DNA of 64,000 bases from NCBI GenBank assembly GCA_026983835.1, contig JALSTH010000009.1, forward strand, positions 1 to 64,000. The letters run 5' to 3'. Of this stretch, positions 1 to 64,000 are shown one piece after another; positions within the stretch are counted from its first letter, which is position 1, and each line of letters begins with the position of its first letter. The position numbers and the translations under genes were made by a program. The notes beneath the pieces were generated by a model. That model was not told the origin of the DNA, ran no database searches, and saw only the letters and a program-made list of their open reading frames with translations. Source of the stretch: Candidatus Zixiibacteriota bacterium (lineage in GTDB: Bacteria > Zixibacteria > MSB-5A5 > UM-FILTER-46-8).

Positions 1-675
1 CGGCGGATCGGAGTTGCAGCCACCATTCCAAGTGTCAACCCATTCATCTTCACAGTCGGGCTCGCCTTCGGGAATGCCATTTAACGGGCAGTCAACTACG
101 CAAGGTTCAGTAACGGTAACATCCAAAGTATAATCACCGGCATCTCCACCATAACCGTCAATTACGATATAATAGGTATTGCCTGTGGTTACGGGGACAT
201 TGTCGATCTGGGAGACATATGGATACGAGTAGTTCGGAGTGGTGCAATAGTCATCATTGCAGCCAACCAGATTACCGACCGAATTCTCATAGACATATAC
301 TTTGGTGTCATAAGCGGAACCGGTGCAAAGGCTGACATCGATGCCACCATCGTAATCAGCTACCCAAGAATAGACAACATCCGGCGAACCGGGAGCATCG
401 TACGGGCAGATCTCATCGTAATCATCGGTATAACCTACAGTGGTACCAGTATCGCTATACGGCAATGCGGTAATCGCGGTAGCATCACCGACGGTGTCTC
501 CACCCTGAAGGATTACATTGTGATCCGGCTTATTGATAGGACCCGAATACGGAGCCTTTACCGGAGAGACTTTGGAAAGGTTAACCGCATTGCTGGCGGT
601 CAAGGTAGCTGCAGAGGCAGCGCCAACAAAAATAAATAATGTGGCAATCAATAAAGTGATTGTTAGGTTCTTCAT
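1..675 (-). CDS. Secreted protein with pre-peptidase-like beta-domain, C-terminus beyond the window edge (partial)
   Basis: Read by eye; absent from the ORF track because it runs off the edge. ATG at 675 gives MKNLTITLLIATLFIFVGAASAATLTASN...YSWVADYDGGIDVSLCTGSAYDTKVYVYENSVGNLVGCNDDYC...YYIVIDGYGGDAGDYTLDVTVTEPCVVDCPLNGIPEGEPDCEDEWVDTWNGGCNSDPP. Signal peptide present; SD AAGGAGG upstream. Confidence 0.85.
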   Translation of the reverse strand, partial: MKNLTITLLIATLFIFVGAASAATLTASNAVNLSKVSPVKAPYSGPINKPDHNVILQGGDTVGDATAITALPYSDTGTTVGYTDDYDEICPYDAPGSPDVVYSWVADYDGGIDVSLCTGSAYDTKVYVYENSVGNLVGCNDDYCTTPNYSYPYVSQIDNVPVTTGNTYYIVIDGYGGDAGDYTLDVTVTEPCVVDCPLNGIPEGEPDCEDEWVDTWNGGCNSDPP

Positions 676-812
676 AATAAGTATAAATTCCTCCTTATTT
701 TTGTTAATTTTGAACCTTTAATTAAGGACAACGAAAAACTCACAACATCGGCATGACAATTCCTATTAAACGAACTTCGAGTATAGAAAGTTGTCACGCC
801 CGCTTGCTTCAT
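672..812 (-). CDS. Small upstream ORF (46 aa), candidate leader peptide translationally coupled to the secreted protein
   Basis: ATG at 812 preceded by TAAAGGAGGTGAGT; MKQAGVTTFYTRSSFNRNCHADVVSFSLSLIKGSKLTKIRRNLYLL; its TGA stop overlaps the next ATG (ATGA). Confidence 0.45.
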   Translation of the reverse strand: MKQAGVTTFYTRSSFNRNCHADVVSFSLSLIKGSKLTKIRRNLYLL

Positions 813-1004
813 ACTCACCTCCTTTAGTTGTGGGTTAATGGTTTTAGGTTTCATTCGTTTAGTAAAGTGAATTTTTTTGTATTAGCTTTTTTGATTAGAA
901 GACTTCCAAAGAAGTAAATATTTCACTTTTTTTAGTTCGCTATTGTTTAATTAACAATCATATTTTAGCGTTTTTAGAAGAAATTATTCTGAATTGTTAA
1001 ATAT

Positions 1005-1033
1005 AATATAATATACCAACAACTTTATGTCAA
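1005..1033 (-). promoter_or_regulatory. Predicted sigma70-like promoter for the leader ORF/secreted protein
   Basis: Minus strand TTGACA - 17 nt - TATATT. Confidence 0.5.
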
Positions 1034-1341
1034 GCCTTTTTATTATATTTTTTACTCTGAAAACTCATCCGTTTGCCACAGTTTTTAGTGAATTCAAGAA
1101 AAAACTTAAGAAAAACTGTTGAAGAAAAACTGGAATTATACTTAACTAATCCAATCTAGGCTTAAAATATATAATTTTTGTTTTTTGTCAAGGATTTTTT
1201 ATAATTTTTTTTAAAGAGCTTGGAGGAGTACGATTGGGAGGTGCTTTATGTGTGTGATCGAATTTGCGGGAAGCAAAAGCATATTTTGGAATAGATTTTA
1301 CTTGCTTATGAAACAGCGATTTGTTTTAATTGATGGAGTTC

Positions 1342-1428
1342 GGAGGGGTGGCCGAGCGGCTGAAGGCAGCTGCCTGCTAAGCAGTTGTAGGGTAACACCT
1401 ACCCTGGGTTCGAATCCCAGCCCCTCCG
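1342..1428 (+). tRNA. tRNA-Ser(GCT)
   Basis: Acceptor GGAGGGG/CCCCTCC, anticodon loop CTGCTAA, long variable arm, T-arm CTGGGTTCGAATCCCAG. Confidence 0.95.
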
Positions 1429-1486
1429 TTTATTGGTTGATCAATGTCGGATACTCATATTTCTCCAATTTTATTTCCAAAAAATA

Positions 1487-1515
1487 TTGACTTATCTTTG
1501 AAAGATGATTATAAT
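1487..1515 (+). promoter_or_regulatory. Predicted sigma70-like promoter upstream of the qmoC-like gene
   Basis: TTGACT - 17 nt - TATAAT. Confidence 0.55.
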
Positions 1516-1628
1516 TTAAGACATTTAATTTAGCATTTGTTATGCGGCTCTTAAGCGGCATTTTTAATGAACCGACTTGTTAAATATTTCACAAACAGTT
1601 AACCGTTCTAATTCAGGAGAATAACGAT

Positions 1629-2783
1629 ATGATTGATAGGGAAGTGATTACTCCTGACGCTCAATTTATCCGCACCGTAAAAAAGGCGGGCGGGGATACT
1701 TTGAAAAAGTGCTATCAGTGCGCTACCTGTTCGGTGGTTTGCAAATTATCACCGAATAAACACCCATTTCCACGGAAGGAAATGCTTTGGGCTCAATGGG
1801 GACTTAAGGATAGATTGGTGAAAGATCCCGATGTATGGGCATGTTATCAATGCAATGACTGTAGCAAGCATTGTCCCCGAGGCGCTCGCCCCGGAGATGT
1901 TTTGGCTGGGATAAGAACCTATACTTACAGCAACTACTCATTCCCGAGATTTATGGGAAAAGCGCTTGCATCACCAAAAGCACTGCCCATACTCTTCTTG
2001 GTGCCTATCGTATTGCTTTTTGCTCTGATGTATTTATCCGCCCCGTTAAGTCCGGCGGGAGGTTTTTTATTTCTTCAAGCGGGGACTCCGATCGACTTTA
2101 ATTTATTTCTACCGCATCATATCACCGATGCCTTTTTCGTGGTCGGTAATATAATAATATTTCTTTTCGCTTTCGTCGGCTTTTGGCGATTTTGGAAAGA
2201 CTTGACCTCTACCAGCCTTAACGATGATTTTTCCTTTCGTAAGGGTTTGGTTCTAACCGCAAAAGAGATTTTATCCCATTCAAAGTTCAATAAATGTGAA
2301 ATGAATAAACCCAGAGCCGTAGCCCATTATTTGGTAATAGCGGGGTTTGTTTCCGCTTTTATCAGCACCGGGATGGTTTTCGTTTTGATTTTCATTCCCG
2401 ATTATATCCATCTTTCACCCCTTTGGAACTTGCCCCTTGAGCTTCCCAATCCTGTGAAGATATTCGGCGCTTTGGGGGGGATTGGGATTTTGGTTGGGAC
2501 TTTGTGGATGATTATTCGGAGGTGGAAAAACAGGGATGATGTGGGGGCGAACGGTTATGCCGACTATTTGTTTTTGTATATTATATTTTTCACCGGGCTT
2601 ACAGGTCTTTTATCGTGGCTTTTCCGCTGGCTTTCGGGTGTGCCTCTTTTGGCGTATATAACATATTTTTCACATTTGACATTTGTATTTTTCCTGCTTT
2701 GGTATATGCCTTATTCGAAATTCGCCCATATGATTTATCGAACGATGGCTTTGGTTTATCTGCGGGGTAAGGGTATAGAGTAA
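1629..2783 (+). CDS. qmoC: QmoC-like fusion: HdrC-type 4Fe-4S domain plus membrane cytochrome b-like domain
   Basis: Two cysteine clusters (CYQCATCSVVC and CYQCNDCSKHCPRGARPGDVLAGIR), then several TM helices with His residues; SD AGGAGA. Confidence 0.8.
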   Translation: MIDREVITPDAQFIRTVKKAGGDTLKKCYQCATCSVVCKLSPNKHPFPRKEMLWAQWGLKDRLVKDPDVWACYQCNDCSKHCPRGARPGDVLAGIRTYTYSNYSFPRFMGKALASPKALPILFLVPIVLLFALMYLSAPLSPAGGFLFLQAGTPIDFNLFLPHHITDAFFVVGNIIIFLFAFVGFWRFWKDLTSTSLNDDFSFRKGLVLTAKEILSHSKFNKCEMNKPRAVAHYLVIAGFVSAFISTGMVFVLIFIPDYIHLSPLWNLPLELPNPVKIFGALGGIGILVGTLWMIIRRWKNRDDVGANGYADYLFLYIIFFTGLTGLLSWLFRWLSGVPLLAYITYFSHLTFVFFLLWYMPYSKFAHMIYRTMALVYLRGKGIE

Positions 2784-2811
2784 AGGAAACCTACCATATT
2801 TCAAACATAAA

Positions 2812-2846
2812 GAAAACGCCGAAATAAGCTTCGGCGTTTTCTCTTT
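2812..2846. terminator. Bidirectional intrinsic terminator between convergent genes
   Basis: Perfect 12-bp stem GAAAACGCCGAA/TTCGGCGTTTTC, 6-nt loop, followed by TCTTTTT. Confidence 0.85.
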
Positions 2847-2863
2847 TTCCTTCAATGGGGGGA

Positions 2864-5800
2864 TTATTTTATAAGGGTCATTTTACCGATATTAGTTTTA
2901 CCTCCGACATCAAGACGATAAAAATAAATACCAGCGGCGGCCGGATTTCCGTTCTCATCCGAGCCATCCCAAATAATGTTATGTATCCCCGCCGAATATT
3001 CCTTGTCCGCTAAATTTTTAATCAGCTGACCGGCGATATTGTAAATAGTGATCTTGACCTTATCATTTGAAGCCAGCGAGAATGAAATTGCTGTTTGGGG
3101 GTTGAACGGGTTAGGATAATTTCCCAAAAGCTGGGTAGTTGCGGGAATCTCCGTCGTATTATCCTCCGCACCTGTGGCTTCAAGCGAGATATCCAAATCG
3201 TAAGCATCGTTGAATGTAATCTCCACCGGTTCGGGGTATTGTCCCCCATCGTTGAAATCCTCGGCGCTTAGCTGATAGGTTCCGGGAAGCATATCGTAGA
3301 ATTCGAAGGAGCCATCTATATCGGCGGAGGTAATAAATTGATTCCCTTCATCATCAACCGCTTTTACAATAGCCCCGGGAACAACACCGCTACCGTTGAC
3401 CACTTCCCCTCCGATTCCGAGAAATCCGTCTCCCCAACCAGTCAAAGCGAAGTCGATATTATCGGCATTACAATAAATAGGGGTGGCATCGTGCCAATTA
3501 TCGGCATTCTCATAGAATTCGCCCTGATGATAACGGGCGTTGGCAAACACCCTGTAGGTGAAATCGGAAGGCAGAAAATCGAAGGAGTAGAAGCCATCAT
3601 CGTTGGTATAGGTGAAAACACGAATTGTCGGCGGTTCATCTTCGTTTATCGAGCCATAAGCGACGACACGAGCGAAGAGGGGCATCCCGTTTTGCTCATC
3701 CACAACCGTTCCGCTGATATGCCCGTCCCCCTCCTGCCTTCTGACAAGTTGGAAATCTATGCCATCCACCGAACCGCCATTCTCAACAAATACCTGCTCG
3801 CCATACGGCTGGGCATAATACCCGATAGCTGTAGATGTTAAATGATAGTTCCCCGGAATGAGACCTTCTAAAGTATAAGAGCCATCATCCGCCGAGCGAG
3901 TATGTGTAGCCCAGGGCCTGCCGATATGACGAGCGCAAACAATCGCATCAGCTATCGGTTCGCCGTTGTCCGCATCGACCACAACTCCGGATATATTCCC
4001 TAATTCCAACGGATCGAGGGAAATATCTATCCCTTCGGCGGGATTATCTTCAAAGACGCCGACCGAATCGGGATAAAAGGCTGGCAAAAACCCTTCTGCT
4101 TCGGCTTTCACACGGTAATAACCTTCCGGCAGGGAATCGAAAATATAATAGCCATCACGATGTGTTTCGGTTATCCTGTTGATCTGCGGGTTTTCGGTAT
4201 TGATAGCTATAACCCTCCCATGCCAGATAGGCGAGCCGTCAGCGGAGTTATATATATGACCCGATAAATATCCGGAGATTATCGGAGTTAGAATCAAATC
4301 GATCGGTCCGACTTCATTATCGGCGACCTCAATTGTATCCGGGAATATGCAGCCGTAGAAATTCGGTTTTTCGCCGATGATGACATATCTTCCGGGCATT
4401 AAACCGTTGATTCGATAATTCCCTTCAAGGTTGCTGAAAGTTTGACGCATAAAATGATGATGGGGATCGACCATCCTTGCGGTTATTCTTACATCGGGTA
4501 AGGGTTCGCCGTTATCGCCGTTTATCGTCCCGCCGAATATAGCTCCGCCCGGTTGTTGGTGAGGCATTAAACTAAAATCAATATGATCCGTCGGCTCACC
4601 ATCGGTAACCGCGAAGATATCCGCTTCTTCACGGTTCGGCTTGTGATCATACCACTGCCGCATAAAATGGCGGGCTTTCGCCATAGCGATATATTCCCCG
4701 GGAGGGACATCCATAAAATATTCGCCGTGCTCATTGGTAACCGCCCTGCCGACCGGGTGCTGTTCGTCGGGATGAAAAGCGAAAACCAGTGTATTGGCGA
4801 TTGGATGGTGTTCCGGTCCATCGGCGACGACCATCCCGATAAATCCGGTGTGATGTTCGCCCTCCGGAATCAAATCGAAATCTATTCCCTCTATATGTGA
4901 ATCAGGGGGAACACCCACTATATCCGCTTGTTCCCTCTCCGGTTGATGGTTAAACCATTGGGGACGGAACCCATCAGCCGCCGCCATAAATTGATAATCA
5001 CCCGGTTCCAAGAACTCGAATATATATCCGCCATTATCCCCGGCTACCGTTTCGGCGACGGGATCATCCATATCGGGATGGAACGCCAATACCAAAGCTC
5101 CGGATAACGGATTACCCTGCTCCCCTCGAACTACGCCGCTGACAGTGGCTGCGCCTTCGAAGGGTGGGAGTGTGAAGTTGATTCCTTCGATTACATCCCC
5201 GGGCTGAATTGCTATCGGGTCGGCTTCATCCCTCGTAGGTTTATGGTCGAACCATTGGGGATGAAATCCCTCATGATTCGCCTCCACAAAATAAACTCCG
5301 GGAGGTATATTATCGAATAAATAGGAACCTTCATCATTGGTTTCTACCACCATAATCGGTTCGGGATCAAATTCATTGAAGAGGGAGACAACGCTTCCCG
5401 GAAGTGGAGGATTGTCGCCCATATCAGCACGGACAACACCGGCGATAATCCCATAATCCGGCATTTCCATATGTTCGAGTAAGAAATCAATCCCATCGGC
5501 GACACCGTTCGGAGGAACTCCAACCGGTTGAGCGCCTTCCCTGTTGGGAGAGGACGGGAACCATTGAGGATAAAATCTATCAGCTCGCGCCATAACCAAA
5601 TAGTCGCCTGCAGGGAGATCCTGAAACAGATACGCTCCATCATCGCCACTTATAGTTACCCGAAACGGATGGTCCTCATTCGGGAGAAATAAAGCGACTT
5701 CCGCTCCGCCCAATGGGAATTGCTCCGGGTCGGGTGGGGCTATACCCCGAACGGTGCCGGCGAGCGCTCCCGTTTCCGGAGGATTACCGGGCGTCAAGTC

Positions 5801-6151
5801 GAAATGTAATATGGTCTCTCCTTGATGATGGATTTGCACGGGATCGGCATCGTTATAGGAGATTTTGTGATCGAACCACTGATTGAGGAAACCTTCCGCA
5901 TCGGCACGAAATTTGTACACGCCCGAGCCTAAATCCATAATGAATAAACCGTCATTACCGGTAATCGCAAAATCAATAAGATGATAACCGCAGGGTGAAA
6001 ATGCGGCTACCCTCGCACCGGCGATAGGCTCGCCATCGGAGTTGTGAACTGCTCCGCTGACAACAGCGGCGAATGCGGCATTGGCCGACATCAGAAAAAC
6101 GGATAGCACAATAATGCTGAACATTATCGGCACGACTTTTTTGATTCTCAT
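2864..6151 (-). CDS. Large secreted protein of tandem carboxypeptidase-regulatory-like domains with a type IX-style C-terminal sorting domain
   Basis: Signal peptide; many G-x-V-x-(G/D)xxxGxPLxxAxVxA repeats; C-terminus LGNYPNPFNPQTAISFSL...AAGIYFYRLDVGGKTNIGKMTLIK. Confidence 0.9.
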   Translation of the reverse strand: MRIKKVVPIMFSIIVLSVFLMSANAAFAAVVSGAVHNSDGEPIAGARVAAFSPCGYHLIDFAITGNDGLFIMDLGSGVYKFRADAEGFLNQWFDHKISYNDADPVQIHHQGETILHFDLTPGNPPETGALAGTVRGIAPPDPEQFPLGGAEVALFLPNEDHPFRVTISGDDGAYLFQDLPAGDYLVMARADRFYPQWFPSSPNREGAQPVGVPPNGVADGIDFLLEHMEMPDYGIIAGVVRADMGDNPPLPGSVVSLFNEFDPEPIMVVETNDEGSYLFDNIPPGVYFVEANHEGFHPQWFDHKPTRDEADPIAIQPGDVIEGINFTLPPFEGAATVSGVVRGEQGNPLSGALVLAFHPDMDDPVAETVAGDNGGYIFEFLEPGDYQFMAAADGFRPQWFNHQPEREQADIVGVPPDSHIEGIDFDLIPEGEHHTGFIGMVVADGPEHHPIANTLVFAFHPDEQHPVGRAVTNEHGEYFMDVPPGEYIAMAKARHFMRQWYDHKPNREEADIFAVTDGEPTDHIDFSLMPHQQPGGAIFGGTINGDNGEPLPDVRITARMVDPHHHFMRQTFSNLEGNYRINGLMPGRYVIIGEKPNFYGCIFPDTIEVADNEVGPIDLILTPIISGYLSGHIYNSADGSPIWHGRVIAINTENPQINRITETHRDGYYIFDSLPEGYYRVKAEAEGFLPAFYPDSVGVFEDNPAEGIDISLDPLELGNISGVVVDADNGEPIADAIVCARHIGRPWATHTRSADDGSYTLEGLIPGNYHLTSTAIGYYAQPYGEQVFVENGGSVDGIDFQLVRRQEGDGHISGTVVDEQNGMPLFARVVAYGSINEDEPPTIRVFTYTNDDGFYSFDFLPSDFTYRVFANARYHQGEFYENADNWHDATPIYCNADNIDFALTGWGDGFLGIGGEVVNGSGVVPGAIVKAVDDEGNQFITSADIDGSFEFYDMLPGTYQLSAEDFNDGGQYPEPVEITFNDAYDLDISLEATGAEDNTTEIPATTQLLGNYPNPFNPQTAISFSLASNDKVKITIYNIAGQLIKNLADKEYSAGIHNIIWDGSDENGNPAAAGIYFYRLDVGGKTNIGKMTLIK

Positions 6152-6320
6152 AAATCCTCCTCGATTTTTGGGGTTTATTTTGTCCTTTGTTTGTTAAGTC
6201 GTCAATTTGACCCGAATGTGAATAAAAAGGTTTAATCTTCCGCAAATTAATTGAAATAAGCAGGACCATTGGGATAATACCTCGGAGTTTTTATATTTAT
6301 GAGCATAAAGCATCTAATTA

Positions 6321-6551
6321 ATGGAAAAGTTTTTTGACCGATATTATTTTATAATGGATATCCTTTTGAAGATATTTCTATTCATAATATTTCAAGTAAT
6401 TGTGGGTTTTTTAATTGGGATGTTTCTTCATCGAAGCGGGGAAACATATCCAATTTATAAACCAAATTGCAGACCTGTATCAAAAGAATCGGAAAATAAA
6501 TATACCGATGAACCGAAGATTTCGATTGAAACCCCAATTAGAAAATTGTAG
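6321..6551 (+). CDS. Hypothetical small membrane protein
   Basis: 76 aa, one strong TM segment (IFLFIIFQVIVGFLIGMF); no recognised family. Confidence 0.35.
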   Translation: MEKFFDRYYFIMDILLKIFLFIIFQVIVGFLIGMFLHRSGETYPIYKPNCRPVSKESENKYTDEPKISIETPIRKL

Positions 6552-6616
6552 AAACGAATTCCCGAATTGGCATAATTAATTATTGTTATTCTTTACAACC
6601 TTCATTAAAATTTTTA

Positions 6617-6644
6617 TTGACTTATCGGGTGTAATGATTAATTT
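6617..6644 (+). promoter_or_regulatory. Predicted promoter for the tRNA-His/tRNA-Glu pair
   Basis: TTGACT - 16 nt - TAATTT, about 35 nt upstream of the tRNA-His 5' end. Confidence 0.4.
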
Positions 6645-6678
6645 AGGATTTTGATGCTGAGCTTTAAGAAATGTTATG

Positions 6679-6752
6679 GTGGGTGTAGCTCAGTTGGTTA
6701 GAGCACTAGGTTGTGGCCCTGGGGGCCGTGGGTTCGAGTCCCATCACCCACC
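6679..6752 (+). tRNA. tRNA-His(GTG)
   Basis: GTGGGTG/CACCCAC acceptor with G-1 at 6678 and C73; anticodon loop TTGTGGC; T-loop TTCGAGT. Confidence 0.95.
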
Positions 6753-6820
6753 CATTATTATATTAAATAGGTTGCTTACGGTTTAGTTGCCTATATAATT
6801 GTATAACACTTAAAACAATC

Positions 6821-6893
6821 GTCCCCATCGTCTAGTGGCCTAGGACATCGCCCTTTCACGGCGAAAGCACGGGTTCGACTCCCGTTGGGGACG
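6821..6893 (+). tRNA. tRNA-Glu(TTC)
   Basis: GTCCCCA/TGGGGAC acceptor, anticodon loop CTTTCAC, T-arm CGGGTTCGACTCCCG. Confidence 0.95.
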
Positions 6894-6970
6894 CTTTTTT
6901 TATCCCCTTGTTTTACAACAAGATAACCTCTAATATTTTGAACCTCATACGCTTAAGAAAAGCTCATAAA

Positions 6971-6998
6971 TAAAAACCGAGGACAAAAGACCTCGGCT
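6971..6998 (-). terminator. Intrinsic terminator downstream of the esterase
   Basis: Minus strand CCGAGG-TCTTTTGT-CCTCGG followed by TTTTTA. Confidence 0.6.
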
Positions 6999-7027
6999 TC
7001 TATTATAAATGGAAGGAATCGGGCTTT

Positions 7028-8338
7028 CTATTGGAAATTCTGCGAATGGAATTTCAAGACTTCCCTCAATCTCTGGGTGATAAAATTGGAATGCATCGCC
7101 GGATTCCCGGAATATCCCGAATAAACATAATATTTATGCGGGACCCCAAGAGTCGTCAATTTCGCATCAAAAGCATCGTTATGAGCCTTCAGATTAAGCT
7201 CGTCATTGTCACCGCAATCCATATAAATTGCCGTATTGTTGGCAATTAAATTGGATGCATAAGTATCCAGCAATGTGTAGCAATCCTGTGCCAACCATTT
7301 GCTCCAAATGGTCGCATCCAAAGTGGGGTTGGTAAAGAAAGTCCAATTAAACGGCAGATTTATACTGAGCTGTATAAGGTTATTGTCCTCTTTGATAGTT
7401 ATGGGTAAGCCTACCCAATACGAAGAGTCGGTATCATCGAAATGGAACGGCGAAAATGACGCACCCATCGAGATCATCATAGTGGTCAATTTTTTACTTT
7501 GAGAGGGCAACATATTATGGAATAGCGCCTCATTATAAGTGTCCGAACTATCTGCGCTTAAGCCGTTTTCCGCAAGCACATAAGGAATGAGACCGATGAG
7601 GCTGTCGAACGCCAGAGGTCCGGACATCGAGGAAATAGAGCCATAGATATCTGTATGTTTCATACCGATTTTCATAGCACCATAACCGCCCATAGAATGG
7701 CCGCCTATTCCTGTGTGGCTAACATCGGTATAGATGTTGTAATCCTGCTTAATTTCGCGGCGCAATTGTTCCACAATTAGGTTTTCATAAAGACCGCCGA
7801 AATAACGGACGACATCGTTGGTATCGGTTACCGCCGTTGATTCGATGGGATTACCTTCCTCATCGAAACCGGTGTAATTGAAATATAAAGTATCGATAAC
7901 ATTTTCCTCGACACCGAATGAATCGGTATCGCAATACCATCCCCCACCCAATTCGCTGGAGGCATCGATGGTTGCAATTATCATCGGCTTGATTTCACCT
8001 TTTGATATCATCTCATCCGCAATCGAGTTCAAGCCGAAGAGGTCGGTGAAATAGTCCTGATCGCCACCGAATCCATGCAGGAGGTATAATACGGGATACT
8101 TCGTCGTCGTATCGCTTGGATCGTATCCGGGTGGAGTATAGACGGATAATTCACGGAATGTGTTGTTTCCCATATAATTAAACCAAAACGATGCCGTATC
8201 GTTAAAGGATGATTCATATTCCAATCCGTGCAACACTGTCAATTGAGTCGGATTTTTCCTTTTACTGCACGATGAGTTGAGGATTGTTATCCCGAACACC
8301 AAGGTGAGTACTGCGACTATCTTAAATATCTTCAACAT
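7028..8338 (-). CDS. Esterase D/feruloyl-esterase-like alpha/beta hydrolase, putative lipoprotein
   Basis: Lipobox-like LNSSCSKRK; YPVLYLLHGFGGDQDYF; GxSxG nucleophile motif GIGGHSMGGYGAMK; C-terminal His in GNPAMHSNF. Confidence 0.85.
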   Translation of the reverse strand: MLKIFKIVAVLTLVFGITILNSSCSKRKNPTQLTVLHGLEYESSFNDTASFWFNYMGNNTFRELSVYTPPGYDPSDTTTKYPVLYLLHGFGGDQDYFTDLFGLNSIADEMISKGEIKPMIIATIDASSELGGGWYCDTDSFGVEENVIDTLYFNYTGFDEEGNPIESTAVTDTNDVVRYFGGLYENLIVEQLRREIKQDYNIYTDVSHTGIGGHSMGGYGAMKIGMKHTDIYGSISSMSGPLAFDSLIGLIPYVLAENGLSADSSDTYNEALFHNMLPSQSKKLTTMMISMGASFSPFHFDDTDSSYWVGLPITIKEDNNLIQLSINLPFNWTFFTNPTLDATIWSKWLAQDCYTLLDTYASNLIANNTAIYMDCGDNDELNLKAHNDAFDAKLTTLGVPHKYYVYSGYSGNPAMHSNFITQRLREVLKFHSQNFQ

Positions 8339-8357
8339 AATCTAAATTCCCTCCTGA

Positions 8358-9791
8358 TTAAAAGCGGTGAGTGATTGAGATGAAGTTGGAAAATAAATCC
8401 ATGCTATATTTTCCCGGATAGTTATCATAATTACCATCTCCATTCGAATCCTGAAGATTCGGTATGTCACGGTCGCCAAATATGATATATTCCAAGTTAT
8501 AGTCTATTCTAATTGTTCCTAAATCGTAACCAAATCCCAAATTGAAACTATTCTTATCGCCTATATCCGGTATTGTGGGGGTAAATGTCTTATTCGGGAT
8601 AGGCGATGGATCGTTGAAATATCCGCATCTCAGCGCCAATTTGCTTGAATAATTATATTCCAAACCAAGTGAAAAACGAACTGTGCTTTCCCATTGAGTC
8701 ACTAATGTATCATTGGTTGCCGGATCCCCCATCGGGTCCGTTCCTTCGAGCGCAATCGGCACATAATCCAATCTCGACCAATCGGTGTAATTAATATCGC
8801 CGGTTAGGGTCAGTTTTTCCGATGGCCGATAAGCAATACCGATACCATAATCAGCGGGAAGTTTCAAATCGGCTTTGGCGTCCGGCTCCGATGAAAACAC
8901 CAAGCCGCGGAATAGATTTGCGGTTGTCGAATCATCGTGAGTATTATAGGAATTAAACTCATCCACCAATCCCGGATTATATGGGGTATAGAGGTTTAGT
9001 TTCGCCGTTCCATCCAATTTAATGGTGGTGGGGGAGCGGTAAGCTATTCCGATGGATAACTTATCGTTGGGCTTATACATCAAGCCGGCGTTTGCACCAA
9101 CCCCCCAGCCGTCACCATCAAGCTGCATATCGGTAAAGAGGAGGTTATATGGCACAGGGATAGAGGGGCTTATCGTATTCCATATTACCTGTTGCAGGAA
9201 AATGCTGCCGCGTTGAATCGATAATCCGACTCCAAAAGAGAGCTGACCTTCAATCAATTCTCGGGCGATTGTGGGATGGAAATCTATAACCTCGAATTCG
9301 CTTTTGTGATCCACTTTCGGGTAGCTTACATTCGGATTGTACCCCGTAGGGAGATCGAAAATATCCCAAATAGCGCCGGTACCGTAGGGGACATAAATCC
9401 CCAAACCGGCCGTCCATCCTTTCAATCCTGCCGCTTTGAAAAAGCCGGAGAAACTGGGGATATTAAAGTTTTTGTCTTCGGTGTACCATTTGGTCCCGTT
9501 TTTGTAGCCGAGGATGTCATATCCCCCAAGCGTTATATTCGGTGTGTATTCAGGTCTGGGGCTTATAATGGTCAGCATCCCGTTAAATTCGGATTTATCC
9601 ATCCAAGCTAACCCGGCCGGATTCCAATAGCAAGCAGACCAATCGTCAGCCAAACCGCGAAATGCTCCGCCCATCGAAATCGCTCTTGATCCCACACCCG
9701 ATAAAGCCAATCCTCCTCCCATCGCCTCCGAAAAGATTAAAAGACTTATCGCGACAGTCGGAATAAGGAACTTTAACAATCTTTTAGACAT
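8358..9791 (-). CDS. OmpP1/FadL-family outer membrane protein
   Basis: Mature start GGGLALSGVGSRAISMGGAFRGLADDWSACYWNPAGLAWMDKSEF, typical of FadL; C-terminal aromatic (HRF). Confidence 0.85.
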   Translation of the reverse strand: MSKRLLKFLIPTVAISLLIFSEAMGGGLALSGVGSRAISMGGAFRGLADDWSACYWNPAGLAWMDKSEFNGMLTIISPRPEYTPNITLGGYDILGYKNGTKWYTEDKNFNIPSFSGFFKAAGLKGWTAGLGIYVPYGTGAIWDIFDLPTGYNPNVSYPKVDHKSEFEVIDFHPTIARELIEGQLSFGVGLSIQRGSIFLQQVIWNTISPSIPVPYNLLFTDMQLDGDGWGVGANAGLMYKPNDKLSIGIAYRSPTTIKLDGTAKLNLYTPYNPGLVDEFNSYNTHDDSTTANLFRGLVFSSEPDAKADLKLPADYGIGIAYRPSEKLTLTGDINYTDWSRLDYVPIALEGTDPMGDPATNDTLVTQWESTVRFSLGLEYNYSSKLALRCGYFNDPSPIPNKTFTPTIPDIGDKNSFNLGFGYDLGTIRIDYNLEYIIFGDRDIPNLQDSNGDGNYDNYPGKYSMDLFSNFISITHRF

Positions 9792-9855
9792 TGCACACTC
9801 CTATTTTAAATTGCATTATTTGTTTCCCCGGCTATTTTATAACCTTTGATTTCAA

Positions 9856-10596
9856 TCAATACTTTCCTTCTATCTCTTTAAGCAGTTGTTTTGCTTCTTT
9901 TATATATTTTAAATCAATTGGCCTTTGAGGCTTGAGATTTATCACGGAGTAAAATTGATTTCGGGCGGCAGGGTATTTTTTTATGGACATATATGTTTTG
10001 CCCAATTCCAAATGATGATTGATATAATCGGGACGAATCTTAACCGCCTCCTCGAGGTATTTAACGGCGTCTTCTTTATTCGCCGAGCCCAAACCCAAAG
10101 GGGCGCGTATTATTTTAGGTTTTTCCGATGCTTCCCGATTCCATCTTCCCATAATGTGAAGGGCTTCATCGTAATTGGAGTTAATTTTAAGGGCTGCCTC
10201 CGCCTCTCTTTTGACTTCCTTTGCAAGCCCGATCGAACTCCAAATACCTTTGAACAGCGCAATCCTTCCTTGCGTGCGTGCTATCTGAAAATGCACCTCC
10301 GCATTGTTCGGATTTATAACCTCCGATTTTTTTAACCAATGATAAGCCTCCGTATAAAGCGCAAGCTGACTATCTTTCGGTTGCAGTTCGGCATAATCAT
10401 TTAAGCATCCTCCCAATTTCAACATCAGCTCGGCGTTGGACGAATCAGCCAATACAAGGTGTTTATATATCTCGATAGCCTTTTCATATTTGAATGAGGC
10501 TCTTAAGCTATCGGCCCTTTCCAATTCGCCGGCTGTTGATAATGAGGGAAAGATAATTGAGACCATAAGAACAACAATAATCCTTAATAAAATCAT
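9856..10596 (-). CDS. TPR-repeat secreted protein
   Basis: Signal peptide and TPR-like helices (YEKAIEIYKHLVLADSSNAELMLKLGGCLNDYAEL, EAALKINSNYDEALHIMG). Confidence 0.75.
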   Translation of the reverse strand: MILLRIIVVLMVSIIFPSLSTAGELERADSLRASFKYEKAIEIYKHLVLADSSNAELMLKLGGCLNDYAELQPKDSQLALYTEAYHWLKKSEVINPNNAEVHFQIARTQGRIALFKGIWSSIGLAKEVKREAEAALKINSNYDEALHIMGRWNREASEKPKIIRAPLGLGSANKEDAVKYLEEAVKIRPDYINHHLELGKTYMSIKKYPAARNQFYSVINLKPQRPIDLKYIKEAKQLLKEIEGKY

Positions 10597-10873
10597 CGGT
10601 AGATTAAAATTCTAAAAGCTACAAAATCCAGTTTGGTTTTCATTTCGTATTGACATGATAATAACTTGTTAAACTTAAATATCTTTTATATTCGGTGTCA
10701 ACTGTTTTTTGGCGTTTCAATCGACTTGTTTTAAGGTTCTTTTAGTTTCATTCGTTTGAAAAAGAATTAATGATGGCGGATGCCTTGATAATTCTTTTCT
10801 TGCATTTACATAGTGCTTTATGTTAACTAATTTTTTGTATGAAGCCCGAAACCGATAAAAGAGAGGAAGGCAG

Positions 10874-12970
10874 ATGAAGTTATCACTTGATCCAATTTTC
10901 AAACCGAAAGCTGTGGCGGTAATAGGAGCATCCTCCAGAAGCCGCACCATAGGCCACGAAGTGTTGCACAACATAATCCGTAACGAATTTAAGGGGAAAG
11001 TATTCCCGGTTAACCCTAAAATAGATGTTGTGCATAGTATGAAGTGTTATCATTCTGTCAGAGAGATACCTGATGAGGTCGATTTGGCGATAATAATTGT
11101 CCCGCGCCAATTCGTTCCGGGTGTGGCGGAGGAATGTGGCAGAAAGGGCATTAAGGGATTAGTGGTCATATCCGGTGGATTCAAGGAAACCGGTAAGGAG
11201 GGTGCCGAGTTGGAACGGAAATTGGTGGAGGTGGTTCGCAAATATGATATGAGAATGGTAGGTCCCAATTGTTTCGGTATCGCTAATTTTTCCCCCGAGG
11301 TAAGCCTCGATGCGACATTTGCTCGCAAACAATCGGTTTATGGCAAAATAGGGTTTATCTCCCAATCGGGAGCTTTGGGTCAGGTTATAATGGAGTATGC
11401 TCGGTCTTTGAATGTGGGATTTTCGATGTTTGCCTCAATCGGCAATAAAGCGGATATTTCCAGCAATGATCTCCTCCTTTATTGGCAGGATGACCCCGAA
11501 GTGGAAATTATCCTTTTATACCTTGAAAATTTCGGCAATCCCCGAAGATTTACTCAGATAGCAAGACAAGTAACAAAGAAAAAGCCGATGATATGCGTAA
11601 AAGCAGGTAGAACCACACAGGGAGCAAAAGCCGTAAGTTCACACACGGGCGTATTGTCGAACCTCGATGTCGGGGTCGATGCTCTCTTTGAGCAATGCGG
11701 GGTGATTAGAGCCGATTCCATCGAAGAGATGTTCGATTTGGCTATTGCGCTTTACAATAAAGATATTCCCAAAGGGGACAGGGTTGGGATAGTGACGAAT
11801 GCCGGCGGTCCCGCGATCTTGGCAACGGATGCTTTGATAAACTATGGGTTAAAAGTTCCCGACCTTTCCGGCGAATCTCAGAAGTATCTCCGTGAAAATC
11901 TGATGGAAGTTGCAGCGGTCAACAACCCTGTGGATGTTATCGCTTCGGGAGGTCCCAATTCGTATCGCACCGCAATGATGACTATGATGAAAGATGATAA
12001 TATCGATGTTGTCTTTGTAATTTTCGTTCCTCCGGTGATGATAAACCAGCGGGCTATAATCGAGACTATTATAGATGTCTATAAAAACGGGAGTAAACCT
12101 GTAATGGTTTGTTTTATGGGTCCTTATGACCAGATAGATGGATACGAAAGGCTTTTGCAGGAAAAGATCGCTGTTTATATGTTCCCTGAGTATGCGGCCA
12201 AAACAATGTCGGTTATAAATAAATATCAGAAATGGATTTCCCGTCCCGAAGGCAGTTTCATTGAATTCCCGGTCAATAATAGAGTGGCGACGGAAATTAT
12301 CGATCTCGCTTCCTCGGAGAACCGTCAGAGCATAATAGGTCCTGAGGCTTTGGAAATACTCAGGAGTTATGGAATTCCCGTCGCAAAATATACTCTTGTC
12401 TCAAAGGCGGATGATCTGAATAAAGCCGTTAAGGGAATAGGTTATCCGCTTGTGATGAAGATAAATAAACCTCAGGTTTTACATAAGACGGAGGTGGGAG
12501 GCGTTATAACCGATCTGAGGACTTTCGAGGAGGTCTGGGATGCTTTTGATAGGATGAGAGATAACTTCTCCAAGGAAGACGAAACCTTTGAGATAATGTT
12601 GCAGAAGCAAATACGGGGCGGCGTGGAGACCGTTTTCGGTATGACTACAGATCCTTCTTTCGGTCCTCTTTTGATGTTTGGTTTGGGGGGGATTTTTGTG
12701 GAGATTATGAAAGATGTCAGCTTCAAGATTCACCCGGTGACGGATTCGGATGTTAAAGAGATGGTTCAATCGGTAAAGGGTTATCCTCTCCTGTCCGGCT
12801 TTAGGGAAAGCAAACCTGTAAGATTGGGCATTATCGAGGAATCTTTGCTGCGGCTTTCTCAATTGATATCCGACTTCCAACAGATTGTCGAATTGGATAT
12901 AAATCCATTTATCGCCTCATCGGAAGCAGAGAATTGTCTGGCCGTCGATGCGAGATTCATATTGAGGTAA
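10874..12970 (+). CDS. acdAB: ADP-forming acyl/acetyl-CoA synthetase, fused alpha-beta subunits
   Basis: N-terminal CoA-binding domain (PKAVAVIGASSRSRTIGHEVL), phospho-His region SSHTGVL, C-terminal ATP-grasp domain (GYPLVMKINKPQVLHKTEVGGV). Confidence 0.9.
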   Translation: MKLSLDPIFKPKAVAVIGASSRSRTIGHEVLHNIIRNEFKGKVFPVNPKIDVVHSMKCYHSVREIPDEVDLAIIIVPRQFVPGVAEECGRKGIKGLVVISGGFKETGKEGAELERKLVEVVRKYDMRMVGPNCFGIANFSPEVSLDATFARKQSVYGKIGFISQSGALGQVIMEYARSLNVGFSMFASIGNKADISSNDLLLYWQDDPEVEIILLYLENFGNPRRFTQIARQVTKKKPMICVKAGRTTQGAKAVSSHTGVLSNLDVGVDALFEQCGVIRADSIEEMFDLAIALYNKDIPKGDRVGIVTNAGGPAILATDALINYGLKVPDLSGESQKYLRENLMEVAAVNNPVDVIASGGPNSYRTAMMTMMKDDNIDVVFVIFVPPVMINQRAIIETIIDVYKNGSKPVMVCFMGPYDQIDGYERLLQEKIAVYMFPEYAAKTMSVINKYQKWISRPEGSFIEFPVNNRVATEIIDLASSENRQSIIGPEALEILRSYGIPVAKYTLVSKADDLNKAVKGIGYPLVMKINKPQVLHKTEVGGVITDLRTFEEVWDAFDRMRDNFSKEDETFEIMLQKQIRGGVETVFGMTTDPSFGPLLMFGLGGIFVEIMKDVSFKIHPVTDSDVKEMVQSVKGYPLLSGFRESKPVRLGIIEESLLRLSQLISDFQQIVELDINPFIASSEAENCLAVDARFILR

Positions 12971-12971
12971 T

Positions 12972-13703
12972 ATGTCGGAAAATGTGCTTTATTATGGCAA
13001 CAATCTGAAAGTCCTACGGGTTTATATCCCCGATAATTCCATCGATTTGATTTGCATCGATCCTCCTTTTAATTCTAATGCGGGGTACAACATTATTTTC
13101 AAAGAACCTGTGGGAGATAGCTCAAAAGCGCAAATAACGGCATTCGAGGATTCGTGGCATTGGACCGAGGAAACCGAGAGGATATTTCAAGACATCGTAA
13201 ACAATTCACCTGCCGAAGTAGTCGAGATGATGAGGGCTTTTTTACGGTTTGTGGGGCGGAATGATATAATGGCTTATCTGACTATGATGTGTATAAGATT
13301 AGTGGAGTTACGAAGGGTATTAAAAGATACGGGCTCCATTTATCTTCATTGCGATCCGACGGCAAGCCATTACTTGAAAATATTAATGGATACAATTTTC
13401 GGAAAAAATAACTTCAGGAATGAGATAGTTTGGTGTTATAGAGGGGCGGGTTATCCTAAGAAAGATTTTGGGAGAAGGCACGATATTATTTTTCGATATT
13501 CCAAAGGGGAGAATTATTTCGTAGCTTTAGGTATGGGTTCTTATCATTCGGAAAAATGGGGTAGGGATTTTCCGCGTTTGCAGATATTTACGATTGAAGA
13601 TTTACTTTTAGGTAAGAAACCAAAGATACCGCAGTCGCTTTTGGTTTATAAAAGAGCCCAAATTCAAACGAAACCAAACCAATTGGAAATAGATAATGAT
13701 TGA
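12972..13703 (+). pseudogene. Site-specific DNA methyltransferase (N4/N6, beta-type) with an apparent in-frame deletion of the middle and SAM-binding region
   Basis: N-part: LYYGNNLKVL...IDLICIDPPFNSNAGYN...GSIYLHCDPTASHYLKILMDTIFGKNNFRNEIVW. C-terminal piece SYHSEKWGRDFPRLQIFTIEDLLLGKKPKIP follows directly; no FxGxGT/DPFCGCGT motif I. Confidence 0.6.
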
Positions 13704-13787
13704 TATTTATGTATCGAAGATGTGTATTTACTTTGATAAATATGAATATCGCCCACAAATTTTCCCCTTTTATTTCAGGAGGTAGTT

Positions 13788-14609
13788 ATGCAAAGGAATG
13801 GTCGTTTTTTGGCGATTTTGGGGGTTTTAATCGTATTGGTCCTCGCTTCTACTCTTACTTCCGGCTGCGGAACTCAAATTCCATCCGGATATCACGGCGT
13901 AAAGTATTATAAATTCGGTAAGGGAACCGAAATGGGCAAAATTTATCCCGAAGGGTTTCAATGGCATTTCCCGTGGAATTCGTTTTTCATCTACAAAACT
14001 CAGGTCCAGACAAAAACCGAGACACTGAATATTCTCTCGAAGGATGGAGCGTCAATCAAATTGGATGTCTCCGTTTGGTATCGTCCGGTAATAAGTAAAT
14101 TGGATTCATTGCAGGTTACGGTAGGTCCGAGATATTATGATGTTGTTGTTTCTCCGGCGTTGAGGGGGCAGGCTCGAACAATTGTGGGTAGATATACCCC
14201 CGAGGAGATATATTCTACGAAAAGGGAGGAAATCGCCAGCGAAATTCTAAGTGGGGTAAAGTCGTTATTAAAGGATAAGTATGCTTATGTGGAAAATATT
14301 CTCGTTAGGGATGTGGTACTACCTAAAAATGTGAGCGATGCCATAAATGAGAAATTGGCTGCTGAACAGCAGGCGCAGAAGATGGTGTTTGTCTTACAGA
14401 AGGAAAGACAGGAAGCCGAACGAAAAAAGATCGAGGCGCAGGGGATAAGGGAATTTACTCGTATCGTGGCGCAGGGATTGACAAATCCATACCTTAAATG
14501 GAAAGGGATTGAAGCAACCAAGGATCTAGCCGAATCGAACAACACAAAAATAGTTATCATCGGGAATCCCAAAAATGGCTTACCTATAATTCTCGGCGGG
14601 GAGAAATAG
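13788..14609 (+). CDS. Prohibitin/SPFH-domain lipoprotein
   Basis: Lipobox-like TLTSGCG; SPFH pattern YPEGFQWHFPWNSFFIYKTQVQTKTETLNILSKDGASIKLDVSVWYRP; SD AGGAGG. Confidence 0.85.
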   Translation: MQRNGRFLAILGVLIVLVLASTLTSGCGTQIPSGYHGVKYYKFGKGTEMGKIYPEGFQWHFPWNSFFIYKTQVQTKTETLNILSKDGASIKLDVSVWYRPVISKLDSLQVTVGPRYYDVVVSPALRGQARTIVGRYTPEEIYSTKREEIASEILSGVKSLLKDKYAYVENILVRDVVLPKNVSDAINEKLAAEQQAQKMVFVLQKERQEAERKKIEAQGIREFTRIVAQGLTNPYLKWKGIEATKDLAESNNTKIVIIGNPKNGLPIILGGEK

Positions 14610-14753
14610 AGGCTTTCCGAAGAAAATTATATCGCAAAAGTTAGCTGTTTTAACGGGCAGGTGCATTTTTTGAATTGAAATGATGAGAGTTATTTATTAA
14701 ATTTATTAATTGTGTTTAATTAATCAAAGGAATTTGGAATTTGGATTAAGGAG

Positions 14754-15614
14754 ATGGTTATGGAATTCAATAAAATAGGTATTGTCGGTTGTGGTCAGAT
14801 GGGGTCTGGAATAGTTGAAGTGGCGGCGAAGGCTGGCCTGGATGTGCTTTCGAGGGAGATTAATGAGGAATTACTTGAAAAAGGAAAAGCCCGAATTGAG
14901 AAATCCCTAAATCGTGCGGTCGATAAGGGGAAGCTTTCTGCGGATGATAAGGATACTATCCTGAGTAGGATAAAATTTACAACATCTCTGGATGAATTTG
15001 CAGACCGTGATATAGTCGTTGAGGCTGTTACCGAAGATTTGAAAACAAAATTGGAAATATTTATTAAATTGGATAAAATATGTAAACCCGAAACTATCCT
15101 TGCTTCGAATACTTCAAGCTTATCCATAACGGAGTTGGCGTCGGGAACTTCGCGGCCGGGGAAATTTATCGGACTGCATTTCTTTAATCCGGTGCCGGTG
15201 ATGAAACTTGTGGAAATAGTCAGAACTGTAGCCACAGAAGAAGGTTTGATCGAAGAGGTTAAGGCTTTTGCCGAGAAATTGGGTAAGGTGCCGGTTCTTG
15301 CCAAGGACGGTGGCGGATTTATTGTCAACAGGCTTTTGGTCCCCTATCTATTCGATGCGATTTTAGTTTATCAGAACGGATTGGCAAGCAAAGAAGATAT
15401 CGATAACGGTATGAAATATGGTTGCGGTCATCCTATGGGTCCACTTCAACTAAATGACTTTATAGGTCTCGATACTATGTATTATATAGGCGAGATATTA
15501 TTTGAGGAGTTCAAAGAAACACGATTCGCTCCGCCGCCTTTGCTTAAGAGAATGGTGCAGGCAGGTTATCTCGGTAGAAAAACGGGGAAAGGGTTCTATG
15601 ATTATTCGAAATAA
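14754..15614 (+). CDS. hbd: 3-hydroxybutyryl-CoA dehydrogenase
   Basis: Rossmann IGIVGCGQMGSGIVEVAAKAG; ASNTSSLSITELA; GLHFFNPVPVMKLVEIV. Confidence 0.93.
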   Translation: MVMEFNKIGIVGCGQMGSGIVEVAAKAGLDVLSREINEELLEKGKARIEKSLNRAVDKGKLSADDKDTILSRIKFTTSLDEFADRDIVVEAVTEDLKTKLEIFIKLDKICKPETILASNTSSLSITELASGTSRPGKFIGLHFFNPVPVMKLVEIVRTVATEEGLIEEVKAFAEKLGKVPVLAKDGGGFIVNRLLVPYLFDAILVYQNGLASKEDIDNGMKYGCGHPMGPLQLNDFIGLDTMYYIGEILFEEFKETRFAPPPLLKRMVQAGYLGRKTGKGFYDYSK

Positions 15615-15729
15615 AGGCGTTCTGGATGTCCAAATCTAAAAGGCCATATTTTGATTATTACCGAATCAGGAGTATCGATAGGTTCAAAAGGAATCTGAGA
15701 AAATTAATTTACAGAGGCAGGAGGAAATC

Positions 15730-16512
15730 TTGGAATATAAAAACTTACTGGTGGAAAAAAAAGGTTCACTGGCGACGGTGACCGTAAGTAGGCCCAAGGC
15801 ACTGAATGCGCTTAACACTGAGGTTATCGCCGAACTTTATGATGTCTGGCGGAACTTGGAAAGCGATACCAATATCGGAGTTGTAATTATAACCGGAGAT
15901 GGTGAAAAATCATTTGTTGCCGGTGCGGATATAGGTGAATTAAACAAATTGGACTCTTTGGAAGGAATTAAGCTTGCCGAACGAGGTCAGGGACTTTATT
16001 GGAAGATAGAGAATTCCGATATAATTTCAATCGCTGCGATTAACGGTTTTGCGTTGGGCGGCGGTTGTGAGCTGGCGATGGCTTGCGATATCCGAATAGC
16101 TTCCAAAAATGTGAAAATAGGACAGCCCGAGGTTAATTTGGGAATAATCCCGGGCTATGGCGGGACACAGAGGCTCGCTCGTTTAGTGGGTAAAGGTATG
16201 GCGAAATTGCTGATACTCACCGGCGATATGATCGATGCCGAGGAGGCCTTGCGGATCGGTTTGGTTGATAAGATTACCGAACCTGCGGAGTTGCTTTCCG
16301 AAGCTGAAAAGTTGGCGGGTAAGATATTATCGAGAGGTCCCAAGGCAGTAATTTCTGCCAAAAGGTGCATTAACTTCGCTGCCAATTCCGATTTGGATAC
16401 CGGTTTAAGGTATGAGATAATAGAGTTCGGAGCGATATGTGCCACTGATGATAGTAAAGAAGGGACATCCGCTTTTATGGAAAAGCGCAAACCGAATTTC
16501 AAAGGCGCCTAA
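15730..16512 (+). CDS. Enoyl-CoA hydratase/crotonase
   Basis: TTG start after SD GGAGGA; FVAGADIGEL; AINGFALGGGCELAMACDIRIAS; LGIIPGYGGTQRL. Confidence 0.93.
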   Translation: MEYKNLLVEKKGSLATVTVSRPKALNALNTEVIAELYDVWRNLESDTNIGVVIITGDGEKSFVAGADIGELNKLDSLEGIKLAERGQGLYWKIENSDIISIAAINGFALGGGCELAMACDIRIASKNVKIGQPEVNLGIIPGYGGTQRLARLVGKGMAKLLILTGDMIDAEEALRIGLVDKITEPAELLSEAEKLAGKILSRGPKAVISAKRCINFAANSDLDTGLRYEIIEFGAICATDDSKEGTSAFMEKRKPNFKGA

Positions 16513-16701
16513 GCTTAATTTTATAATCTGAATTCCCTTGAAAAGCGGTTTGATTCTACAACCAAAGTAGGATAAGGCAAAATCATATCGCTAAATTCTT
16601 TATGTCCGCTGTCGTAATATTATATAGGAGACAGGTTTTCTTATAACGGTTTTTTGAACATTTGATGTGGCGGAGAGGTTAATATCTGGAAGGATTATTG
16701 A

Positions 16702-18135
16702 ATGGCGAAACAAACGAAGAAAAGTGAACAGGGATTCATTTATGATTGGAACAATTACGAGCCTACTGTCCAATCACGCTATAACTATCAGGTAGAGCTC
16801 GATGATGAAACGCTTCGGGACGGTTTACAATCACCATCGATAAAAGACCCATCAATCGAAGACAAATTGAAGATTATCCACCTGATGGAAAAACTCGGCA
16901 TTCAAGCCGCTGATATAGGTTTGCCGGCATCGGGCCCTCGTGCCAAATCGGATGTTACTAAAATAGCTCAGGAAATAGTTGATAATAGGATGAAGATAAA
17001 ACCCAATTGTGCGGTTAGAACTTTGGTTGAGGATGTAATACCGTTAGTGGAGATTTCCGAGAAAGTCGGCTATCCTATCGAAGCGGCGATGTTTATCGGT
17101 TCTTCTCCTATTAGGATATATGCCGAGGAATGGACAATAAAAAAGATGCTTAAATTAACTGAGGAGGCTATTGATTTTGCTGTTAAGCACGGTATCCCCG
17201 TTATGTATGTCACGGAAGATACAACCCGCGCCCATCCACGCACGCTACGGAGATTATACTCGGCCGCCATCAATGCCGGTGCTTATCGTATCTGTGTCAG
17301 CGATACTGTGGGGCATGTTACTCCTATCGGTGTATTTTATCTTTTGAGATACATCAAGAAGATAATCAAGGAAATCGGCGCCGATGTGAAAATAGATTGG
17401 CACGGACATTCCGATAGGGGTTGCGCCATCCCCAATACAATGTCTGCAGTTTCATCGGGTGTTGACAGGGTTCACGCTACCGCCTTGGGAATTGGTGAGA
17501 GGACCGGGAATACACCTATGGATTTGCTGTTGGTGAATCTCAAACTTGAAGGGATTATAAAACAGGATTTACGGAAGTTGACTGAGTACTGCGAAACCGT
17601 GGCCGATGCTGTGGATTACAAAATCCCGCCGAACTATCCTGTAATAGGAAAAGATGCTTTCCGAACCGCTACGGGGGTTCATGCCGCCGCAATAATCAAA
17701 GCGGAGCGGAAGGGTGATGCTTGGCTTGCCAATCGGGTTTATTCCGGGGTTCCATCGGATATGGTCGGCCAAAATCAGAAAATAGAAATCGGTTTTATGA
17801 GCGGTTTGTCGAATATCGTCTATTGGCTTAAGACAAAAGGTATCGAACCGGAGGAATATCTTGTTGATGAGATATTCAAAGCGGCGAAAGCTTCCAATAG
17901 AGTATTGACTAACGACGAAATAATGCAAATAGTGAAATTCACGACTGCCGGGAATGTAAAAGTTAAATCCGAGGTCATTAAAAGTTTGAACCGAGAGATA
18001 AAGATTCCCAGAGATAAAAAAGAAAGAGCGGAAAAAGTCGCTCGGGCGAAAACCGTATTCGCCAAAAAGAAATCGAGGGCTAATAAGGCGGCGAAATCAA
18101 AAGGGGGAAAGGCTATTTCGCCGAAAAAGATTTGA
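16702..18135 (+). CDS. HMGL-like 2-oxoacid chain-elongation synthase (homocitrate/isopropylmalate/Re-citrate synthase superfamily), divergent
   Basis: ELDDETLRDGLQSPSI active site, metal ligands DWHGHSDRGCAIPN, GIGERTGNTPMDLLL; no recognisable LeuA regulatory domain; Lys-rich tail. Confidence 0.75.
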   Translation: MAKQTKKSEQGFIYDWNNYEPTVQSRYNYQVELDDETLRDGLQSPSIKDPSIEDKLKIIHLMEKLGIQAADIGLPASGPRAKSDVTKIAQEIVDNRMKIKPNCAVRTLVEDVIPLVEISEKVGYPIEAAMFIGSSPIRIYAEEWTIKKMLKLTEEAIDFAVKHGIPVMYVTEDTTRAHPRTLRRLYSAAINAGAYRICVSDTVGHVTPIGVFYLLRYIKKIIKEIGADVKIDWHGHSDRGCAIPNTMSAVSSGVDRVHATALGIGERTGNTPMDLLLVNLKLEGIIKQDLRKLTEYCETVADAVDYKIPPNYPVIGKDAFRTATGVHAAAIIKAERKGDAWLANRVYSGVPSDMVGQNQKIEIGFMSGLSNIVYWLKTKGIEPEEYLVDEIFKAAKASNRVLTNDEIMQIVKFTTAGNVKVKSEVIKSLNREIKIPRDKKERAEKVARAKTVFAKKKSRANKAAKSKGGKAISPKKI

Positions 18136-18138
18136 TTT

Positions 18139-19434
18139 TTGTGGAGAATGGAATTTAGTATGGGAATGACCTTAACAGAAAAAATAATGGCTTCGCACAG
18201 CGGGGAATCCCAAGTCAGTCCGGGAGAAATAATCAATATGAAATTGGATATTGTTATGGCTAATGAGCTTTCCGCTGTGTTAACCTTTGATATCTTGGAA
18301 AATTGGGGTGTGGACAGGATTTTCGATCCGGAAAAGGTTTGTCTTATCCCCGACCATTTTACGCCAAATAAGGATATTAGATCGGCTGCAATCTCTAAGA
18401 CGGTGCGCGAGTTTGCGCATCGACATAAGATTAAGCATTACTATGAACAGGGACGAGCGGGAATTGAACATGCTGTTATCGCCGAGAAGGGATTGGTCTT
18501 CCCGGGGGAGACGATGATAGGTGGTGATTCTCATACTTGCACCTCCGGGGCGCTTGGAGCGTTTGCCACGGGAGTCGGTTCCACGGATATCGCGGCCGCC
18601 CTTTTGACCGGCGATGTTTGGATGAGAGTCCCGCCGACCATAAAACTTGAATATAACGGTAAGCCGAAAGATTATGTTCACGGCAAGGATTTGATTATCT
18701 ATACCTTGTCCCAATTGGGAACTTCGTTTGCTACATATAAAGCTATTGAGTATACCGGTAATTCTTTTCGTTATTTTTCCATTGCCGATAGATTGACTAT
18801 GTCGAATATGTCTATCGAGGGCGGAGGTAAAAACGGCATCTTCGCTGTCGATGATATCACCGTTGATTTTCTAAAGCGGACCGAAAGATATAAAAACGCA
18901 CCGGAAGATATCGTAATGATCAAGCCCGATGATGATGCCGTTTATGAGAAGCATCTTGTTTTTGACATCTCCGATCTTGAGCCGCAAGTCGCATTCCCAT
19001 ATTCTCCGGACAACGGCCATCCTGTCTCCGATGCCGAAAACATTCAAATCGATCAAGTGGTAATCGGAACCTGCACCAATGGTTGGTATGAGGATATGAA
19101 ATTGGCTGCCTCCGTATTGAAAGGGAGAAAAATTCATCCTAATGTAAGGGCGATCGTAATACCGGGTAGTGTCGCCGTTCAGCAGAGGTGTATAAGGGAA
19201 GGTTTGGCGGAGATATTTATCGATGCGGGTTGTGTATTTTCTACATCAACCTGTGGTCCCTGTATCGGTGGACATATGGGGGTGTTGGGTCCCGAGGAGG
19301 TTTGTGTCTCGACGACCAATAGGAATTTCGTGGGGCGTATGGGGGCGAAAACCAGCAAATCATATCTTGCCAATCCGGCGATAGCTGCTGCCAGCGCCGT
19401 GGCGGGAAGAATTGCTCATCCCTATGAATTATAA
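18139..19434 (+). CDS. 3-isopropylmalate dehydratase/homoaconitase/aconitase-family large subunit
   Basis: GGDSHTCTSGALGAFATGVGSTDIAAAL; VVIGTCTNGWYEDM; STCGPCIGGHMGVL; STTNRNFVGRMG. True start probably 18160. Confidence 0.9.
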   Translation: MWRMEFSMGMTLTEKIMASHSGESQVSPGEIINMKLDIVMANELSAVLTFDILENWGVDRIFDPEKVCLIPDHFTPNKDIRSAAISKTVREFAHRHKIKHYYEQGRAGIEHAVIAEKGLVFPGETMIGGDSHTCTSGALGAFATGVGSTDIAAALLTGDVWMRVPPTIKLEYNGKPKDYVHGKDLIIYTLSQLGTSFATYKAIEYTGNSFRYFSIADRLTMSNMSIEGGGKNGIFAVDDITVDFLKRTERYKNAPEDIVMIKPDDDAVYEKHLVFDISDLEPQVAFPYSPDNGHPVSDAENIQIDQVVIGTCTNGWYEDMKLAASVLKGRKIHPNVRAIVIPGSVAVQQRCIREGLAEIFIDAGCVFSTSTCGPCIGGHMGVLGPEEVCVSTTNRNFVGRMGAKTSKSYLANPAIAAASAVAGRIAHPYEL

Positions 19435-19453
19435 TTTGTTTTGGAGATAATAT

Positions 19454-19957
19454 ATGGATATAAGAGGAAAAGTTTTCAAATATGGCGACGAGGTAAACAC
19501 CGATGTAATTCTTCCGGGAAGGTGGTGCCATCTTTACAAGCCGGAGGATTTGAAGCTTCATTGTATGGAAGACCTCGATTCCCACTTTGCCGAGAGTGTC
19601 AAGGACGGCGATATTATAGTTGGCGGAAATAATTTTGGCTGTGGTTCATCACGGGAAGTGGCACCGTTGGCGATAAAATCTTGCGGGGTATCGGCGATTA
19701 TTGCCAAAAGCTTTGCCCGTATATTTTATCGTAATTGCATTAATATAGGCCTGCCGATTTTTGAATCCCCCGAGGCTGTGGATGGTATTAGCAATGGAGA
19801 TGAGGTCAGTATCGATATGGCTAAAGGGGAGATAACCAATAATTCCACAGGCGGTATTTTTAAGTTCGTCCCGTTTCCGGAATTTATGCGGGACATTTTA
19901 TCCCGCGGCGGTATCAGAGATTATGTTTTGGACAAGCTTAAAGAAACATCGGCGTAG
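19454..19957 (+). CDS. 3-isopropylmalate dehydratase/homoaconitase-family small subunit
   Basis: [57 protein letters not shown]. Confidence 0.9.
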
Positions 19958-20001
19958 TAAAGGCGGGTGTTGGTTTTTGATTGTAGTTTTGAAATGAGAT
20001 T

Positions 20002-20259
20002 ATGCTTTTGGGAACTTCCGATAATTTGAAAGAACCCAAGGGGGCTTTATCCCCTTTCAGGAAATTCTTGACGGTAGCGCAATTTATATTATCCTTATTC
20101 CTAATCGTTTATGGTTTTCTGCTTTTGGTAGGGATTGCCCCTTTTGCGTCGGGAAAGGATCTCGATAGTGTAAGGCTGTTTCTCGGGGGAGCGGTGTTCA
20201 TTTATGGGCTTATACGGCTTGGGATGATTATTAGGGGATATAGGAATGCGAAAATATGA
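20002..20259 (+). CDS. Small two-TM hypothetical protein
   Basis: 85 aa with two hydrophobic segments, located between the small subunit gene and mnmE. Confidence 0.5.
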   Translation: MLLGTSDNLKEPKGALSPFRKFLTVAQFILSLFLIVYGFLLLVGIAPFASGKDLDSVRLFLGGAVFIYGLIRLGMIIRGYRNAKI

Positions 20260-20341
20260 TTTCAGCGTTTTCACTTCTGCCTTGAAACAGTATAGTGGTT
20301 GTATTTTGCCCACCTTATAGGTTTTTAGCTAATAAAGATAA

Positions 20342-21718
20342 ATGCGTGATTTTAGTTTAAGCGATACAATAGCGGCTATCGCCACGCCACCGGGAGAGGG
20401 GGCGATTGCCGTAATACGGCTTTCCGGCGGAAGGGCGATAACGGTTGTCGATAAATTATTTATGGGGAAAAACAAACTTGCACAATCCCCCGGCGGTAGG
20501 TCTCGTTATGGGAAAATAGTGAATGAGGGAGGTGAGGTGATCGACGAAGTCGTGGTTACGATAATGCGTGCGCCTCAATCTTATACGGGGGAGGATACCG
20601 TGGAGATATCCTGTCATGGCGGTTATATCGCTTCGGCTGAGATTCTTAGATTGCTTTTGAGCCTTGGTGTTAGGGAGGCCGAAAGGGGAGAGTTTACATT
20701 GCGTGCATTTCTCAATGGCCGAATGGATTTAACAAGGGCGGAAGCAGTTGCGGATTTAGTCTCGGCAAAGGGGGAGCTAAGGTATAAAACAGCGCTGAAA
20801 CAGCTCTCCGGCGATCTCTTCGGTATTTTGAAATCCGAGAGGGACAAACTAAAGGATTTGCTTTCTGTTGTGGAGTTGGGAATTGATTTCGCCGAAGAGG
20901 ATATCGAGTTATCCCCGAGATCGGAAATAAATTATCGGATTAAAACCATTATCGCCACGATATCAGATTTAATTGCCGGTTTCGATGCGGGCAGAATTAT
21001 TAGGGAAGGTTATAGGGTGGCGATAAGCGGTAAGGTTAATGTCGGCAAATCATCTCTTTTGAATAAGTTGCTCGGTTATGAGCGGGCGATTGTTACTCCT
21101 ATTGCGGGAACTACGCGGGATACTTTGTCCGAGCCGATTTTAATTAACGGATTGGAAGTGCATCTGACGGATACGGCGGGTTTTCGGGATAATACCGAAT
21201 CGATGGAGCGGGAGGGAATCAATCGGGCGAAAAGGATAATCGAAACTTCGGATCTCGTTTTGTTTTTACTCGACCCCACAGCCGATTTTACTTCCGATGA
21301 TAAGAGGATTATGGAGATTATTGGGGATGAGCCGAAAGTCGTTTTAATGAATAAAATAGATTTATTCGAGAGGGAAGAAATTGAAAAATTGCGGGATAAT
21401 TTCCCGATAAATGTCGATTTGAATATATCCGCTTTTACCGGAGAGAACCTTCAGAAATTAAGGGAAATAATTTATGAAAGGGCGATCGGTAATAAGGATA
21501 ATATTCAGCGGGGGATGATCATAACCAATCGCCGCCATTATGAGAACCTCAAATCCGTAATGGAAGAATTAAGTTTTGCTCTTGGGGTTAAGGAGGGGGA
21601 TGAGTTGATTGCGGAGCATCTACGCCGTGCCTTGAATCATCTTGGGGAGATATCGGGGGAAGTGGTCAGCGAGGAAATCCTTAATAATATCTTCGATAAT
21701 TTCTGTATAGGTAAATAG
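20342..21718 (+). CDS. mnmE: tRNA modification GTPase MnmE/TrmE
   Basis: DTIAAIATPPGEGAIAVIRLSG; GKVNVGKSSLLNKLLG; GTTRDT; terminal CIGK. Confidence 0.97.
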   Translation: MRDFSLSDTIAAIATPPGEGAIAVIRLSGGRAITVVDKLFMGKNKLAQSPGGRSRYGKIVNEGGEVIDEVVVTIMRAPQSYTGEDTVEISCHGGYIASAEILRLLLSLGVREAERGEFTLRAFLNGRMDLTRAEAVADLVSAKGELRYKTALKQLSGDLFGILKSERDKLKDLLSVVELGIDFAEEDIELSPRSEINYRIKTIIATISDLIAGFDAGRIIREGYRVAISGKVNVGKSSLLNKLLGYERAIVTPIAGTTRDTLSEPILINGLEVHLTDTAGFRDNTESMEREGINRAKRIIETSDLVLFLLDPTADFTSDDKRIMEIIGDEPKVVLMNKIDLFEREEIEKLRDNFPINVDLNISAFTGENLQKLREIIYERAIGNKDNIQRGMIITNRRHYENLKSVMEELSFALGVKEGDELIAEHLRRALNHLGEISGEVVSEEILNNIFDNFCIGK

Positions 21719-21867
21719 GTATTAATCTTTTGAAAAATCAAAAAGTAGATATCCTCTTCGCATATAGTTTTCATCATAATATAATATAGAATTTTCTTGC
21801 CAACTTTTAATGCCGATTTATATTGCATAAGAATTTCTGATGGAGATGAGAACTTTAAGGAGAGATT

Positions 21868-22986
21868 ATGAGCAAATACAAAATAGCTTGGCTTCCCGGA
21901 GATGGCATCGGTGTGGATGTTATGGAAGCGGCGAGGATAGTCCTTGATAAGATAGCTCTCGACGCCGAATATGTTCAGGGAGATATCGGTTGGGAATTCT
22001 GGAAAACGGAAGCCAATCCATTACCCGATAGAACGATTAAACTGCTTAAGGAAACCGATTGCGCCCTATTCGGGGCGATTACTTCCAAGCCAAAGGAAGA
22101 AGCGGAGGAGGCGCTGATTCCTCAACTTCAGGGCAGGGGACATATTTATTCATCACCTATCGTAAGGCTCAGGCAGGAGTTCAATTTGCGTACCAATCTG
22201 CGCCCTTGCAAGGCTTATCCGGGTAATCCGTTGAATTATCGCGATGATATAGATTTAGTGGTTTTCCGTGAAAATACCGAAGATTTATACTCCGGCGTGG
22301 AGTTTTATCCCGTCCCGGGATATTTGAGGACGGTTCTGGATGAAACTCATCCCAAGATGAAGCGGTTTGAAGGTGTGGCTAATGAGGATATGGCTATATC
22401 GTTAAGGATAATTACCCGTAAAGCCGCCCGCAACATTATCCGCGATGCTTTTGATTATGCTGAAATGCATAACTATAAAAGCGTGACTATAGTCGAGAAG
22501 CCAAATGTGATAAGGGAAACTTCGGGTTTGATGGTCAGGGAAGCCCGAAAAATCGCTGAGGAATTTTCGGGTATCGAGCTTTGGGAAACGAATATTGATG
22601 CGATGTGTATGTGGTTGGTGAAAAACCCGCAGAATTATTCGTTGTTGGTTACTTCCAATATGTTCGGTGATATAGTCTCGGACCTTGCGGCTCAATTGGT
22701 GGGTGGTTTGGGATTCGCCTGCTCAGGGAATATAGGGGATGATTATGCCGTTTTTGAACCGACTCACGGCTCCGCTCCCAAATATGCGGGGCAATACAAA
22801 GTCAATCCGGTGGCGACCCTTCTTAGTGTGAAGATGATGCTTGATTGGTTGGGGGAGATCGAAAAGGCAACAATGTTGGAGGATGCTATCGCTTCGGTTA
22901 TAAAGGAAGGTAAGGTCCGAACTTATGATATGGGAGGTACATCGTCAACATTGGAAATGGCGTCTGCGATTGCCGATAAAATATAA
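21868..22986 (+). CDS. Isocitrate/homoisocitrate dehydrogenase-family beta-decarboxylating dehydrogenase
   Basis: WLPGDGIGVDVMEAA; SSPIVRLRQEFNLRTNLRPCKAY; VVFRENTEDLYSGVEF (IDH/HICDH-type, not IPMDH-type); MFGDIVSDLAAQLVGGLG; FEPTHGSAPKYAGQ. Confidence 0.88.
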   Translation: MSKYKIAWLPGDGIGVDVMEAARIVLDKIALDAEYVQGDIGWEFWKTEANPLPDRTIKLLKETDCALFGAITSKPKEEAEEALIPQLQGRGHIYSSPIVRLRQEFNLRTNLRPCKAYPGNPLNYRDDIDLVVFRENTEDLYSGVEFYPVPGYLRTVLDETHPKMKRFEGVANEDMAISLRIITRKAARNIIRDAFDYAEMHNYKSVTIVEKPNVIRETSGLMVREARKIAEEFSGIELWETNIDAMCMWLVKNPQNYSLLVTSNMFGDIVSDLAAQLVGGLGFACSGNIGDDYAVFEPTHGSAPKYAGQYKVNPVATLLSVKMMLDWLGEIEKATMLEDAIASVIKEGKVRTYDMGGTSSTLEMASAIADKI

Positions 22987-23309
22987 TCCTTTCCCGATTT
23001 TTGATTCCCCAATTAAATAAAGTGAAATCGCCGGAGGGGTTAATTGCCTATTGATATATAGGCTTAAATTTATGCGCCGAAGGAGATTAATACTATGGGA
23101 TATGGAGCATTTCCCGTTTTTTATTTGTTCTAATTATTGATCTCGCTATAAATGTCTTAAAAATCACTTGACTTTTCGTAGGCTTGGTTTCATTTTTTAG
23201 TGATTGCAGAAATTGAGATAACGAAAGCAGGAGAAGTTAGGCTGCCATATTGCGAAAGTATCCGAAAATAGTAAATATAATATTTGTAATCCTTCAAAGG
23301 AGGTATTCT

Positions 23310-26300
23310 ATGGGGATCCCATTTGGGAGAAGAAGGGTTGCCTCTCTGGTTTGCCTATTGATACTTGGAATTTGGTGGAGTGTGGTATTCGGGGGAACCA
23401 CAGGCCAGATTACAGGTACCGTTACTGACAAGAAAACAGGCGAACCGCTTCCCGGGGTAACTGTACTTATTAAAGGAACTAAAATCGGAGCTCCTACCGA
23501 TTTTGATGGTCACTATAGGATCCAAAATGTCCCTCCGGGCACCTATGTGTTAACTGCATCGTTGGTGGGTTATGCACAGACGATCGTATCCGAAGTGCAG
23601 GTAAGCATAGACAAAACTACGGTGATTAACTTTAAGCTCACTACCGAGGCGGTGGAAATGAAAGAGGTTAAAGTAGTTGCCAAACGGAAACCTATCGAGG
23701 GCAGGGTAACACAGAACGAGGATGCCATCGGCGAGAAAGAGCTCGATGTAATCCCGGTAAGAGATACTAAAGGTATTCTTGCCACTCAGGTAGGTTTTGT
23801 AAAGCGTGGCACACAGCTTCATGCTCGGGGCGGGCGTGCCGGTGAGGTGGTGTTCCGTGTGGATGGTGTTGATACAAACGACCCGTTGGGCGTAAACTCG
23901 CCGCGGACCTCCGATACTCGTGTACAGGACCAGTCGGGGCGTTCGTTGATAAAAGCCGAATCGCCGTTCTTGAGTATGGATGTGTCTTCGACGGATATTT
24001 CCGAGATTTCGATAATCAAGGCCGGTTGGCCAGCCGAGTATGGTAACCTTCAGTCCGGTTTGGTTAACCTTGCGACAAAGGAGGGTGATCCGAGGTTCAC
24101 GCGGGCTTACATTGAATATACGACCGATGATTTTGGGTCTCCGTCGTTGAATAGGTATTCCTTTAATACCGACAGGATAGATGCAAGTTTAACCGGTCCC
24201 GTTCCTTTGCTAAAAGATGTGCTTCTACCGAAATTGGGACTGGAATTCCCGGGGCAGAGTTTGGCTTACTATGCATCTATTTCGGTTGACAAAACGGATA
24301 CTTATACATCTTATGCGAAATATACCCCCGATATCAGCAAACCCGATTGGGGAAAGGAAGACAAGATATGGGATATGTTCCGCTTGGATATTCCGAAAAG
24401 GCAATCGAATTCGTATAAGACAAGTTTAAAACTAACCTATAAAATCGATGCTGCTCGCAAGTTAAACCTTAGTTATAAAAGAGATCAAAGCAAATACATA
24501 GCGTGGGATTGGGATTTTAGATACATTCCGGAAAATGCCCCTCACGAGGAGAATTGGTCGGAATTGTATCAGATATATTTCACCGACAAACCCGGTTGGG
24601 TGAAGAATACTTTCTATGAATTACAGATATCGAGGTATTCAATAGCATCCACTCATAAACCGGGTAATTTATTGCCGGGTGATTTCCTTTTCTATGACCA
24701 GTGGGATGCTTTTACCTCCGATCAGGATGTAAACCATAACGGTAAATGGGATCCTGCCGAGCCATATATAGATGTCAACGGTAATGGGGTTTATGATTTC
24801 GGCGAACCGTTCTCCGATTTAAACGGGAATGGGTATTGGGATGCCGCGGAAGATTTCACCGATACCAATGGAAACGGTGTTTATGATCCGGATAGGGCTT
24901 CCATTGTTGAACCGGATGAGGCTGAGCCTTACATCGATGGTGATATCATCATTGGGGAACCTTATATAGACTTGAACAGGAACGGCGTTTACGATGAAGG
25001 AATCGACATCTTTACAAGTGAGGATGACTTAAATTCCAACGGTCGTTACGATGGTCCTAACAGTACTTGGACTCCTGGTATTCCTTATCAGGATCTCAAT
25101 CATAATGGACAATACGACCCTCCGAATCAGGTTTATGATCCGGGAGAGCCTTATGTGGATAAAAACGGGAACGGCAAATGGGATGGAAGGGACCTGTTTT
25201 TCGATTCGGGTTTCGACCGTCGTGCGACATATAGCCATAGGCGTTCGGATATCTATACCTTAAAGTTGGATGTTACCAGCGCACCCTCGATACATCATGA
25301 TATGAAAACCGGCGTAGAGTATAAATTTATTAAGATGAGGATGGCTGATTTGAGGTATCCTTGGGCTTATTATGTGGGTCCGCCTGACCCGGGTGAACCT
25401 TGGAATAACAGAGGGATATTCCGTGATTTCTATTGGCGCACCCCGAAGCAAGGAGCCTTTTATATTCAGGATAACATCAGTTATGGGGAGATGTTCTTCA
25501 ATCTTGGTTTCCGTTGGGATTATTTCATTCAAGCTGATGAGGTTCACGCAATCGAATCGGAAGAAGGTGTTTATTATGGTGATCAGAAGATTAAGGAGAA
25601 TAGAAATAAATTCGCTCCCCGATTGGGTGTTTCCTATCCTATTTCCGATAAGGCAAAAGTGTATTTCAACTACGGACACGCTTATCAGTTGCCCGAATAT
25701 TACCGCTTCTATGCGCGTGCCACCCAGAATATAGGTTCGGGGGCATTGCCGATAGTCGGGAATGTAAACCTCGATTACTCCAAAACAATACAATATGAGG
25801 TCGGTATAGAATATCTGATAAACTACGCATATAAGCTCAAGATATCCGGTTTCTATAAAGATCAATATGGACTGGTTAATGTCATTCAGGGTATAGGTAG
25901 ATTAGCGGCCGATAGGTATGGCAACCTTGACTATGCCCGCGCGAGGGGATTTGAATTTGAATTGACGAAGTCGATAGGCGATTATTTGACCTGGGGCGCC
26001 AAATACGAATATTCTTGGGCTTTCGGTAAGTCGTCATCGGGAACGAGCGATTATTACTTGAGGGCGGAAACTCGTCAGATACCTCTTCAGGAATCCGCGC
26101 TTGATTGGGATATTCGCCATCAGGTTACGATTGATGCAACTTTGAGGATTCGTGAAGATGATCATCCGGTATTCGCCGGGATTAAGTTGCCTGATGCTTG
26201 GGGAGCGAGCATCCTCTGGCAGGTCAATTCAGGTTTTCCTTTCTCCCCATCCTCTAAGTATCCGGGTATTAGCGTCATAGGGCGTGAGGAACCGCCGGCC

Positions 26301-26570
26301 AATTCTAAAACTATGCCCGCCTATTCGAATATGGATCTAAAGCTTTATAAGGATTTTGGCATAAAAGGGCTTAATTTTACATATAATATCTGGATCTCGA
26401 ATCTCTTCAATAAGAGAAATGTGGTCCGAGTCTCCGGCGACACGGGGCTCCCATATACTTCGGTTTTAAGTTCCAATAGGATGATAATGACAGGGCTTGA
26501 ACACGATGCGGACCCTGCGAACTGGGGACCTGGGCGTAATATCAAGATGTCTTTGGCGGTGAGATTTTAA
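23310..26570 (+). CDS. TonB-dependent receptor with N-terminal carboxypeptidase-regulatory-like domain and internal D-x-N-x-N-G repeats
   Basis: Start revised to 23310 (SD AAAGGAGG). GTVTDKKTGEPLPGVTVLIKGTKIGAPTDFDGHYRIQNVPPGTYVL; plug RGGRAGEVVFRVDGVDTNDPLG; C-terminal MSLAVRF barrel end. Confidence 0.9.
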   Translation: MGIPFGRRRVASLVCLLILGIWWSVVFGGTTGQITGTVTDKKTGEPLPGVTVLIKGTKIGAPTDFDGHYRIQNVPPGTYVLTASLVGYAQTIVSEVQVSIDKTTVINFKLTTEAVEMKEVKVVAKRKPIEGRVTQNEDAIGEKELDVIPVRDTKGILATQVGFVKRGTQLHARGGRAGEVVFRVDGVDTNDPLGVNSPRTSDTRVQDQSGRSLIKAESPFLSMDVSSTDISEISIIKAGWPAEYGNLQSGLVNLATKEGDPRFTRAYIEYTTDDFGSPSLNRYSFNTDRIDASLTGPVPLLKDVLLPKLGLEFPGQSLAYYASISVDKTDTYTSYAKYTPDISKPDWGKEDKIWDMFRLDIPKRQSNSYKTSLKLTYKIDAARKLNLSYKRDQSKYIAWDWDFRYIPENAPHEENWSELYQIYFTDKPGWVKNTFYELQISRYSIASTHKPGNLLPGDFLFYDQWDAFTSDQDVNHNGKWDPAEPYIDVNGNGVYDFGEPFSDLNGNGYWDAAEDFTDTNGNGVYDPDRASIVEPDEAEPYIDGDIIIGEPYIDLNRNGVYDEGIDIFTSEDDLNSNGRYDGPNSTWTPGIPYQDLNHNGQYDPPNQVYDPGEPYVDKNGNGKWDGRDLFFDSGFDRRATYSHRRSDIYTLKLDVTSAPSIHHDMKTGVEYKFIKMRMADLRYPWAYYVGPPDPGEPWNNRGIFRDFYWRTPKQGAFYIQDNISYGEMFFNLGFRWDYFIQADEVHAIESEEGVYYGDQKIKENRNKFAPRLGVSYPISDKAKVYFNYGHAYQLPEYYRFYARATQNIGSGALPIVGNVNLDYSKTIQYEVGIEYLINYAYKLKISGFYKDQYGLVNVIQGIGRLAADRYGNLDYARARGFEFELTKSIGDYLTWGAKYEYSWAFGKSSSGTSDYYLRAETRQIPLQESALDWDIRHQVTIDATLRIREDDHPVFAGIKLPDAWGASILWQVNSGFPFSPSSKYPGISVIGREEPPANSKTMPAYSNMDLKLYKDFGIKGLNFTYNIWISNLFNKRNVVRVSGDTGLPYTSVLSSNRMIMTGLEHDADPANWGPGRNIKMSLAVRF
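24716..25200 (+). repeat. Block of about eight D-x-N-x-N-G-x-(Y/W)-D repeats inside the TonB-dependent receptor
   Basis: Translated DVNHNGKWDPAEPYIDVNGNGVYDFGEPFSDLNGNGYWDAAEDFTDTNGNGVYD...IDLNRNGVYDEG...DLNSNGRYD...QDLNHNGQYD...VDKNGNGKWD. Confidence 0.9.
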
Positions 26571-26582
26571 CTGAACTAAAAG

Positions 26583-26610
26583 GGGTTCGCTTGCAATATA
26601 AAGCGAACCC
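26583..26610. other. Intercistronic perfect hairpin without a T-tract
   Basis: GGGTTCGCTT-GCAATATA-AAGCGAACCC (10-bp stem, 8-nt loop) between the receptor and the next operon gene. Confidence 0.7.
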
Positions 26611-26643
26611 TTACTAATAGAGAGGAACTAAGGGAGATAGCAG

Positions 26644-29283
26644 ATGAAATTTTTTAGGTGGAAATTTTTGAAGATTGGTTATCCTTTGCTGCCGCTTACC
26701 GTTTTGGCTGTTTTACTGTTGACTGTGAATGGTTTTGGTAGGACTATGCCGAAGGCGAGGGAGTTTAATCTGCACAAGCCGGCGGCTGGGGTGCCGAACA
26801 CGATTAATGCAACTCATAGGATCTCCAATATCTGGTTTACCGTGACCAACTGGGGTTTTTTAGGTAGTGCGCAAGATCCGAACATAATTGATTGTGAAAC
26901 CGGATTAGCTGCGCCGTCTTGTGAGTTCCCGGGAGGCTCCGAATTGGAGTATCTGTTTCAGGGAGCTTTATGGATTGGGGCAATTGTAGATGGTGATACT
27001 TTGGTTTCCTGCGGTACAGATGGTTGGTGGGATTCTCATGAGTTTTTCCCGGATGTCGCAACCGACTCCACAGGTAAAATTTGGTTGGGTTCAACTCGGC
27101 CCGAAGGTTCGTATCCACGGACTATGACCGATTGCTATCCGGATCAATTCGATATTGACCACTCGATTTCAGAGGAAGATTTTACGGCTTATTATGCTGA
27201 TACGAATGTCACTTATGCGGATGTTGATCCGATCGATCAAAGGCCCCTTCAGCCGATAGGGCTTCAAGTAGAGCAGAAAAGCTATTCGTGGTCTTACGAT
27301 TACGCCGAAGATTTTATAATCTTCGATTTCAAAATAACAAATATCGGTTCGTCTCCCATAAACGATATGTGGGTGGCGTTCCATATAGATGCTGATGTCC
27401 ACCATCGGCTTAACAGTGCCTCTGGTGCTCAGGACGATATGACCGGTTTTTTGCAGAAATTTAAACCGATAGATGCGCTTCCCGAGCCGATTGATATCAA
27501 GACCGCTTATATTATGGACAATGACGGCGATCCTTCAAGCGATGGGACTTGGGATAACAAATCCGTTAGAAGTTGCACGGGTGTTAGGGTGGTGAGAGTT
27601 CCTGAAGGTTCGGATAGTATAGGATTCAACTGGTGGATATCGAATATCAATTCTAATTTGGATTGGGGACCGCAGCATATGGACAATTATCACGGTCCTT
27701 GGCCCGGCGGCGGTAATGGAACTCCCGGAGGAGACCCTGCCCGTTATCTGACGATATCCAACCGCGAGTTCGATTATGATCAGGCTTACGCCGCCATTGA
27801 TTATTCTGGCGGCGATTCTGCCGGGACGAAATGGATTCCGCCGTTGCCTTCAACCAATGCGAAGGATATTGCCAACGGGTATGATACCCGTTATACTTAC
27901 TCCTTCGGACCTTTTGAGACAATCCAACCGGGAGATTCACTTCTTTTGACGGTTGCTTACATCGGCGGTGAGGATGTCCATGTTAATCCTAACGATTACA
28001 AAAATATATTCGAAGGTAACGAGACTGACACTTCAGCTATTCACGCTTTTATAAACAGTCTGGATTTTACGGATTTTGCCGTCAATGCGACTTGGGCTGA
28101 ATGGGTTTACGACAATCCGGGTGTTGATACTGATGGCGACGGAGATTCGGGAAAATATGTTTGCTTAAACGATAGTTGTACCGATAGGATCTGGATAAAG
28201 GGAGATGGTGTTCCGGATTTCGCGGGACCTCCTCCGCCACCATCACCCGAATTAACTTTCGAAACTGAACCGAATAATGTTAACATCCTTTGGGATGGTG
28301 AAAAATCGGAGCATACCCCCGATTTATTCAGCGGTGAGGTCGATTTTGAAGGATACAAAATATATAGATCGAGATCCGGGGTGCTGAATGATTTCACCCT
28401 TTTGGGTTCCTATGACCGTATTGACTATGACAGCTTGGCTTGGGACCCGGTAAATAAGAGGATGAAGTTGAGCAAGAAATCCCCTATGACACTTGGGGAA
28501 CTTTTAACGAGGGCTGATACGAGCTCTTCTTTCAGGTTCGTGGTCGATCTTAAACCGCCTTATACACCGATTATTTGTCCGGATACGACTATCGATGGGA
28601 CTACATATAAGTGGTTTATCCCGCACGGCTATAATATAGGTTGTTATGAGGATACGGTTTTCACTCAGGATACGACGGGTGTCGGTGCGTTGGGGCTTGG
28701 TGGTATTATTCCCGATTCATTGGAAATACATTCCGCTATCTATGATTCGACTGTTGTAGCATTGGATCCGAATACCGGCGATAGCATTGATATAAATTAT
28801 TACACTTTCTCAGTCGATTCGGTATTGTCGAGCGTGCCCTATTATTATGCGGTAACATCCTTCGATTATGGCAATCCGGTGACCGGTTTATCGCCGTTGG
28901 AGAGCTCGAAGGCAATTAATATGCGGGCTATTTATGCGATAGGCGATTTTGACCATATCGAAAGTGATATTTATGTTTATCCTAACCCGTATATTTTGGA
29001 CGGTAGGTACAGAAATCAGGGCTGGGAGAATGTTAATGAAGATCCGGCATATTCCCAGCGGATTTATTTCACCAACCTCCCCGGGAAATGCACCATAAGG
29101 ATATTCACATTGGACGGCGATTTGGTCGATAAGATAGAATTCGACCCGAGCGATTCCGATCAGCCGATTGCGAGCTGGGATCTTATTTCCCGTAATACAC
29201 AATCGATTGTATCAGGGATATATCTTTATAGTGTGGATTATGAGGGTGGCCGTCAAATGGGTAAGTTCGTGATAATTAAATAA
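26644..29283 (+). CDS. Large secreted protein with a C-terminal sorting-like domain
   Basis: N-terminal hydrophobic segment; C-terminus YPNPYILDG...YSQRIYFTNLPGKCTIRIFTLDGDLVDKIE...GIYLYSVDYEGGRQMGKFVIIK. Confidence 0.8.
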   Translation: MKFFRWKFLKIGYPLLPLTVLAVLLLTVNGFGRTMPKAREFNLHKPAAGVPNTINATHRISNIWFTVTNWGFLGSAQDPNIIDCETGLAAPSCEFPGGSELEYLFQGALWIGAIVDGDTLVSCGTDGWWDSHEFFPDVATDSTGKIWLGSTRPEGSYPRTMTDCYPDQFDIDHSISEEDFTAYYADTNVTYADVDPIDQRPLQPIGLQVEQKSYSWSYDYAEDFIIFDFKITNIGSSPINDMWVAFHIDADVHHRLNSASGAQDDMTGFLQKFKPIDALPEPIDIKTAYIMDNDGDPSSDGTWDNKSVRSCTGVRVVRVPEGSDSIGFNWWISNINSNLDWGPQHMDNYHGPWPGGGNGTPGGDPARYLTISNREFDYDQAYAAIDYSGGDSAGTKWIPPLPSTNAKDIANGYDTRYTYSFGPFETIQPGDSLLLTVAYIGGEDVHVNPNDYKNIFEGNETDTSAIHAFINSLDFTDFAVNATWAEWVYDNPGVDTDGDGDSGKYVCLNDSCTDRIWIKGDGVPDFAGPPPPPSPELTFETEPNNVNILWDGEKSEHTPDLFSGEVDFEGYKIYRSRSGVLNDFTLLGSYDRIDYDSLAWDPVNKRMKLSKKSPMTLGELLTRADTSSSFRFVVDLKPPYTPIICPDTTIDGTTYKWFIPHGYNIGCYEDTVFTQDTTGVGALGLGGIIPDSLEIHSAIYDSTVVALDPNTGDSIDINYYTFSVDSVLSSVPYYYAVTSFDYGNPVTGLSPLESSKAINMRAIYAIGDFDHIESDIYVYPNPYILDGRYRNQGWENVNEDPAYSQRIYFTNLPGKCTIRIFTLDGDLVDKIEFDPSDSDQPIASWDLISRNTQSIVSGIYLYSVDYEGGRQMGKFVIIK

Positions 29284-29324
29284 ATAAGGAATAAACGGTG
29301 GTTTTTTACAATAAGGAGAAGATT

Positions 29325-30281
29325 ATGAAAAAGGCAGCGATAATTGCCCTTGCCGTTCTGCTCCTGCCCTCGTTGGCTTATGGTCAAGCGAAGGTAGGGA
29401 CCGCCGGTGCGCAATTTTTGGAGGTCGGTGTATCGGCTCGTGCAATGGCGTTGGGAGAAGCTGTAGTTTCGAACATAGACGATGCTTCCGCCCTTTATTA
29501 TAACCCGGCGGCGATTGCCGGATTCGATAAATACAAAGCGATGTTTACTCATATCGCTTATCCCGGCGATATTGGGATTAATTACGAATTCGCCGGACTG
29601 ACTATCCCGATGCCTTCGCTTATGGGGAATGTGGGTGTATCGTTTTATATGCTTTCAACCGATAATATGGCTGTTCGGACCTACGAACATCCTGATGGAA
29701 CGGGGGAAACATTTCAGGCGAAGGATTATGCTCTCGGATTAAGTTATGGGGCGGCTTTGACGGAGCATTTTAGCTTGGGGGTTACCCTTAAATACCTTGC
29801 CGAGTTATACTACACTTATAAGGCGGATGGCTGGAGCGCGGATATGGGTACATATTATGACACGGGATTCCGTAATTTACGGATTTGTATGTTGTTATCC
29901 AATTTCGGCCCTGATCTGAAATTCATCAATGAAAAATATCCGTTGCCCATAACTTTTAAATTCGGCGCCTCCATTGATTTAATTCAAGGACCCACTCACA
30001 GGATTATCCTCTCGGGTGAAATGGCTCATCCCAATGATAACCTTGAGAAATATTCGATGGGATTGGAATATTGGTTTAACGATATGGTAGCTTTGCGTGT
30101 GGGAAAAAAATATAATGTGGATTATATAGCCGATAAGAATATGTTTTCAACAAGGGGTATTACTCTCGGCGGTGGCTTAAAAACCGATATCTCCAACTTT
30201 ACGATTAGTATCGATTATGGATATCAGGACTTCGGATACCTTGATGAGACCCACAGGTTCTCACTGGGTGTGGAATTTTAG
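29325..30281 (+). CDS. PorV/PorQ-family outer membrane protein
   Basis: Start revised to 29325 (SD AAGGAG). VGTAGAQFLEVGVSARAMALGEAVVSNIDDASALYYNPAAIAG; SFYMLSTDNMAVRTYEHPDGTGETFQAKDYALGLSYG. Confidence 0.88.
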   Translation: MKKAAIIALAVLLLPSLAYGQAKVGTAGAQFLEVGVSARAMALGEAVVSNIDDASALYYNPAAIAGFDKYKAMFTHIAYPGDIGINYEFAGLTIPMPSLMGNVGVSFYMLSTDNMAVRTYEHPDGTGETFQAKDYALGLSYGAALTEHFSLGVTLKYLAELYYTYKADGWSADMGTYYDTGFRNLRICMLLSNFGPDLKFINEKYPLPITFKFGASIDLIQGPTHRIILSGEMAHPNDNLEKYSMGLEYWFNDMVALRVGKKYNVDYIADKNMFSTRGITLGGGLKTDISNFTISIDYGYQDFGYLDETHRFSLGVEF

Positions 30282-30299
30282 TTAATCGGAGGTTAATGA

Positions 30300-32072
30300 A
30301 TGCGGATAAAAAAATTGCTTTGGATGGTCCCCATATTACTTATGGCGACTTCGGTGTATATGTTGGGTTGCTCGAAACTTGAATTGGGCGGGACTGAGAA
30401 GCCGAATATCTCTCCGAGGGTCTTTTTCACGAATGTCCCAAACGACTCAACGCACTTCTCATACAACCCGCCGATATCCTGGTATGGTACGGATGTCGAT
30501 GGAGTTATTGAGGCGTATTATTACAAACTCATCCTGAAGGATAGTATGACTGTTGACCCGGGGACTTACGCGAACTCCATTACTTCTCCGGATAGCTCTT
30601 GGACGATGGTCGAAGCTTCTCAGGATACAATAAAACTTTACGCTCCCGAAAACCCTGATTCGTCATACGAGCAGTATATCTTTTTGACGGCTCAAGATGA
30701 TGATAGTGCTTATGCGAAAGTCAAATATCGGCTGTATTCGCGGCAGAATCACCCTCCGAATACATATTTGGATACTGAATTCTGGAGGACTTATTACAGT
30801 TATCCATATCTTACCGACTATTACGGCGGTATAAATGTAAGTTGGCACGGTGTCGATTCTTTGGATTTTCCCGAAGACCAACCCGATTTCGAGTATTATT
30901 GGGCGTTATTCGGTCCTTTCTCTTCACCGGATAGTATTGTCGCTGAATCGCTGACTGTCGATGATATTTACAGTGCCTATGATTCCACTTTAAACAAGGT
31001 AGTGAAATGGGAATCTTATGATTCCACCGATGGGGATAATTGGGTGTCCGATAAAGAAGTAACCCTTTATAATCTTCGTTCGGGATATTATTGGTTCTGG
31101 GTAATGGCGCGGGACGATGCTTTTGTTATCGACAGCCTTTATACCAATGAGGAAGGTGATACCTTATCGGCAGGGGTTCTGCATATTATCCAACCTTATT
31201 ATACCTCTGATAATGAAGCTAAGGATATCTTGGTTGTTGATGATTCCCGTTATAGAAATTTTCCGGCGGAGATGGATGATAAGACCACGGCGAGGGACTT
31301 TTATATGGGAATATTCGAGAATCTCGGAATCGATACGGCGAAATCGGTCGGTTGGATAGACAATAGTTCCGCCCAGAAATTTACCGGAAACGGAGGTCCC
31401 GAATCGGACTCGCTGCCGATGTATAAGATGGTTATGGTTTTGAATGATGACTGGTTCCAAGAGCTTTCGGATTCCATAGTCTCTTGGTATAAGCGATACC
31501 TGAATGTCGGTGGTAAGATAATGGTGACAGGCCGTAATACTTTCTGTTCAAAACCCCGTGGTAGTATCGAGTATAAGGAAAAGATATATTATGGTTTTGA
31601 AGCTGGCGATACACCGTTGGGGCATTTTGCGAGCGATTATTTCAATTTGGATTATGCGATTTATCCGGGTTGGAATTTCCAGACAAATCTTGATCAGGAG
31701 ATGATCGGTGCTTATTCGGATGATGCGTCGTTCAGCGATGTAACATTCGACACGAGTAAAGTTATCGAAATCGCTAAAAACGGTTCCAATTGGTGGTATG
31801 AAACCAATACCTCATACTTGCCGGCGGTTGAATATCTGTCGAGGTTGGATGAATCCGAGACGATATTCAAATTTATGTCATACGAGCCTATCGGCTCTGA
31901 TTTCGATGGCTGGCCTGTGGCTGTTCGATATGCTCCTACGATGACGGTTGGTGGGCAAACGAGAACTGCTTTTATGACCTCGTATTTCTCCTTCCCGATA
32001 TATTATGTCCAGACCGATGAGGCTGTCGAACTGATGAGGACTATGCTCGAGTGGTATGGTATTTTACAATAG
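30300..32072 (+). CDS. Putative surface lipoprotein of unknown function
   Basis: Lipobox-like SVYMLGCSKLELGG; fibronectin-like segments; ILVVDDSRYRN region. Confidence 0.75.
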   Translation: MRIKKLLWMVPILLMATSVYMLGCSKLELGGTEKPNISPRVFFTNVPNDSTHFSYNPPISWYGTDVDGVIEAYYYKLILKDSMTVDPGTYANSITSPDSSWTMVEASQDTIKLYAPENPDSSYEQYIFLTAQDDDSAYAKVKYRLYSRQNHPPNTYLDTEFWRTYYSYPYLTDYYGGINVSWHGVDSLDFPEDQPDFEYYWALFGPFSSPDSIVAESLTVDDIYSAYDSTLNKVVKWESYDSTDGDNWVSDKEVTLYNLRSGYYWFWVMARDDAFVIDSLYTNEEGDTLSAGVLHIIQPYYTSDNEAKDILVVDDSRYRNFPAEMDDKTTARDFYMGIFENLGIDTAKSVGWIDNSSAQKFTGNGGPESDSLPMYKMVMVLNDDWFQELSDSIVSWYKRYLNVGGKIMVTGRNTFCSKPRGSIEYKEKIYYGFEAGDTPLGHFASDYFNLDYAIYPGWNFQTNLDQEMIGAYSDDASFSDVTFDTSKVIEIAKNGSNWWYETNTSYLPAVEYLSRLDESETIFKFMSYEPIGSDFDGWPVAVRYAPTMTVGGQTRTAFMTSYFSFPIYYVQTDEAVELMRTMLEWYGILQ

Positions 32073-32088
32073 GCCTCTTTTCCAAATT

Positions 32089-32123
32089 AAAAGCCGGTCC
32101 TGATTTGAGGATCGGCTTTTTTA
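32089..32123 (+). terminator. Intrinsic terminator of the receptor/PorV operon
   Basis: AAAGCCGGTCCT / AGGATCGGCTTT stem (one G-U) followed by a T-run. Confidence 0.85.
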
Positions 32124-32150
32124 TTGCGGTATTTTTTTAAGGGATTAGGC

Positions 32151-32867
32151 TTAATCTTGTATAATAATGGACATCTCCCGCACAGCCTTTTCCATACCGA
32201 CGAATAGAGCCCTGCTTATTATCGAATGGCCGATGGAAAATTCCTCGAAAACTCCGATGTCGAGGACAGGTTTGATATTGCGATAATTCAACCCCCTGCC
32301 GCCAATAACTCCCATTAGAAGTTTGGAAGCTAACGAGGCTGCTGCTGAAAGAATCTCTAATTCCCGAGCTTGGTCCGTTGAGTTTTTGGTGGAGGAATAG
32401 GCGGTAGTGGATATCTCGATATAATCTGTTTTGAGCTTCGCCGCTTTTTTAATGCTGTCGATTTGCGGTTCGATTAATATACAGGTTAATATATCATTTT
32501 GCTGTAATGCAGGGATTATCTCTGCGAGACGATCGTAATCATTATCCAAATCTACTTCATTGACCGATATTGGATTTTGGTTGTTTTCGGAGATAAAACT
32601 AACCATATCGGGTTTCACCTCGATTGCCTTGTCTATCATTTTATCAACTATCGGGATTTCTAAAGTCAAGGGTAGATGGGTTGTGTTTCTCAGCAGATAT
32701 AGATCTCTATCTTTACAATATCGATTGTCCTCCCTTAAATGTATGCTTATTCCATCCGCCCCCGCCGATTCGGCTATTACCGCGATATGAATCGGGTCGG
32801 GAGTTTTAGCTCCGGCTGACTCCCTGAGTGCCGCAATCTCATTGATTTTAATATTTAATCTCGCCAT
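32151..32867 (-). CDS. pdxJ: Pyridoxine 5'-phosphate synthase
   Basis: RLNIKINEIAALRESAGAKTPDPIHIAVIAESAGADGISIHLREDNRYCKDRDLYLL; VIGGRGLNYRNIKPV; EFSIGHSIISRALFVGMEKAV. Confidence 0.96.
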   Translation of the reverse strand: MARLNIKINEIAALRESAGAKTPDPIHIAVIAESAGADGISIHLREDNRYCKDRDLYLLRNTTHLPLTLEIPIVDKMIDKAIEVKPDMVSFISENNQNPISVNEVDLDNDYDRLAEIIPALQQNDILTCILIEPQIDSIKKAAKLKTDYIEISTTAYSSTKNSTDQARELEILSAAASLASKLLMGVIGGRGLNYRNIKPVLDIGVFEEFSIGHSIISRALFVGMEKAVREMSIIIQD

Positions 32868-32930
32868 TTTTCACTCCATATCCGTCGATCTAAATTATTC
32901 CGTTTAATTCTTACACTTGAATTGTGATGA

Positions 32931-34121
32931 TTAAGTTATCCTCATTATCATTTGAGAGATAGGGATTATTACGCAATTTAATCTATTAAGTATCTTCGAT
33001 GTTTTTTTTAGGCTTTCGTTTCTGTTTTGTCCTGAGTCTACGATAATAATTCCCCAATTACCGGTGAACAGCATCCTGCGATGATAGTTCAATATTTGCA
33101 GACGCAAATCGCTGTTTTGAGCGGTTATTCGGTTTAGAAAGGGTATTAATTTAATTTTCCCGTTTGCCGTTGAATTCCCTGCTTCCTCATAATCGGTGTC
33201 GGTGCCACAAAAGATAATGAAATTCGATTTGTTTAATTGTTCCAATAAATCATCATCGAAATGCCATTTCCTGCCGCGAGCATAAATATATTTGAAATTT
33301 CCGGCGAGCCGTTTCAAAATATTCATCGCTTGCTCTAAATTCTTTACTTTTTTCAAACCGACAATGTGTGAGGCGGCATTCATTAGTCTTATGAACTTCG
33401 GCGTGGAAAAAGGTATTTCATACAATATCTGTTCGATTCCGCTTGAAAGAAGCCTTTCCCTTGTTTTGGTGAACCCCTTTTCACCCGGGGTAAGTATATA
33501 TGCATACATCGCTCCGGAATTCATTACCGCCTCCTGATCGTTGGGGGGGAGGGATTGAATTTTATCGATTATTATAGTTAGATATGAAGCCAAAGGAGTG
33601 GTATTAGGGTCGGATATCAGGGTGAAGTTAAATTTCGATTTATCCTCTCCTTCGATAAAGAATTCAAGGGATTTCCCATCGGGGCTTTGCACGCAGTCTG
33701 TGATTGTAAAACCGGTGCCGCTGAGATTATCTACAAGTTCCTTATGAAAAAGCATTTTCGGGTATAAGGGCGATAACCGTATCTCATTTTGTTGCGGAGC
33801 GATATCTTCTCCCTTTTCGTCTTTCCAATGAACATCATCGGGATTTACCCCAAAGGAGGAGGCTGTGGAGATAATGGCAGCCTTCAAACTCGCAAAATGC
33901 TCAGGGGGATATTTTTCGCTGAATAATCTAAAATCGGATAGCGAGGAATATCCCATAATGGGAGGTAAAAGACGGATTCCAAGATATGCTATCCCTATAA
34001 TAATTATTATTATGAACAGAGAGCGGAGCAGCCTTCCAAAAACTGAAGCAGTTCGCCTTTTCGCGGATCGCTGTCTCCTGCTGACCCGTCCTGTAATGTT
34101 TGATTTGCTCCTGCGTGCCAT
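32931..34121 (-). CDS. Membrane-anchored protein, possibly a degenerate divergent polysaccharide deacetylase (YibQ-like)
   Basis: Basic N-terminus plus TM anchor; SYLTIIIDKI...GAMYAYILTPGEKGFTKTRERLLSSGIEQILYEIPF follows the YibQ pattern but weakly. Confidence 0.4.
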   Translation of the reverse strand: MARRSKSNITGRVSRRQRSAKRRTASVFGRLLRSLFIIIIIIGIAYLGIRLLPPIMGYSSLSDFRLFSEKYPPEHFASLKAAIISTASSFGVNPDDVHWKDEKGEDIAPQQNEIRLSPLYPKMLFHKELVDNLSGTGFTITDCVQSPDGKSLEFFIEGEDKSKFNFTLISDPNTTPLASYLTIIIDKIQSLPPNDQEAVMNSGAMYAYILTPGEKGFTKTRERLLSSGIEQILYEIPFSTPKFIRLMNAASHIVGLKKVKNLEQAMNILKRLAGNFKYIYARGRKWHFDDDLLEQLNKSNFIIFCGTDTDYEEAGNSTANGKIKLIPFLNRITAQNSDLRLQILNYHRRMLFTGNWGIIIVDSGQNRNESLKKTSKILNRLNCVIIPISQMIMRIT

Positions 34122-34133
34122 TATGAATTTAGT

Positions 34134-34685
34134 CTATCCGGGTATCGAAAGGTCTTTCCAGATGGCAATCCTCCAGATACCACTCTCATCCTTTTCAAAT
34201 TTAAATATCGCTCTTCCTGTAGCTTCCATTTGTTGATAACCGAAATCTCCGGAAATATCCTTTAAGGATAGGTGGAATATGACCTGACGGGCTTCCCAAT
34301 CCGGGGGATCCTCCGGATCGAGATTTGCGTTGAATACCTGCCAGGTGTCAAGGCGTATCTCATCAAAAGCCTCGAATAACCCTTCGGTTCGATAAATATC
34401 CCCCCCGATACCATCACGGGGAACGGTTACGGTTTCGATATTCCCCTCCCTGTCCTGATCGAGATAAATAAAAATGAAATCTTTCGCTAAGGTATGTTCG
34501 TATATATCGATATCCCTGTTTTCGTAAGAATACTTGAAATTCACCAAAACGCTGTCGGGTGAGGTCTGAGCGGCAATGGGTTTATATAATCCGGGTCCCG
34601 CTTCGGGTGGGGTAAACGGATTGATACATACCAAAAACGGAGAGATGGAAAAAATAAGAATGAGGGGGAGAATCGATTTATTCAT
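34134..34685 (-). CDS. Hypothetical secreted/lipoprotein, NTF2-like candidate (paralogue A)
   Basis: Start revised to 34685: MNKSILPLILIFSISPFLVCINPFTPPEAGPGLYKP. Confidence 0.65.
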   Translation of the reverse strand: MNKSILPLILIFSISPFLVCINPFTPPEAGPGLYKPIAAQTSPDSVLVNFKYSYENRDIDIYEHTLAKDFIFIYLDQDREGNIETVTVPRDGIGGDIYRTEGLFEAFDEIRLDTWQVFNANLDPEDPPDWEARQVIFHLSLKDISGDFGYQQMEATGRAIFKFEKDESGIWRIAIWKDLSIPG

Positions 34686-34695
34686 CACAATCGAT

Positions 34696-35328
34696 TTACC
34701 TATACAAAGCTTTGAAATCCGCCCAATCGAAGTCATTATTTTCATCAGGCCTATCGGACCATAGATCGATACTCCAACCTATTAAACTTGAACGCGAAAG
34801 GTTGAAGGATGATTCTCCGATAGCGGTGGTCGTTTCCGCAGTTTCCTCGGTGAAGTTAATAATCAAAAGGTTATAAGTTCGAATAAGCGTTGCCGTCGAA
34901 TCGTTCTCCTGATCGAGGGGATTGGATGATAAATCGATAATCAACGACATCTCGGTCGAATCCGAATTGAGCGGATAGCTCTGGAAGATTCTTCGGGTGA
35001 TAGCTTCCTCTACATCCGCATTCCAATCGTAGAAAACCCATCCCTCCCCCCGCTGTTCCGCTTCAACCGAGTCCTCGTATGCCGAAAAGATGAATGAATC
35101 CGATAAGCACTTCCGAAAATTATTGATATTTTTTTCATTGTACGCATAGAGTAGATTCGTCAACACTATCTGTGGTGTCGATGGGACTTCATAAGTTCCG
35201 GAAGATCCTATCGGTGGTTCGCTTGAACGGTGACTGAACGGATTCTTGCAGGACAACAAAACTGCCGATAGTGATAATATCAACCCGAACGCTAACAATT
35301 CAACATAAACATTTTTTCTCATATCCAT
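34696..35328 (-). CDS. Hypothetical lipoprotein, NTF2-like candidate (paralogue B)
   Basis: Lipobox LSAVLLSCKNPF; similar layout to the neighbouring gene. Confidence 0.65.
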   Translation of the reverse strand: MDMRKNVYVELLAFGLILSLSAVLLSCKNPFSHRSSEPPIGSSGTYEVPSTPQIVLTNLLYAYNEKNINNFRKCLSDSFIFSAYEDSVEAEQRGEGWVFYDWNADVEEAITRRIFQSYPLNSDSTEMSLIIDLSSNPLDQENDSTATLIRTYNLLIINFTEETAETTTAIGESSFNLSRSSLIGWSIDLWSDRPDENNDFDWADFKALYR

Positions 35329-35334
35329 AACATA

Positions 35335-37221
35335 TTAAAAAAATCGCCTAAGGGAAACAGTAAAAATATCGTCTCGTATGTGTCCTCGTCGCCAGCCGTT
35401 GATAATCCTTCTTTGTATCAAGAAAGTCAGGTTTTGTAATTCGGCGAATTCGTAATTTAATTCCAAGGAGATAATCCTTTGGTCCTGCCTATCGCTTAAT
35501 ACTCTCAATTTGGTAAAAGTCGTATCTGCGCTGGTTATCGATTCCTCTTCGGAGTGAGTCCATTCCCTTTTATACTCGAAACTGTATTCCGGGGAAATTT
35601 TCAGCTGTTTGGAGGGATAATAATCGAAACCCACCCCCCCCAAATTATTCCGCCTGTCCCAACTCGTAAGCTGCTTCCATTGCTCATCGAATATCAGCTG
35701 TCCGTAATCTTCATAGCGGTATCCGTATTCTATATGGGTCTTGAGGTTATCGGAAACCGAGATCGCCATCTCGGTTCGGGAATAACTTCGACGGAAAATT
35801 CTATTCCTCGAGGATAATATATTTTTTTCATAATCGTAGGTTATATAATTTGCCTGTATTTCGAAATATTGATTAACGGTTATCCAATTGGAAACAATCC
35901 AAATTATTTCCGGAGCAAACAGATAAGTATAATTGCGGTTATTATCCGCCGAAGCTTCTTTATAAATATATATTTGATGAAAATTACGATAATTGAAATG
36001 GGTCCTTGTCATCAGATACTTGCTCCATATACGGAGGTAGTTCATATTCAGTATTTCGCTTTCCACATCTCGATCATTTTGATGGCTATATTGGGCAGGA
36101 TGGTAAAATGAGCGCACCGATGTAAAGAAATCTGTCGATACCGAATCGTGGTTGGTAAGGGCAATACTAAATCCTCCCCCCAATTCTCCATAAGCGGAAT
36201 TTTCATCCCTCTCGTCCTGAGCGAAGTTCTCGTTGTAACCGCTTGTTCTATATGATGCATAAGTATCAATCGGCATATTGAATATTTTGAAGTTTCGTTT
36301 TAATTTGAGATAATAGTCTTCGGAGAGCCGCGAGTTATCCCTGTTGCTTACATCACCTATTACGGCGGAGGTATCATTTGCTCTATAGCGATAGGAATTG
36401 AATAATATCTCCGAGCTTGCCTCGATTTCAAAATTTAGGGGGAGATTTTTTACGATTGTCCCCTCGAAATTATGCTCATTCTTCTCCTGGTTATTTATCC
36501 CCGCTAATGTGTAGGATGAGGAGTAGAATTTCTTTTTACCGCTTGTTCCCGAATAATTAAAACTTATGCTATCACCCGATTGGAAGGATTTAAGGAAAAA
36601 ACCGGATAAGGAAATGGAATTGGAGGGTATATTTCTGTATATTTCCTCATCGATATTCAGAGTTATTCGAAAGATATCCGCATTCAATATTTTGGGGTTT
36701 AGGATTCCATTCCACGACATATTTATCCCCCTATCCCTTTTCTTACCCATCTGTCCCCGTCTGGTAGAGACAGCTCCTCCGAGACCGTAGTCCAAACTCA
36801 ACCATTGATTGGGTTTATATTTACTGACTCCGATTATTTCGGATTGGAGTATCTTTTGATTCCCCAAAACATTATACGCTTCTGAAAAATCAACCGATAT
36901 TCCAAGTCTTGGATTGAAGGAATAAAGTATGGATGCTTTTGCCTTTCCATCTTCCTGCCATTGGTTATTGCCCCCGACCAACAGAGAACGCTTGATTAAG
37001 GTTGATTGTAGTTTGCTGTCGAGGCTGAACGAGAGCTTCCCCCTGCTCGAATATTCGTAGAGTAAGGAACCATCCCATCTGTATGTTTGGTTATCCTGAT
37101 CGAATACGGTAGTGAAAGTGGAACCTTCGGCACTTTTGACTGAAATATTGGAGTACGGCAATAGTATTGCAAACGCCAAGGTAAATTTGAAAAGCAGATT
37201 GTAATAAAAATATCTTTTCAT
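35335..37221 (-). CDS. Outer-membrane beta-barrel-like hypothetical protein
   Basis: Signal peptide, alternating aromatic/polar strands throughout, C-terminal TVSLRRFF. Confidence 0.65.
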   Translation of the reverse strand: MKRYFYYNLLFKFTLAFAILLPYSNISVKSAEGSTFTTVFDQDNQTYRWDGSLLYEYSSRGKLSFSLDSKLQSTLIKRSLLVGGNNQWQEDGKAKASILYSFNPRLGISVDFSEAYNVLGNQKILQSEIIGVSKYKPNQWLSLDYGLGGAVSTRRGQMGKKRDRGINMSWNGILNPKILNADIFRITLNIDEEIYRNIPSNSISLSGFFLKSFQSGDSISFNYSGTSGKKKFYSSSYTLAGINNQEKNEHNFEGTIVKNLPLNFEIEASSEILFNSYRYRANDTSAVIGDVSNRDNSRLSEDYYLKLKRNFKIFNMPIDTYASYRTSGYNENFAQDERDENSAYGELGGGFSIALTNHDSVSTDFFTSVRSFYHPAQYSHQNDRDVESEILNMNYLRIWSKYLMTRTHFNYRNFHQIYIYKEASADNNRNYTYLFAPEIIWIVSNWITVNQYFEIQANYITYDYEKNILSSRNRIFRRSYSRTEMAISVSDNLKTHIEYGYRYEDYGQLIFDEQWKQLTSWDRRNNLGGVGFDYYPSKQLKISPEYSFEYKREWTHSEEESITSADTTFTKLRVLSDRQDQRIISLELNYEFAELQNLTFLIQRRIINGWRRGHIRDDIFTVSLRRFF

Positions 37222-38006
37222 AAGAGGTTATGATATAGTTCGATGTATTTCGGGACAGAGATATCCTCCGGTCTGGAAGAGATGTCTATTCCTATTTCCA
37301 CCATCGTATTTGTAATCTTTTGCATATCCCAACCCATATAACCCCTTAAACAATTATATATTTTTTTTCTCCGTTGAGAAAAGGATGTTTTAACAAACTC
37401 AAAGAAACCTATCCTTTCGTCGTCGGCGATTAATGGATGTGGTAATCGAATTAGACGAATAACAGCTGAAGTTACTTTGGGGGCTGGGTTGAAATACTTA
37501 CGGTTGACGGGGAATAAAAATTCGCTTTTGTAGTCAACTCCTAAAATTACCGATAAAATGCCGTAATCCCTGTTGCCCGGTTCTGTACAGATACGCAACC
37601 CGACTTCTTCTTGAACCATCAACACAGCTTTTGGAAAAAAACGGCGGTTATCCGAAATCCAGCGAAATATTTTCCCTGAAAGGTGGTAGGGGATATTCCC
37701 GCAAAGGCTGACTTCCCTTCCGTCGAATAAATTATCTAAATCGAGTTTCAATATGTCGGTATTTATTACCGAAACGCTGTTGTCATTATTGAATTGTTTT
37801 TTTATGTATTCCGCCAAATAGCCATCGATTTCAACGGTTATTACCGTAAATCCGTTTTCAGCCAAGGGCCTCGTTAAAATACCCTTTCCGCCGCCTATTT
37901 CTAAAACTTCTCCTTTACCGTTTCCCTTGTTTACAACAGCCTGGGCGATTTTATCGGCTATTTTCTTTTTGATAAGAAAATATTGGGAGAGGGATTTATT
38001 ACCCAA
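37218..38006 (-). CDS. ksgA: 16S rRNA dimethyladenosine transferase
   Basis: LSQYFLIKKKIADKIAQ; EIGGGKGILTRPLAE; LCGNIPYHLSGKIFRW; SFSQRRKKIYNCLRG. Confidence 0.95.
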   Translation of the reverse strand: MGNKSLSQYFLIKKKIADKIAQAVVNKGNGKGEVLEIGGGKGILTRPLAENGFTVITVEIDGYLAEYIKKQFNNDNSVSVINTDILKLDLDNLFDGREVSLCGNIPYHLSGKIFRWISDNRRFFPKAVLMVQEEVGLRICTEPGNRDYGILSVILGVDYKSEFLFPVNRKYFNPAPKVTSAVIRLIRLPHPLIADDERIGFFEFVKTSFSQRRKKIYNCLRGYMGWDMQKITNTMVEIGIDISSRPEDISVPKYIELYHNLL

Positions 38007-38021
38007 CGATATCCCTCCGTA

Positions 38022-39410
38022 TCAGCTCTTTTTGCCGAGTTCCCTGATGCGCAATCGTAAACCTAAATCATCCGCTATTCGGCGGCAAGCATCTATATCC
38101 AATTTGGGAACATCGACGACTGAGAGAATGACTTTGTCAAATTTCGATTTGGATTTACTAGCAAAATCGATTATGGAATTGAAGGCGTTTTCCTCGTCAT
38201 TCGGTTTGCAGATTCTGTTATATCCCTCTTTTGTGGGGGCATTTAGGCTTATGGAAACGATATCGATAAATCGCGATAGCTCATCGGTAATATCCCTACC
38301 GTTGATAAGCGACCCCTGCCCGTTGGTATTTAATCGTAGAACAGCACCCCTTTTCTTTAATGTCTTGGCTACATTCACTAAAGTTTTTAAGCGTATTGTT
38401 GGCTCACCGTATCCACAGAAAACTATTTCCTTATACTTGCTTATGTCCTCTCCGATAGCATCCATAATTTCGCTTTCGGATGGCTCATAAGCAAGTTTCA
38501 GATTGTATTCGCCGATTTTATAATCCCTGTTTCGCGCACAGAAAAAACAATTGTTGCTACAACGGTTAGTGATATTTAAATAGAGATTCCCGCCAAGCGA
38601 ATAAGCTATTTTACCTGCTCCGACGGGGGAGAGCTTGAATAATTTTCGGGTATTTGCCTCAGTAATTGCGGATATTTCGGCAACAGTTTTAGGGGCGAAG
38701 ATTTCCGAGAGTTTCTCGGCAACATATCGCACATAGGAGGGTTTGTTTAATTTCCCCCTGTGAGCTTGAGGAGCCAAAAAGGGACAATCGGTTTCAATGA
38801 TGATATTTTCCAATCCGGCATATTCAGCCGATTTTACCGCTTTGGAATTCTTATAAGTGATGGTCCCATTGAACGAAAAAAGAAAATTCAATTCTTTCCC
38901 CTTATCGATATGTTTCGTTTCCCCCGAAAAGCTGTGCAATACACCGCCCACCTTGTCCGCCCGATTTTTTTTCAAGAATTCAATAGTCTCATCGATAGAA
39001 TTACGGCTATGGACAATCAATGGAAGATTAAACTCAACCGCCAAAGCTATCTGCCTTTCGAAGGCGTGGTATTGCGCCGCCTTTGGGCTTAATTTCCTGT
39101 AGAAATCCAATCCGACCTCACCGATAGCAACGACCTTTTCGGATTTTGCCAATTCGACTATTTTATCGAATGTATCATCATCCAATTTGCTTGCATCGTG
39201 AGGATGGAAACCGACAGCCGCCCAGATGTTATCATATCCTTTCGCTAATTCCACCGATTTCTCGGATGAGGGAAGATCTACCCCGACATTGATAATCCCC
39301 ACAACGCCGTTGTCGAAAGCTTCCTTTATAATGCTCTCACGGATACCATTGTATTGTGAAAAGTCTATATGAGTATGTGAATCGAAAAGTCTTATCTTAT
39401 CTTCCCGCAT
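38022..39410 (-). CDS. TatD-family nuclease fused to a radical SAM domain
   Basis: N-part LFDSHTHIDFSQY...AIGEVGLDFYRKLSP...LIVHSRN...IIETDCPFLAPQAHRGKLNKPSYV; C-part LYLNITNRCSNNCFFCARNRDYKIGEY...EIVFCGYGEPTIRL. Confidence 0.93.
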   Translation of the reverse strand: MREDKIRLFDSHTHIDFSQYNGIRESIIKEAFDNGVVGIINVGVDLPSSEKSVELAKGYDNIWAAVGFHPHDASKLDDDTFDKIVELAKSEKVVAIGEVGLDFYRKLSPKAAQYHAFERQIALAVEFNLPLIVHSRNSIDETIEFLKKNRADKVGGVLHSFSGETKHIDKGKELNFLFSFNGTITYKNSKAVKSAEYAGLENIIIETDCPFLAPQAHRGKLNKPSYVRYVAEKLSEIFAPKTVAEISAITEANTRKLFKLSPVGAGKIAYSLGGNLYLNITNRCSNNCFFCARNRDYKIGEYNLKLAYEPSESEIMDAIGEDISKYKEIVFCGYGEPTIRLKTLVNVAKTLKKRGAVLRLNTNGQGSLINGRDITDELSRFIDIVSISLNAPTKEGYNRICKPNDEENAFNSIIDFASKSKSKFDKVILSVVDVPKLDIDACRRIADDLGLRLRIRELGKKS

Positions 39411-39451
39411 CGATAATTATAGGTTTACTGCCATCATAAAAAGTAATTCCC

Positions 39452-41371
39452 TTAACTTATTTTGCTTCCGGGGGATATATCCCCATCAGCGGTCAGCAAG
39501 ACCATTTCCCCTTTGTTTTTGGCTGCGAGAAGCATTCCATTTGATTCCACGCCCCGAATTTTCGCCGGCTTGAGGTTTGTTAAGACGATGATGCTTTTGC
39601 CTATCAAATCTTCAGGGGTATAATGTTCGGCGATACCAGCCACTATCTGTCTTTTTTCCGAACCGAGATCGATTTGAAGTTTCAACAGCTTATCGGCACC
39701 GGCGATTGCCTCCGCCGATAGTATTTTGGCGACCCTGAATTTAAGCTTTGCGAAGTCACTTAAGTCGATGAACTCCGCCGTTTTTCTTTCTTCAGGTGTT
39801 GCTTTGGTTAACTGTTTGGATATTTTTGAAACATCGATACGGGGAAACAAAGCTTTTCCGGGTTTTACTTCCATCCCCGGCAAAAGCCATCCCCAATCAG
39901 CTGCTCTTTCGGATATTAACTCCTCGATTTGGGAATTGAATATCTTTGAAAACTCTTCGATCTTTCCCGGCATTATGGGATAAAGAAGCCTTGCTGCGGA
40001 TTTCAGACCTTCCGAGGCCGTATAAAGGATGGTTCCCAATCGTTCCCTGTTCTCGGATTTATAAAGATCCCAAGGCCGATTTTTTTCGATGTATCTGTTC
40101 AGCATCCTGATTAACTGTAAAATTTCTTCGATAGCGGAGTTTATTTTAAATTCGTCCACCAAAGATTTTACTTTTTTCTGCAACTCGATGGACTTTTGTT
40201 TGATTTCCTTATCCTGCGATTCCATTTCTGATACTTTGGGGAGTTTCCCATTTTCGTAGGAGGAGATCATTTTTGTCAGACGGGAGATAAGATTACCGAA
40301 ATCGTTCGCTAAATCGGAATTATACCTGCTGACAAATGATTGCTCGCTGTATGAACTATCCTGCCCCATAGTCATCTCACGCATTAAAAAATATCTGAAA
40401 GCATCCACCCCATATAATTCCGCCAAATCGAGAGGGTTCACCACATTCCCCAAAGATTTGGACATTTTCGTATCATCTTTGAGCCACCATCCATGAGCAA
40501 ATATCGTCTTCGGCATCGGGATGCCCATCGCTTTTAGCATAATGGGCCAATATACAGCGTGGGTGGTAAGGATATCTTTTCCAATAAGATGGACTGCATT
40601 GGGCCACCATTTATTGAATTTATTTTCATCGGAGAGATAACCGATAGCCGAGATATAATTAATCAACGCATCGAACCACACATAACAGACATAATCCCTA
40701 TCGAAAGGAAGCCCTATTCCCCACGAAAGCCGAGATTTCGGTCTGGAAATACACAAATCCCCTAATTTCTTTTTGAGATATCCCAATATCTCATTTTTAC
40801 GGTGCTCCGGTCGTATAAAATTCGGATTGCTTTCGATGTAATCGATGAGCCAATCCTGATATTTGCTCATTTTGAAAAAATAATTATCTTCGGAAATGCG
40901 ACTTACGGGACGACCGCAATCGGGACAGTTTCCATCCGCCAAATCCTTTTCGGTCCAAAACCTTTCCTCATATTTGCAATACCATCCCTCATAGCTACTC
41001 TTATAAATCTCTCCTTCATCGTAGAGCTTGCCAAGTATATGGAGAACTACCTCTATATGGCGCTGTTGAGTGGTACGGATGAAATCATCGTAGGATATAT
41101 TGAGCCTTTTCCAAGTATCGAGAAATCTGGTTACTATCTCATCGCAATATTCCTTTGGAGGTATCCCCCTTGATGTAGCTGTGTCCTGAAGCTTCTGTCC
41201 GTGCTCGTCCGTGCCGGTTAAAAAGAATGCTTCCCGCCCGAAGATTCGGTTATATCGAACCAATACATCCGCCGCTACGGTTGTGTAGGCATGTCCGATG
41301 TGGGGCTTATCGTTAACATAATAGATAGGCGTAGTTATATAAAACCTGTTTTTCAATTGGGTTGCCCTCAA
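39452..41371 (-). CDS. metG: Methionyl-tRNA synthetase with C-terminal tRNA-binding domain
   Basis: TTPIYYVNDKPHIGHAYTTVAADVL; KMSKSLGN; C-terminal FAKLKFRVAKILSAEAIAGADKLLKLQIDLG. Confidence 0.97.
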   Translation of the reverse strand: MRATQLKNRFYITTPIYYVNDKPHIGHAYTTVAADVLVRYNRIFGREAFFLTGTDEHGQKLQDTATSRGIPPKEYCDEIVTRFLDTWKRLNISYDDFIRTTQQRHIEVVLHILGKLYDEGEIYKSSYEGWYCKYEERFWTEKDLADGNCPDCGRPVSRISEDNYFFKMSKYQDWLIDYIESNPNFIRPEHRKNEILGYLKKKLGDLCISRPKSRLSWGIGLPFDRDYVCYVWFDALINYISAIGYLSDENKFNKWWPNAVHLIGKDILTTHAVYWPIMLKAMGIPMPKTIFAHGWWLKDDTKMSKSLGNVVNPLDLAELYGVDAFRYFLMREMTMGQDSSYSEQSFVSRYNSDLANDFGNLISRLTKMISSYENGKLPKVSEMESQDKEIKQKSIELQKKVKSLVDEFKINSAIEEILQLIRMLNRYIEKNRPWDLYKSENRERLGTILYTASEGLKSAARLLYPIMPGKIEEFSKIFNSQIEELISERAADWGWLLPGMEVKPGKALFPRIDVSKISKQLTKATPEERKTAEFIDLSDFAKLKFRVAKILSAEAIAGADKLLKLQIDLGSEKRQIVAGIAEHYTPEDLIGKSIIVLTNLKPAKIRGVESNGMLLAAKNKGEMVLLTADGDISPGSKIS

Positions 41372-42240
41372 TGTCGTTTCGATTTATTTTTCTTGTTTAC
41401 TATTTCTTTTTTCAGCTTCCCCCGTTCTTTAAGTCTTAATCTCTTTCTATATTCCCTTAAGGGGAGTTTCTCCTCGTAGCCGTCATCGTATCTGCAAATT
41501 AATTTGTTATTAAAAATATCGATATTGATTACTGTGGCATTGCCGGGGCAAACCTCACATTTACTGCCCGGGGATGGGAATTTCGATTTTAGCTGCTCAT
41601 AAATGGGTTGCTCATACAATAAACAACAGAGCAAACGGCCGCAATTCCCGGAAATCTTGCTTGGATTTAAGGAAAGGTTTTGATCGCGCGCCAATTGGGT
41701 GGAAATAGGTTTGAAATCGTTTAACCAATTGCTGCAGCATTGGGGTAATCCGCAGCACCCATACCCTCCCATCCTTTTCGCTTCATCGCGGACTCCTATC
41801 TGCCTTAGTTCAATTCTCGTCCGATAAATACTTGCCAAATCCTTAACTAGTTCGCGGAAATCAATTCGCTTATCAGCGGTGAAATAAAATGTTATTTTAT
41901 TACAATCGAACTGATATTCGACATCCACCAATTTCATATTAAGTTCTCTCTCACCGATTAAATGAAGGCATTCCTCAAAGGATTCCTCCTCTTTTTGACG
42001 GTTGAACCTAAGCCTATCCAAATCATCCTTGCCTGCTACCCTCAATATATTCGGCAGATTATCATCTAATAAGCTCTCGGCTTCATTAACCGTTAGGGAC
42101 CTGACGATTCTACCCATATCTTCTCCTCGCTCCGCCTGCACAATCGCATATTCGCCCTTTTTTAGGGGAAGGTCGAGATAATTATAGTAGTAATTTCTAT
42201 GGTATCCCTTAAATTCTATTATATAATATTTGGCGCTCAT
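41368..42240 (-). CDS. ricT: PSP1/RicT-like protein
   Basis: YCGLPQCCSNWLNDFKPISTQLARDQNLSLNPSKISGNCGRLLCCLLYE, the PSP1-domain signature; adjacent to metG. Confidence 0.9.
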   Translation of the reverse strand: MSAKYYIIEFKGYHRNYYYNYLDLPLKKGEYAIVQAERGEDMGRIVRSLTVNEAESLLDDNLPNILRVAGKDDLDRLRFNRQKEEESFEECLHLIGERELNMKLVDVEYQFDCNKITFYFTADKRIDFRELVKDLASIYRTRIELRQIGVRDEAKRMGGYGCCGLPQCCSNWLNDFKPISTQLARDQNLSLNPSKISGNCGRLLCCLLYEQPIYEQLKSKFPSPGSKCEVCPGNATVINIDIFNNKLICRYDDGYEEKLPLREYRKRLRLKERGKLKKEIVNKKNKSKRH

Positions 42241-42284
42241 CGCTTTTTTTATTCCGATAATTAAATTTAAATTTATAATAAAAT

Positions 42285-42313
42285 AAAATAATAATCCCCG
42301 ATTATTTTGTCAA
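42285..42313 (-). promoter_or_regulatory. Predicted promoter of the ricT-metG-tatD cluster, containing TAATCGGGGATTA
   Basis: Minus strand TTGACA - 17 nt - TATTTT; inverted repeat at 42292..42304. Confidence 0.45.
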
Positions 42314-42449
42314 CAAATAGAACATATAGCCTTCAAAACAGCGCTCAATGATTCTGGAGAGTTTCAACGCAGATAGATTCAATTCCAATACGAATGCGTC
42401 CTCGAAGCCAACTTTCCTTCTCGTCCGGGATTAGCGAAAGAACCTTATT

Positions 42450-44183
42450 CTACTGATATTCCACCTCGGAAAACCATTTTGGGTCTATATCGTAGAACAA
42501 ACGATCCCTGAATTCGCAATCTTCGAGGAAAGCCGTTTTTTCTTTAGGAAGCGAATTCCCCTTCATAACTTTCTCCGCCATCTCCGATAAATTAATAAAA
42601 TTCCTATGATGCTCAGTAAGCCTCAACTCAGCATAATCCCTTGCGGCCCATGTGGATATTAAAAACTGCCAATCGGATGCGGATAATAGCATCATCTCCC
42701 TTGCCAGTTGTTTTACGATCCTCTTGAATAAATCATTATTTGAGTTTTCGTATTCTTTGGCGATTTCCTTCATTCTTAGTTCGTCATTATAGATATGCTT
42801 CCATGTCCATTCGGTCCATTTATTAAGCCATATATAGTGATATCCTCCCTCGCCCCAACTTCCTTCCGGGATGGAGATAAGCTGTCTTGGTTTTGCCGAA
42901 TCCAATTGTTCGGAAAGCGTCGCTACTCCCGTATCCTTAACGGCGGATAGGTTTATGTAAAGCTGTTTCAAGAACTTGGGACCCTCGAACCACCAATGGC
43001 CAAAAAGCTCTGAATCGTATGGAGCGCAAAGTATTCCGGGTTTGTCATATTTTTCCTTATGAGCTCTTAAGATACCGGTTATCATATCCGCAAAATGAGC
43101 GGCATTTTCTTTAATCCGTCCTTCAGCATTTTCGGGATTGTATATTTCCTTATCGGCCAAATCGGCTTTAGCGGAAGTAACCTTCCAATATCTATGTCCT
43201 CCCGGAAAATGCTTCTTATGAAAATCAAGATAATTCCCGTCGCCCGGATAACCATGTTCCCCCGACCATACCTGAAGCCCCGTCTGCGGATCTCTAGTGA
43301 AAACCGCCACAGGTTTTTTCCCCTCGTACTGTCCCACCAAGTAAACATCGTGAGGGGTCCGCTCCTTGATTTCCTCTCGCGGTTTATATTCCTTCTCAAA
43401 TTGTCCCCATAACTGCTTTAATGCTTCGAAGCGGTCAATATAAACTCCGACTGATTTACCACCCTTAAGCAATGTTGAATCGATAATGAAATAATCTATA
43501 TCGTTCTCGGAAAGAAATTCCTCTATTCCCTTGCGGTCATAAGGCTTATCGCCCAAAGCCGACTTAACGGGAGGTTTCCATTTATAGGAAGGCCTGTATG
43601 CCGCTTCCGGAAGCCAAATCCCGCGAGGACTCCTGCCAAAATGCCTTTTATGAGCCTTAACCGCCATTTTGACCTGTGCCTGTATGGATGTGTCCTGCGA
43701 GAGTAAAGGAAAATATCCATGTGTAGCTCCACAGGTAATAATCTCAATCGCCCTATCATCCTGAAGTTCTTTAAAACCTTCCAATATATCTTCGCTATAT
43801 CGCTTTGTGAATGATTCCAGTATCCCGGTATAGTAGTCCTGCCACATAAGCGAAAGGTTTTTCATTTGATCCCAACCATGCTTACGGAATTCCCTCTCGT
43901 CATCTTCGGCAGTTTTTATTTTCTGCTCACAATAAACCTTAAATTCATCCTTAAAACCCTCATCTGCCAACTGCTCGCACAAAACCGGAGAAAAATCGAT
44001 GGTTGTTTTTGATTGAATATCGTTCTGCGCCAAATCGTTAAGTATGTTCAATAAGGGGATATATGTTTCTGCCGTTGCTTCATTTAGCCAATCGGTGCCG
44101 TGAGGCCATCTCCCGTGTGAGAGAACATACGGCAGATGCGAATGGAGGACTAAACTAAACGCGCCTGATTCCTTGATAGCCAT
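42450..44183 (-). CDS. Glycoside hydrolase family 57, 1,4-alpha-glucan branching enzyme-like
   Basis: FSLVLHSHLPYVLSHGRWPHGTDWLNEA; ATHGYFPLL; GIWLPEAAYRP; APYDSELFGHWWFEGPKFL. Confidence 0.9.
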   Translation of the reverse strand: MAIKESGAFSLVLHSHLPYVLSHGRWPHGTDWLNEATAETYIPLLNILNDLAQNDIQSKTTIDFSPVLCEQLADEGFKDEFKVYCEQKIKTAEDDEREFRKHGWDQMKNLSLMWQDYYTGILESFTKRYSEDILEGFKELQDDRAIEIITCGATHGYFPLLSQDTSIQAQVKMAVKAHKRHFGRSPRGIWLPEAAYRPSYKWKPPVKSALGDKPYDRKGIEEFLSENDIDYFIIDSTLLKGGKSVGVYIDRFEALKQLWGQFEKEYKPREEIKERTPHDVYLVGQYEGKKPVAVFTRDPQTGLQVWSGEHGYPGDGNYLDFHKKHFPGGHRYWKVTSAKADLADKEIYNPENAEGRIKENAAHFADMITGILRAHKEKYDKPGILCAPYDSELFGHWWFEGPKFLKQLYINLSAVKDTGVATLSEQLDSAKPRQLISIPEGSWGEGGYHYIWLNKWTEWTWKHIYNDELRMKEIAKEYENSNNDLFKRIVKQLAREMMLLSASDWQFLISTWAARDYAELRLTEHHRNFINLSEMAEKVMKGNSLPKEKTAFLEDCEFRDRLFYDIDPKWFSEVEYQ

Positions 44184-44188
44184 AACTA

Positions 44189-44509
44189 CTAACTTTCTTC
44201 CTTATCTTCCTGTCGAGAAATATGAAACCCGATATTTTTGTCATGCGCTTTGGCGTGAATTTTAATTTCCCCGAATTGGGATTCAAATTTCTTTATATTT
44301 TCTTCAAGGGCTTTTAAAAAGGTTTTTGCGTTTTGGGGAGTCATAATAATCCTCGAAAAAACCTTCCCTTTTTTTGTTCCCGGCATAATTCGCGCAAAAT
44401 CAAAAATAATCTCCGACGGCGAAAATACTATCAAAGCAAAATTCGAGTATATTCCTTCTGATTCTTTATCCCCCAATTCAATGTTCAATTGCATCGGTTT
44501 CTGTTCCAT
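44189..44509 (-). CDS. DUF3467-family protein
   Basis: YSNFALIVFSPSEIIFDFARIMPGTKKGKVFSRIIMTPQNAKTFLKALEENI. Confidence 0.8.
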   Translation of the reverse strand: MEQKPMQLNIELGDKESEGIYSNFALIVFSPSEIIFDFARIMPGTKKGKVFSRIIMTPQNAKTFLKALEENIKKFESQFGEIKIHAKAHDKNIGFHISRQEDKEES

Positions 44510-44769
44510 ATTTCAAACTCCCGTTTTCTTTTGTTTCATTAATCTATTATTACAGGATTACAATTATCCCTTTAATCATATCTATTGCCGTACTGATAAG
44601 CAAGTATTTTAATCGATAATATCTCCATCTGATTTTATTTGATAAACTTGTATCGCCTGAAATTCAAACGATTATTGATTCTCTACTATCAACTAAAATT
44701 CCCTTTCCTTACCACGGCGGTAAACATTATCTTTATGTAAGAGGTGTTGTGTAATTTGAAGGCGGATTA

Positions 44770-45228
44770 ATGCTTAAAAAAAGCGAAAGAATTAAAGTAC
44801 TGTTCTTATGCACCGGTAATTCCTGTCGTAGTCAGATGGCTGAAGGATGGACGAGGTTTCTGTTGGCGGATATAATAGAGCCTTTTTCTGCGGGGATTGA
44901 GCCAAAAAGTTTGGACCCGTCGGCGGTCGAAGTTATGGCTGAAAAGGGAGTTGATATATCGAAACATCGATCCAAGCATATTGATGAACTTAAAGATATT
45001 CAATTCAACTATGTCATTACCGTTTGCGGTCACGCCGATGAGCATTGCCCTATTTTTGCGGGAAAGACAGTGAAAATCCATTATGGGTTCGAGGATCCGC
45101 CTAAACTGGCGGCAAATGCCAAATCAAAAGGGGAAGCGCTTGATTATTATCGCAAAGTGCGCAACCTTATTGAGGATTTTGTGCGTAGCTTACCAAGATT
45201 TTTAGCTATTCATTCCGCCGGTGGTTGA
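44770..45228 (+). CDS. arsC: Arsenate reductase, LMW-PTP/thioredoxin-coupled type
   Basis: VLFLCTGNSCRSQMAEGW P-loop; VITVCGHADEHCPIF cysteine pair. Confidence 0.9.
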   Translation: MLKKSERIKVLFLCTGNSCRSQMAEGWTRFLLADIIEPFSAGIEPKSLDPSAVEVMAEKGVDISKHRSKHIDELKDIQFNYVITVCGHADEHCPIFAGKTVKIHYGFEDPPKLAANAKSKGEALDYYRKVRNLIEDFVRSLPRFLAIHSAGG

Positions 45229-45609
45229 TAATTTTATCTTCCGCTTGGATGATGTTTGGATGAGTAAAAGGATAACTCCCGATAATACGGGCGGAATCGC
45301 CATAGTAAGTATTACATATATTATCGTAGAGAGCGGGAATATCTCCCTGACCATTAAAGGATAAGCGATAGCGATAGCTATACCTTCGATCAGGAGAATT
45401 ATCCCTCCCGTTATGCTAAATCTCAGAGCAACAAGGACACTGAATAGAAAAATAAGTCCGGGAAAGGTAGTATGAATTATGATTCCGATTATATTTAATT
45501 TTTCCCCGAATCCGGAAGCCACCCCGAAAAATATCCAGAAGCCCGCCCATATAAATGATAATGTCAAAGCAAATACTTTCAAAAATTTACGATGGTCGAT
45601 ATTGGTCAT
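45202..45609 (-). CDS. Hypothetical four-TM membrane protein
   Basis: Multiple TM segments; overlaps the arsC 3' end by 27 nt. Confidence 0.65.
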   Translation of the reverse strand: MTNIDHRKFLKVFALTLSFIWAGFWIFFGVASGFGEKLNIIGIIIHTTFPGLIFLFSVLVALRFSITGGIILLIEGIAIAIAYPLMVREIFPLSTIIYVILTMAIPPVLSGVILLLIQTSSKRKIKLSTTGGMNS

Positions 45610-45635
45610 TTAATTTCCTTTGAACTTCCTTTCAG

Positions 45636-47888
45636 CTAAAAAATCCTTCGCTTGGATTGTTTACCTTTCATTAAATTAGGTAGGGCTTGTTCGTAAGCAA
45701 TCTTTAATTTCTTCGCTGAAATCGATATTTTTTCATTGATAGATATTTCGTTCCCACCTACAACTCCTATTAATTGAATCGGCACATTCTCCTTAAAAGC
45801 GTATCTTTCCAATCTCTCTGCGTTGTCGGGTTTACAGCTGATAATTACCCTTGAAGGAGCTTCCGAGAATAATATCCTATCCAATCTCCTTTTGTCAACA
45901 ATATCTATTTTACACCCTGTCGGCTTGTCGGGACGGTTGATACAGCATTCCGCAATCGCTGTTGATAATCCGCCTTCGGAAACATCATGAGCGGACTTAA
46001 TCATTTTCGCCTTTATCGATTCGAGGATAAATCTCTGTAATCTTCTCTCAAGCTCCAAATCCAAATCTGGAAGGGGTCCCGCGATTCGGTTATGGATTGT
46101 TTTTAGATATTCACTGCCGCCGATTCTATCGCTGATATCACCGGCGAGGAATATCAAATCGCCTTTATCTTTGAAGTATGAGGTGGTAATATGGCTGACA
46201 TCCTCTATCACTCCCAACATCCCGATTACCGGAGTGGGATACACCGCCCGTTGTTTACTCTCATTGTAGAAGCTGACATTTCCCCCGGTTACAGGGGTTT
46301 CGAAATAACTGCAAGCCTCGCGCATCCCCCGAATACATTCGGAGAAATACCAATAGATTTCCTTATCGTAAGGATTGCCGAAATTCAAGCAATTGGTAAT
46401 CGCCACCGGTTTGGCGCCGGTGCAGACAACATTTCGCGCCGCCTCCGCAACAGCCATTTTCGTTCCCATATATGGATTTATATAACAATATCTGCCATTA
46501 CAGTCGGTTGAAACGGAAAGCGCTTTGTTCGTCTTGCGGATACGGAGGACCGCCGCATCACCCCCCGGACCGATAACGGTATTCGTCCTGACTTGATAAT
46601 CGTATTGTTCGTAAATCCATCTTTTGGAGCATATATTTGGTGAGGAAATCAATCGTAGCAATATTTCATTATAATCGTTCGGCTCGGTTATACGAGGTTC
46701 GGATTTATTTATTTCCTCGATATAAGTTGGTTTTCTTTTGGAACGGGTATATACGGGTGCCCCGCCACCCAAAACCAAAGTTTCCGGAGGAATTTCCGCA
46801 CAACGGTTTTCACTATTGTCAACAATTAATCTTGGTTCATCGATGATTTCACCGATAACCGCCGATTTTAACCCCCATTTATCGAATATCGCCTGAATAC
46901 GCTTTACTTTCCCTTTTTTAGCAACTACGAGCATTCGCTCCTGCGATTCGGAGAGCATAATCTCATAGGGGGTCATCTTCTCCTCCCGCACAGGAACTTC
47001 CGACAGCCGTAATACCATTCCGGATTTACCATGCGAGGACATCTCCGAAGAACAGCAGGTAATCCCGGCCGCTCCCATATCCTGAATGCCGATTATAAGC
47101 TCCTCCCCGATAATCTCGAGCGTCGCTTCAAGCAATAATTTTTCGGTAAAAGGGTCTCCTATCTGAACCGCAGGTCTGCGCAATTGTGAAGCTTCGCTCA
47201 ATTCTTCAGAGGCAAAAGTCGCTCCGTGAATGCCATCCCTCCCTGTCGATGATCCTACAACCAGAACCGGCGAACCTTTCCGTTTAGCGATAGCTGAAGC
47301 CATCTTTTCCACCTTGGCGATCCCAACCGCCATTACATTTATAAGCGGATTCCCCGTGTAGCTGTCCTCGAAATAAACCTCCCCCCCAACCGTAGGGACA
47401 CCGAAGCAATTGCCATATCCGGCTATTCCCCTGACAACGCCGTCCAAAAGGTATCGGGTTCGTCCCTCTTTTAGGGAGCCGAATCTAAGGGAATCCAAAA
47501 CTGCAATAGGTCTTGCTCCCATAGTGAAAATATCTCTTAATATCCCCCCCACTCCGGTTGCCGCACCTTGGTATGGTTCTATTGCGGAAGGGTGATTATG
47601 GGATTCTATTTTGAAAACGATAGCCAACCCATCGCCAATATCTATCGCCCCCGCATTTTCCTCCCCTGCGCTGACAAGCAAATGGGGTCCGGTTCGCGGA
47701 AGAGTTTTGAGCAGTTTTATAGAATTTTTATAACTACAGTGTTCCGACCACATTACCGAAAATATCCCCAATTCCGTATAAGTCGGTGTCCTACCCAAGA
47801 TATTAAGTATGCGCTTATATTCGGATGTGCTTAACCCGTGTTCTTTGGCGAGCTTAAGATTGACTGTCGGTTCTGGAGTGCTTTCCAT
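45636..47888 (-). CDS. purL: Phosphoribosylformylglycinamidine synthase subunit PurL
   Basis: [78 protein letters not shown]. Confidence 0.97.
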
Positions 47889-47984
47889 AATATCATAGAT
47901 TGCTAAAGCGGGAATATATCGCCTCTATAACCTTTAGTCAATTTAATTTCAAAAAAAGGATTGTATTCAATCGAATTTTCTCCA

Positions 47985-48878
47985 CTAACCGAACATAACC
48001 AAAAACACCCCTATGGTTGCGGAGATAATCCCTATTGTTTTTTCACGGGTAATAGCTTCCTTGAGGAATATCGCCGCTAAGATTATGATGAATACATTGC
48101 TGGTTTGATTTAGGGCGGCGGCGATGGAAGCCTCGGTATATTTCATTCCCCCCATCCAGACGATTAATGCCAAATAATTCCCCAAAATCGAAGCGGGGAG
48201 CATAAACCTCCAATTCTTCAGTGATACTATCTGTCTTAAGACTTTTTTCCGTCCGGGATAAAACAGTAATAATACTATCAATGATAATATTCCGCCTGTG
48301 GTGCGTATCTGTGTAACCCAAAGCATCGGCTCTTTGTCGAGTATCGGTTTTATCATTACAATGCTTGAGGAAATAGCGATCATAGCTATTACACCATATA
48401 TTATGCCCGATATAATTTGTTTTCTGCCGATATGTGAAGTATGCCTCGGGTTTGTCGAAGTCAATACCGCGAAGATAATCATAAATACCCCCAATATCTG
48501 GAGGCTGTCCATAGATTCCCCGATAAAAACGACCGAAAGGATAATAACGAAAGGACTGTAAAGGCAATCTACAATAGCCGATAAACCTGCTCCGAGCAAA
48601 TTCAGGCTTTTGAAGAAAAATGTATCCGCCAAACCTATTCCGATAACCCCGCTCAAGAAAAGCAAAACATATTCCCTCAACGGCGCATCGTACAGTAGCT
48701 TATCCCCGAATATCCACATCGTGGGCATAATTAGGATAAAGGAAAGTATGTCTTTGAATAGGTTCAATCCGATAGGATTGATTGTTTCGCCGGACCTTTT
48801 GAATAATACTACGGCGCTTGCCCAGAGAATGGCGGTGATAAAGGAAAGGATTTCGCCCAAATATGGGAAATTAGCCAT
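47985..48878 (-). CDS. EamA/DMT-family transporter
   Basis: Ten hydrophobic segments with EamA repeats (GVIGIGLADTFFFKSLNLLGAGLSAIV; NQTSNVFIIILAAIFLKE). Confidence 0.9.
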   Translation of the reverse strand: MANFPYLGEILSFITAILWASAVVLFKRSGETINPIGLNLFKDILSFILIMPTMWIFGDKLLYDAPLREYVLLFLSGVIGIGLADTFFFKSLNLLGAGLSAIVDCLYSPFVIILSVVFIGESMDSLQILGVFMIIFAVLTSTNPRHTSHIGRKQIISGIIYGVIAMIAISSSIVMIKPILDKEPMLWVTQIRTTGGILSLIVLLLFYPGRKKVLRQIVSLKNWRFMLPASILGNYLALIVWMGGMKYTEASIAAALNQTSNVFIIILAAIFLKEAITREKTIGIISATIGVFLVMFG

Positions 48879-49043
48879 AAAAGAACCGTCGGGTATTCCC
48901 TCTTTATTACAAGGAAGAACTACAAAATACAGAATTATGCTTAAAGGTCAACTTAAAACAAAAGGGAATTTTTTACCCGACGGCTATGGGTGGGTCGATT
49001 TTTTTTTATCCCAATTTCCTTATTTGTTTTGGTTATGAAACTA

Positions 49044-49250
49044 TCAATCATTATTATGATCAGCCAACCAGCTTTCAAATCCTTGTTTCCCAAAACGCTT
49101 ATGCTTATAATTCTTGAGCCAACTATCTAAATCCGCTTTCTGCTTGGCGGTAAGCAATGGTTTATCCTTGAATATCATATTCAATATCTGATTGGACAAA
49201 TTATTGTTTTTTGAATTAATATTTTGTCTTGAGCCACTATTTTTTTCCAT
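49044..49250 (-). CDS. Small charged protein of unknown function (68 aa)
   Basis: Strong SD (AGGAGGATAACG-ATG); compact intergenic ORF. Confidence 0.6.
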   Translation of the reverse strand: MEKNSGSRQNINSKNNNLSNQILNMIFKDKPLLTAKQKADLDSWLKNYKHKRFGKQGFESWLADHNND

Positions 49251-49370
49251 CGTTATCCTCCTGATATATTTATCGGCGGATGCGAATTTTATTTAACGCT
49301 CACGAAAGCGGTTTTTTTTATGGTTTGATACTATATGCGAAGGTAATTGATTGGCTTGCAGGGGAAAAAG

Positions 49371-49399
49371 AGGGGAAAGGCATTAAAGCCTATTCCCCT
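49371..49399 (-). terminator. Intrinsic terminator of the S8 peptidase gene
   Basis: Minus strand AGGGGAAtAGGC-TTTAAT-GCCTTTCCCCT followed by CTTTTTCCC. Confidence 0.65.
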
Positions 49400-49425
49400 T
49401 ATTGCCCCGAGTTGGTTGTTTGATA

Positions 49426-52400
49426 CTATTTCAAAAGCACCATTTTCCTCAAAGCTGTTTTTTCTCCGGCTTTAAGTTTATAAAAATAGATACCACTGGA
49501 AACCGAAATGCCCCTCGAATTAGTTCCATTCCAAGTTATATTATACTTTCCCGCTTTTTGGTATGCGTTGACCAACTGCACGACCCTTTTGCCGGTTAAG
49601 TTATAAATGGTAAAGGAAACAGGAGCATCAAAAGGCAATGTATAACTGATATTTGTTTCTGCGTTGAATGGATTCGGGTAATTCTGGGAAAGATCGAAAG
49701 TGGCGGGTAATTCATCAGGGGTGCCGTCATCCACTCCGACCGTAATTCCCAGCCAATTGTGAATCCTTTGGATATTATAACCATAGCAGATCCAATCCTC
49801 CGGATGGAGGGAAATCGGCTTCTTGTAGTCTATAACGACAAGATTATCCTCCGATTGGCGTAGCCCGACAGCTATGTCCAAATCATTATCCCCATCTATA
49901 TCACCAAGTGCCGGTGTAGATGTGGTAATTGTTCCGTAGGTGTCAATCGGGAAATTAACTTCTGATCCACCATAAGCCCTCAAGCAATATAGTTTGCCAT
50001 CCGTTGCCGCAGCTAAAATTTCTTTTTGGCCGTCATTATCGACATCGGCAATAATCGGTGAGGAGTTGACCGTGCCTCCAATAGCAATCGGATAGGGAGC
50101 GGGGACATCACCGTTTTTATCTATTATATAGATATTGTTTCCATTTGTAGCGACCACAATCTCTAACCCCGGACAATCATAACGAACATTGGCTATGACC
50201 GGATCAGCCTTGATTGTGGAGCCGACATTGACCGGGAATCCATCGAGCAAGCTCCCGTCATCGTTATAAGCATAGACTTCCCCCGACTGAGTTCCAACGG
50301 CGATTTCCAATTTCCCGTCGTCATTTTGATAATCCAAATCGCCCAATGCCGGGGAGACCCAGATATTACTGCCCACGGATATCGGGAAACCGTTAACTGT
50401 TGAACCATCGGAATTGAAAGCATATAATGTTCCGTTCAAAGTGGCTGCTACTATTTCTAAACTGTTGCCGCCGTCATTATCTATATTACCTACGGCGGCA
50501 CTCCCATAGAAGTGATTACCTGTCTCAATAGGAAAACCGCTGACAGCAGTGCCGTCACCGTTATAAACATAGAGTTTCCCATCGGTAAAAGCCGGGCAGA
50601 TTATCTCCATAAGTCCATCGCCATCGATATCGGCTAATGTAGGGGTGGCATAATAGCTTCCACCCGCATTGACCGGGAAACCATTAACTATGGTGCCATC
50701 AATGTTTATGGCGTAGATATTCCCTGATTTGGTAGCGGCGACCAATTCAGGTTCGCTGTCCCCGGCTACCTGTCCGATAGCGATACCATTGATTATATCT
50801 CCCTCCACATCTACAGGGAACCCGCTCATAGTAGAGCCATCGGCTTTAACCACATAGATCTGATCGTTGGAGGTGCCAAAAACGATTTCATCCCCGGGGT
50901 TGCCGTCGAGGTTAATCATCGCCATATGACCCTCTATGTTCCCATCGACACTTAAAGGAAATCCTCCTTGATTCAGGGACACTTCTATCGGTAGTTGCAG
51001 CGTTGTGTTATAACCCCCGTCAGCGGTTACCTCCATAGTCAATTCAATATTACCGGGAGGGATATTGCTGTTTACCTCTGCGGTAAATGGGTCCGAGCCA
51101 TTGTCCGCTTGTTCGTTATGGGGGATATCCCCAAAACTTGCGGTGCTATCGATAACCGATATATTTTCGTTGCTATGCAAAGTAGCATTTACATTTGTGG
51201 CGTCAGCCCACATATTTTGAACCGCTACAGTCAAAGTGAAAGATTCTCCGGGGTTTAGAATACCATCGCCATCATCATCTATAATATTGACTGCGGAATC
51301 TATATATCTGATGTATGGCATATCGAAATAGGCTAATGCCGCCCAAGCATCAACTCTGCCGGAGCCGAGCAGGCCAATCCAATCGGGGTTTGCGGTGTAC
51401 AAAGACAAACTGTCGGCGGTTGTAATCAAAATATCGGATATTTGTTGAGGACCACGGGAGGGATCCTGCGCCTTTACCAAAGCCGCTACCCCGGCTGTAA
51501 TCGGACTTGCCATTGAAGTGCCGTCGAGGTGGATGTATGAATTGTGATCCCAAGTACTGTAAATTGAAACGCCCGGAGCGTCTATATCGACCCAGTTACC
51601 ATAGTTGGTGAAATAAGCTGCCACATCGTTCTGGTCGGTGGCGGCTACTGATAAAACCGAGTCATAAGTTGCCGGATAGTAATGGAATCCGCTCGCATCA
51701 TTACCGGCGGCGGCGATAACCAAACACCCATCTAAAAAGGCGTTTATCACTACATTTCTCTCCCAATTGTTAGGCGATCCTCCCCTGCCCCAGCTACAAT
51801 TACAAATGGAAGCGCCCATATCTGCTGAGTAAGTAATCGCTTGATATACCTGTGTGAGAACTCCGTTGTGGTTTGCACCTTTAGCGGCTATTAATTTGGC
51901 GGCAAAACCGATCCCGGCGCCGCCGATTTCATTATCCGTAACTTCGGAAGCGCAGCCGGCGACATGGGTTCCATGGGTGGGAGTATCCTCTTCGGGGTCA
52001 GGATCGTCTTCGGCAAAATCGTAACCGACGACATCGTCATTATAACCATTGCCGTCATCGTCATAGTAATTCAAATCGCCGCCGTCGAATTCATCATAAT
52101 TTTCGAATATGCCGTCGCCGTTTAAATCCTCCGGACCGTTAATCCACATATTAGCTTCCAGATCGGGGTGGTCGTAATAGATACCGGTATCGCTTATTCC
52201 GATAATTACCTGTTTCGTCGTATCCCCGCGGATTATATCCCACGCTTGATAGGCGTTTATCTTTTCCAAAGCCCACTGTTGGCTTATGTTGGGATCGTTG
52301 GGCTGATAATAGGGAACGGGGATCGAGTATAATTCCGCATATTCCAAATGATTGTCTTTGGAAAAGACGCCCGTTAAATCCCGTACATCGCGTTTGCTAT

Positions 52401-52725
52401 CGTCGATAGTGAAAATATACATTCTCTCGACAACTTCCTTTAAGTGCATAGCATGTCTTATCTTGCCTTTATACCAAGGTTCGATTTTAATGACATCGTA
52501 TTTATGGCAGAGCTTATCCAACGAAGCTACTCCGGTTGTAAAACCGGGTGAATCGACCTCGCCGATAGCAAGTTTGGGACAATCTTTTGTTATCCCAACC
52601 ACCATTTGGTTTGAAAGATATAAAGATCCGTCATCATCGGTAAGCACACTTCCCCGTGAACCTCTGGGGAATAGTAGCACGGCAAGCATAATAACCGCCG
52701 TTAAATACTTAAAGAACTTCCACAT
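49426..52725 (-). CDS. Secreted subtilisin-like S8 peptidase with FG-GAP-like propeller repeats and type IX C-terminal sorting domain
   Basis: IGISDTGIYYDHPDL; THGTHVAGCASEV; LDGTSMASPITAGVAALV; repeated DIDGDGxxEIxxxxxDGKLYVYNGDGTxVxGFPI; YPNPFNAETNISYTLPF...GIYFYKLKAGEKTALRKMVLLK. Confidence 0.96.
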   Translation of the reverse strand: MWKFFKYLTAVIMLAVLLFPRGSRGSVLTDDDGSLYLSNQMVVGITKDCPKLAIGEVDSPGFTTGVASLDKLCHKYDVIKIEPWYKGKIRHAMHLKEVVERMYIFTIDDSKRDVRDLTGVFSKDNHLEYAELYSIPVPYYQPNDPNISQQWALEKINAYQAWDIIRGDTTKQVIIGISDTGIYYDHPDLEANMWINGPEDLNGDGIFENYDEFDGGDLNYYDDDGNGYNDDVVGYDFAEDDPDPEEDTPTHGTHVAGCASEVTDNEIGGAGIGFAAKLIAAKGANHNGVLTQVYQAITYSADMGASICNCSWGRGGSPNNWERNVVINAFLDGCLVIAAAGNDASGFHYYPATYDSVLSVAATDQNDVAAYFTNYGNWVDIDAPGVSIYSTWDHNSYIHLDGTSMASPITAGVAALVKAQDPSRGPQQISDILITTADSLSLYTANPDWIGLLGSGRVDAWAALAYFDMPYIRYIDSAVNIIDDDGDGILNPGESFTLTVAVQNMWADATNVNATLHSNENISVIDSTASFGDIPHNEQADNGSDPFTAEVNSNIPPGNIELTMEVTADGGYNTTLQLPIEVSLNQGGFPLSVDGNIEGHMAMINLDGNPGDEIVFGTSNDQIYVVKADGSTMSGFPVDVEGDIINGIAIGQVAGDSEPELVAATKSGNIYAINIDGTIVNGFPVNAGGSYYATPTLADIDGDGLMEIICPAFTDGKLYVYNGDGTAVSGFPIETGNHFYGSAAVGNIDNDGGNSLEIVAATLNGTLYAFNSDGSTVNGFPISVGSNIWVSPALGDLDYQNDDGKLEIAVGTQSGEVYAYNDDGSLLDGFPVNVGSTIKADPVIANVRYDCPGLEIVVATNGNNIYIIDKNGDVPAPYPIAIGGTVNSSPIIADVDNDGQKEILAAATDGKLYCLRAYGGSEVNFPIDTYGTITTSTPALGDIDGDNDLDIAVGLRQSEDNLVVIDYKKPISLHPEDWICYGYNIQRIHNWLGITVGVDDGTPDELPATFDLSQNYPNPFNAETNISYTLPFDAPVSFTIYNLTGKRVVQLVNAYQKAGKYNITWNGTNSRGISVSSGIYFYKLKAGEKTALRKMVLLK

Positions 52726-53073
52726 AAAATATCCTCCTGTTATTTTTTATAAAATTTTGATGTGATGAATTAGCAAAGCAATACCCACAACATTTTGGAG
52801 AGGGCTCATTAACATTTAATATGCTAAATAATCCGAGAAAAATCAATTGCTTCGGCACCATAACCAACTCGGAGTTACTTAAGAATAACAGTATCCTTTA
52901 ATTATGCTGTTTGGTTATCTATAAATATCGTTTTTTTCAAAAGTCGATTCAAGAAATAACTACCTAATTATTACTACTTCTTAACTATAAGCTTAAAAAT
53001 TAACAAAATTTAGGCGAAATTAATTAAATAATGGAAAAATATCGTGGATAGAGTTTTATGAGAAGTGGAAAAT

Positions 53074-53757
53074 TTAATCCCCGCAGGTTCCACAACCGGT
53101 GCAAGAGCTATTATCTATACGATGGGGAAAAGCTATTTTGCGTAATCTTTCAAGCTCTTCGGCAGTCAAATTTCGTGTATTCCCCAATTGCCTTGCAGTT
53201 AAAGTTACCTTTGCCGCATATTCAATTTTCTCCATTTTGTAAAAGGCTTCCTGAAGGGTGCGCCCGATTGTAATAGCTCCATGGCGATCGAGCAATAATG
53301 CATCGTGATTGGTGATTAATTCTTTTACCACAGAAGCTCCCTCCGCTGTTGAGGGAGTAGCATAGCGGGTTGTTGGGACCTCTCCCATAGTCATTACGAT
53401 TTCCGGTATGACGCACCCGGCAAGTGAAATTCCGGCTATTGTGAAACCGGTAGCTATGGGTGGGTGAGCGTGAACAACTGCTTTTACATCGGCTCGGCAA
53501 TTGTAAATCGCAAGGTGCATAGGTGTTTCGGAGGAAACATTTCCGTCCCCCGATAATTTATTACCTGATAAATCCGCATAGATAATATCCGTAGGCTCGA
53601 GTTCACCCAAACAGGTTCCCGAAGCGGTAATGAGAATTCGATCCTCGGCGATGCGGAACGATATATTTCCATCCGTAGCGGCGGAAAGTCCTCTTTCGTA
53701 TAGGAGCTTTCCTATCTCGATTATTTCCCTTCTTATTCTCCAGTCATTAGCTATCAT
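53074..53757 (-). CDS. Class II aldolase/adducin-family (L-fuculose-phosphate aldolase-like) protein with C-terminal Cys tail
   Basis: ISFRIAEDRILITASGTCLGEL; HLAIYNCRADVKAVVHAHPPIATG; LLDRHGAITIGRTLQEAF; tail SSCTGCGTCGD. Confidence 0.9.
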   Translation of the reverse strand: MIANDWRIRREIIEIGKLLYERGLSAATDGNISFRIAEDRILITASGTCLGELEPTDIIYADLSGNKLSGDGNVSSETPMHLAIYNCRADVKAVVHAHPPIATGFTIAGISLAGCVIPEIVMTMGEVPTTRYATPSTAEGASVVKELITNHDALLLDRHGAITIGRTLQEAFYKMEKIEYAAKVTLTARQLGNTRNLTAEELERLRKIAFPHRIDNSSCTGCGTCGD

Positions 53758-53916
53758 AATAAATTTATATAATCGGTTTCCATTAGAAATTGAATGGTAT
53801 CGAGTCGTTTTTTCCGAATTTTAAATCTCTCAAGAATCATAAACAATGATGGTAAGTTTAGCAATAATTAAACGCGGGATTAAAATATACCATTCAAGCT
53901 TTAATTTCATTAATTG

Positions 53917-53945
53917 TTGTAATCGGGGATTATATTTATTATAAT
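53917..53945 (+). promoter_or_regulatory. Predicted gyrA promoter containing TAATCGGGGATTA
   Basis: TTGTAA - 17 nt - TATAAT; inverted repeat at 53920..53932. Confidence 0.5.
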
Positions 53946-53978
53946 TATTCTTGTATAGATAATGTGGGAGAGAGTTAA

Positions 53979-56411
53979 ATGACGATGGAACACCAAAAAA
54001 TATTGGCTGTGCCTATTGAGGACGAAATGAAGTCCTCTTATATAGATTATTCGATGTCGGTGATAACGAGCCGAGCTCTGCCAGATATACGGGATGGGCT
54101 TAAGCCGTCGAATAGGCGAATATTGGTTGCGATGAACGACCTTAAGCTAACCCCGGGGAGGCCACACCGCAAATGCGCTAAAATATGCGGTGATACTTCA
54201 GGTAATTATCATCCTCACGGCGAGCAGGTCATCTACCCGACATTGGTTCGGATGGCTCAGGATTTCAATATGAGATATCCGCTTATCGATGGCCAGGGGA
54301 ATTTCGGTTCGATAGACGGTGATGCCGCTGCGGCTATGCGATATACGGAGGCAAGGCTTACGCCGTTGGCGATGGAGATGATCGCCGATATCGATAAAGA
54401 TACCGTTAATTTTGTATCGAATTATGATGAAACCCGTAAAGAGCCGACAGTTCTTCCTTCAAAATTCCCGAATCTTATTTGTAATGGTGCTTCGGGCATT
54501 GCGGTTGGAATGGCTACTAATATGCCGCCTCATAACTTAGGAGAAGTGGCAGATGCTATCGCTTCTCTAATAGATAATCCCGAAATCACCGATTTGGAGC
54601 TGATGGGTATTATAACGGGTCCCGATTTTCCCACCGGCGGAATTATATTAGGAAGAAGAGGAATAACGGAAGCTTATACTACCGGGAGGGGGAAGATAAC
54701 CCTTCGTGCCAGAGCAAGTATAGAGCGGAATAAAAACGGTAAAAGCAGTATTATCGTTTCGGAGATACCTTTTCAGGTGAATAAATCCAATCTACTGGAG
54801 CGAATCGCTATTTTGGTCCGCGAAAAACATATTCAGGGGATATCCGATTTACGCGATGAGAGCGATCGCGATGGGATGCGTATCGTTATCGATCTCCGCC
54901 GTGATTCTCAACCCGAGGTAGTCCTAAATCAGCTTTACAAAATGACTCAGATGCAAACCACTTTTGGGGCTATTCTATTGGCGTTGGTCGATGGTATCCC
55001 GAGGGTGGTTAATTTACGAATAATACTTGAAAAGTTTATCGAGCATCGTCATATCGTCATCACCCGTCGAACGAAATATGAATTGGAAAAAGCGGAAAAA
55101 AGGGCACATATACTTGAAGGCTATCGGATAGCATTGGATAATATCGATGCGGTGATTGAGCTTATCAAAAAATCAAAAGATGTGTCTGAAGCAAAAGAAG
55201 GTTTGATAAGTCAATTCAAGCTTACCGCCGTCCAAGCCCAAGCGATTTTGGATATGCGCCTCCAAAGGTTAACCGGTTTGGAGCGGAAAAAGATAGAAGA
55301 TGAATATAAAGAACTGATTAAGCAGATAGCAAACCTCAAAGATATCCTAGACAGCAGACCGCGTCGTATGGCTATTATTAAGGATGAAATTATGGAACTT
55401 AAGAGTAAATATGCTGATGAAAGGCGCACGCTGGTTATTGATGAGGAAGGCGAGGATTTTTCCATCGAGGATTTGATAGCGGATGAGGATATGGTGATTA
55501 CCATATCTCACACAGGTTATATTAAGCGACTTTCGGTTTCCTCTTACAGGAAACAAAACAGGGGTGGAAGGGGCGTTATGGGTATGGATACCAAAACGGA
55601 GGATTTTGTCGAGCATATATTTATAGCTTCCACTCACCATTATATACTGTTTTTCACCGATAAAGGAAAATGCTATTGGCTCAAGGTCCACGAAATTCCT
55701 CAGGGGGGAAGATTGGCAAAGGGTAAATCGATAGCAAACCTTTTAGCGATGGATAAGGATGAATCGGTTGCTGCCTTCGTCCCTGTCCGTTCGTTCGAGG
55801 ACGGTGAATATATCGTAATGGCGACTTGGAAGGGAATTATCAAAAAGTCCCCGCTAAAAGCGTTTTCCAATCCGAGAAAAGTTGGAATTATTGCTATGAA
55901 TATACCTGAAGGCGATAAACTCATCGAAGCGGGGCTTACCGATGGGAACTATGATATTATTTTGGCGACTCGAAACGGATTGGCGATCAGGTTCCATGAA
56001 AATGTTGTCCGCTCAATGGGTAGAACCGCTTATGGTGTCAGGGGGATAAGATTATCGAAAGATGATATTTGTATCGGGATGGTCGTGGTTAAACGGGAAG
56101 GGACGCTTCTTACGGTTTGCGAAAATGGTTTTGGCAAGCGTTCCAATATATCCGATTATCGGATTACGAACAGGGGGGGGAAGGGGGTTATAAATATCAA
56201 AACGACGGAGAGGAATGGTAAGGTTATCGTTGTTAAGGAAGTTGTTGATTCCGATGATTTGATGTTGATTTCGAAAAACGGGATTCTCGTTCGTATATCG
56301 GTAAAGGATATAAGCACCATAGGGCGTAATACTCAGGGAGTAAAATTAATGAACCTTGGGGAAGGGGACCGTCTTATCGATGTTGCTCGGGTAGCTTCGG
56401 GAGATAAATAG
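53979..56411 (+). CDS. gyrA: DNA gyrase subunit A
   Basis: [66 protein letters not shown]; GyrA-box-like [10 protein letters not shown]. Confidence 0.96.
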
Positions 56412-56419
56412 GGGGATGT

Positions 56420-56860
56420 TTGTTTACCGTAAGGGAAAGCCGATTTATAATACTTTTGGCGGTAATTTTGTTCATCGGAACGGCTGTTAATCTTTATCTG
56501 CGATTGCAGACAAGTGGTGAATTAAATCCATCCGATTTGATAAAAAACAAATCCTTTTATAGTAATTATGGCGGGGGAAAATATATCCCCGAACCAAAAC
56601 AGGATTATCCCCAAAATAATCGGGGGGATTCTGTAAAAATTGAATTACCTTCGGATAATCATAGTAAAATAAATATAAATTCGGCTTCAATCGAGGAACT
56701 AATTTCAATAAAGGGGATAGGTCCCGTTTTGGCCGAGCGGATAGATGAGTATCGGAGGGTAAATGGCAAATTCAAGGGTGCCGATGATTTGCTGAAAGTT
56801 CGAGGAATCGGACCCAAGAATGTTCAAAAATTCTTGCCTTTTATCGATTTTAATGAATGA
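56420..56860 (+). CDS. comEA: ComEA-like helix-hairpin-helix DNA-binding protein
   Basis: N-terminal TM; KININSASIEELISIKGIGPVLAERIDEYRRVNGKFKGADDLLKVRGIGPKNVQKF. Confidence 0.9.
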   Translation: MFTVRESRFIILLAVILFIGTAVNLYLRLQTSGELNPSDLIKNKSFYSNYGGGKYIPEPKQDYPQNNRGDSVKIELPSDNHSKININSASIEELISIKGIGPVLAERIDEYRRVNGKFKGADDLLKVRGIGPKNVQKFLPFIDFNE

Positions 56861-57842
56861 TGGCGAATATGCGGGAGATTATTTGAATTCCAAAACGGAC
56901 AACTACTTGGAAAAGCGCTCTATCGGAGTTTCATTCACTGAAAAAGCATCATACTCCATCGAACTTAAAAAACTGGATGGAAGATTGCTTTTGGCTGGAT
57001 TCTCTTATAGGTCGCTTAACTCCAACAACGAGGATGAATCCCCATCGACAATTAGGGGAAACAATATCCGAGCCATTATTTCGAGGGCAAAAAAGGAGCA
57101 TATATCGACTATGTTTTGTATTCCGGAAAACCATATTTTCGCCAAAAGAATTGAGTTAAAATATCCTGCCCTTGAGAAATATTCCCACCAACCAAGCTGG
57201 ATTTTAAAGCAGCATTTTCGGGGAATAAAAACGAAACTGTTTTTGGGTATTTATAAAATAAGTGAGGATTCTCAAAGGGGAACCTTGTATTCCGCCGTTG
57301 CCTACCCAAATTCAATAATAGAAGCTTTCCGTTTATGCGGGGTTGACTATGGCGGCGTTTTCCCGATCATAGCGGAGAGCATCGCCTTTTATAAGGCTTT
57401 GGATTTCTCCTTAAATTTGCGAACTGATGCTCCGTTGTTATTTTTAAAGACTAATGGGAATATTTTTCCTTTTGTATTTATTAAAAATGGGATTTTCGCC
57501 GATTGCGGTGTATTTCGGTTGGGGAACGGAGCGGAGGCTTTAGAGGAATTGCTCATAGACATCAAAACCAAACTATATTATTTGTTCGGCGATGGATCAA
57601 GGTTTGATAAATGTTCGATATTGATAGGGGGGGAAGTGGAGGAACACTCGCCGTTGCTCAACAGGATTAAAACCGAGATAACCCCGAAAACAAATTTATT
57701 CCGACCCATTGATGGTTTGGAGATATCGGATAGAAAATACCGTAGAGATGACCTCTTGAACAATCAGCACCATTATATATCAGCATTTGGTGCGGCGCTG
57801 TACGGGCTTGATAATTTCGCAGACGGCAAATCCGATAGGTAA
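56853..57842 (+). CDS. PilM-like/actin-like ATPase-domain protein, divergent
   Basis: Start revised to 56853, overlapping the comEA stop; RSIGVSFTEKASYSIELKKLDGRLLLAGF; ILIGGEVEEHSPLLNRI; HHYISAFGAALYGL. Confidence 0.5.
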   Translation: MNDGEYAGDYLNSKTDNYLEKRSIGVSFTEKASYSIELKKLDGRLLLAGFSYRSLNSNNEDESPSTIRGNNIRAIISRAKKEHISTMFCIPENHIFAKRIELKYPALEKYSHQPSWILKQHFRGIKTKLFLGIYKISEDSQRGTLYSAVAYPNSIIEAFRLCGVDYGGVFPIIAESIAFYKALDFSLNLRTDAPLLFLKTNGNIFPFVFIKNGIFADCGVFRLGNGAEALEELLIDIKTKLYYLFGDGSRFDKCSILIGGEVEEHSPLLNRIKTEITPKTNLFRPIDGLEISDRKYRRDDLLNNQHHYISAFGAALYGLDNFADGKSDR

Positions 57843-57848
57843 TGCGCT

Positions 57849-58406
57849 ATGGCGGTTCATATAACGGGAGGAGATTTTGGCGGGCGAAGGTTGGAAACAT
57901 TATCGGGATTATCGGCAAGACCTACTTCCTCTTCGGTTCGGAAAGCTATTTTCAGTATTTTGGGGGGAAGTATTATCGGAGCGAAGGTAATCGATTTCTT
58001 TTGCGCCGGCGGAACTCTTGGAATTGAAGCTTTATCTCAGGGGGCGGAAAGTTGCTGTTTTGTGGAGAATGGATATAAAGCGATTCGTGTCCTAAAAAAA
58101 AACATCGAAAACCTTCAGCTTTGGGAAAGCAGCGAATTATTGGCTATGAATGTCCTTTCTTCAATTAGGGTATTGGAAAAAAAAGGGGAGGGCTTCGATA
58201 TACTTTTTGCCGATCCGCCATACGGAAAGCCATTGGCTCTGCCGCTGATAAATAGGATTCAAACTTCCAATATTCTCAACGAAGGGGCAATAATGGTTTT
58301 GGAAATTTCCTCCCGTAATAAAATCAGGTTTCCCGCTTCGATTGAGGTAATAAAATCGAGGGTCTCCGGTGATACGGCGATACACTTTATTTCCTTTGAC
58401 AGCTAA
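57849..58406 (+). CDS. rsmD: 16S rRNA (guanine966-N2)-methyltransferase
   Basis: ITGGDFGGRRLETL...RPTSSSVRKAIFSIL; VIDFFCAGGTLGIEALSQGA; DILFADPPYG. Confidence 0.93.
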   Translation: MAVHITGGDFGGRRLETLSGLSARPTSSSVRKAIFSILGGSIIGAKVIDFFCAGGTLGIEALSQGAESCCFVENGYKAIRVLKKNIENLQLWESSELLAMNVLSSIRVLEKKGEGFDILFADPPYGKPLALPLINRIQTSNILNEGAIMVLEISSRNKIRFPASIEVIKSRVSGDTAIHFISFDS

Positions 58407-58436
58407 AAATGTTTATACTATTTTATTGTTGAGAAT

Positions 58437-58949
58437 ATGAGTATAAAATTTGAAAGAAAAGCAGCACTTTATCCGGGGAGTTTCGATCCGATAACCAACG
58501 GGCATTTGGATATTATTAAACGGGCGTTGAATATATTTGATTATTTAGTGATAGCGGTTGCGGTTAATACGGATAAAAAAACCCTGTTTACCAAAGAAGA
58601 GAGGATCGAATTGATTACCGGTGCTGTTCGGGATTTGGACGGCGTAGAGGTTACGAGTTTTACCGGCTTGACCGCCGAATTCGCCAAAAGCAAAGGCGTC
58701 AAAGCCATTGTCAGGGGCTTGAGGATGGTTTCCGATTTTGAGTATGAATTTCAGATGGCATTGATGAATAGAAAACTTATGCCGGAAGCGGATACGATTT
58801 TCCTGATGCCTTCCGAGAAATACACCTACCTTTCATCATCGTTGATAAAGGACATCGGGAAATATAACGGAAAAATAGAATGCTTTCTCCCTCCAAATGT
58901 TGTGGAGGCTTTGGGTAAAAAGTTTCAGATAAAAAACTATCGGGGTTGA
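58437..58949 (+). CDS. coaD: Phosphopantetheine adenylyltransferase
   Basis: ALYPGSFDPITNGHLDIIKRAL; AIVRGLRMVSDFEYEFQMALMNRKL; YTYLSSSLIKDI. Confidence 0.97.
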   Translation: MSIKFERKAALYPGSFDPITNGHLDIIKRALNIFDYLVIAVAVNTDKKTLFTKEERIELITGAVRDLDGVEVTSFTGLTAEFAKSKGVKAIVRGLRMVSDFEYEFQMALMNRKLMPEADTIFLMPSEKYTYLSSSLIKDIGKYNGKIECFLPPNVVEALGKKFQIKNYRG

Positions 58950-60283
58950 TTATGCTTTATAAAGAACAGATAATGAAGGTCCTTGACGGAATGATAGGGG
59001 GATTTAAGGCCGCTAAGGGGGAGCTTGTTTTAATAGAGGAGGATTTGAACTTAACTCGTTTTGCGGAGTCTGCAATTATTCAGAATATCTCGCGCTATGA
59101 TAGGACAATGTTTGTGCGCGCTGTGGCTGATAAGAGGGTCGGTGTGGCGGTAACGAATCAATTGGATACCGATGGCATTCTCAAAGCTATTAAAGCCGCT
59201 GAGGAGATAGCCTTGATGCAGAACCCCGACCCCGATTTTCCCGACTTGGCGAAATATCCAACTGTTGAGGGATCGAAAAAGGCATATTATAAAGATACCG
59301 CCGAATTGTCTCCTAACAAGCGGGCTGAGGAAGCTAAAGAATGCGCAAAAAAATCCGCACCCCAAAATCTTAAGGCAACCGGGGCTTATCAATCGAATGT
59401 GAAAACAACGGCTGTTGCCAACACCGAAGGGACCCGCCAATTTTTCACCGAAACGAGCGCTTGGCTGACGCTGACTGTCTCCGGCAAGAACTCGGTTTCC
59501 GGTTGGGCACAATCTTTCTCCCGAAATTCAAAAGATATCGATGGAAACGGGGTCGCTGAAACAGCGGTCGGCAAGGCGATGTTATCGGCAAAGAAAGTTA
59601 AAATGCCGCCGGGCGAATATACCGTTATACTCGAACCGGCTGCGGTAGCCGATATGGTTTTATTTTTAGGTTTTTTAGGTTTCGGAGCAAAGACACTTCT
59701 CTCACACAGATCATTTATGGCAGGGAAAATCGGACAAAAGATAACCGGCGATAATATCACTATAATCGAGGATCCGTTTAATTCGAGGATTAACGCTATG
59801 CCTTTCGATTATGAGGGAGTTCCGAAGAAAAAGGTTCCTTTGATTGAAAACGGTATTGCCAAGGGAGTAGTCAGCAATAGGTACTATGCCGCAAAGCTTG
59901 GAATAAAATCGACGGGGAACGCTTTACCCCCGAATAACAATTATGGTCCCTACCCAAAGGCGATGGTAATGAAAGGGGGAAATTCTTCCATAGATAAAAT
60001 GATTGCTTCCACGAAGAAAGGTATCTTGATTACTCATTGGTGGTATATCAATTTCCTAAATCCGATGAAAACGCAAATTACCGGCACATCTATTGATGGA
60101 ACTATGCTTATTGAGGATGGAAAGGTAGTATCCGGTGTCGATGATATGAGAATGGGGCAATCGATTTTAGAGGCTTTTTCCAATGTGGAAGCCCTTTCCT
60201 CCGAATTGACGCTTTGTCCGAAATACGGCGCCTTGATGCTCATCCCCTCATTAAAGATCCACAATTTTAATTTTATGGGGTAG
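58946..60283 (+). CDS. TldD/PmbA-family protein
   Basis: TGAYQSNVKTTAVANTEGTRQFFTETSAWLTLTV; PAAVADMVLFLGFLGFGAKTLLSHRSFM; no HExxxH seen, so TldE/PmbA-like. Confidence 0.88.
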   Translation: MIMLYKEQIMKVLDGMIGGFKAAKGELVLIEEDLNLTRFAESAIIQNISRYDRTMFVRAVADKRVGVAVTNQLDTDGILKAIKAAEEIALMQNPDPDFPDLAKYPTVEGSKKAYYKDTAELSPNKRAEEAKECAKKSAPQNLKATGAYQSNVKTTAVANTEGTRQFFTETSAWLTLTVSGKNSVSGWAQSFSRNSKDIDGNGVAETAVGKAMLSAKKVKMPPGEYTVILEPAAVADMVLFLGFLGFGAKTLLSHRSFMAGKIGQKITGDNITIIEDPFNSRINAMPFDYEGVPKKKVPLIENGIAKGVVSNRYYAAKLGIKSTGNALPPNNNYGPYPKAMVMKGGNSSIDKMIASTKKGILITHWWYINFLNPMKTQITGTSIDGTMLIEDGKVVSGVDDMRMGQSILEAFSNVEALSSELTLCPKYGALMLIPSLKIHNFNFMG

Positions 60284-60907
60284 ATGAAAACATTATTTTT
60301 GATCCCCCTTTTGGTTTTAATCGGCGTTGTTCAAAGTATCTCTTCTCCTATGCTTTTACAATTGGATGCTGCATATCGCCCGCAGGTAAAAACATCGAGG
60401 ATAGATTACCCCTATTTATCCGCTTGGGAGGGATTTGTGGACATACCTTCTTTCGGGTTGAGGACAGCAACAAACATTCATAACGAATGGTATCTCGCAG
60501 TTTATTACCGTTATTTGCATAAATCCGATGGAATCGATGGTGGGAATAATATCTCCCTTGATCGTCAAATTATCACTGTTGGACCATATTACCGTTCGCC
60601 TACAACGGAGAGCGGGAGTTTTTTTATAAACCTATATTTGGGTATAGGAGTGGCATTGTCCGATTTTGAGATGGATATCGGGGGGAAGACGGATAAATTA
60701 TCAGGTAATTATATATCGCTGATTTTTGGATTGGAGTTTGAGAAGAATATTTTCGGCGATTTCAGTTTGCTGAGCCGTCTTAATTATAGTATGATTAATT
60801 CTAAATTAAAGGGTGATATCGGCGAGCAGGGAATTCCCATTGAAATTACCTTAAAGAATTCCGGGCTTGATATTGCTTTGGGTATTGGATATAAGTTTGA
60901 GATATAG
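60284..60907 (+). CDS. Outer-membrane beta-barrel-like protein
   Basis: Signal peptide; alternating strands; terminal LDIALGIGYKFEI. Confidence 0.65.
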   Translation: MKTLFLIPLLVLIGVVQSISSPMLLQLDAAYRPQVKTSRIDYPYLSAWEGFVDIPSFGLRTATNIHNEWYLAVYYRYLHKSDGIDGGNNISLDRQIITVGPYYRSPTTESGSFFINLYLGIGVALSDFEMDIGGKTDKLSGNYISLIFGLEFEKNIFGDFSLLSRLNYSMINSKLKGDIGEQGIPIEITLKNSGLDIALGIGYKFEI

Positions 60908-60915
60908 GAGATAGG

Positions 60916-61191
60916 ATGCTGACCCGTAGAAAATTTATTATTTCCTCCTCTATTACTTGCGCCGGACTGGTTTTTCTAAATTCGTTTCCCATTCCCTTGA
61001 GCAAACCGCCAAATGGAGCGGGCGGATCGATAACGAATAAACGCATACTTTATGGGAATGCGAGATACGGTTGCTCGACACCTAAAACCTGCCCCGAATA
61101 TTTGGAGGGAGTAGCATCCGGTGTCGTTTCCTTCGAGCATTTCGCATTTACGGCGTACGATGGCGGCATATATCATCAGCGATTTGCTTAG
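60916..61191 (+). CDS. Small protein (91 aa) with a Tat-like signal peptide
   Basis: SD GGAG; TRRKFIISSSITCAGLVFLNSFPIP then a short Cys/Gly/Tyr-containing mature region. Confidence 0.45.
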   Translation: MLTRRKFIISSSITCAGLVFLNSFPIPLSKPPNGAGGSITNKRILYGNARYGCSTPKTCPEYLEGVASGVVSFEHFAFTAYDGGIYHQRFA

Positions 61192-62017
61192 AAAGATAAT
61201 TGCTACTCTGAAGGAGAACGATGTTTCGGAACCGGAGGTTTCCGCAGAGCGGATATTATCCCACATAACCGGATTAAGCCGCGCCGATTTATATTCCGCT
61301 ACCGATAAAATTATCCTTGATCCCGAAATTCACAGAGCGAAAGCAATGATGGAAAGACGGATAAGCGGCGAACCATTGGCTTACATTATTGGCGAATGTG
61401 CATTCTACAACATTAAATTGAGAATCGACAATAGGGTTTTGGTGCCGAGGCCCGAGACGGAAATTCTGGTTGATGAAGCCATAAAAAGGCTCAAAGATAT
61501 TAGAGGAAAGAAAAAGGTGGCGGACATCGGGACCGGGTCCGGGAATATCGCTATCAGTTTGGTTTTTAATGTGAGCGATTTAAGGGTTATTGCCACCGAC
61601 ATCAACCGCTCCATAATAGAATTAGCTGAAAGCAATGCCATCTTAAATGGTGTCAGCGGTAAAATTAACTTTCTTGTTGGGGAGTTGTTCGAACCTTTGG
61701 TGGATTATAGAAATAAATTTGATGCGGTAATTTCCAATCCACCTTATATCGGCATTGACGAAAAAGATAATCTTCCGATTGAAGTGCGGAAGTATGAACC
61801 AACTGAGGCTTTGTTTGCCGGTGATGACGGCCTATCGATTATAAGAAAGATTATTGAGCAAGCGCCCGAGTATCTTAAACAAGGAGGTTTCCTTGCGATG
61901 GAGATAGGGTATAAACAGGGAGCGGAAGCAAAAGAATTGATGAGCAGCCGATTCGGCGGTATCAAAATAATAAAGGATTATGTCGGCAGGGATAGAGTTG
62001 TCATTGGAAGCCTATAG
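61160..62017 (+). CDS. prmC: Peptide chain release factor N5-glutamine methyltransferase
   Basis: Start revised to 61160; VLVPRPETEILVDEA; VADIGTGSGNIAISL; FDAVISNPPYIG. Confidence 0.95.
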   Translation: MAAYIISDLLRKIIATLKENDVSEPEVSAERILSHITGLSRADLYSATDKIILDPEIHRAKAMMERRISGEPLAYIIGECAFYNIKLRIDNRVLVPRPETEILVDEAIKRLKDIRGKKKVADIGTGSGNIAISLVFNVSDLRVIATDINRSIIELAESNAILNGVSGKINFLVGELFEPLVDYRNKFDAVISNPPYIGIDEKDNLPIEVRKYEPTEALFAGDDGLSIIRKIIEQAPEYLKQGGFLAMEIGYKQGAEAKELMSSRFGGIKIIKDYVGRDRVVIGSL

Positions 62018-62081
62018 ATGAGAAACCAAATAATTTACTCGGAAAGGATTATTGGGCGGAGGAGCGTTTCGATCCCTTATT

Positions 62082-62567
62082 TTAATCAATTTCGCCGAAC
62101 TCCTTGAGCCAGTAGTTTATTTCTTCCTCCGATATGGACTCGGGCTTTTCCGGTTTGCCTTTGTGTTTGTGTTCGACTTCCCCGAGGATTTCTAAAAACT
62201 CTTGAGCGGAGATAACATTTTTTACGGATGATTTTACATAAATCCCAATATCTTTGTAATCGGAGGAAACTACCGTGATTTGTGAAGTATCGTCCGCTGT
62301 CTTAACGATATTACGGATTTTATTATCGGCGTTGGTTCCCTTTGAAAAGATAACTTTTACGCCCGGAGGAGATTTCTCCTTCTCGATTACTCCCATCTGC
62401 CCATCGAAAACCACTACCGAATGCTGTCTTTTATGAACATAGAGGTTATATAATTTCTGTAGCAATTGTTTCCTGGCGGTTTCGGGTTGATTTTGCATAT
62501 ATTTTGCGAGACTCGCGTCGGCAAAAATTACATTATATCCATCGACTAAATAATACATTGTTTTCAT
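62082..62567 (-). CDS. NYN-domain (YacP-like) RNase
   Basis: YYLVDGYNVIFADASL; SVVVFDGQMGV; ITVVSSDYKDIGIYVKSSVKNVISAQEFLEIL. Confidence 0.85.
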   Translation of the reverse strand: MKTMYYLVDGYNVIFADASLAKYMQNQPETARKQLLQKLYNLYVHKRQHSVVVFDGQMGVIEKEKSPPGVKVIFSKGTNADNKIRNIVKTADDTSQITVVSSDYKDIGIYVKSSVKNVISAQEFLEILGEVEHKHKGKPEKPESISEEEINYWLKEFGEID

Positions 62568-62721
62568 TTCAGTTGTGCAAGTATGTTGAAACTCTCGGGG
62601 TAATTATATTATAAATTTATATGTAATTCAAGGTTTTTGGGATTTCTGCTTTTAATAGTTGACCATAAAGGATTGATATTATAATTTATGAGTTGATGAA
62701 TTTAATTTAAGGATAAAAGAA

Positions 62722-63573
62722 ATGAAAACTAAAAACACAATATTATGGGTTTTAGCTTTTTTAATCACAATTGCTTTCGCAGTATATCAACGGACTACGG
62801 GACCTACTTATCCGATGAAAGGGAACGGTGCTTTAGGTGGTTCAGTAATCGAATATAAATTGGATAGGAGCCACGGCGGAGACGATGATTCCAGGGTAAG
62901 CATTAAAATACCGGACGGTTCGATAGAAGGAGTTTTATATTATAAGCGTTATAAAACCGATGATGCTTGGACTATGGTGCATATGAATTATGATGGCGAT
63001 GAGTTAGTTGCTTATCTTCCTCATCAACCGCCGGCGGGCAAATTACAATATCATATAAAATTGAATCGGGGAAACAGTGAAGTAAGGTTACCGAAATATA
63101 CCGATGTGGTGATGAGGTTCAAGGGGAATGTGCCTTTATGGATTCTAATTCCCCATATTCTGCTGATGTTCACCGCTATGTTGCTTTCAACCCGTACGGG
63201 ATTGCAAGCATTACTAACCACCGATAAACTGAAATCATTATCTTTTTATACAATAATTATATTATTCTTCGGCGGGCTTATTTTTGGACCTATTGTTCAA
63301 AAGTTTGCTTTTGGGGAATATTGGACCGGGATACCCTTCGGGATAGACCTAACTGATAATAAAACCTTAATTGCATTTATAGGTTGGTTGATCGCCTTGA
63401 TTGCCGTTTATAAGGGTAAAAGCCCTCGCTTGTTTGTAATAGGGGCATCAGTATTAACCTTATTAATATTTATGATTCCGCATAGTGCGTTGGGTTCCGA
63501 GCTTGATTATTCAACCGGGAATATCAAGCAGGCCGGTTATTTCCTAAAACATATTTCGTGGCTGAAGGTTTAG
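62722..63573 (+). CDS. Hypothetical membrane protein
   Basis: N-terminal TM, soluble domain, then at least four C-terminal TM helices. Confidence 0.7.
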   Translation: MKTKNTILWVLAFLITIAFAVYQRTTGPTYPMKGNGALGGSVIEYKLDRSHGGDDDSRVSIKIPDGSIEGVLYYKRYKTDDAWTMVHMNYDGDELVAYLPHQPPAGKLQYHIKLNRGNSEVRLPKYTDVVMRFKGNVPLWILIPHILLMFTAMLLSTRTGLQALLTTDKLKSLSFYTIIILFFGGLIFGPIVQKFAFGEYWTGIPFGIDLTDNKTLIAFIGWLIALIAVYKGKSPRLFVIGASVLTLLIFMIPHSALGSELDYSTGNIKQAGYFLKHISWLKV

Positions 63574-63646
63574 AACGGCTATCCTTATGAAAATAATGCG
63601 GATTTGATGTCGATTTTCTTTCGCATAATAAATTAAGGAATATAAA

Positions 63647-64000
63647 TTGAGTAATATGGAAAATAAAATAAGATTTTTCGATGGCTCATCTACAACCCCT
63701 GTCGATGTACGGGTGGTCGAGAAAATGTTGCCCTACTTTACCGAAAATTACGGCAATCCCTCATCCCATATCCATACGCTCGGCGTATCGGCAGGTAATG
63801 CTTTGGAGGAAGCGCGCCGCAGTGTCGCTGAAATGCTAAATGCCGCCAATAATGAGATTTATTTTACTTCGGGGGCTACCGAAGCGAACAATATCGCTCT
63901 TTTAGGTTATCTCAAAGCTCATCCGAATAACGGTAGGCATATTATCCTTTCGGAGATAGAACATTTTTCGGTGCTGAATATTGGATATCGCTTAAGGCGC
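63647..64000 (+). CDS. Cysteine desulfurase (IscS/NifS-like), truncated by the window edge
   Basis: Read by eye; absent from the track. TTG at 63647 or ATG at 63656: MENKIRFFDGSSTTPVDVRVVEKMLPYFTENYGNPSSHIHTLG...EIYFTSGATEANNIALLGYLKAHPNNGRHIILSEIEHFSVLN. Confidence 0.93.
   Translation, partial: MSNMENKIRFFDGSSTTPVDVRVVEKMLPYFTENYGNPSSHIHTLGVSAGNALEEARRSVAEMLNAANNEIYFTSGATEANNIALLGYLKAHPNNGRHIILSEIEHFSVLNIGYRLRR

Follow-up and report, generated by a model that had tools for sequence, protein, structure and literature searches.

The protein studied here combines a TatD nuclease and a radical SAM domain in one intact chain of 462 residues, and in Nitrospirota and four families of Zixibacteria this fused arrangement is the norm. 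Its initial description as a single two-domain protein was borne out by the ORF itself, which begins with ATG and has no internal stop and no frameshift, whether at the domain junction (where the first-pass annotation had advised looking for one) or elsewhere. The architecture is real but already catalogued; given that the association is named in NCBIfam, the fusion will not surprise a specialist. The one new lead is a signature in the last helix of the TatD domain, of which we found no earlier report. We also found no mention in the literature searched of TIGR04038, the family to which the radical SAM domain belongs, and among papers containing both "TatD" and "radical SAM," none appears, to judge from titles and abstracts, to treat the association.

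Locus and domain architecture

In the window (the whole 64,000-nucleotide stretch of DNA analyzed), the gene order on one strand is ricT, metG, the fused gene, and ksgA (Table 1). The ORF coordinates given initially were exact, with only the strand left unstated, and profile matches confirmed RicT, MetG, and KsgA as the neighbors. Elsewhere in the window, three ORFs (26644 to 29283, 30300 to 32072, and 32931 to 34121, encoding 879, 590, and 396 aa) had no Pfam match at 1e-8.

Table 1. Features of the fused gene and its neighbors, in window coordinates
Feature	Position	Strand	Remarks
ricT	41368..42240	minus	NF041131, 276.7 bits; 4-nt overlap with metG
metG (methionine--tRNA ligase), upstream	39452..41371	minus	NF008900, 871.7 bits; 41-nt gap to fused gene
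tatD-radical SAM fusion gene	38022..39410	minus	462 aa, single open frame
TatD nuclease domain, residues 9-259	38634..39386	minus	Group II (HxH); Pfam and NCBIfam
HxH motif, H12-T-H14	39369..39377	minus	Sequence; invariant in alignment of fused relatives
Last TatD helix, residues 243-257	38640..38684	minus	Usually D245-x-x-R248 in fused TatDs; here E245 and A248
Linker between TatD and radical SAM, residues 260-266	38613..38633	minus	Domain limits from profiles
Radical SAM domain, residues 267-458	38037..38612	minus	TIGR04038 (tatD_link_rSAM) profile match
CSNNCFFC, a CxxxCxxC [4Fe-4S]/SAM motif (C284, C288, C291)	38538..38561	minus	Invariant in two alignments
GEPTIRL, residues 335-341, SAM amino-group motif	38388..38408	minus	Sequence and alignments
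ksgA (rsmA), next downstream gene	37218..38006	minus	TIGR00755, 211.6 bits; 15-nt gap to fused gene

The N-terminal ~257 residues had been read as a complete TatD domain, and rightly so. Pfam TatD_DNase (PF01026) matches the domain with 254.6 bits (cut-off, 27), and NCBIfam TIGR00010 places the protein in the TatD family with 243.7 bits (cut-off, 206). Group I and Group II TatD enzymes, their metal ligands, and their demonstrated activities as 3'-5' exonucleases and AP endonucleases have been described by Dorival and Eichman (PMC10085689). All six Group II metal residues (H12, H14, E98, H134, H159, and D208) are present in the window protein; they are invariant across the 108 TatDs that we compared, save in one truncated row, and together with CxxxCxxC and GEP they are unchanged in an alignment of 37 fused relatives. 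The modelled TatD half superposes on 6l25 and 1j6o with TM-scores of 0.93 to 0.95 over the target. In this regard the window protein shares a full-length domain and all metal residues with the named Group II members (YcfH and YjjV of E. coli, TM0667 of T. maritima [PDB 1j6o], and 6l25 of S. aureus), from which it differs by its added C-terminal radical SAM domain. No second TatD was detected in the window's 2.53-Mb draft genome, and in the genomes checked the fused protein is likewise the sole TatD over the cut-off.

The two motifs first noticed in the C-terminal part were found there at residues 284 to 291 and 335 to 341, and the junction, initially placed near 38640, corresponds to the linker at about 38613 to 38633. 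The C-terminal domain belongs to TIGR04038, scoring 239.4 bits against a cut-off of 129.7 over model positions 1 to 191 of 192, and Pfam Radical_SAM matches residues 278 to 416 with 62.8 bits. Sequence, model, and fold search agree on membership in the radical SAM superfamily through CxxxCxxC, GEP (335 to 337), and a partial TIM barrel; C332, just before GEPTIRL, is invariant throughout the family in our alignments. The domain is minimal, and no auxiliary-cluster (SPASM) or B12 domain was found in it.

A structure model of the radical SAM domain alone reached a pLDDT of 93 and a pTM of 0.89; the full-length AlphaFold model had a pLDDT of 91.5 within domains and a pTM of 0.61, so that the arrangement of the two domains is not fixed by it. 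The nearest solved folds were TYW1 (first), NifB, pyruvate formate-lyase (PFL) activase, viperin, and QueE, all of which have the partial barrel in common with the window domain (TM-score of 0.6 to 0.74 over the query) but share only 14 to 20% identity with it, and the window domain lacks extra domains. A search for solved structures related by sequence returned none (best E, 0.015).

As to its closest kin, the window domain matches the whole TIGR04038 model, and the family name itself records the TatD association; the family description mentions TatD-adjacent genes. The stand-alone TatD-associated radical SAM genes of other bacteria, to which the first-pass annotation had alluded, belong to this same family. 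Unlike these free-standing members, the window's copy is fused, as are most members in Nitrospirota and Zixibacteria. The sister family TIGR04100 (rSAM_pair_X) gave 200.8 bits, below its cut-off of 262, which leaves the window domain outside it; true TIGR04100 members are free-standing, and some adjoin a pyridoxamine kinase gene.

Authenticity, distribution, and history of the fusion

The window genome is an incomplete draft of 134 contigs, which might favor a sequencing or assembly artefact. Against this, the fusion is present in all four sampled genomes of the window's family, the window included (63 to 66% identity), and it recurs in many phyla; neither the other three family genomes nor these phyla show a frameshift in it. 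The named contigs closest to the window are from Candidatus Zixiibacteriota, and its phylum is called Zixibacteria here for that reason. Among the family's genomes, dN is 0.24 to 0.33 at saturated synonymous sites for both halves, which are thus both under purifying selection. Together, the three fused family genomes and the selection on both halves exclude a sequencing-error fusion in practice, and we consider the chance of an artefact of any kind negligible.

Of 133 Zixibacteria genomes, 17 score above the TIGR04038 cut-off; they belong to four families (f1, f10, f14, and f19). Sixteen of these carry TatD and radical SAM in one frame, and the 17th (L107) starts at a contig edge; the case that relatives all have split genes, which would have spoken against a true fusion, is therefore not what we observed, split genes being found in Clostridia and Elusimicrobia. 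In the Nitrospirota sample, 57 of 118 genomes exceed the cut-off, nearly all with frames long enough for the fusion, and all 10 of the loci fetched were fused. Omnitrophota, Ignavibacteria, Nitrospinota, and some Deltaproteobacteria have fused copies as well; in all, the fusion is present in at least five phyla. The notion that it is unusual was not supported, for in Nitrospirota and the four Zixibacteria families it predominates. In the clostridial phylum, 75 of 300 sampled genomes exceed the cut-off with frames of 193 to 255 aa, the one exception being a 493-aa frame whose TatD lies on another contig. Clostridia and Elusimicrobia have two separate genes, often neighboring, including in the order metG-tatD-rSAM-ksgA. 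A tatD was found beside the radical SAM gene in 19 of 60 sampled clostridial loci and was not seen adjoining it in the other 41, which means that the radical SAM protein can work without a neighboring TatD.

Several individual loci deserve mention. Within the otherwise fused Ignavibacteria-type clade, a single stop splits TatD from radical SAM at L053:4001-5350, where R248 of the TatD half is kept; this is likely a recent fission, or else a sequencing error in that contig. An elusimicrobial locus (L090) has the order ricT-metG-rSAM with no tatD between; the radical SAM gene there has been kept beside metG, its TatD partner being encoded elsewhere in the genome. Radical SAM genes resembling TIGR04038 or TIGR04100 repeatedly adjoin a pyridoxamine-kinase-like gene (PRK07105) in Clostridia (L214 to L219 and L248), possibly as a separate functional branch. 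In two further clostridial loci (L087 and L089), a large gene (895 and 916 aa, respectively) lies immediately before the radical SAM gene; the one in L087 has RecD-like helicase domains. No common theme emerged from the neighbors of unlinked radical SAM genes, among them helicases (DnaB-like and RecD-like), histidine kinases, DAHP synthase, and pyridoxamine kinase.

It had also been proposed that the radical SAM domain occupies the slot held by rnmV in Bacillus. A replacement of rnmV is not supported, as the unfused Zixibacteria relatives have the order metG-tatD-ksgA with nothing between tatD and ksgA, so that no rnmV was displaced in this lineage. In Clostridia, RnmV (TIGR00334) scored above its cut-off in none of 36 genomes that carry the radical SAM gene versus 9 of 36 that lack it (Fisher p of 0.002, uncorrected for kinship among genomes that are not independent). 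This anticorrelation is a positional coincidence or a lineage effect; we know of no radical SAM enzyme that could take on RnmV's ribonuclease job. What does often lie between the radical SAM gene and ksgA in Clostridia is a YabE-like protein (identified from its G5/3D-type sequence). At one locus (L149), the gene in this place by eye looks transaldolase-like.

The histories of the two halves were traced separately. Fused and unfused TatD domains from Zixibacteria group together in one clade (100/99). The hypothesis that every fused TatD domain belongs to a single clade was strongly rejected (p of 2.7e-46), a result that the fusion's having been gained repeatedly and its having arisen long ago and been lost many times explain equally well. 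The radical SAM domain is too short for its tree to be resolved. A quick radical SAM tree put the window family among Clostridia (SH-aLRT of 98), as if it had fused independently with a clostridial gene; this idea was dropped. A careful tree with wider sampling put the window family beside Zixibacteria family f19, inside the fused group. Neither a single radical SAM clade of all fused proteins (p of 0.41) nor one of all Zixibacteria (p of 0.31) was rejected.

A signature in the last TatD helix

When an alignment of 45 fused and 63 unfused TatDs was scanned for residues that mark fused copies, R248 and D245, both in the last helix, stood out. D245-x-x-R248 is present in 40 of the 45 fused proteins versus 2 of the 63 unfused ones, and the genomes of these two (L122 and L198) each carry a separate TIGR04038 gene. 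The window copy itself is without the signature D and R, of which the R is retained in the three other genomes of its family.

We also compared TatD similarity in 20-residue segments, setting fused copies from other phyla against unfused copies from the same phylum. In segment 241-260, the fused TatDs of Zixibacteria score 0.46 against fused TatDs of other phyla and 0.35 against unfused ones of their own phylum, whereas in the other segments they are nearer to, or level with, the latter. The difference persists without the two signature positions (0.45 versus 0.38), and the pattern is seen in all four Zixibacteria families that have the fusion. The same holds for Nitrospirota (0.50 versus 0.38), where, besides the helix, only segments 61-100 lean weakly the same way. 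Given that the last helix (about residues 241 to 259) is the one stretch of TatD that is consistently nearer to fused TatDs of other phyla than to unfused TatDs of its own, and this in two phyla, the helix and the radical SAM domain behave as one unit. An independent-pairs test of D-x-x-R against fusion gave 3 supported pairs, in the same direction on average and too few for significance. Since the pattern was found after looking and this test is underpowered, we treat helix tracking as a lead rather than proof. As a sequence pattern, it would fit an interface between helix and radical SAM domain, a helix that travels with that domain, or a helix that became relaxed once the domain had been lost.

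The breadth of the pairing (one chain in at least five phyla, adjoining separate genes elsewhere), together with the last helix, supports the direct functional link between TatD and radical SAM that the first-pass annotation had proposed. The opposing explanation is that co-location came first: within an old cluster of housekeeping genes, a radical SAM gene came to lie beside tatD, and loss of a stop codon fused two proteins with unrelated jobs. In line with this account, Clostridia and Elusimicrobia have the two as adjoining separate genes in that same cluster, many radical SAM copies are unlinked, and the L090 copy is kept beside metG without tatD. The account is harder to reconcile with the maintenance of the fusion across phyla, with a last TatD helix that tracks the radical SAM domain in two of them, and with the L053 fission, which left the pair adjacent and R248 in place. 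On balance we regard it as unlikely, if still deserving of serious attention.

Proposed function

We lean, tentatively and at rather less than even confidence, toward a bifunctional enzyme whose two heads act on one nucleic-acid substrate. The N-terminal head, the cell's only standard TatD, would be a YcfH-type two-metal enzyme with 3'-5' exonuclease/AP endonuclease activity. The C-terminal head is predicted to bind a [4Fe-4S] cluster and SAM and to make a 5'-deoxyadenosyl radical, with which it might alter or repair a changed nucleotide in DNA or, given the metG-ksgA setting, in tRNA or rRNA. The TatD head could then cut or trim at the nucleotide so treated, and the single chain would keep both steps together, in lineages that are probably mostly anaerobic. 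We infer the activity of each head, the substrate, the order of steps, and the anaerobic life style; the nucleic-acid substrate in particular is suggested by TatD biochemistry and by the persistence of the TatD-radical SAM pairing. The fold matches include proteins with nucleotide- or tRNA-acting roles, namely TYW1 (the first match), QueE, and viperin, but PFL activase and NifB match just as strongly in the same search, which therefore makes no choice of substrate. Further points in favor are the complete and conserved catalytic sites of both halves, the recurrence of the fusion across phyla, the clostridial split pairs in the order metG-tatD-rSAM-ksgA, the fused protein's place as sole TatD, and the last-helix pattern. 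Points against are the 41 clostridial loci with no tatD seen beside the radical SAM gene, the missing D and R in the window copy, and a full-length model that leaves the arrangement of the domains unfixed. A shortage of AP endonucleases as the reason for the fusion was considered and rejected, as Nfo (endonuclease IV) is encoded in the window genome (94.7% complete) and TatD is not its sole AP endonuclease; Xth (exonuclease III) was not detected in it.

PFL activase and NrdG put a glycyl radical on a partner protein. Conceivably, the radical SAM half is likewise an activase that puts a radical, glycyl or other, on a partner, with TatD attached by regulation or by chance. Its minimal size, the place of PFL activase among the top fold matches, and weak matches to the NrdG2 and PFLA profiles would agree with this. 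However, the NrdG2 and PFLA scores are far under the curated cut-offs, neither the window nor any related locus examined has a glycyl radical enzyme gene among the neighbors, and the persistent partner is TatD; an activase therefore seems to us distinctly improbable.

The setting of the gene raises another possibility, that the radical SAM half modifies tRNA or rRNA and TatD trims 3' ends; the protein would then be the enzyme by which the metG-ksgA cluster takes part in RNA maturation. Both the neighbors (metG, ksgA, and ricT) and the rank of TYW1 as first fold match point in this direction. Unfused tatD has the same neighborhood, however, so the neighborhood says little about the radical SAM half, and the best RNA-modifying radical SAM profile is very weak (TYW1, 22.9 bits versus a cut-off of 318). 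We hold a dedicated role in RNA maturation to be about as doubtful as the activase.

Very improbable indeed is a role in anti-phage defence, in which TatD would act as in QatD and the radical SAM domain as in prokaryotic viperin. Weak PADLOC matches (QatD, 73 bits; pVip, 32 bits) hint at it, but the corresponding equivalogs score far below their cut-offs (84.9 versus 230 for QatD and 30 versus 180 for viperin) and so reflect superfamily membership; moreover, the locus is a vertically stable housekeeping one with no defence genes nearby.

Returning to the bifunctional enzyme, a more specific version, to which we give a rather slim chance, is that the last helix and the radical SAM domain form one functional module repeatedly added to, or lost from, the resident tatD genes of several phyla, the radical reaction being a novel one on nucleic acid held by TatD, for instance where a 3' end is blocked or at an AP site.

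Since TatD constrains the substrate to near nucleic acid, a fused chain with both predicted active sites intact is a convenient one in which to find the substrate of the radical, and the helix signature offers a direct place to look for coupling between the halves. If the module reading is true, the protein would be an anaerobic, radical-assisted nucleic-acid repair enzyme.
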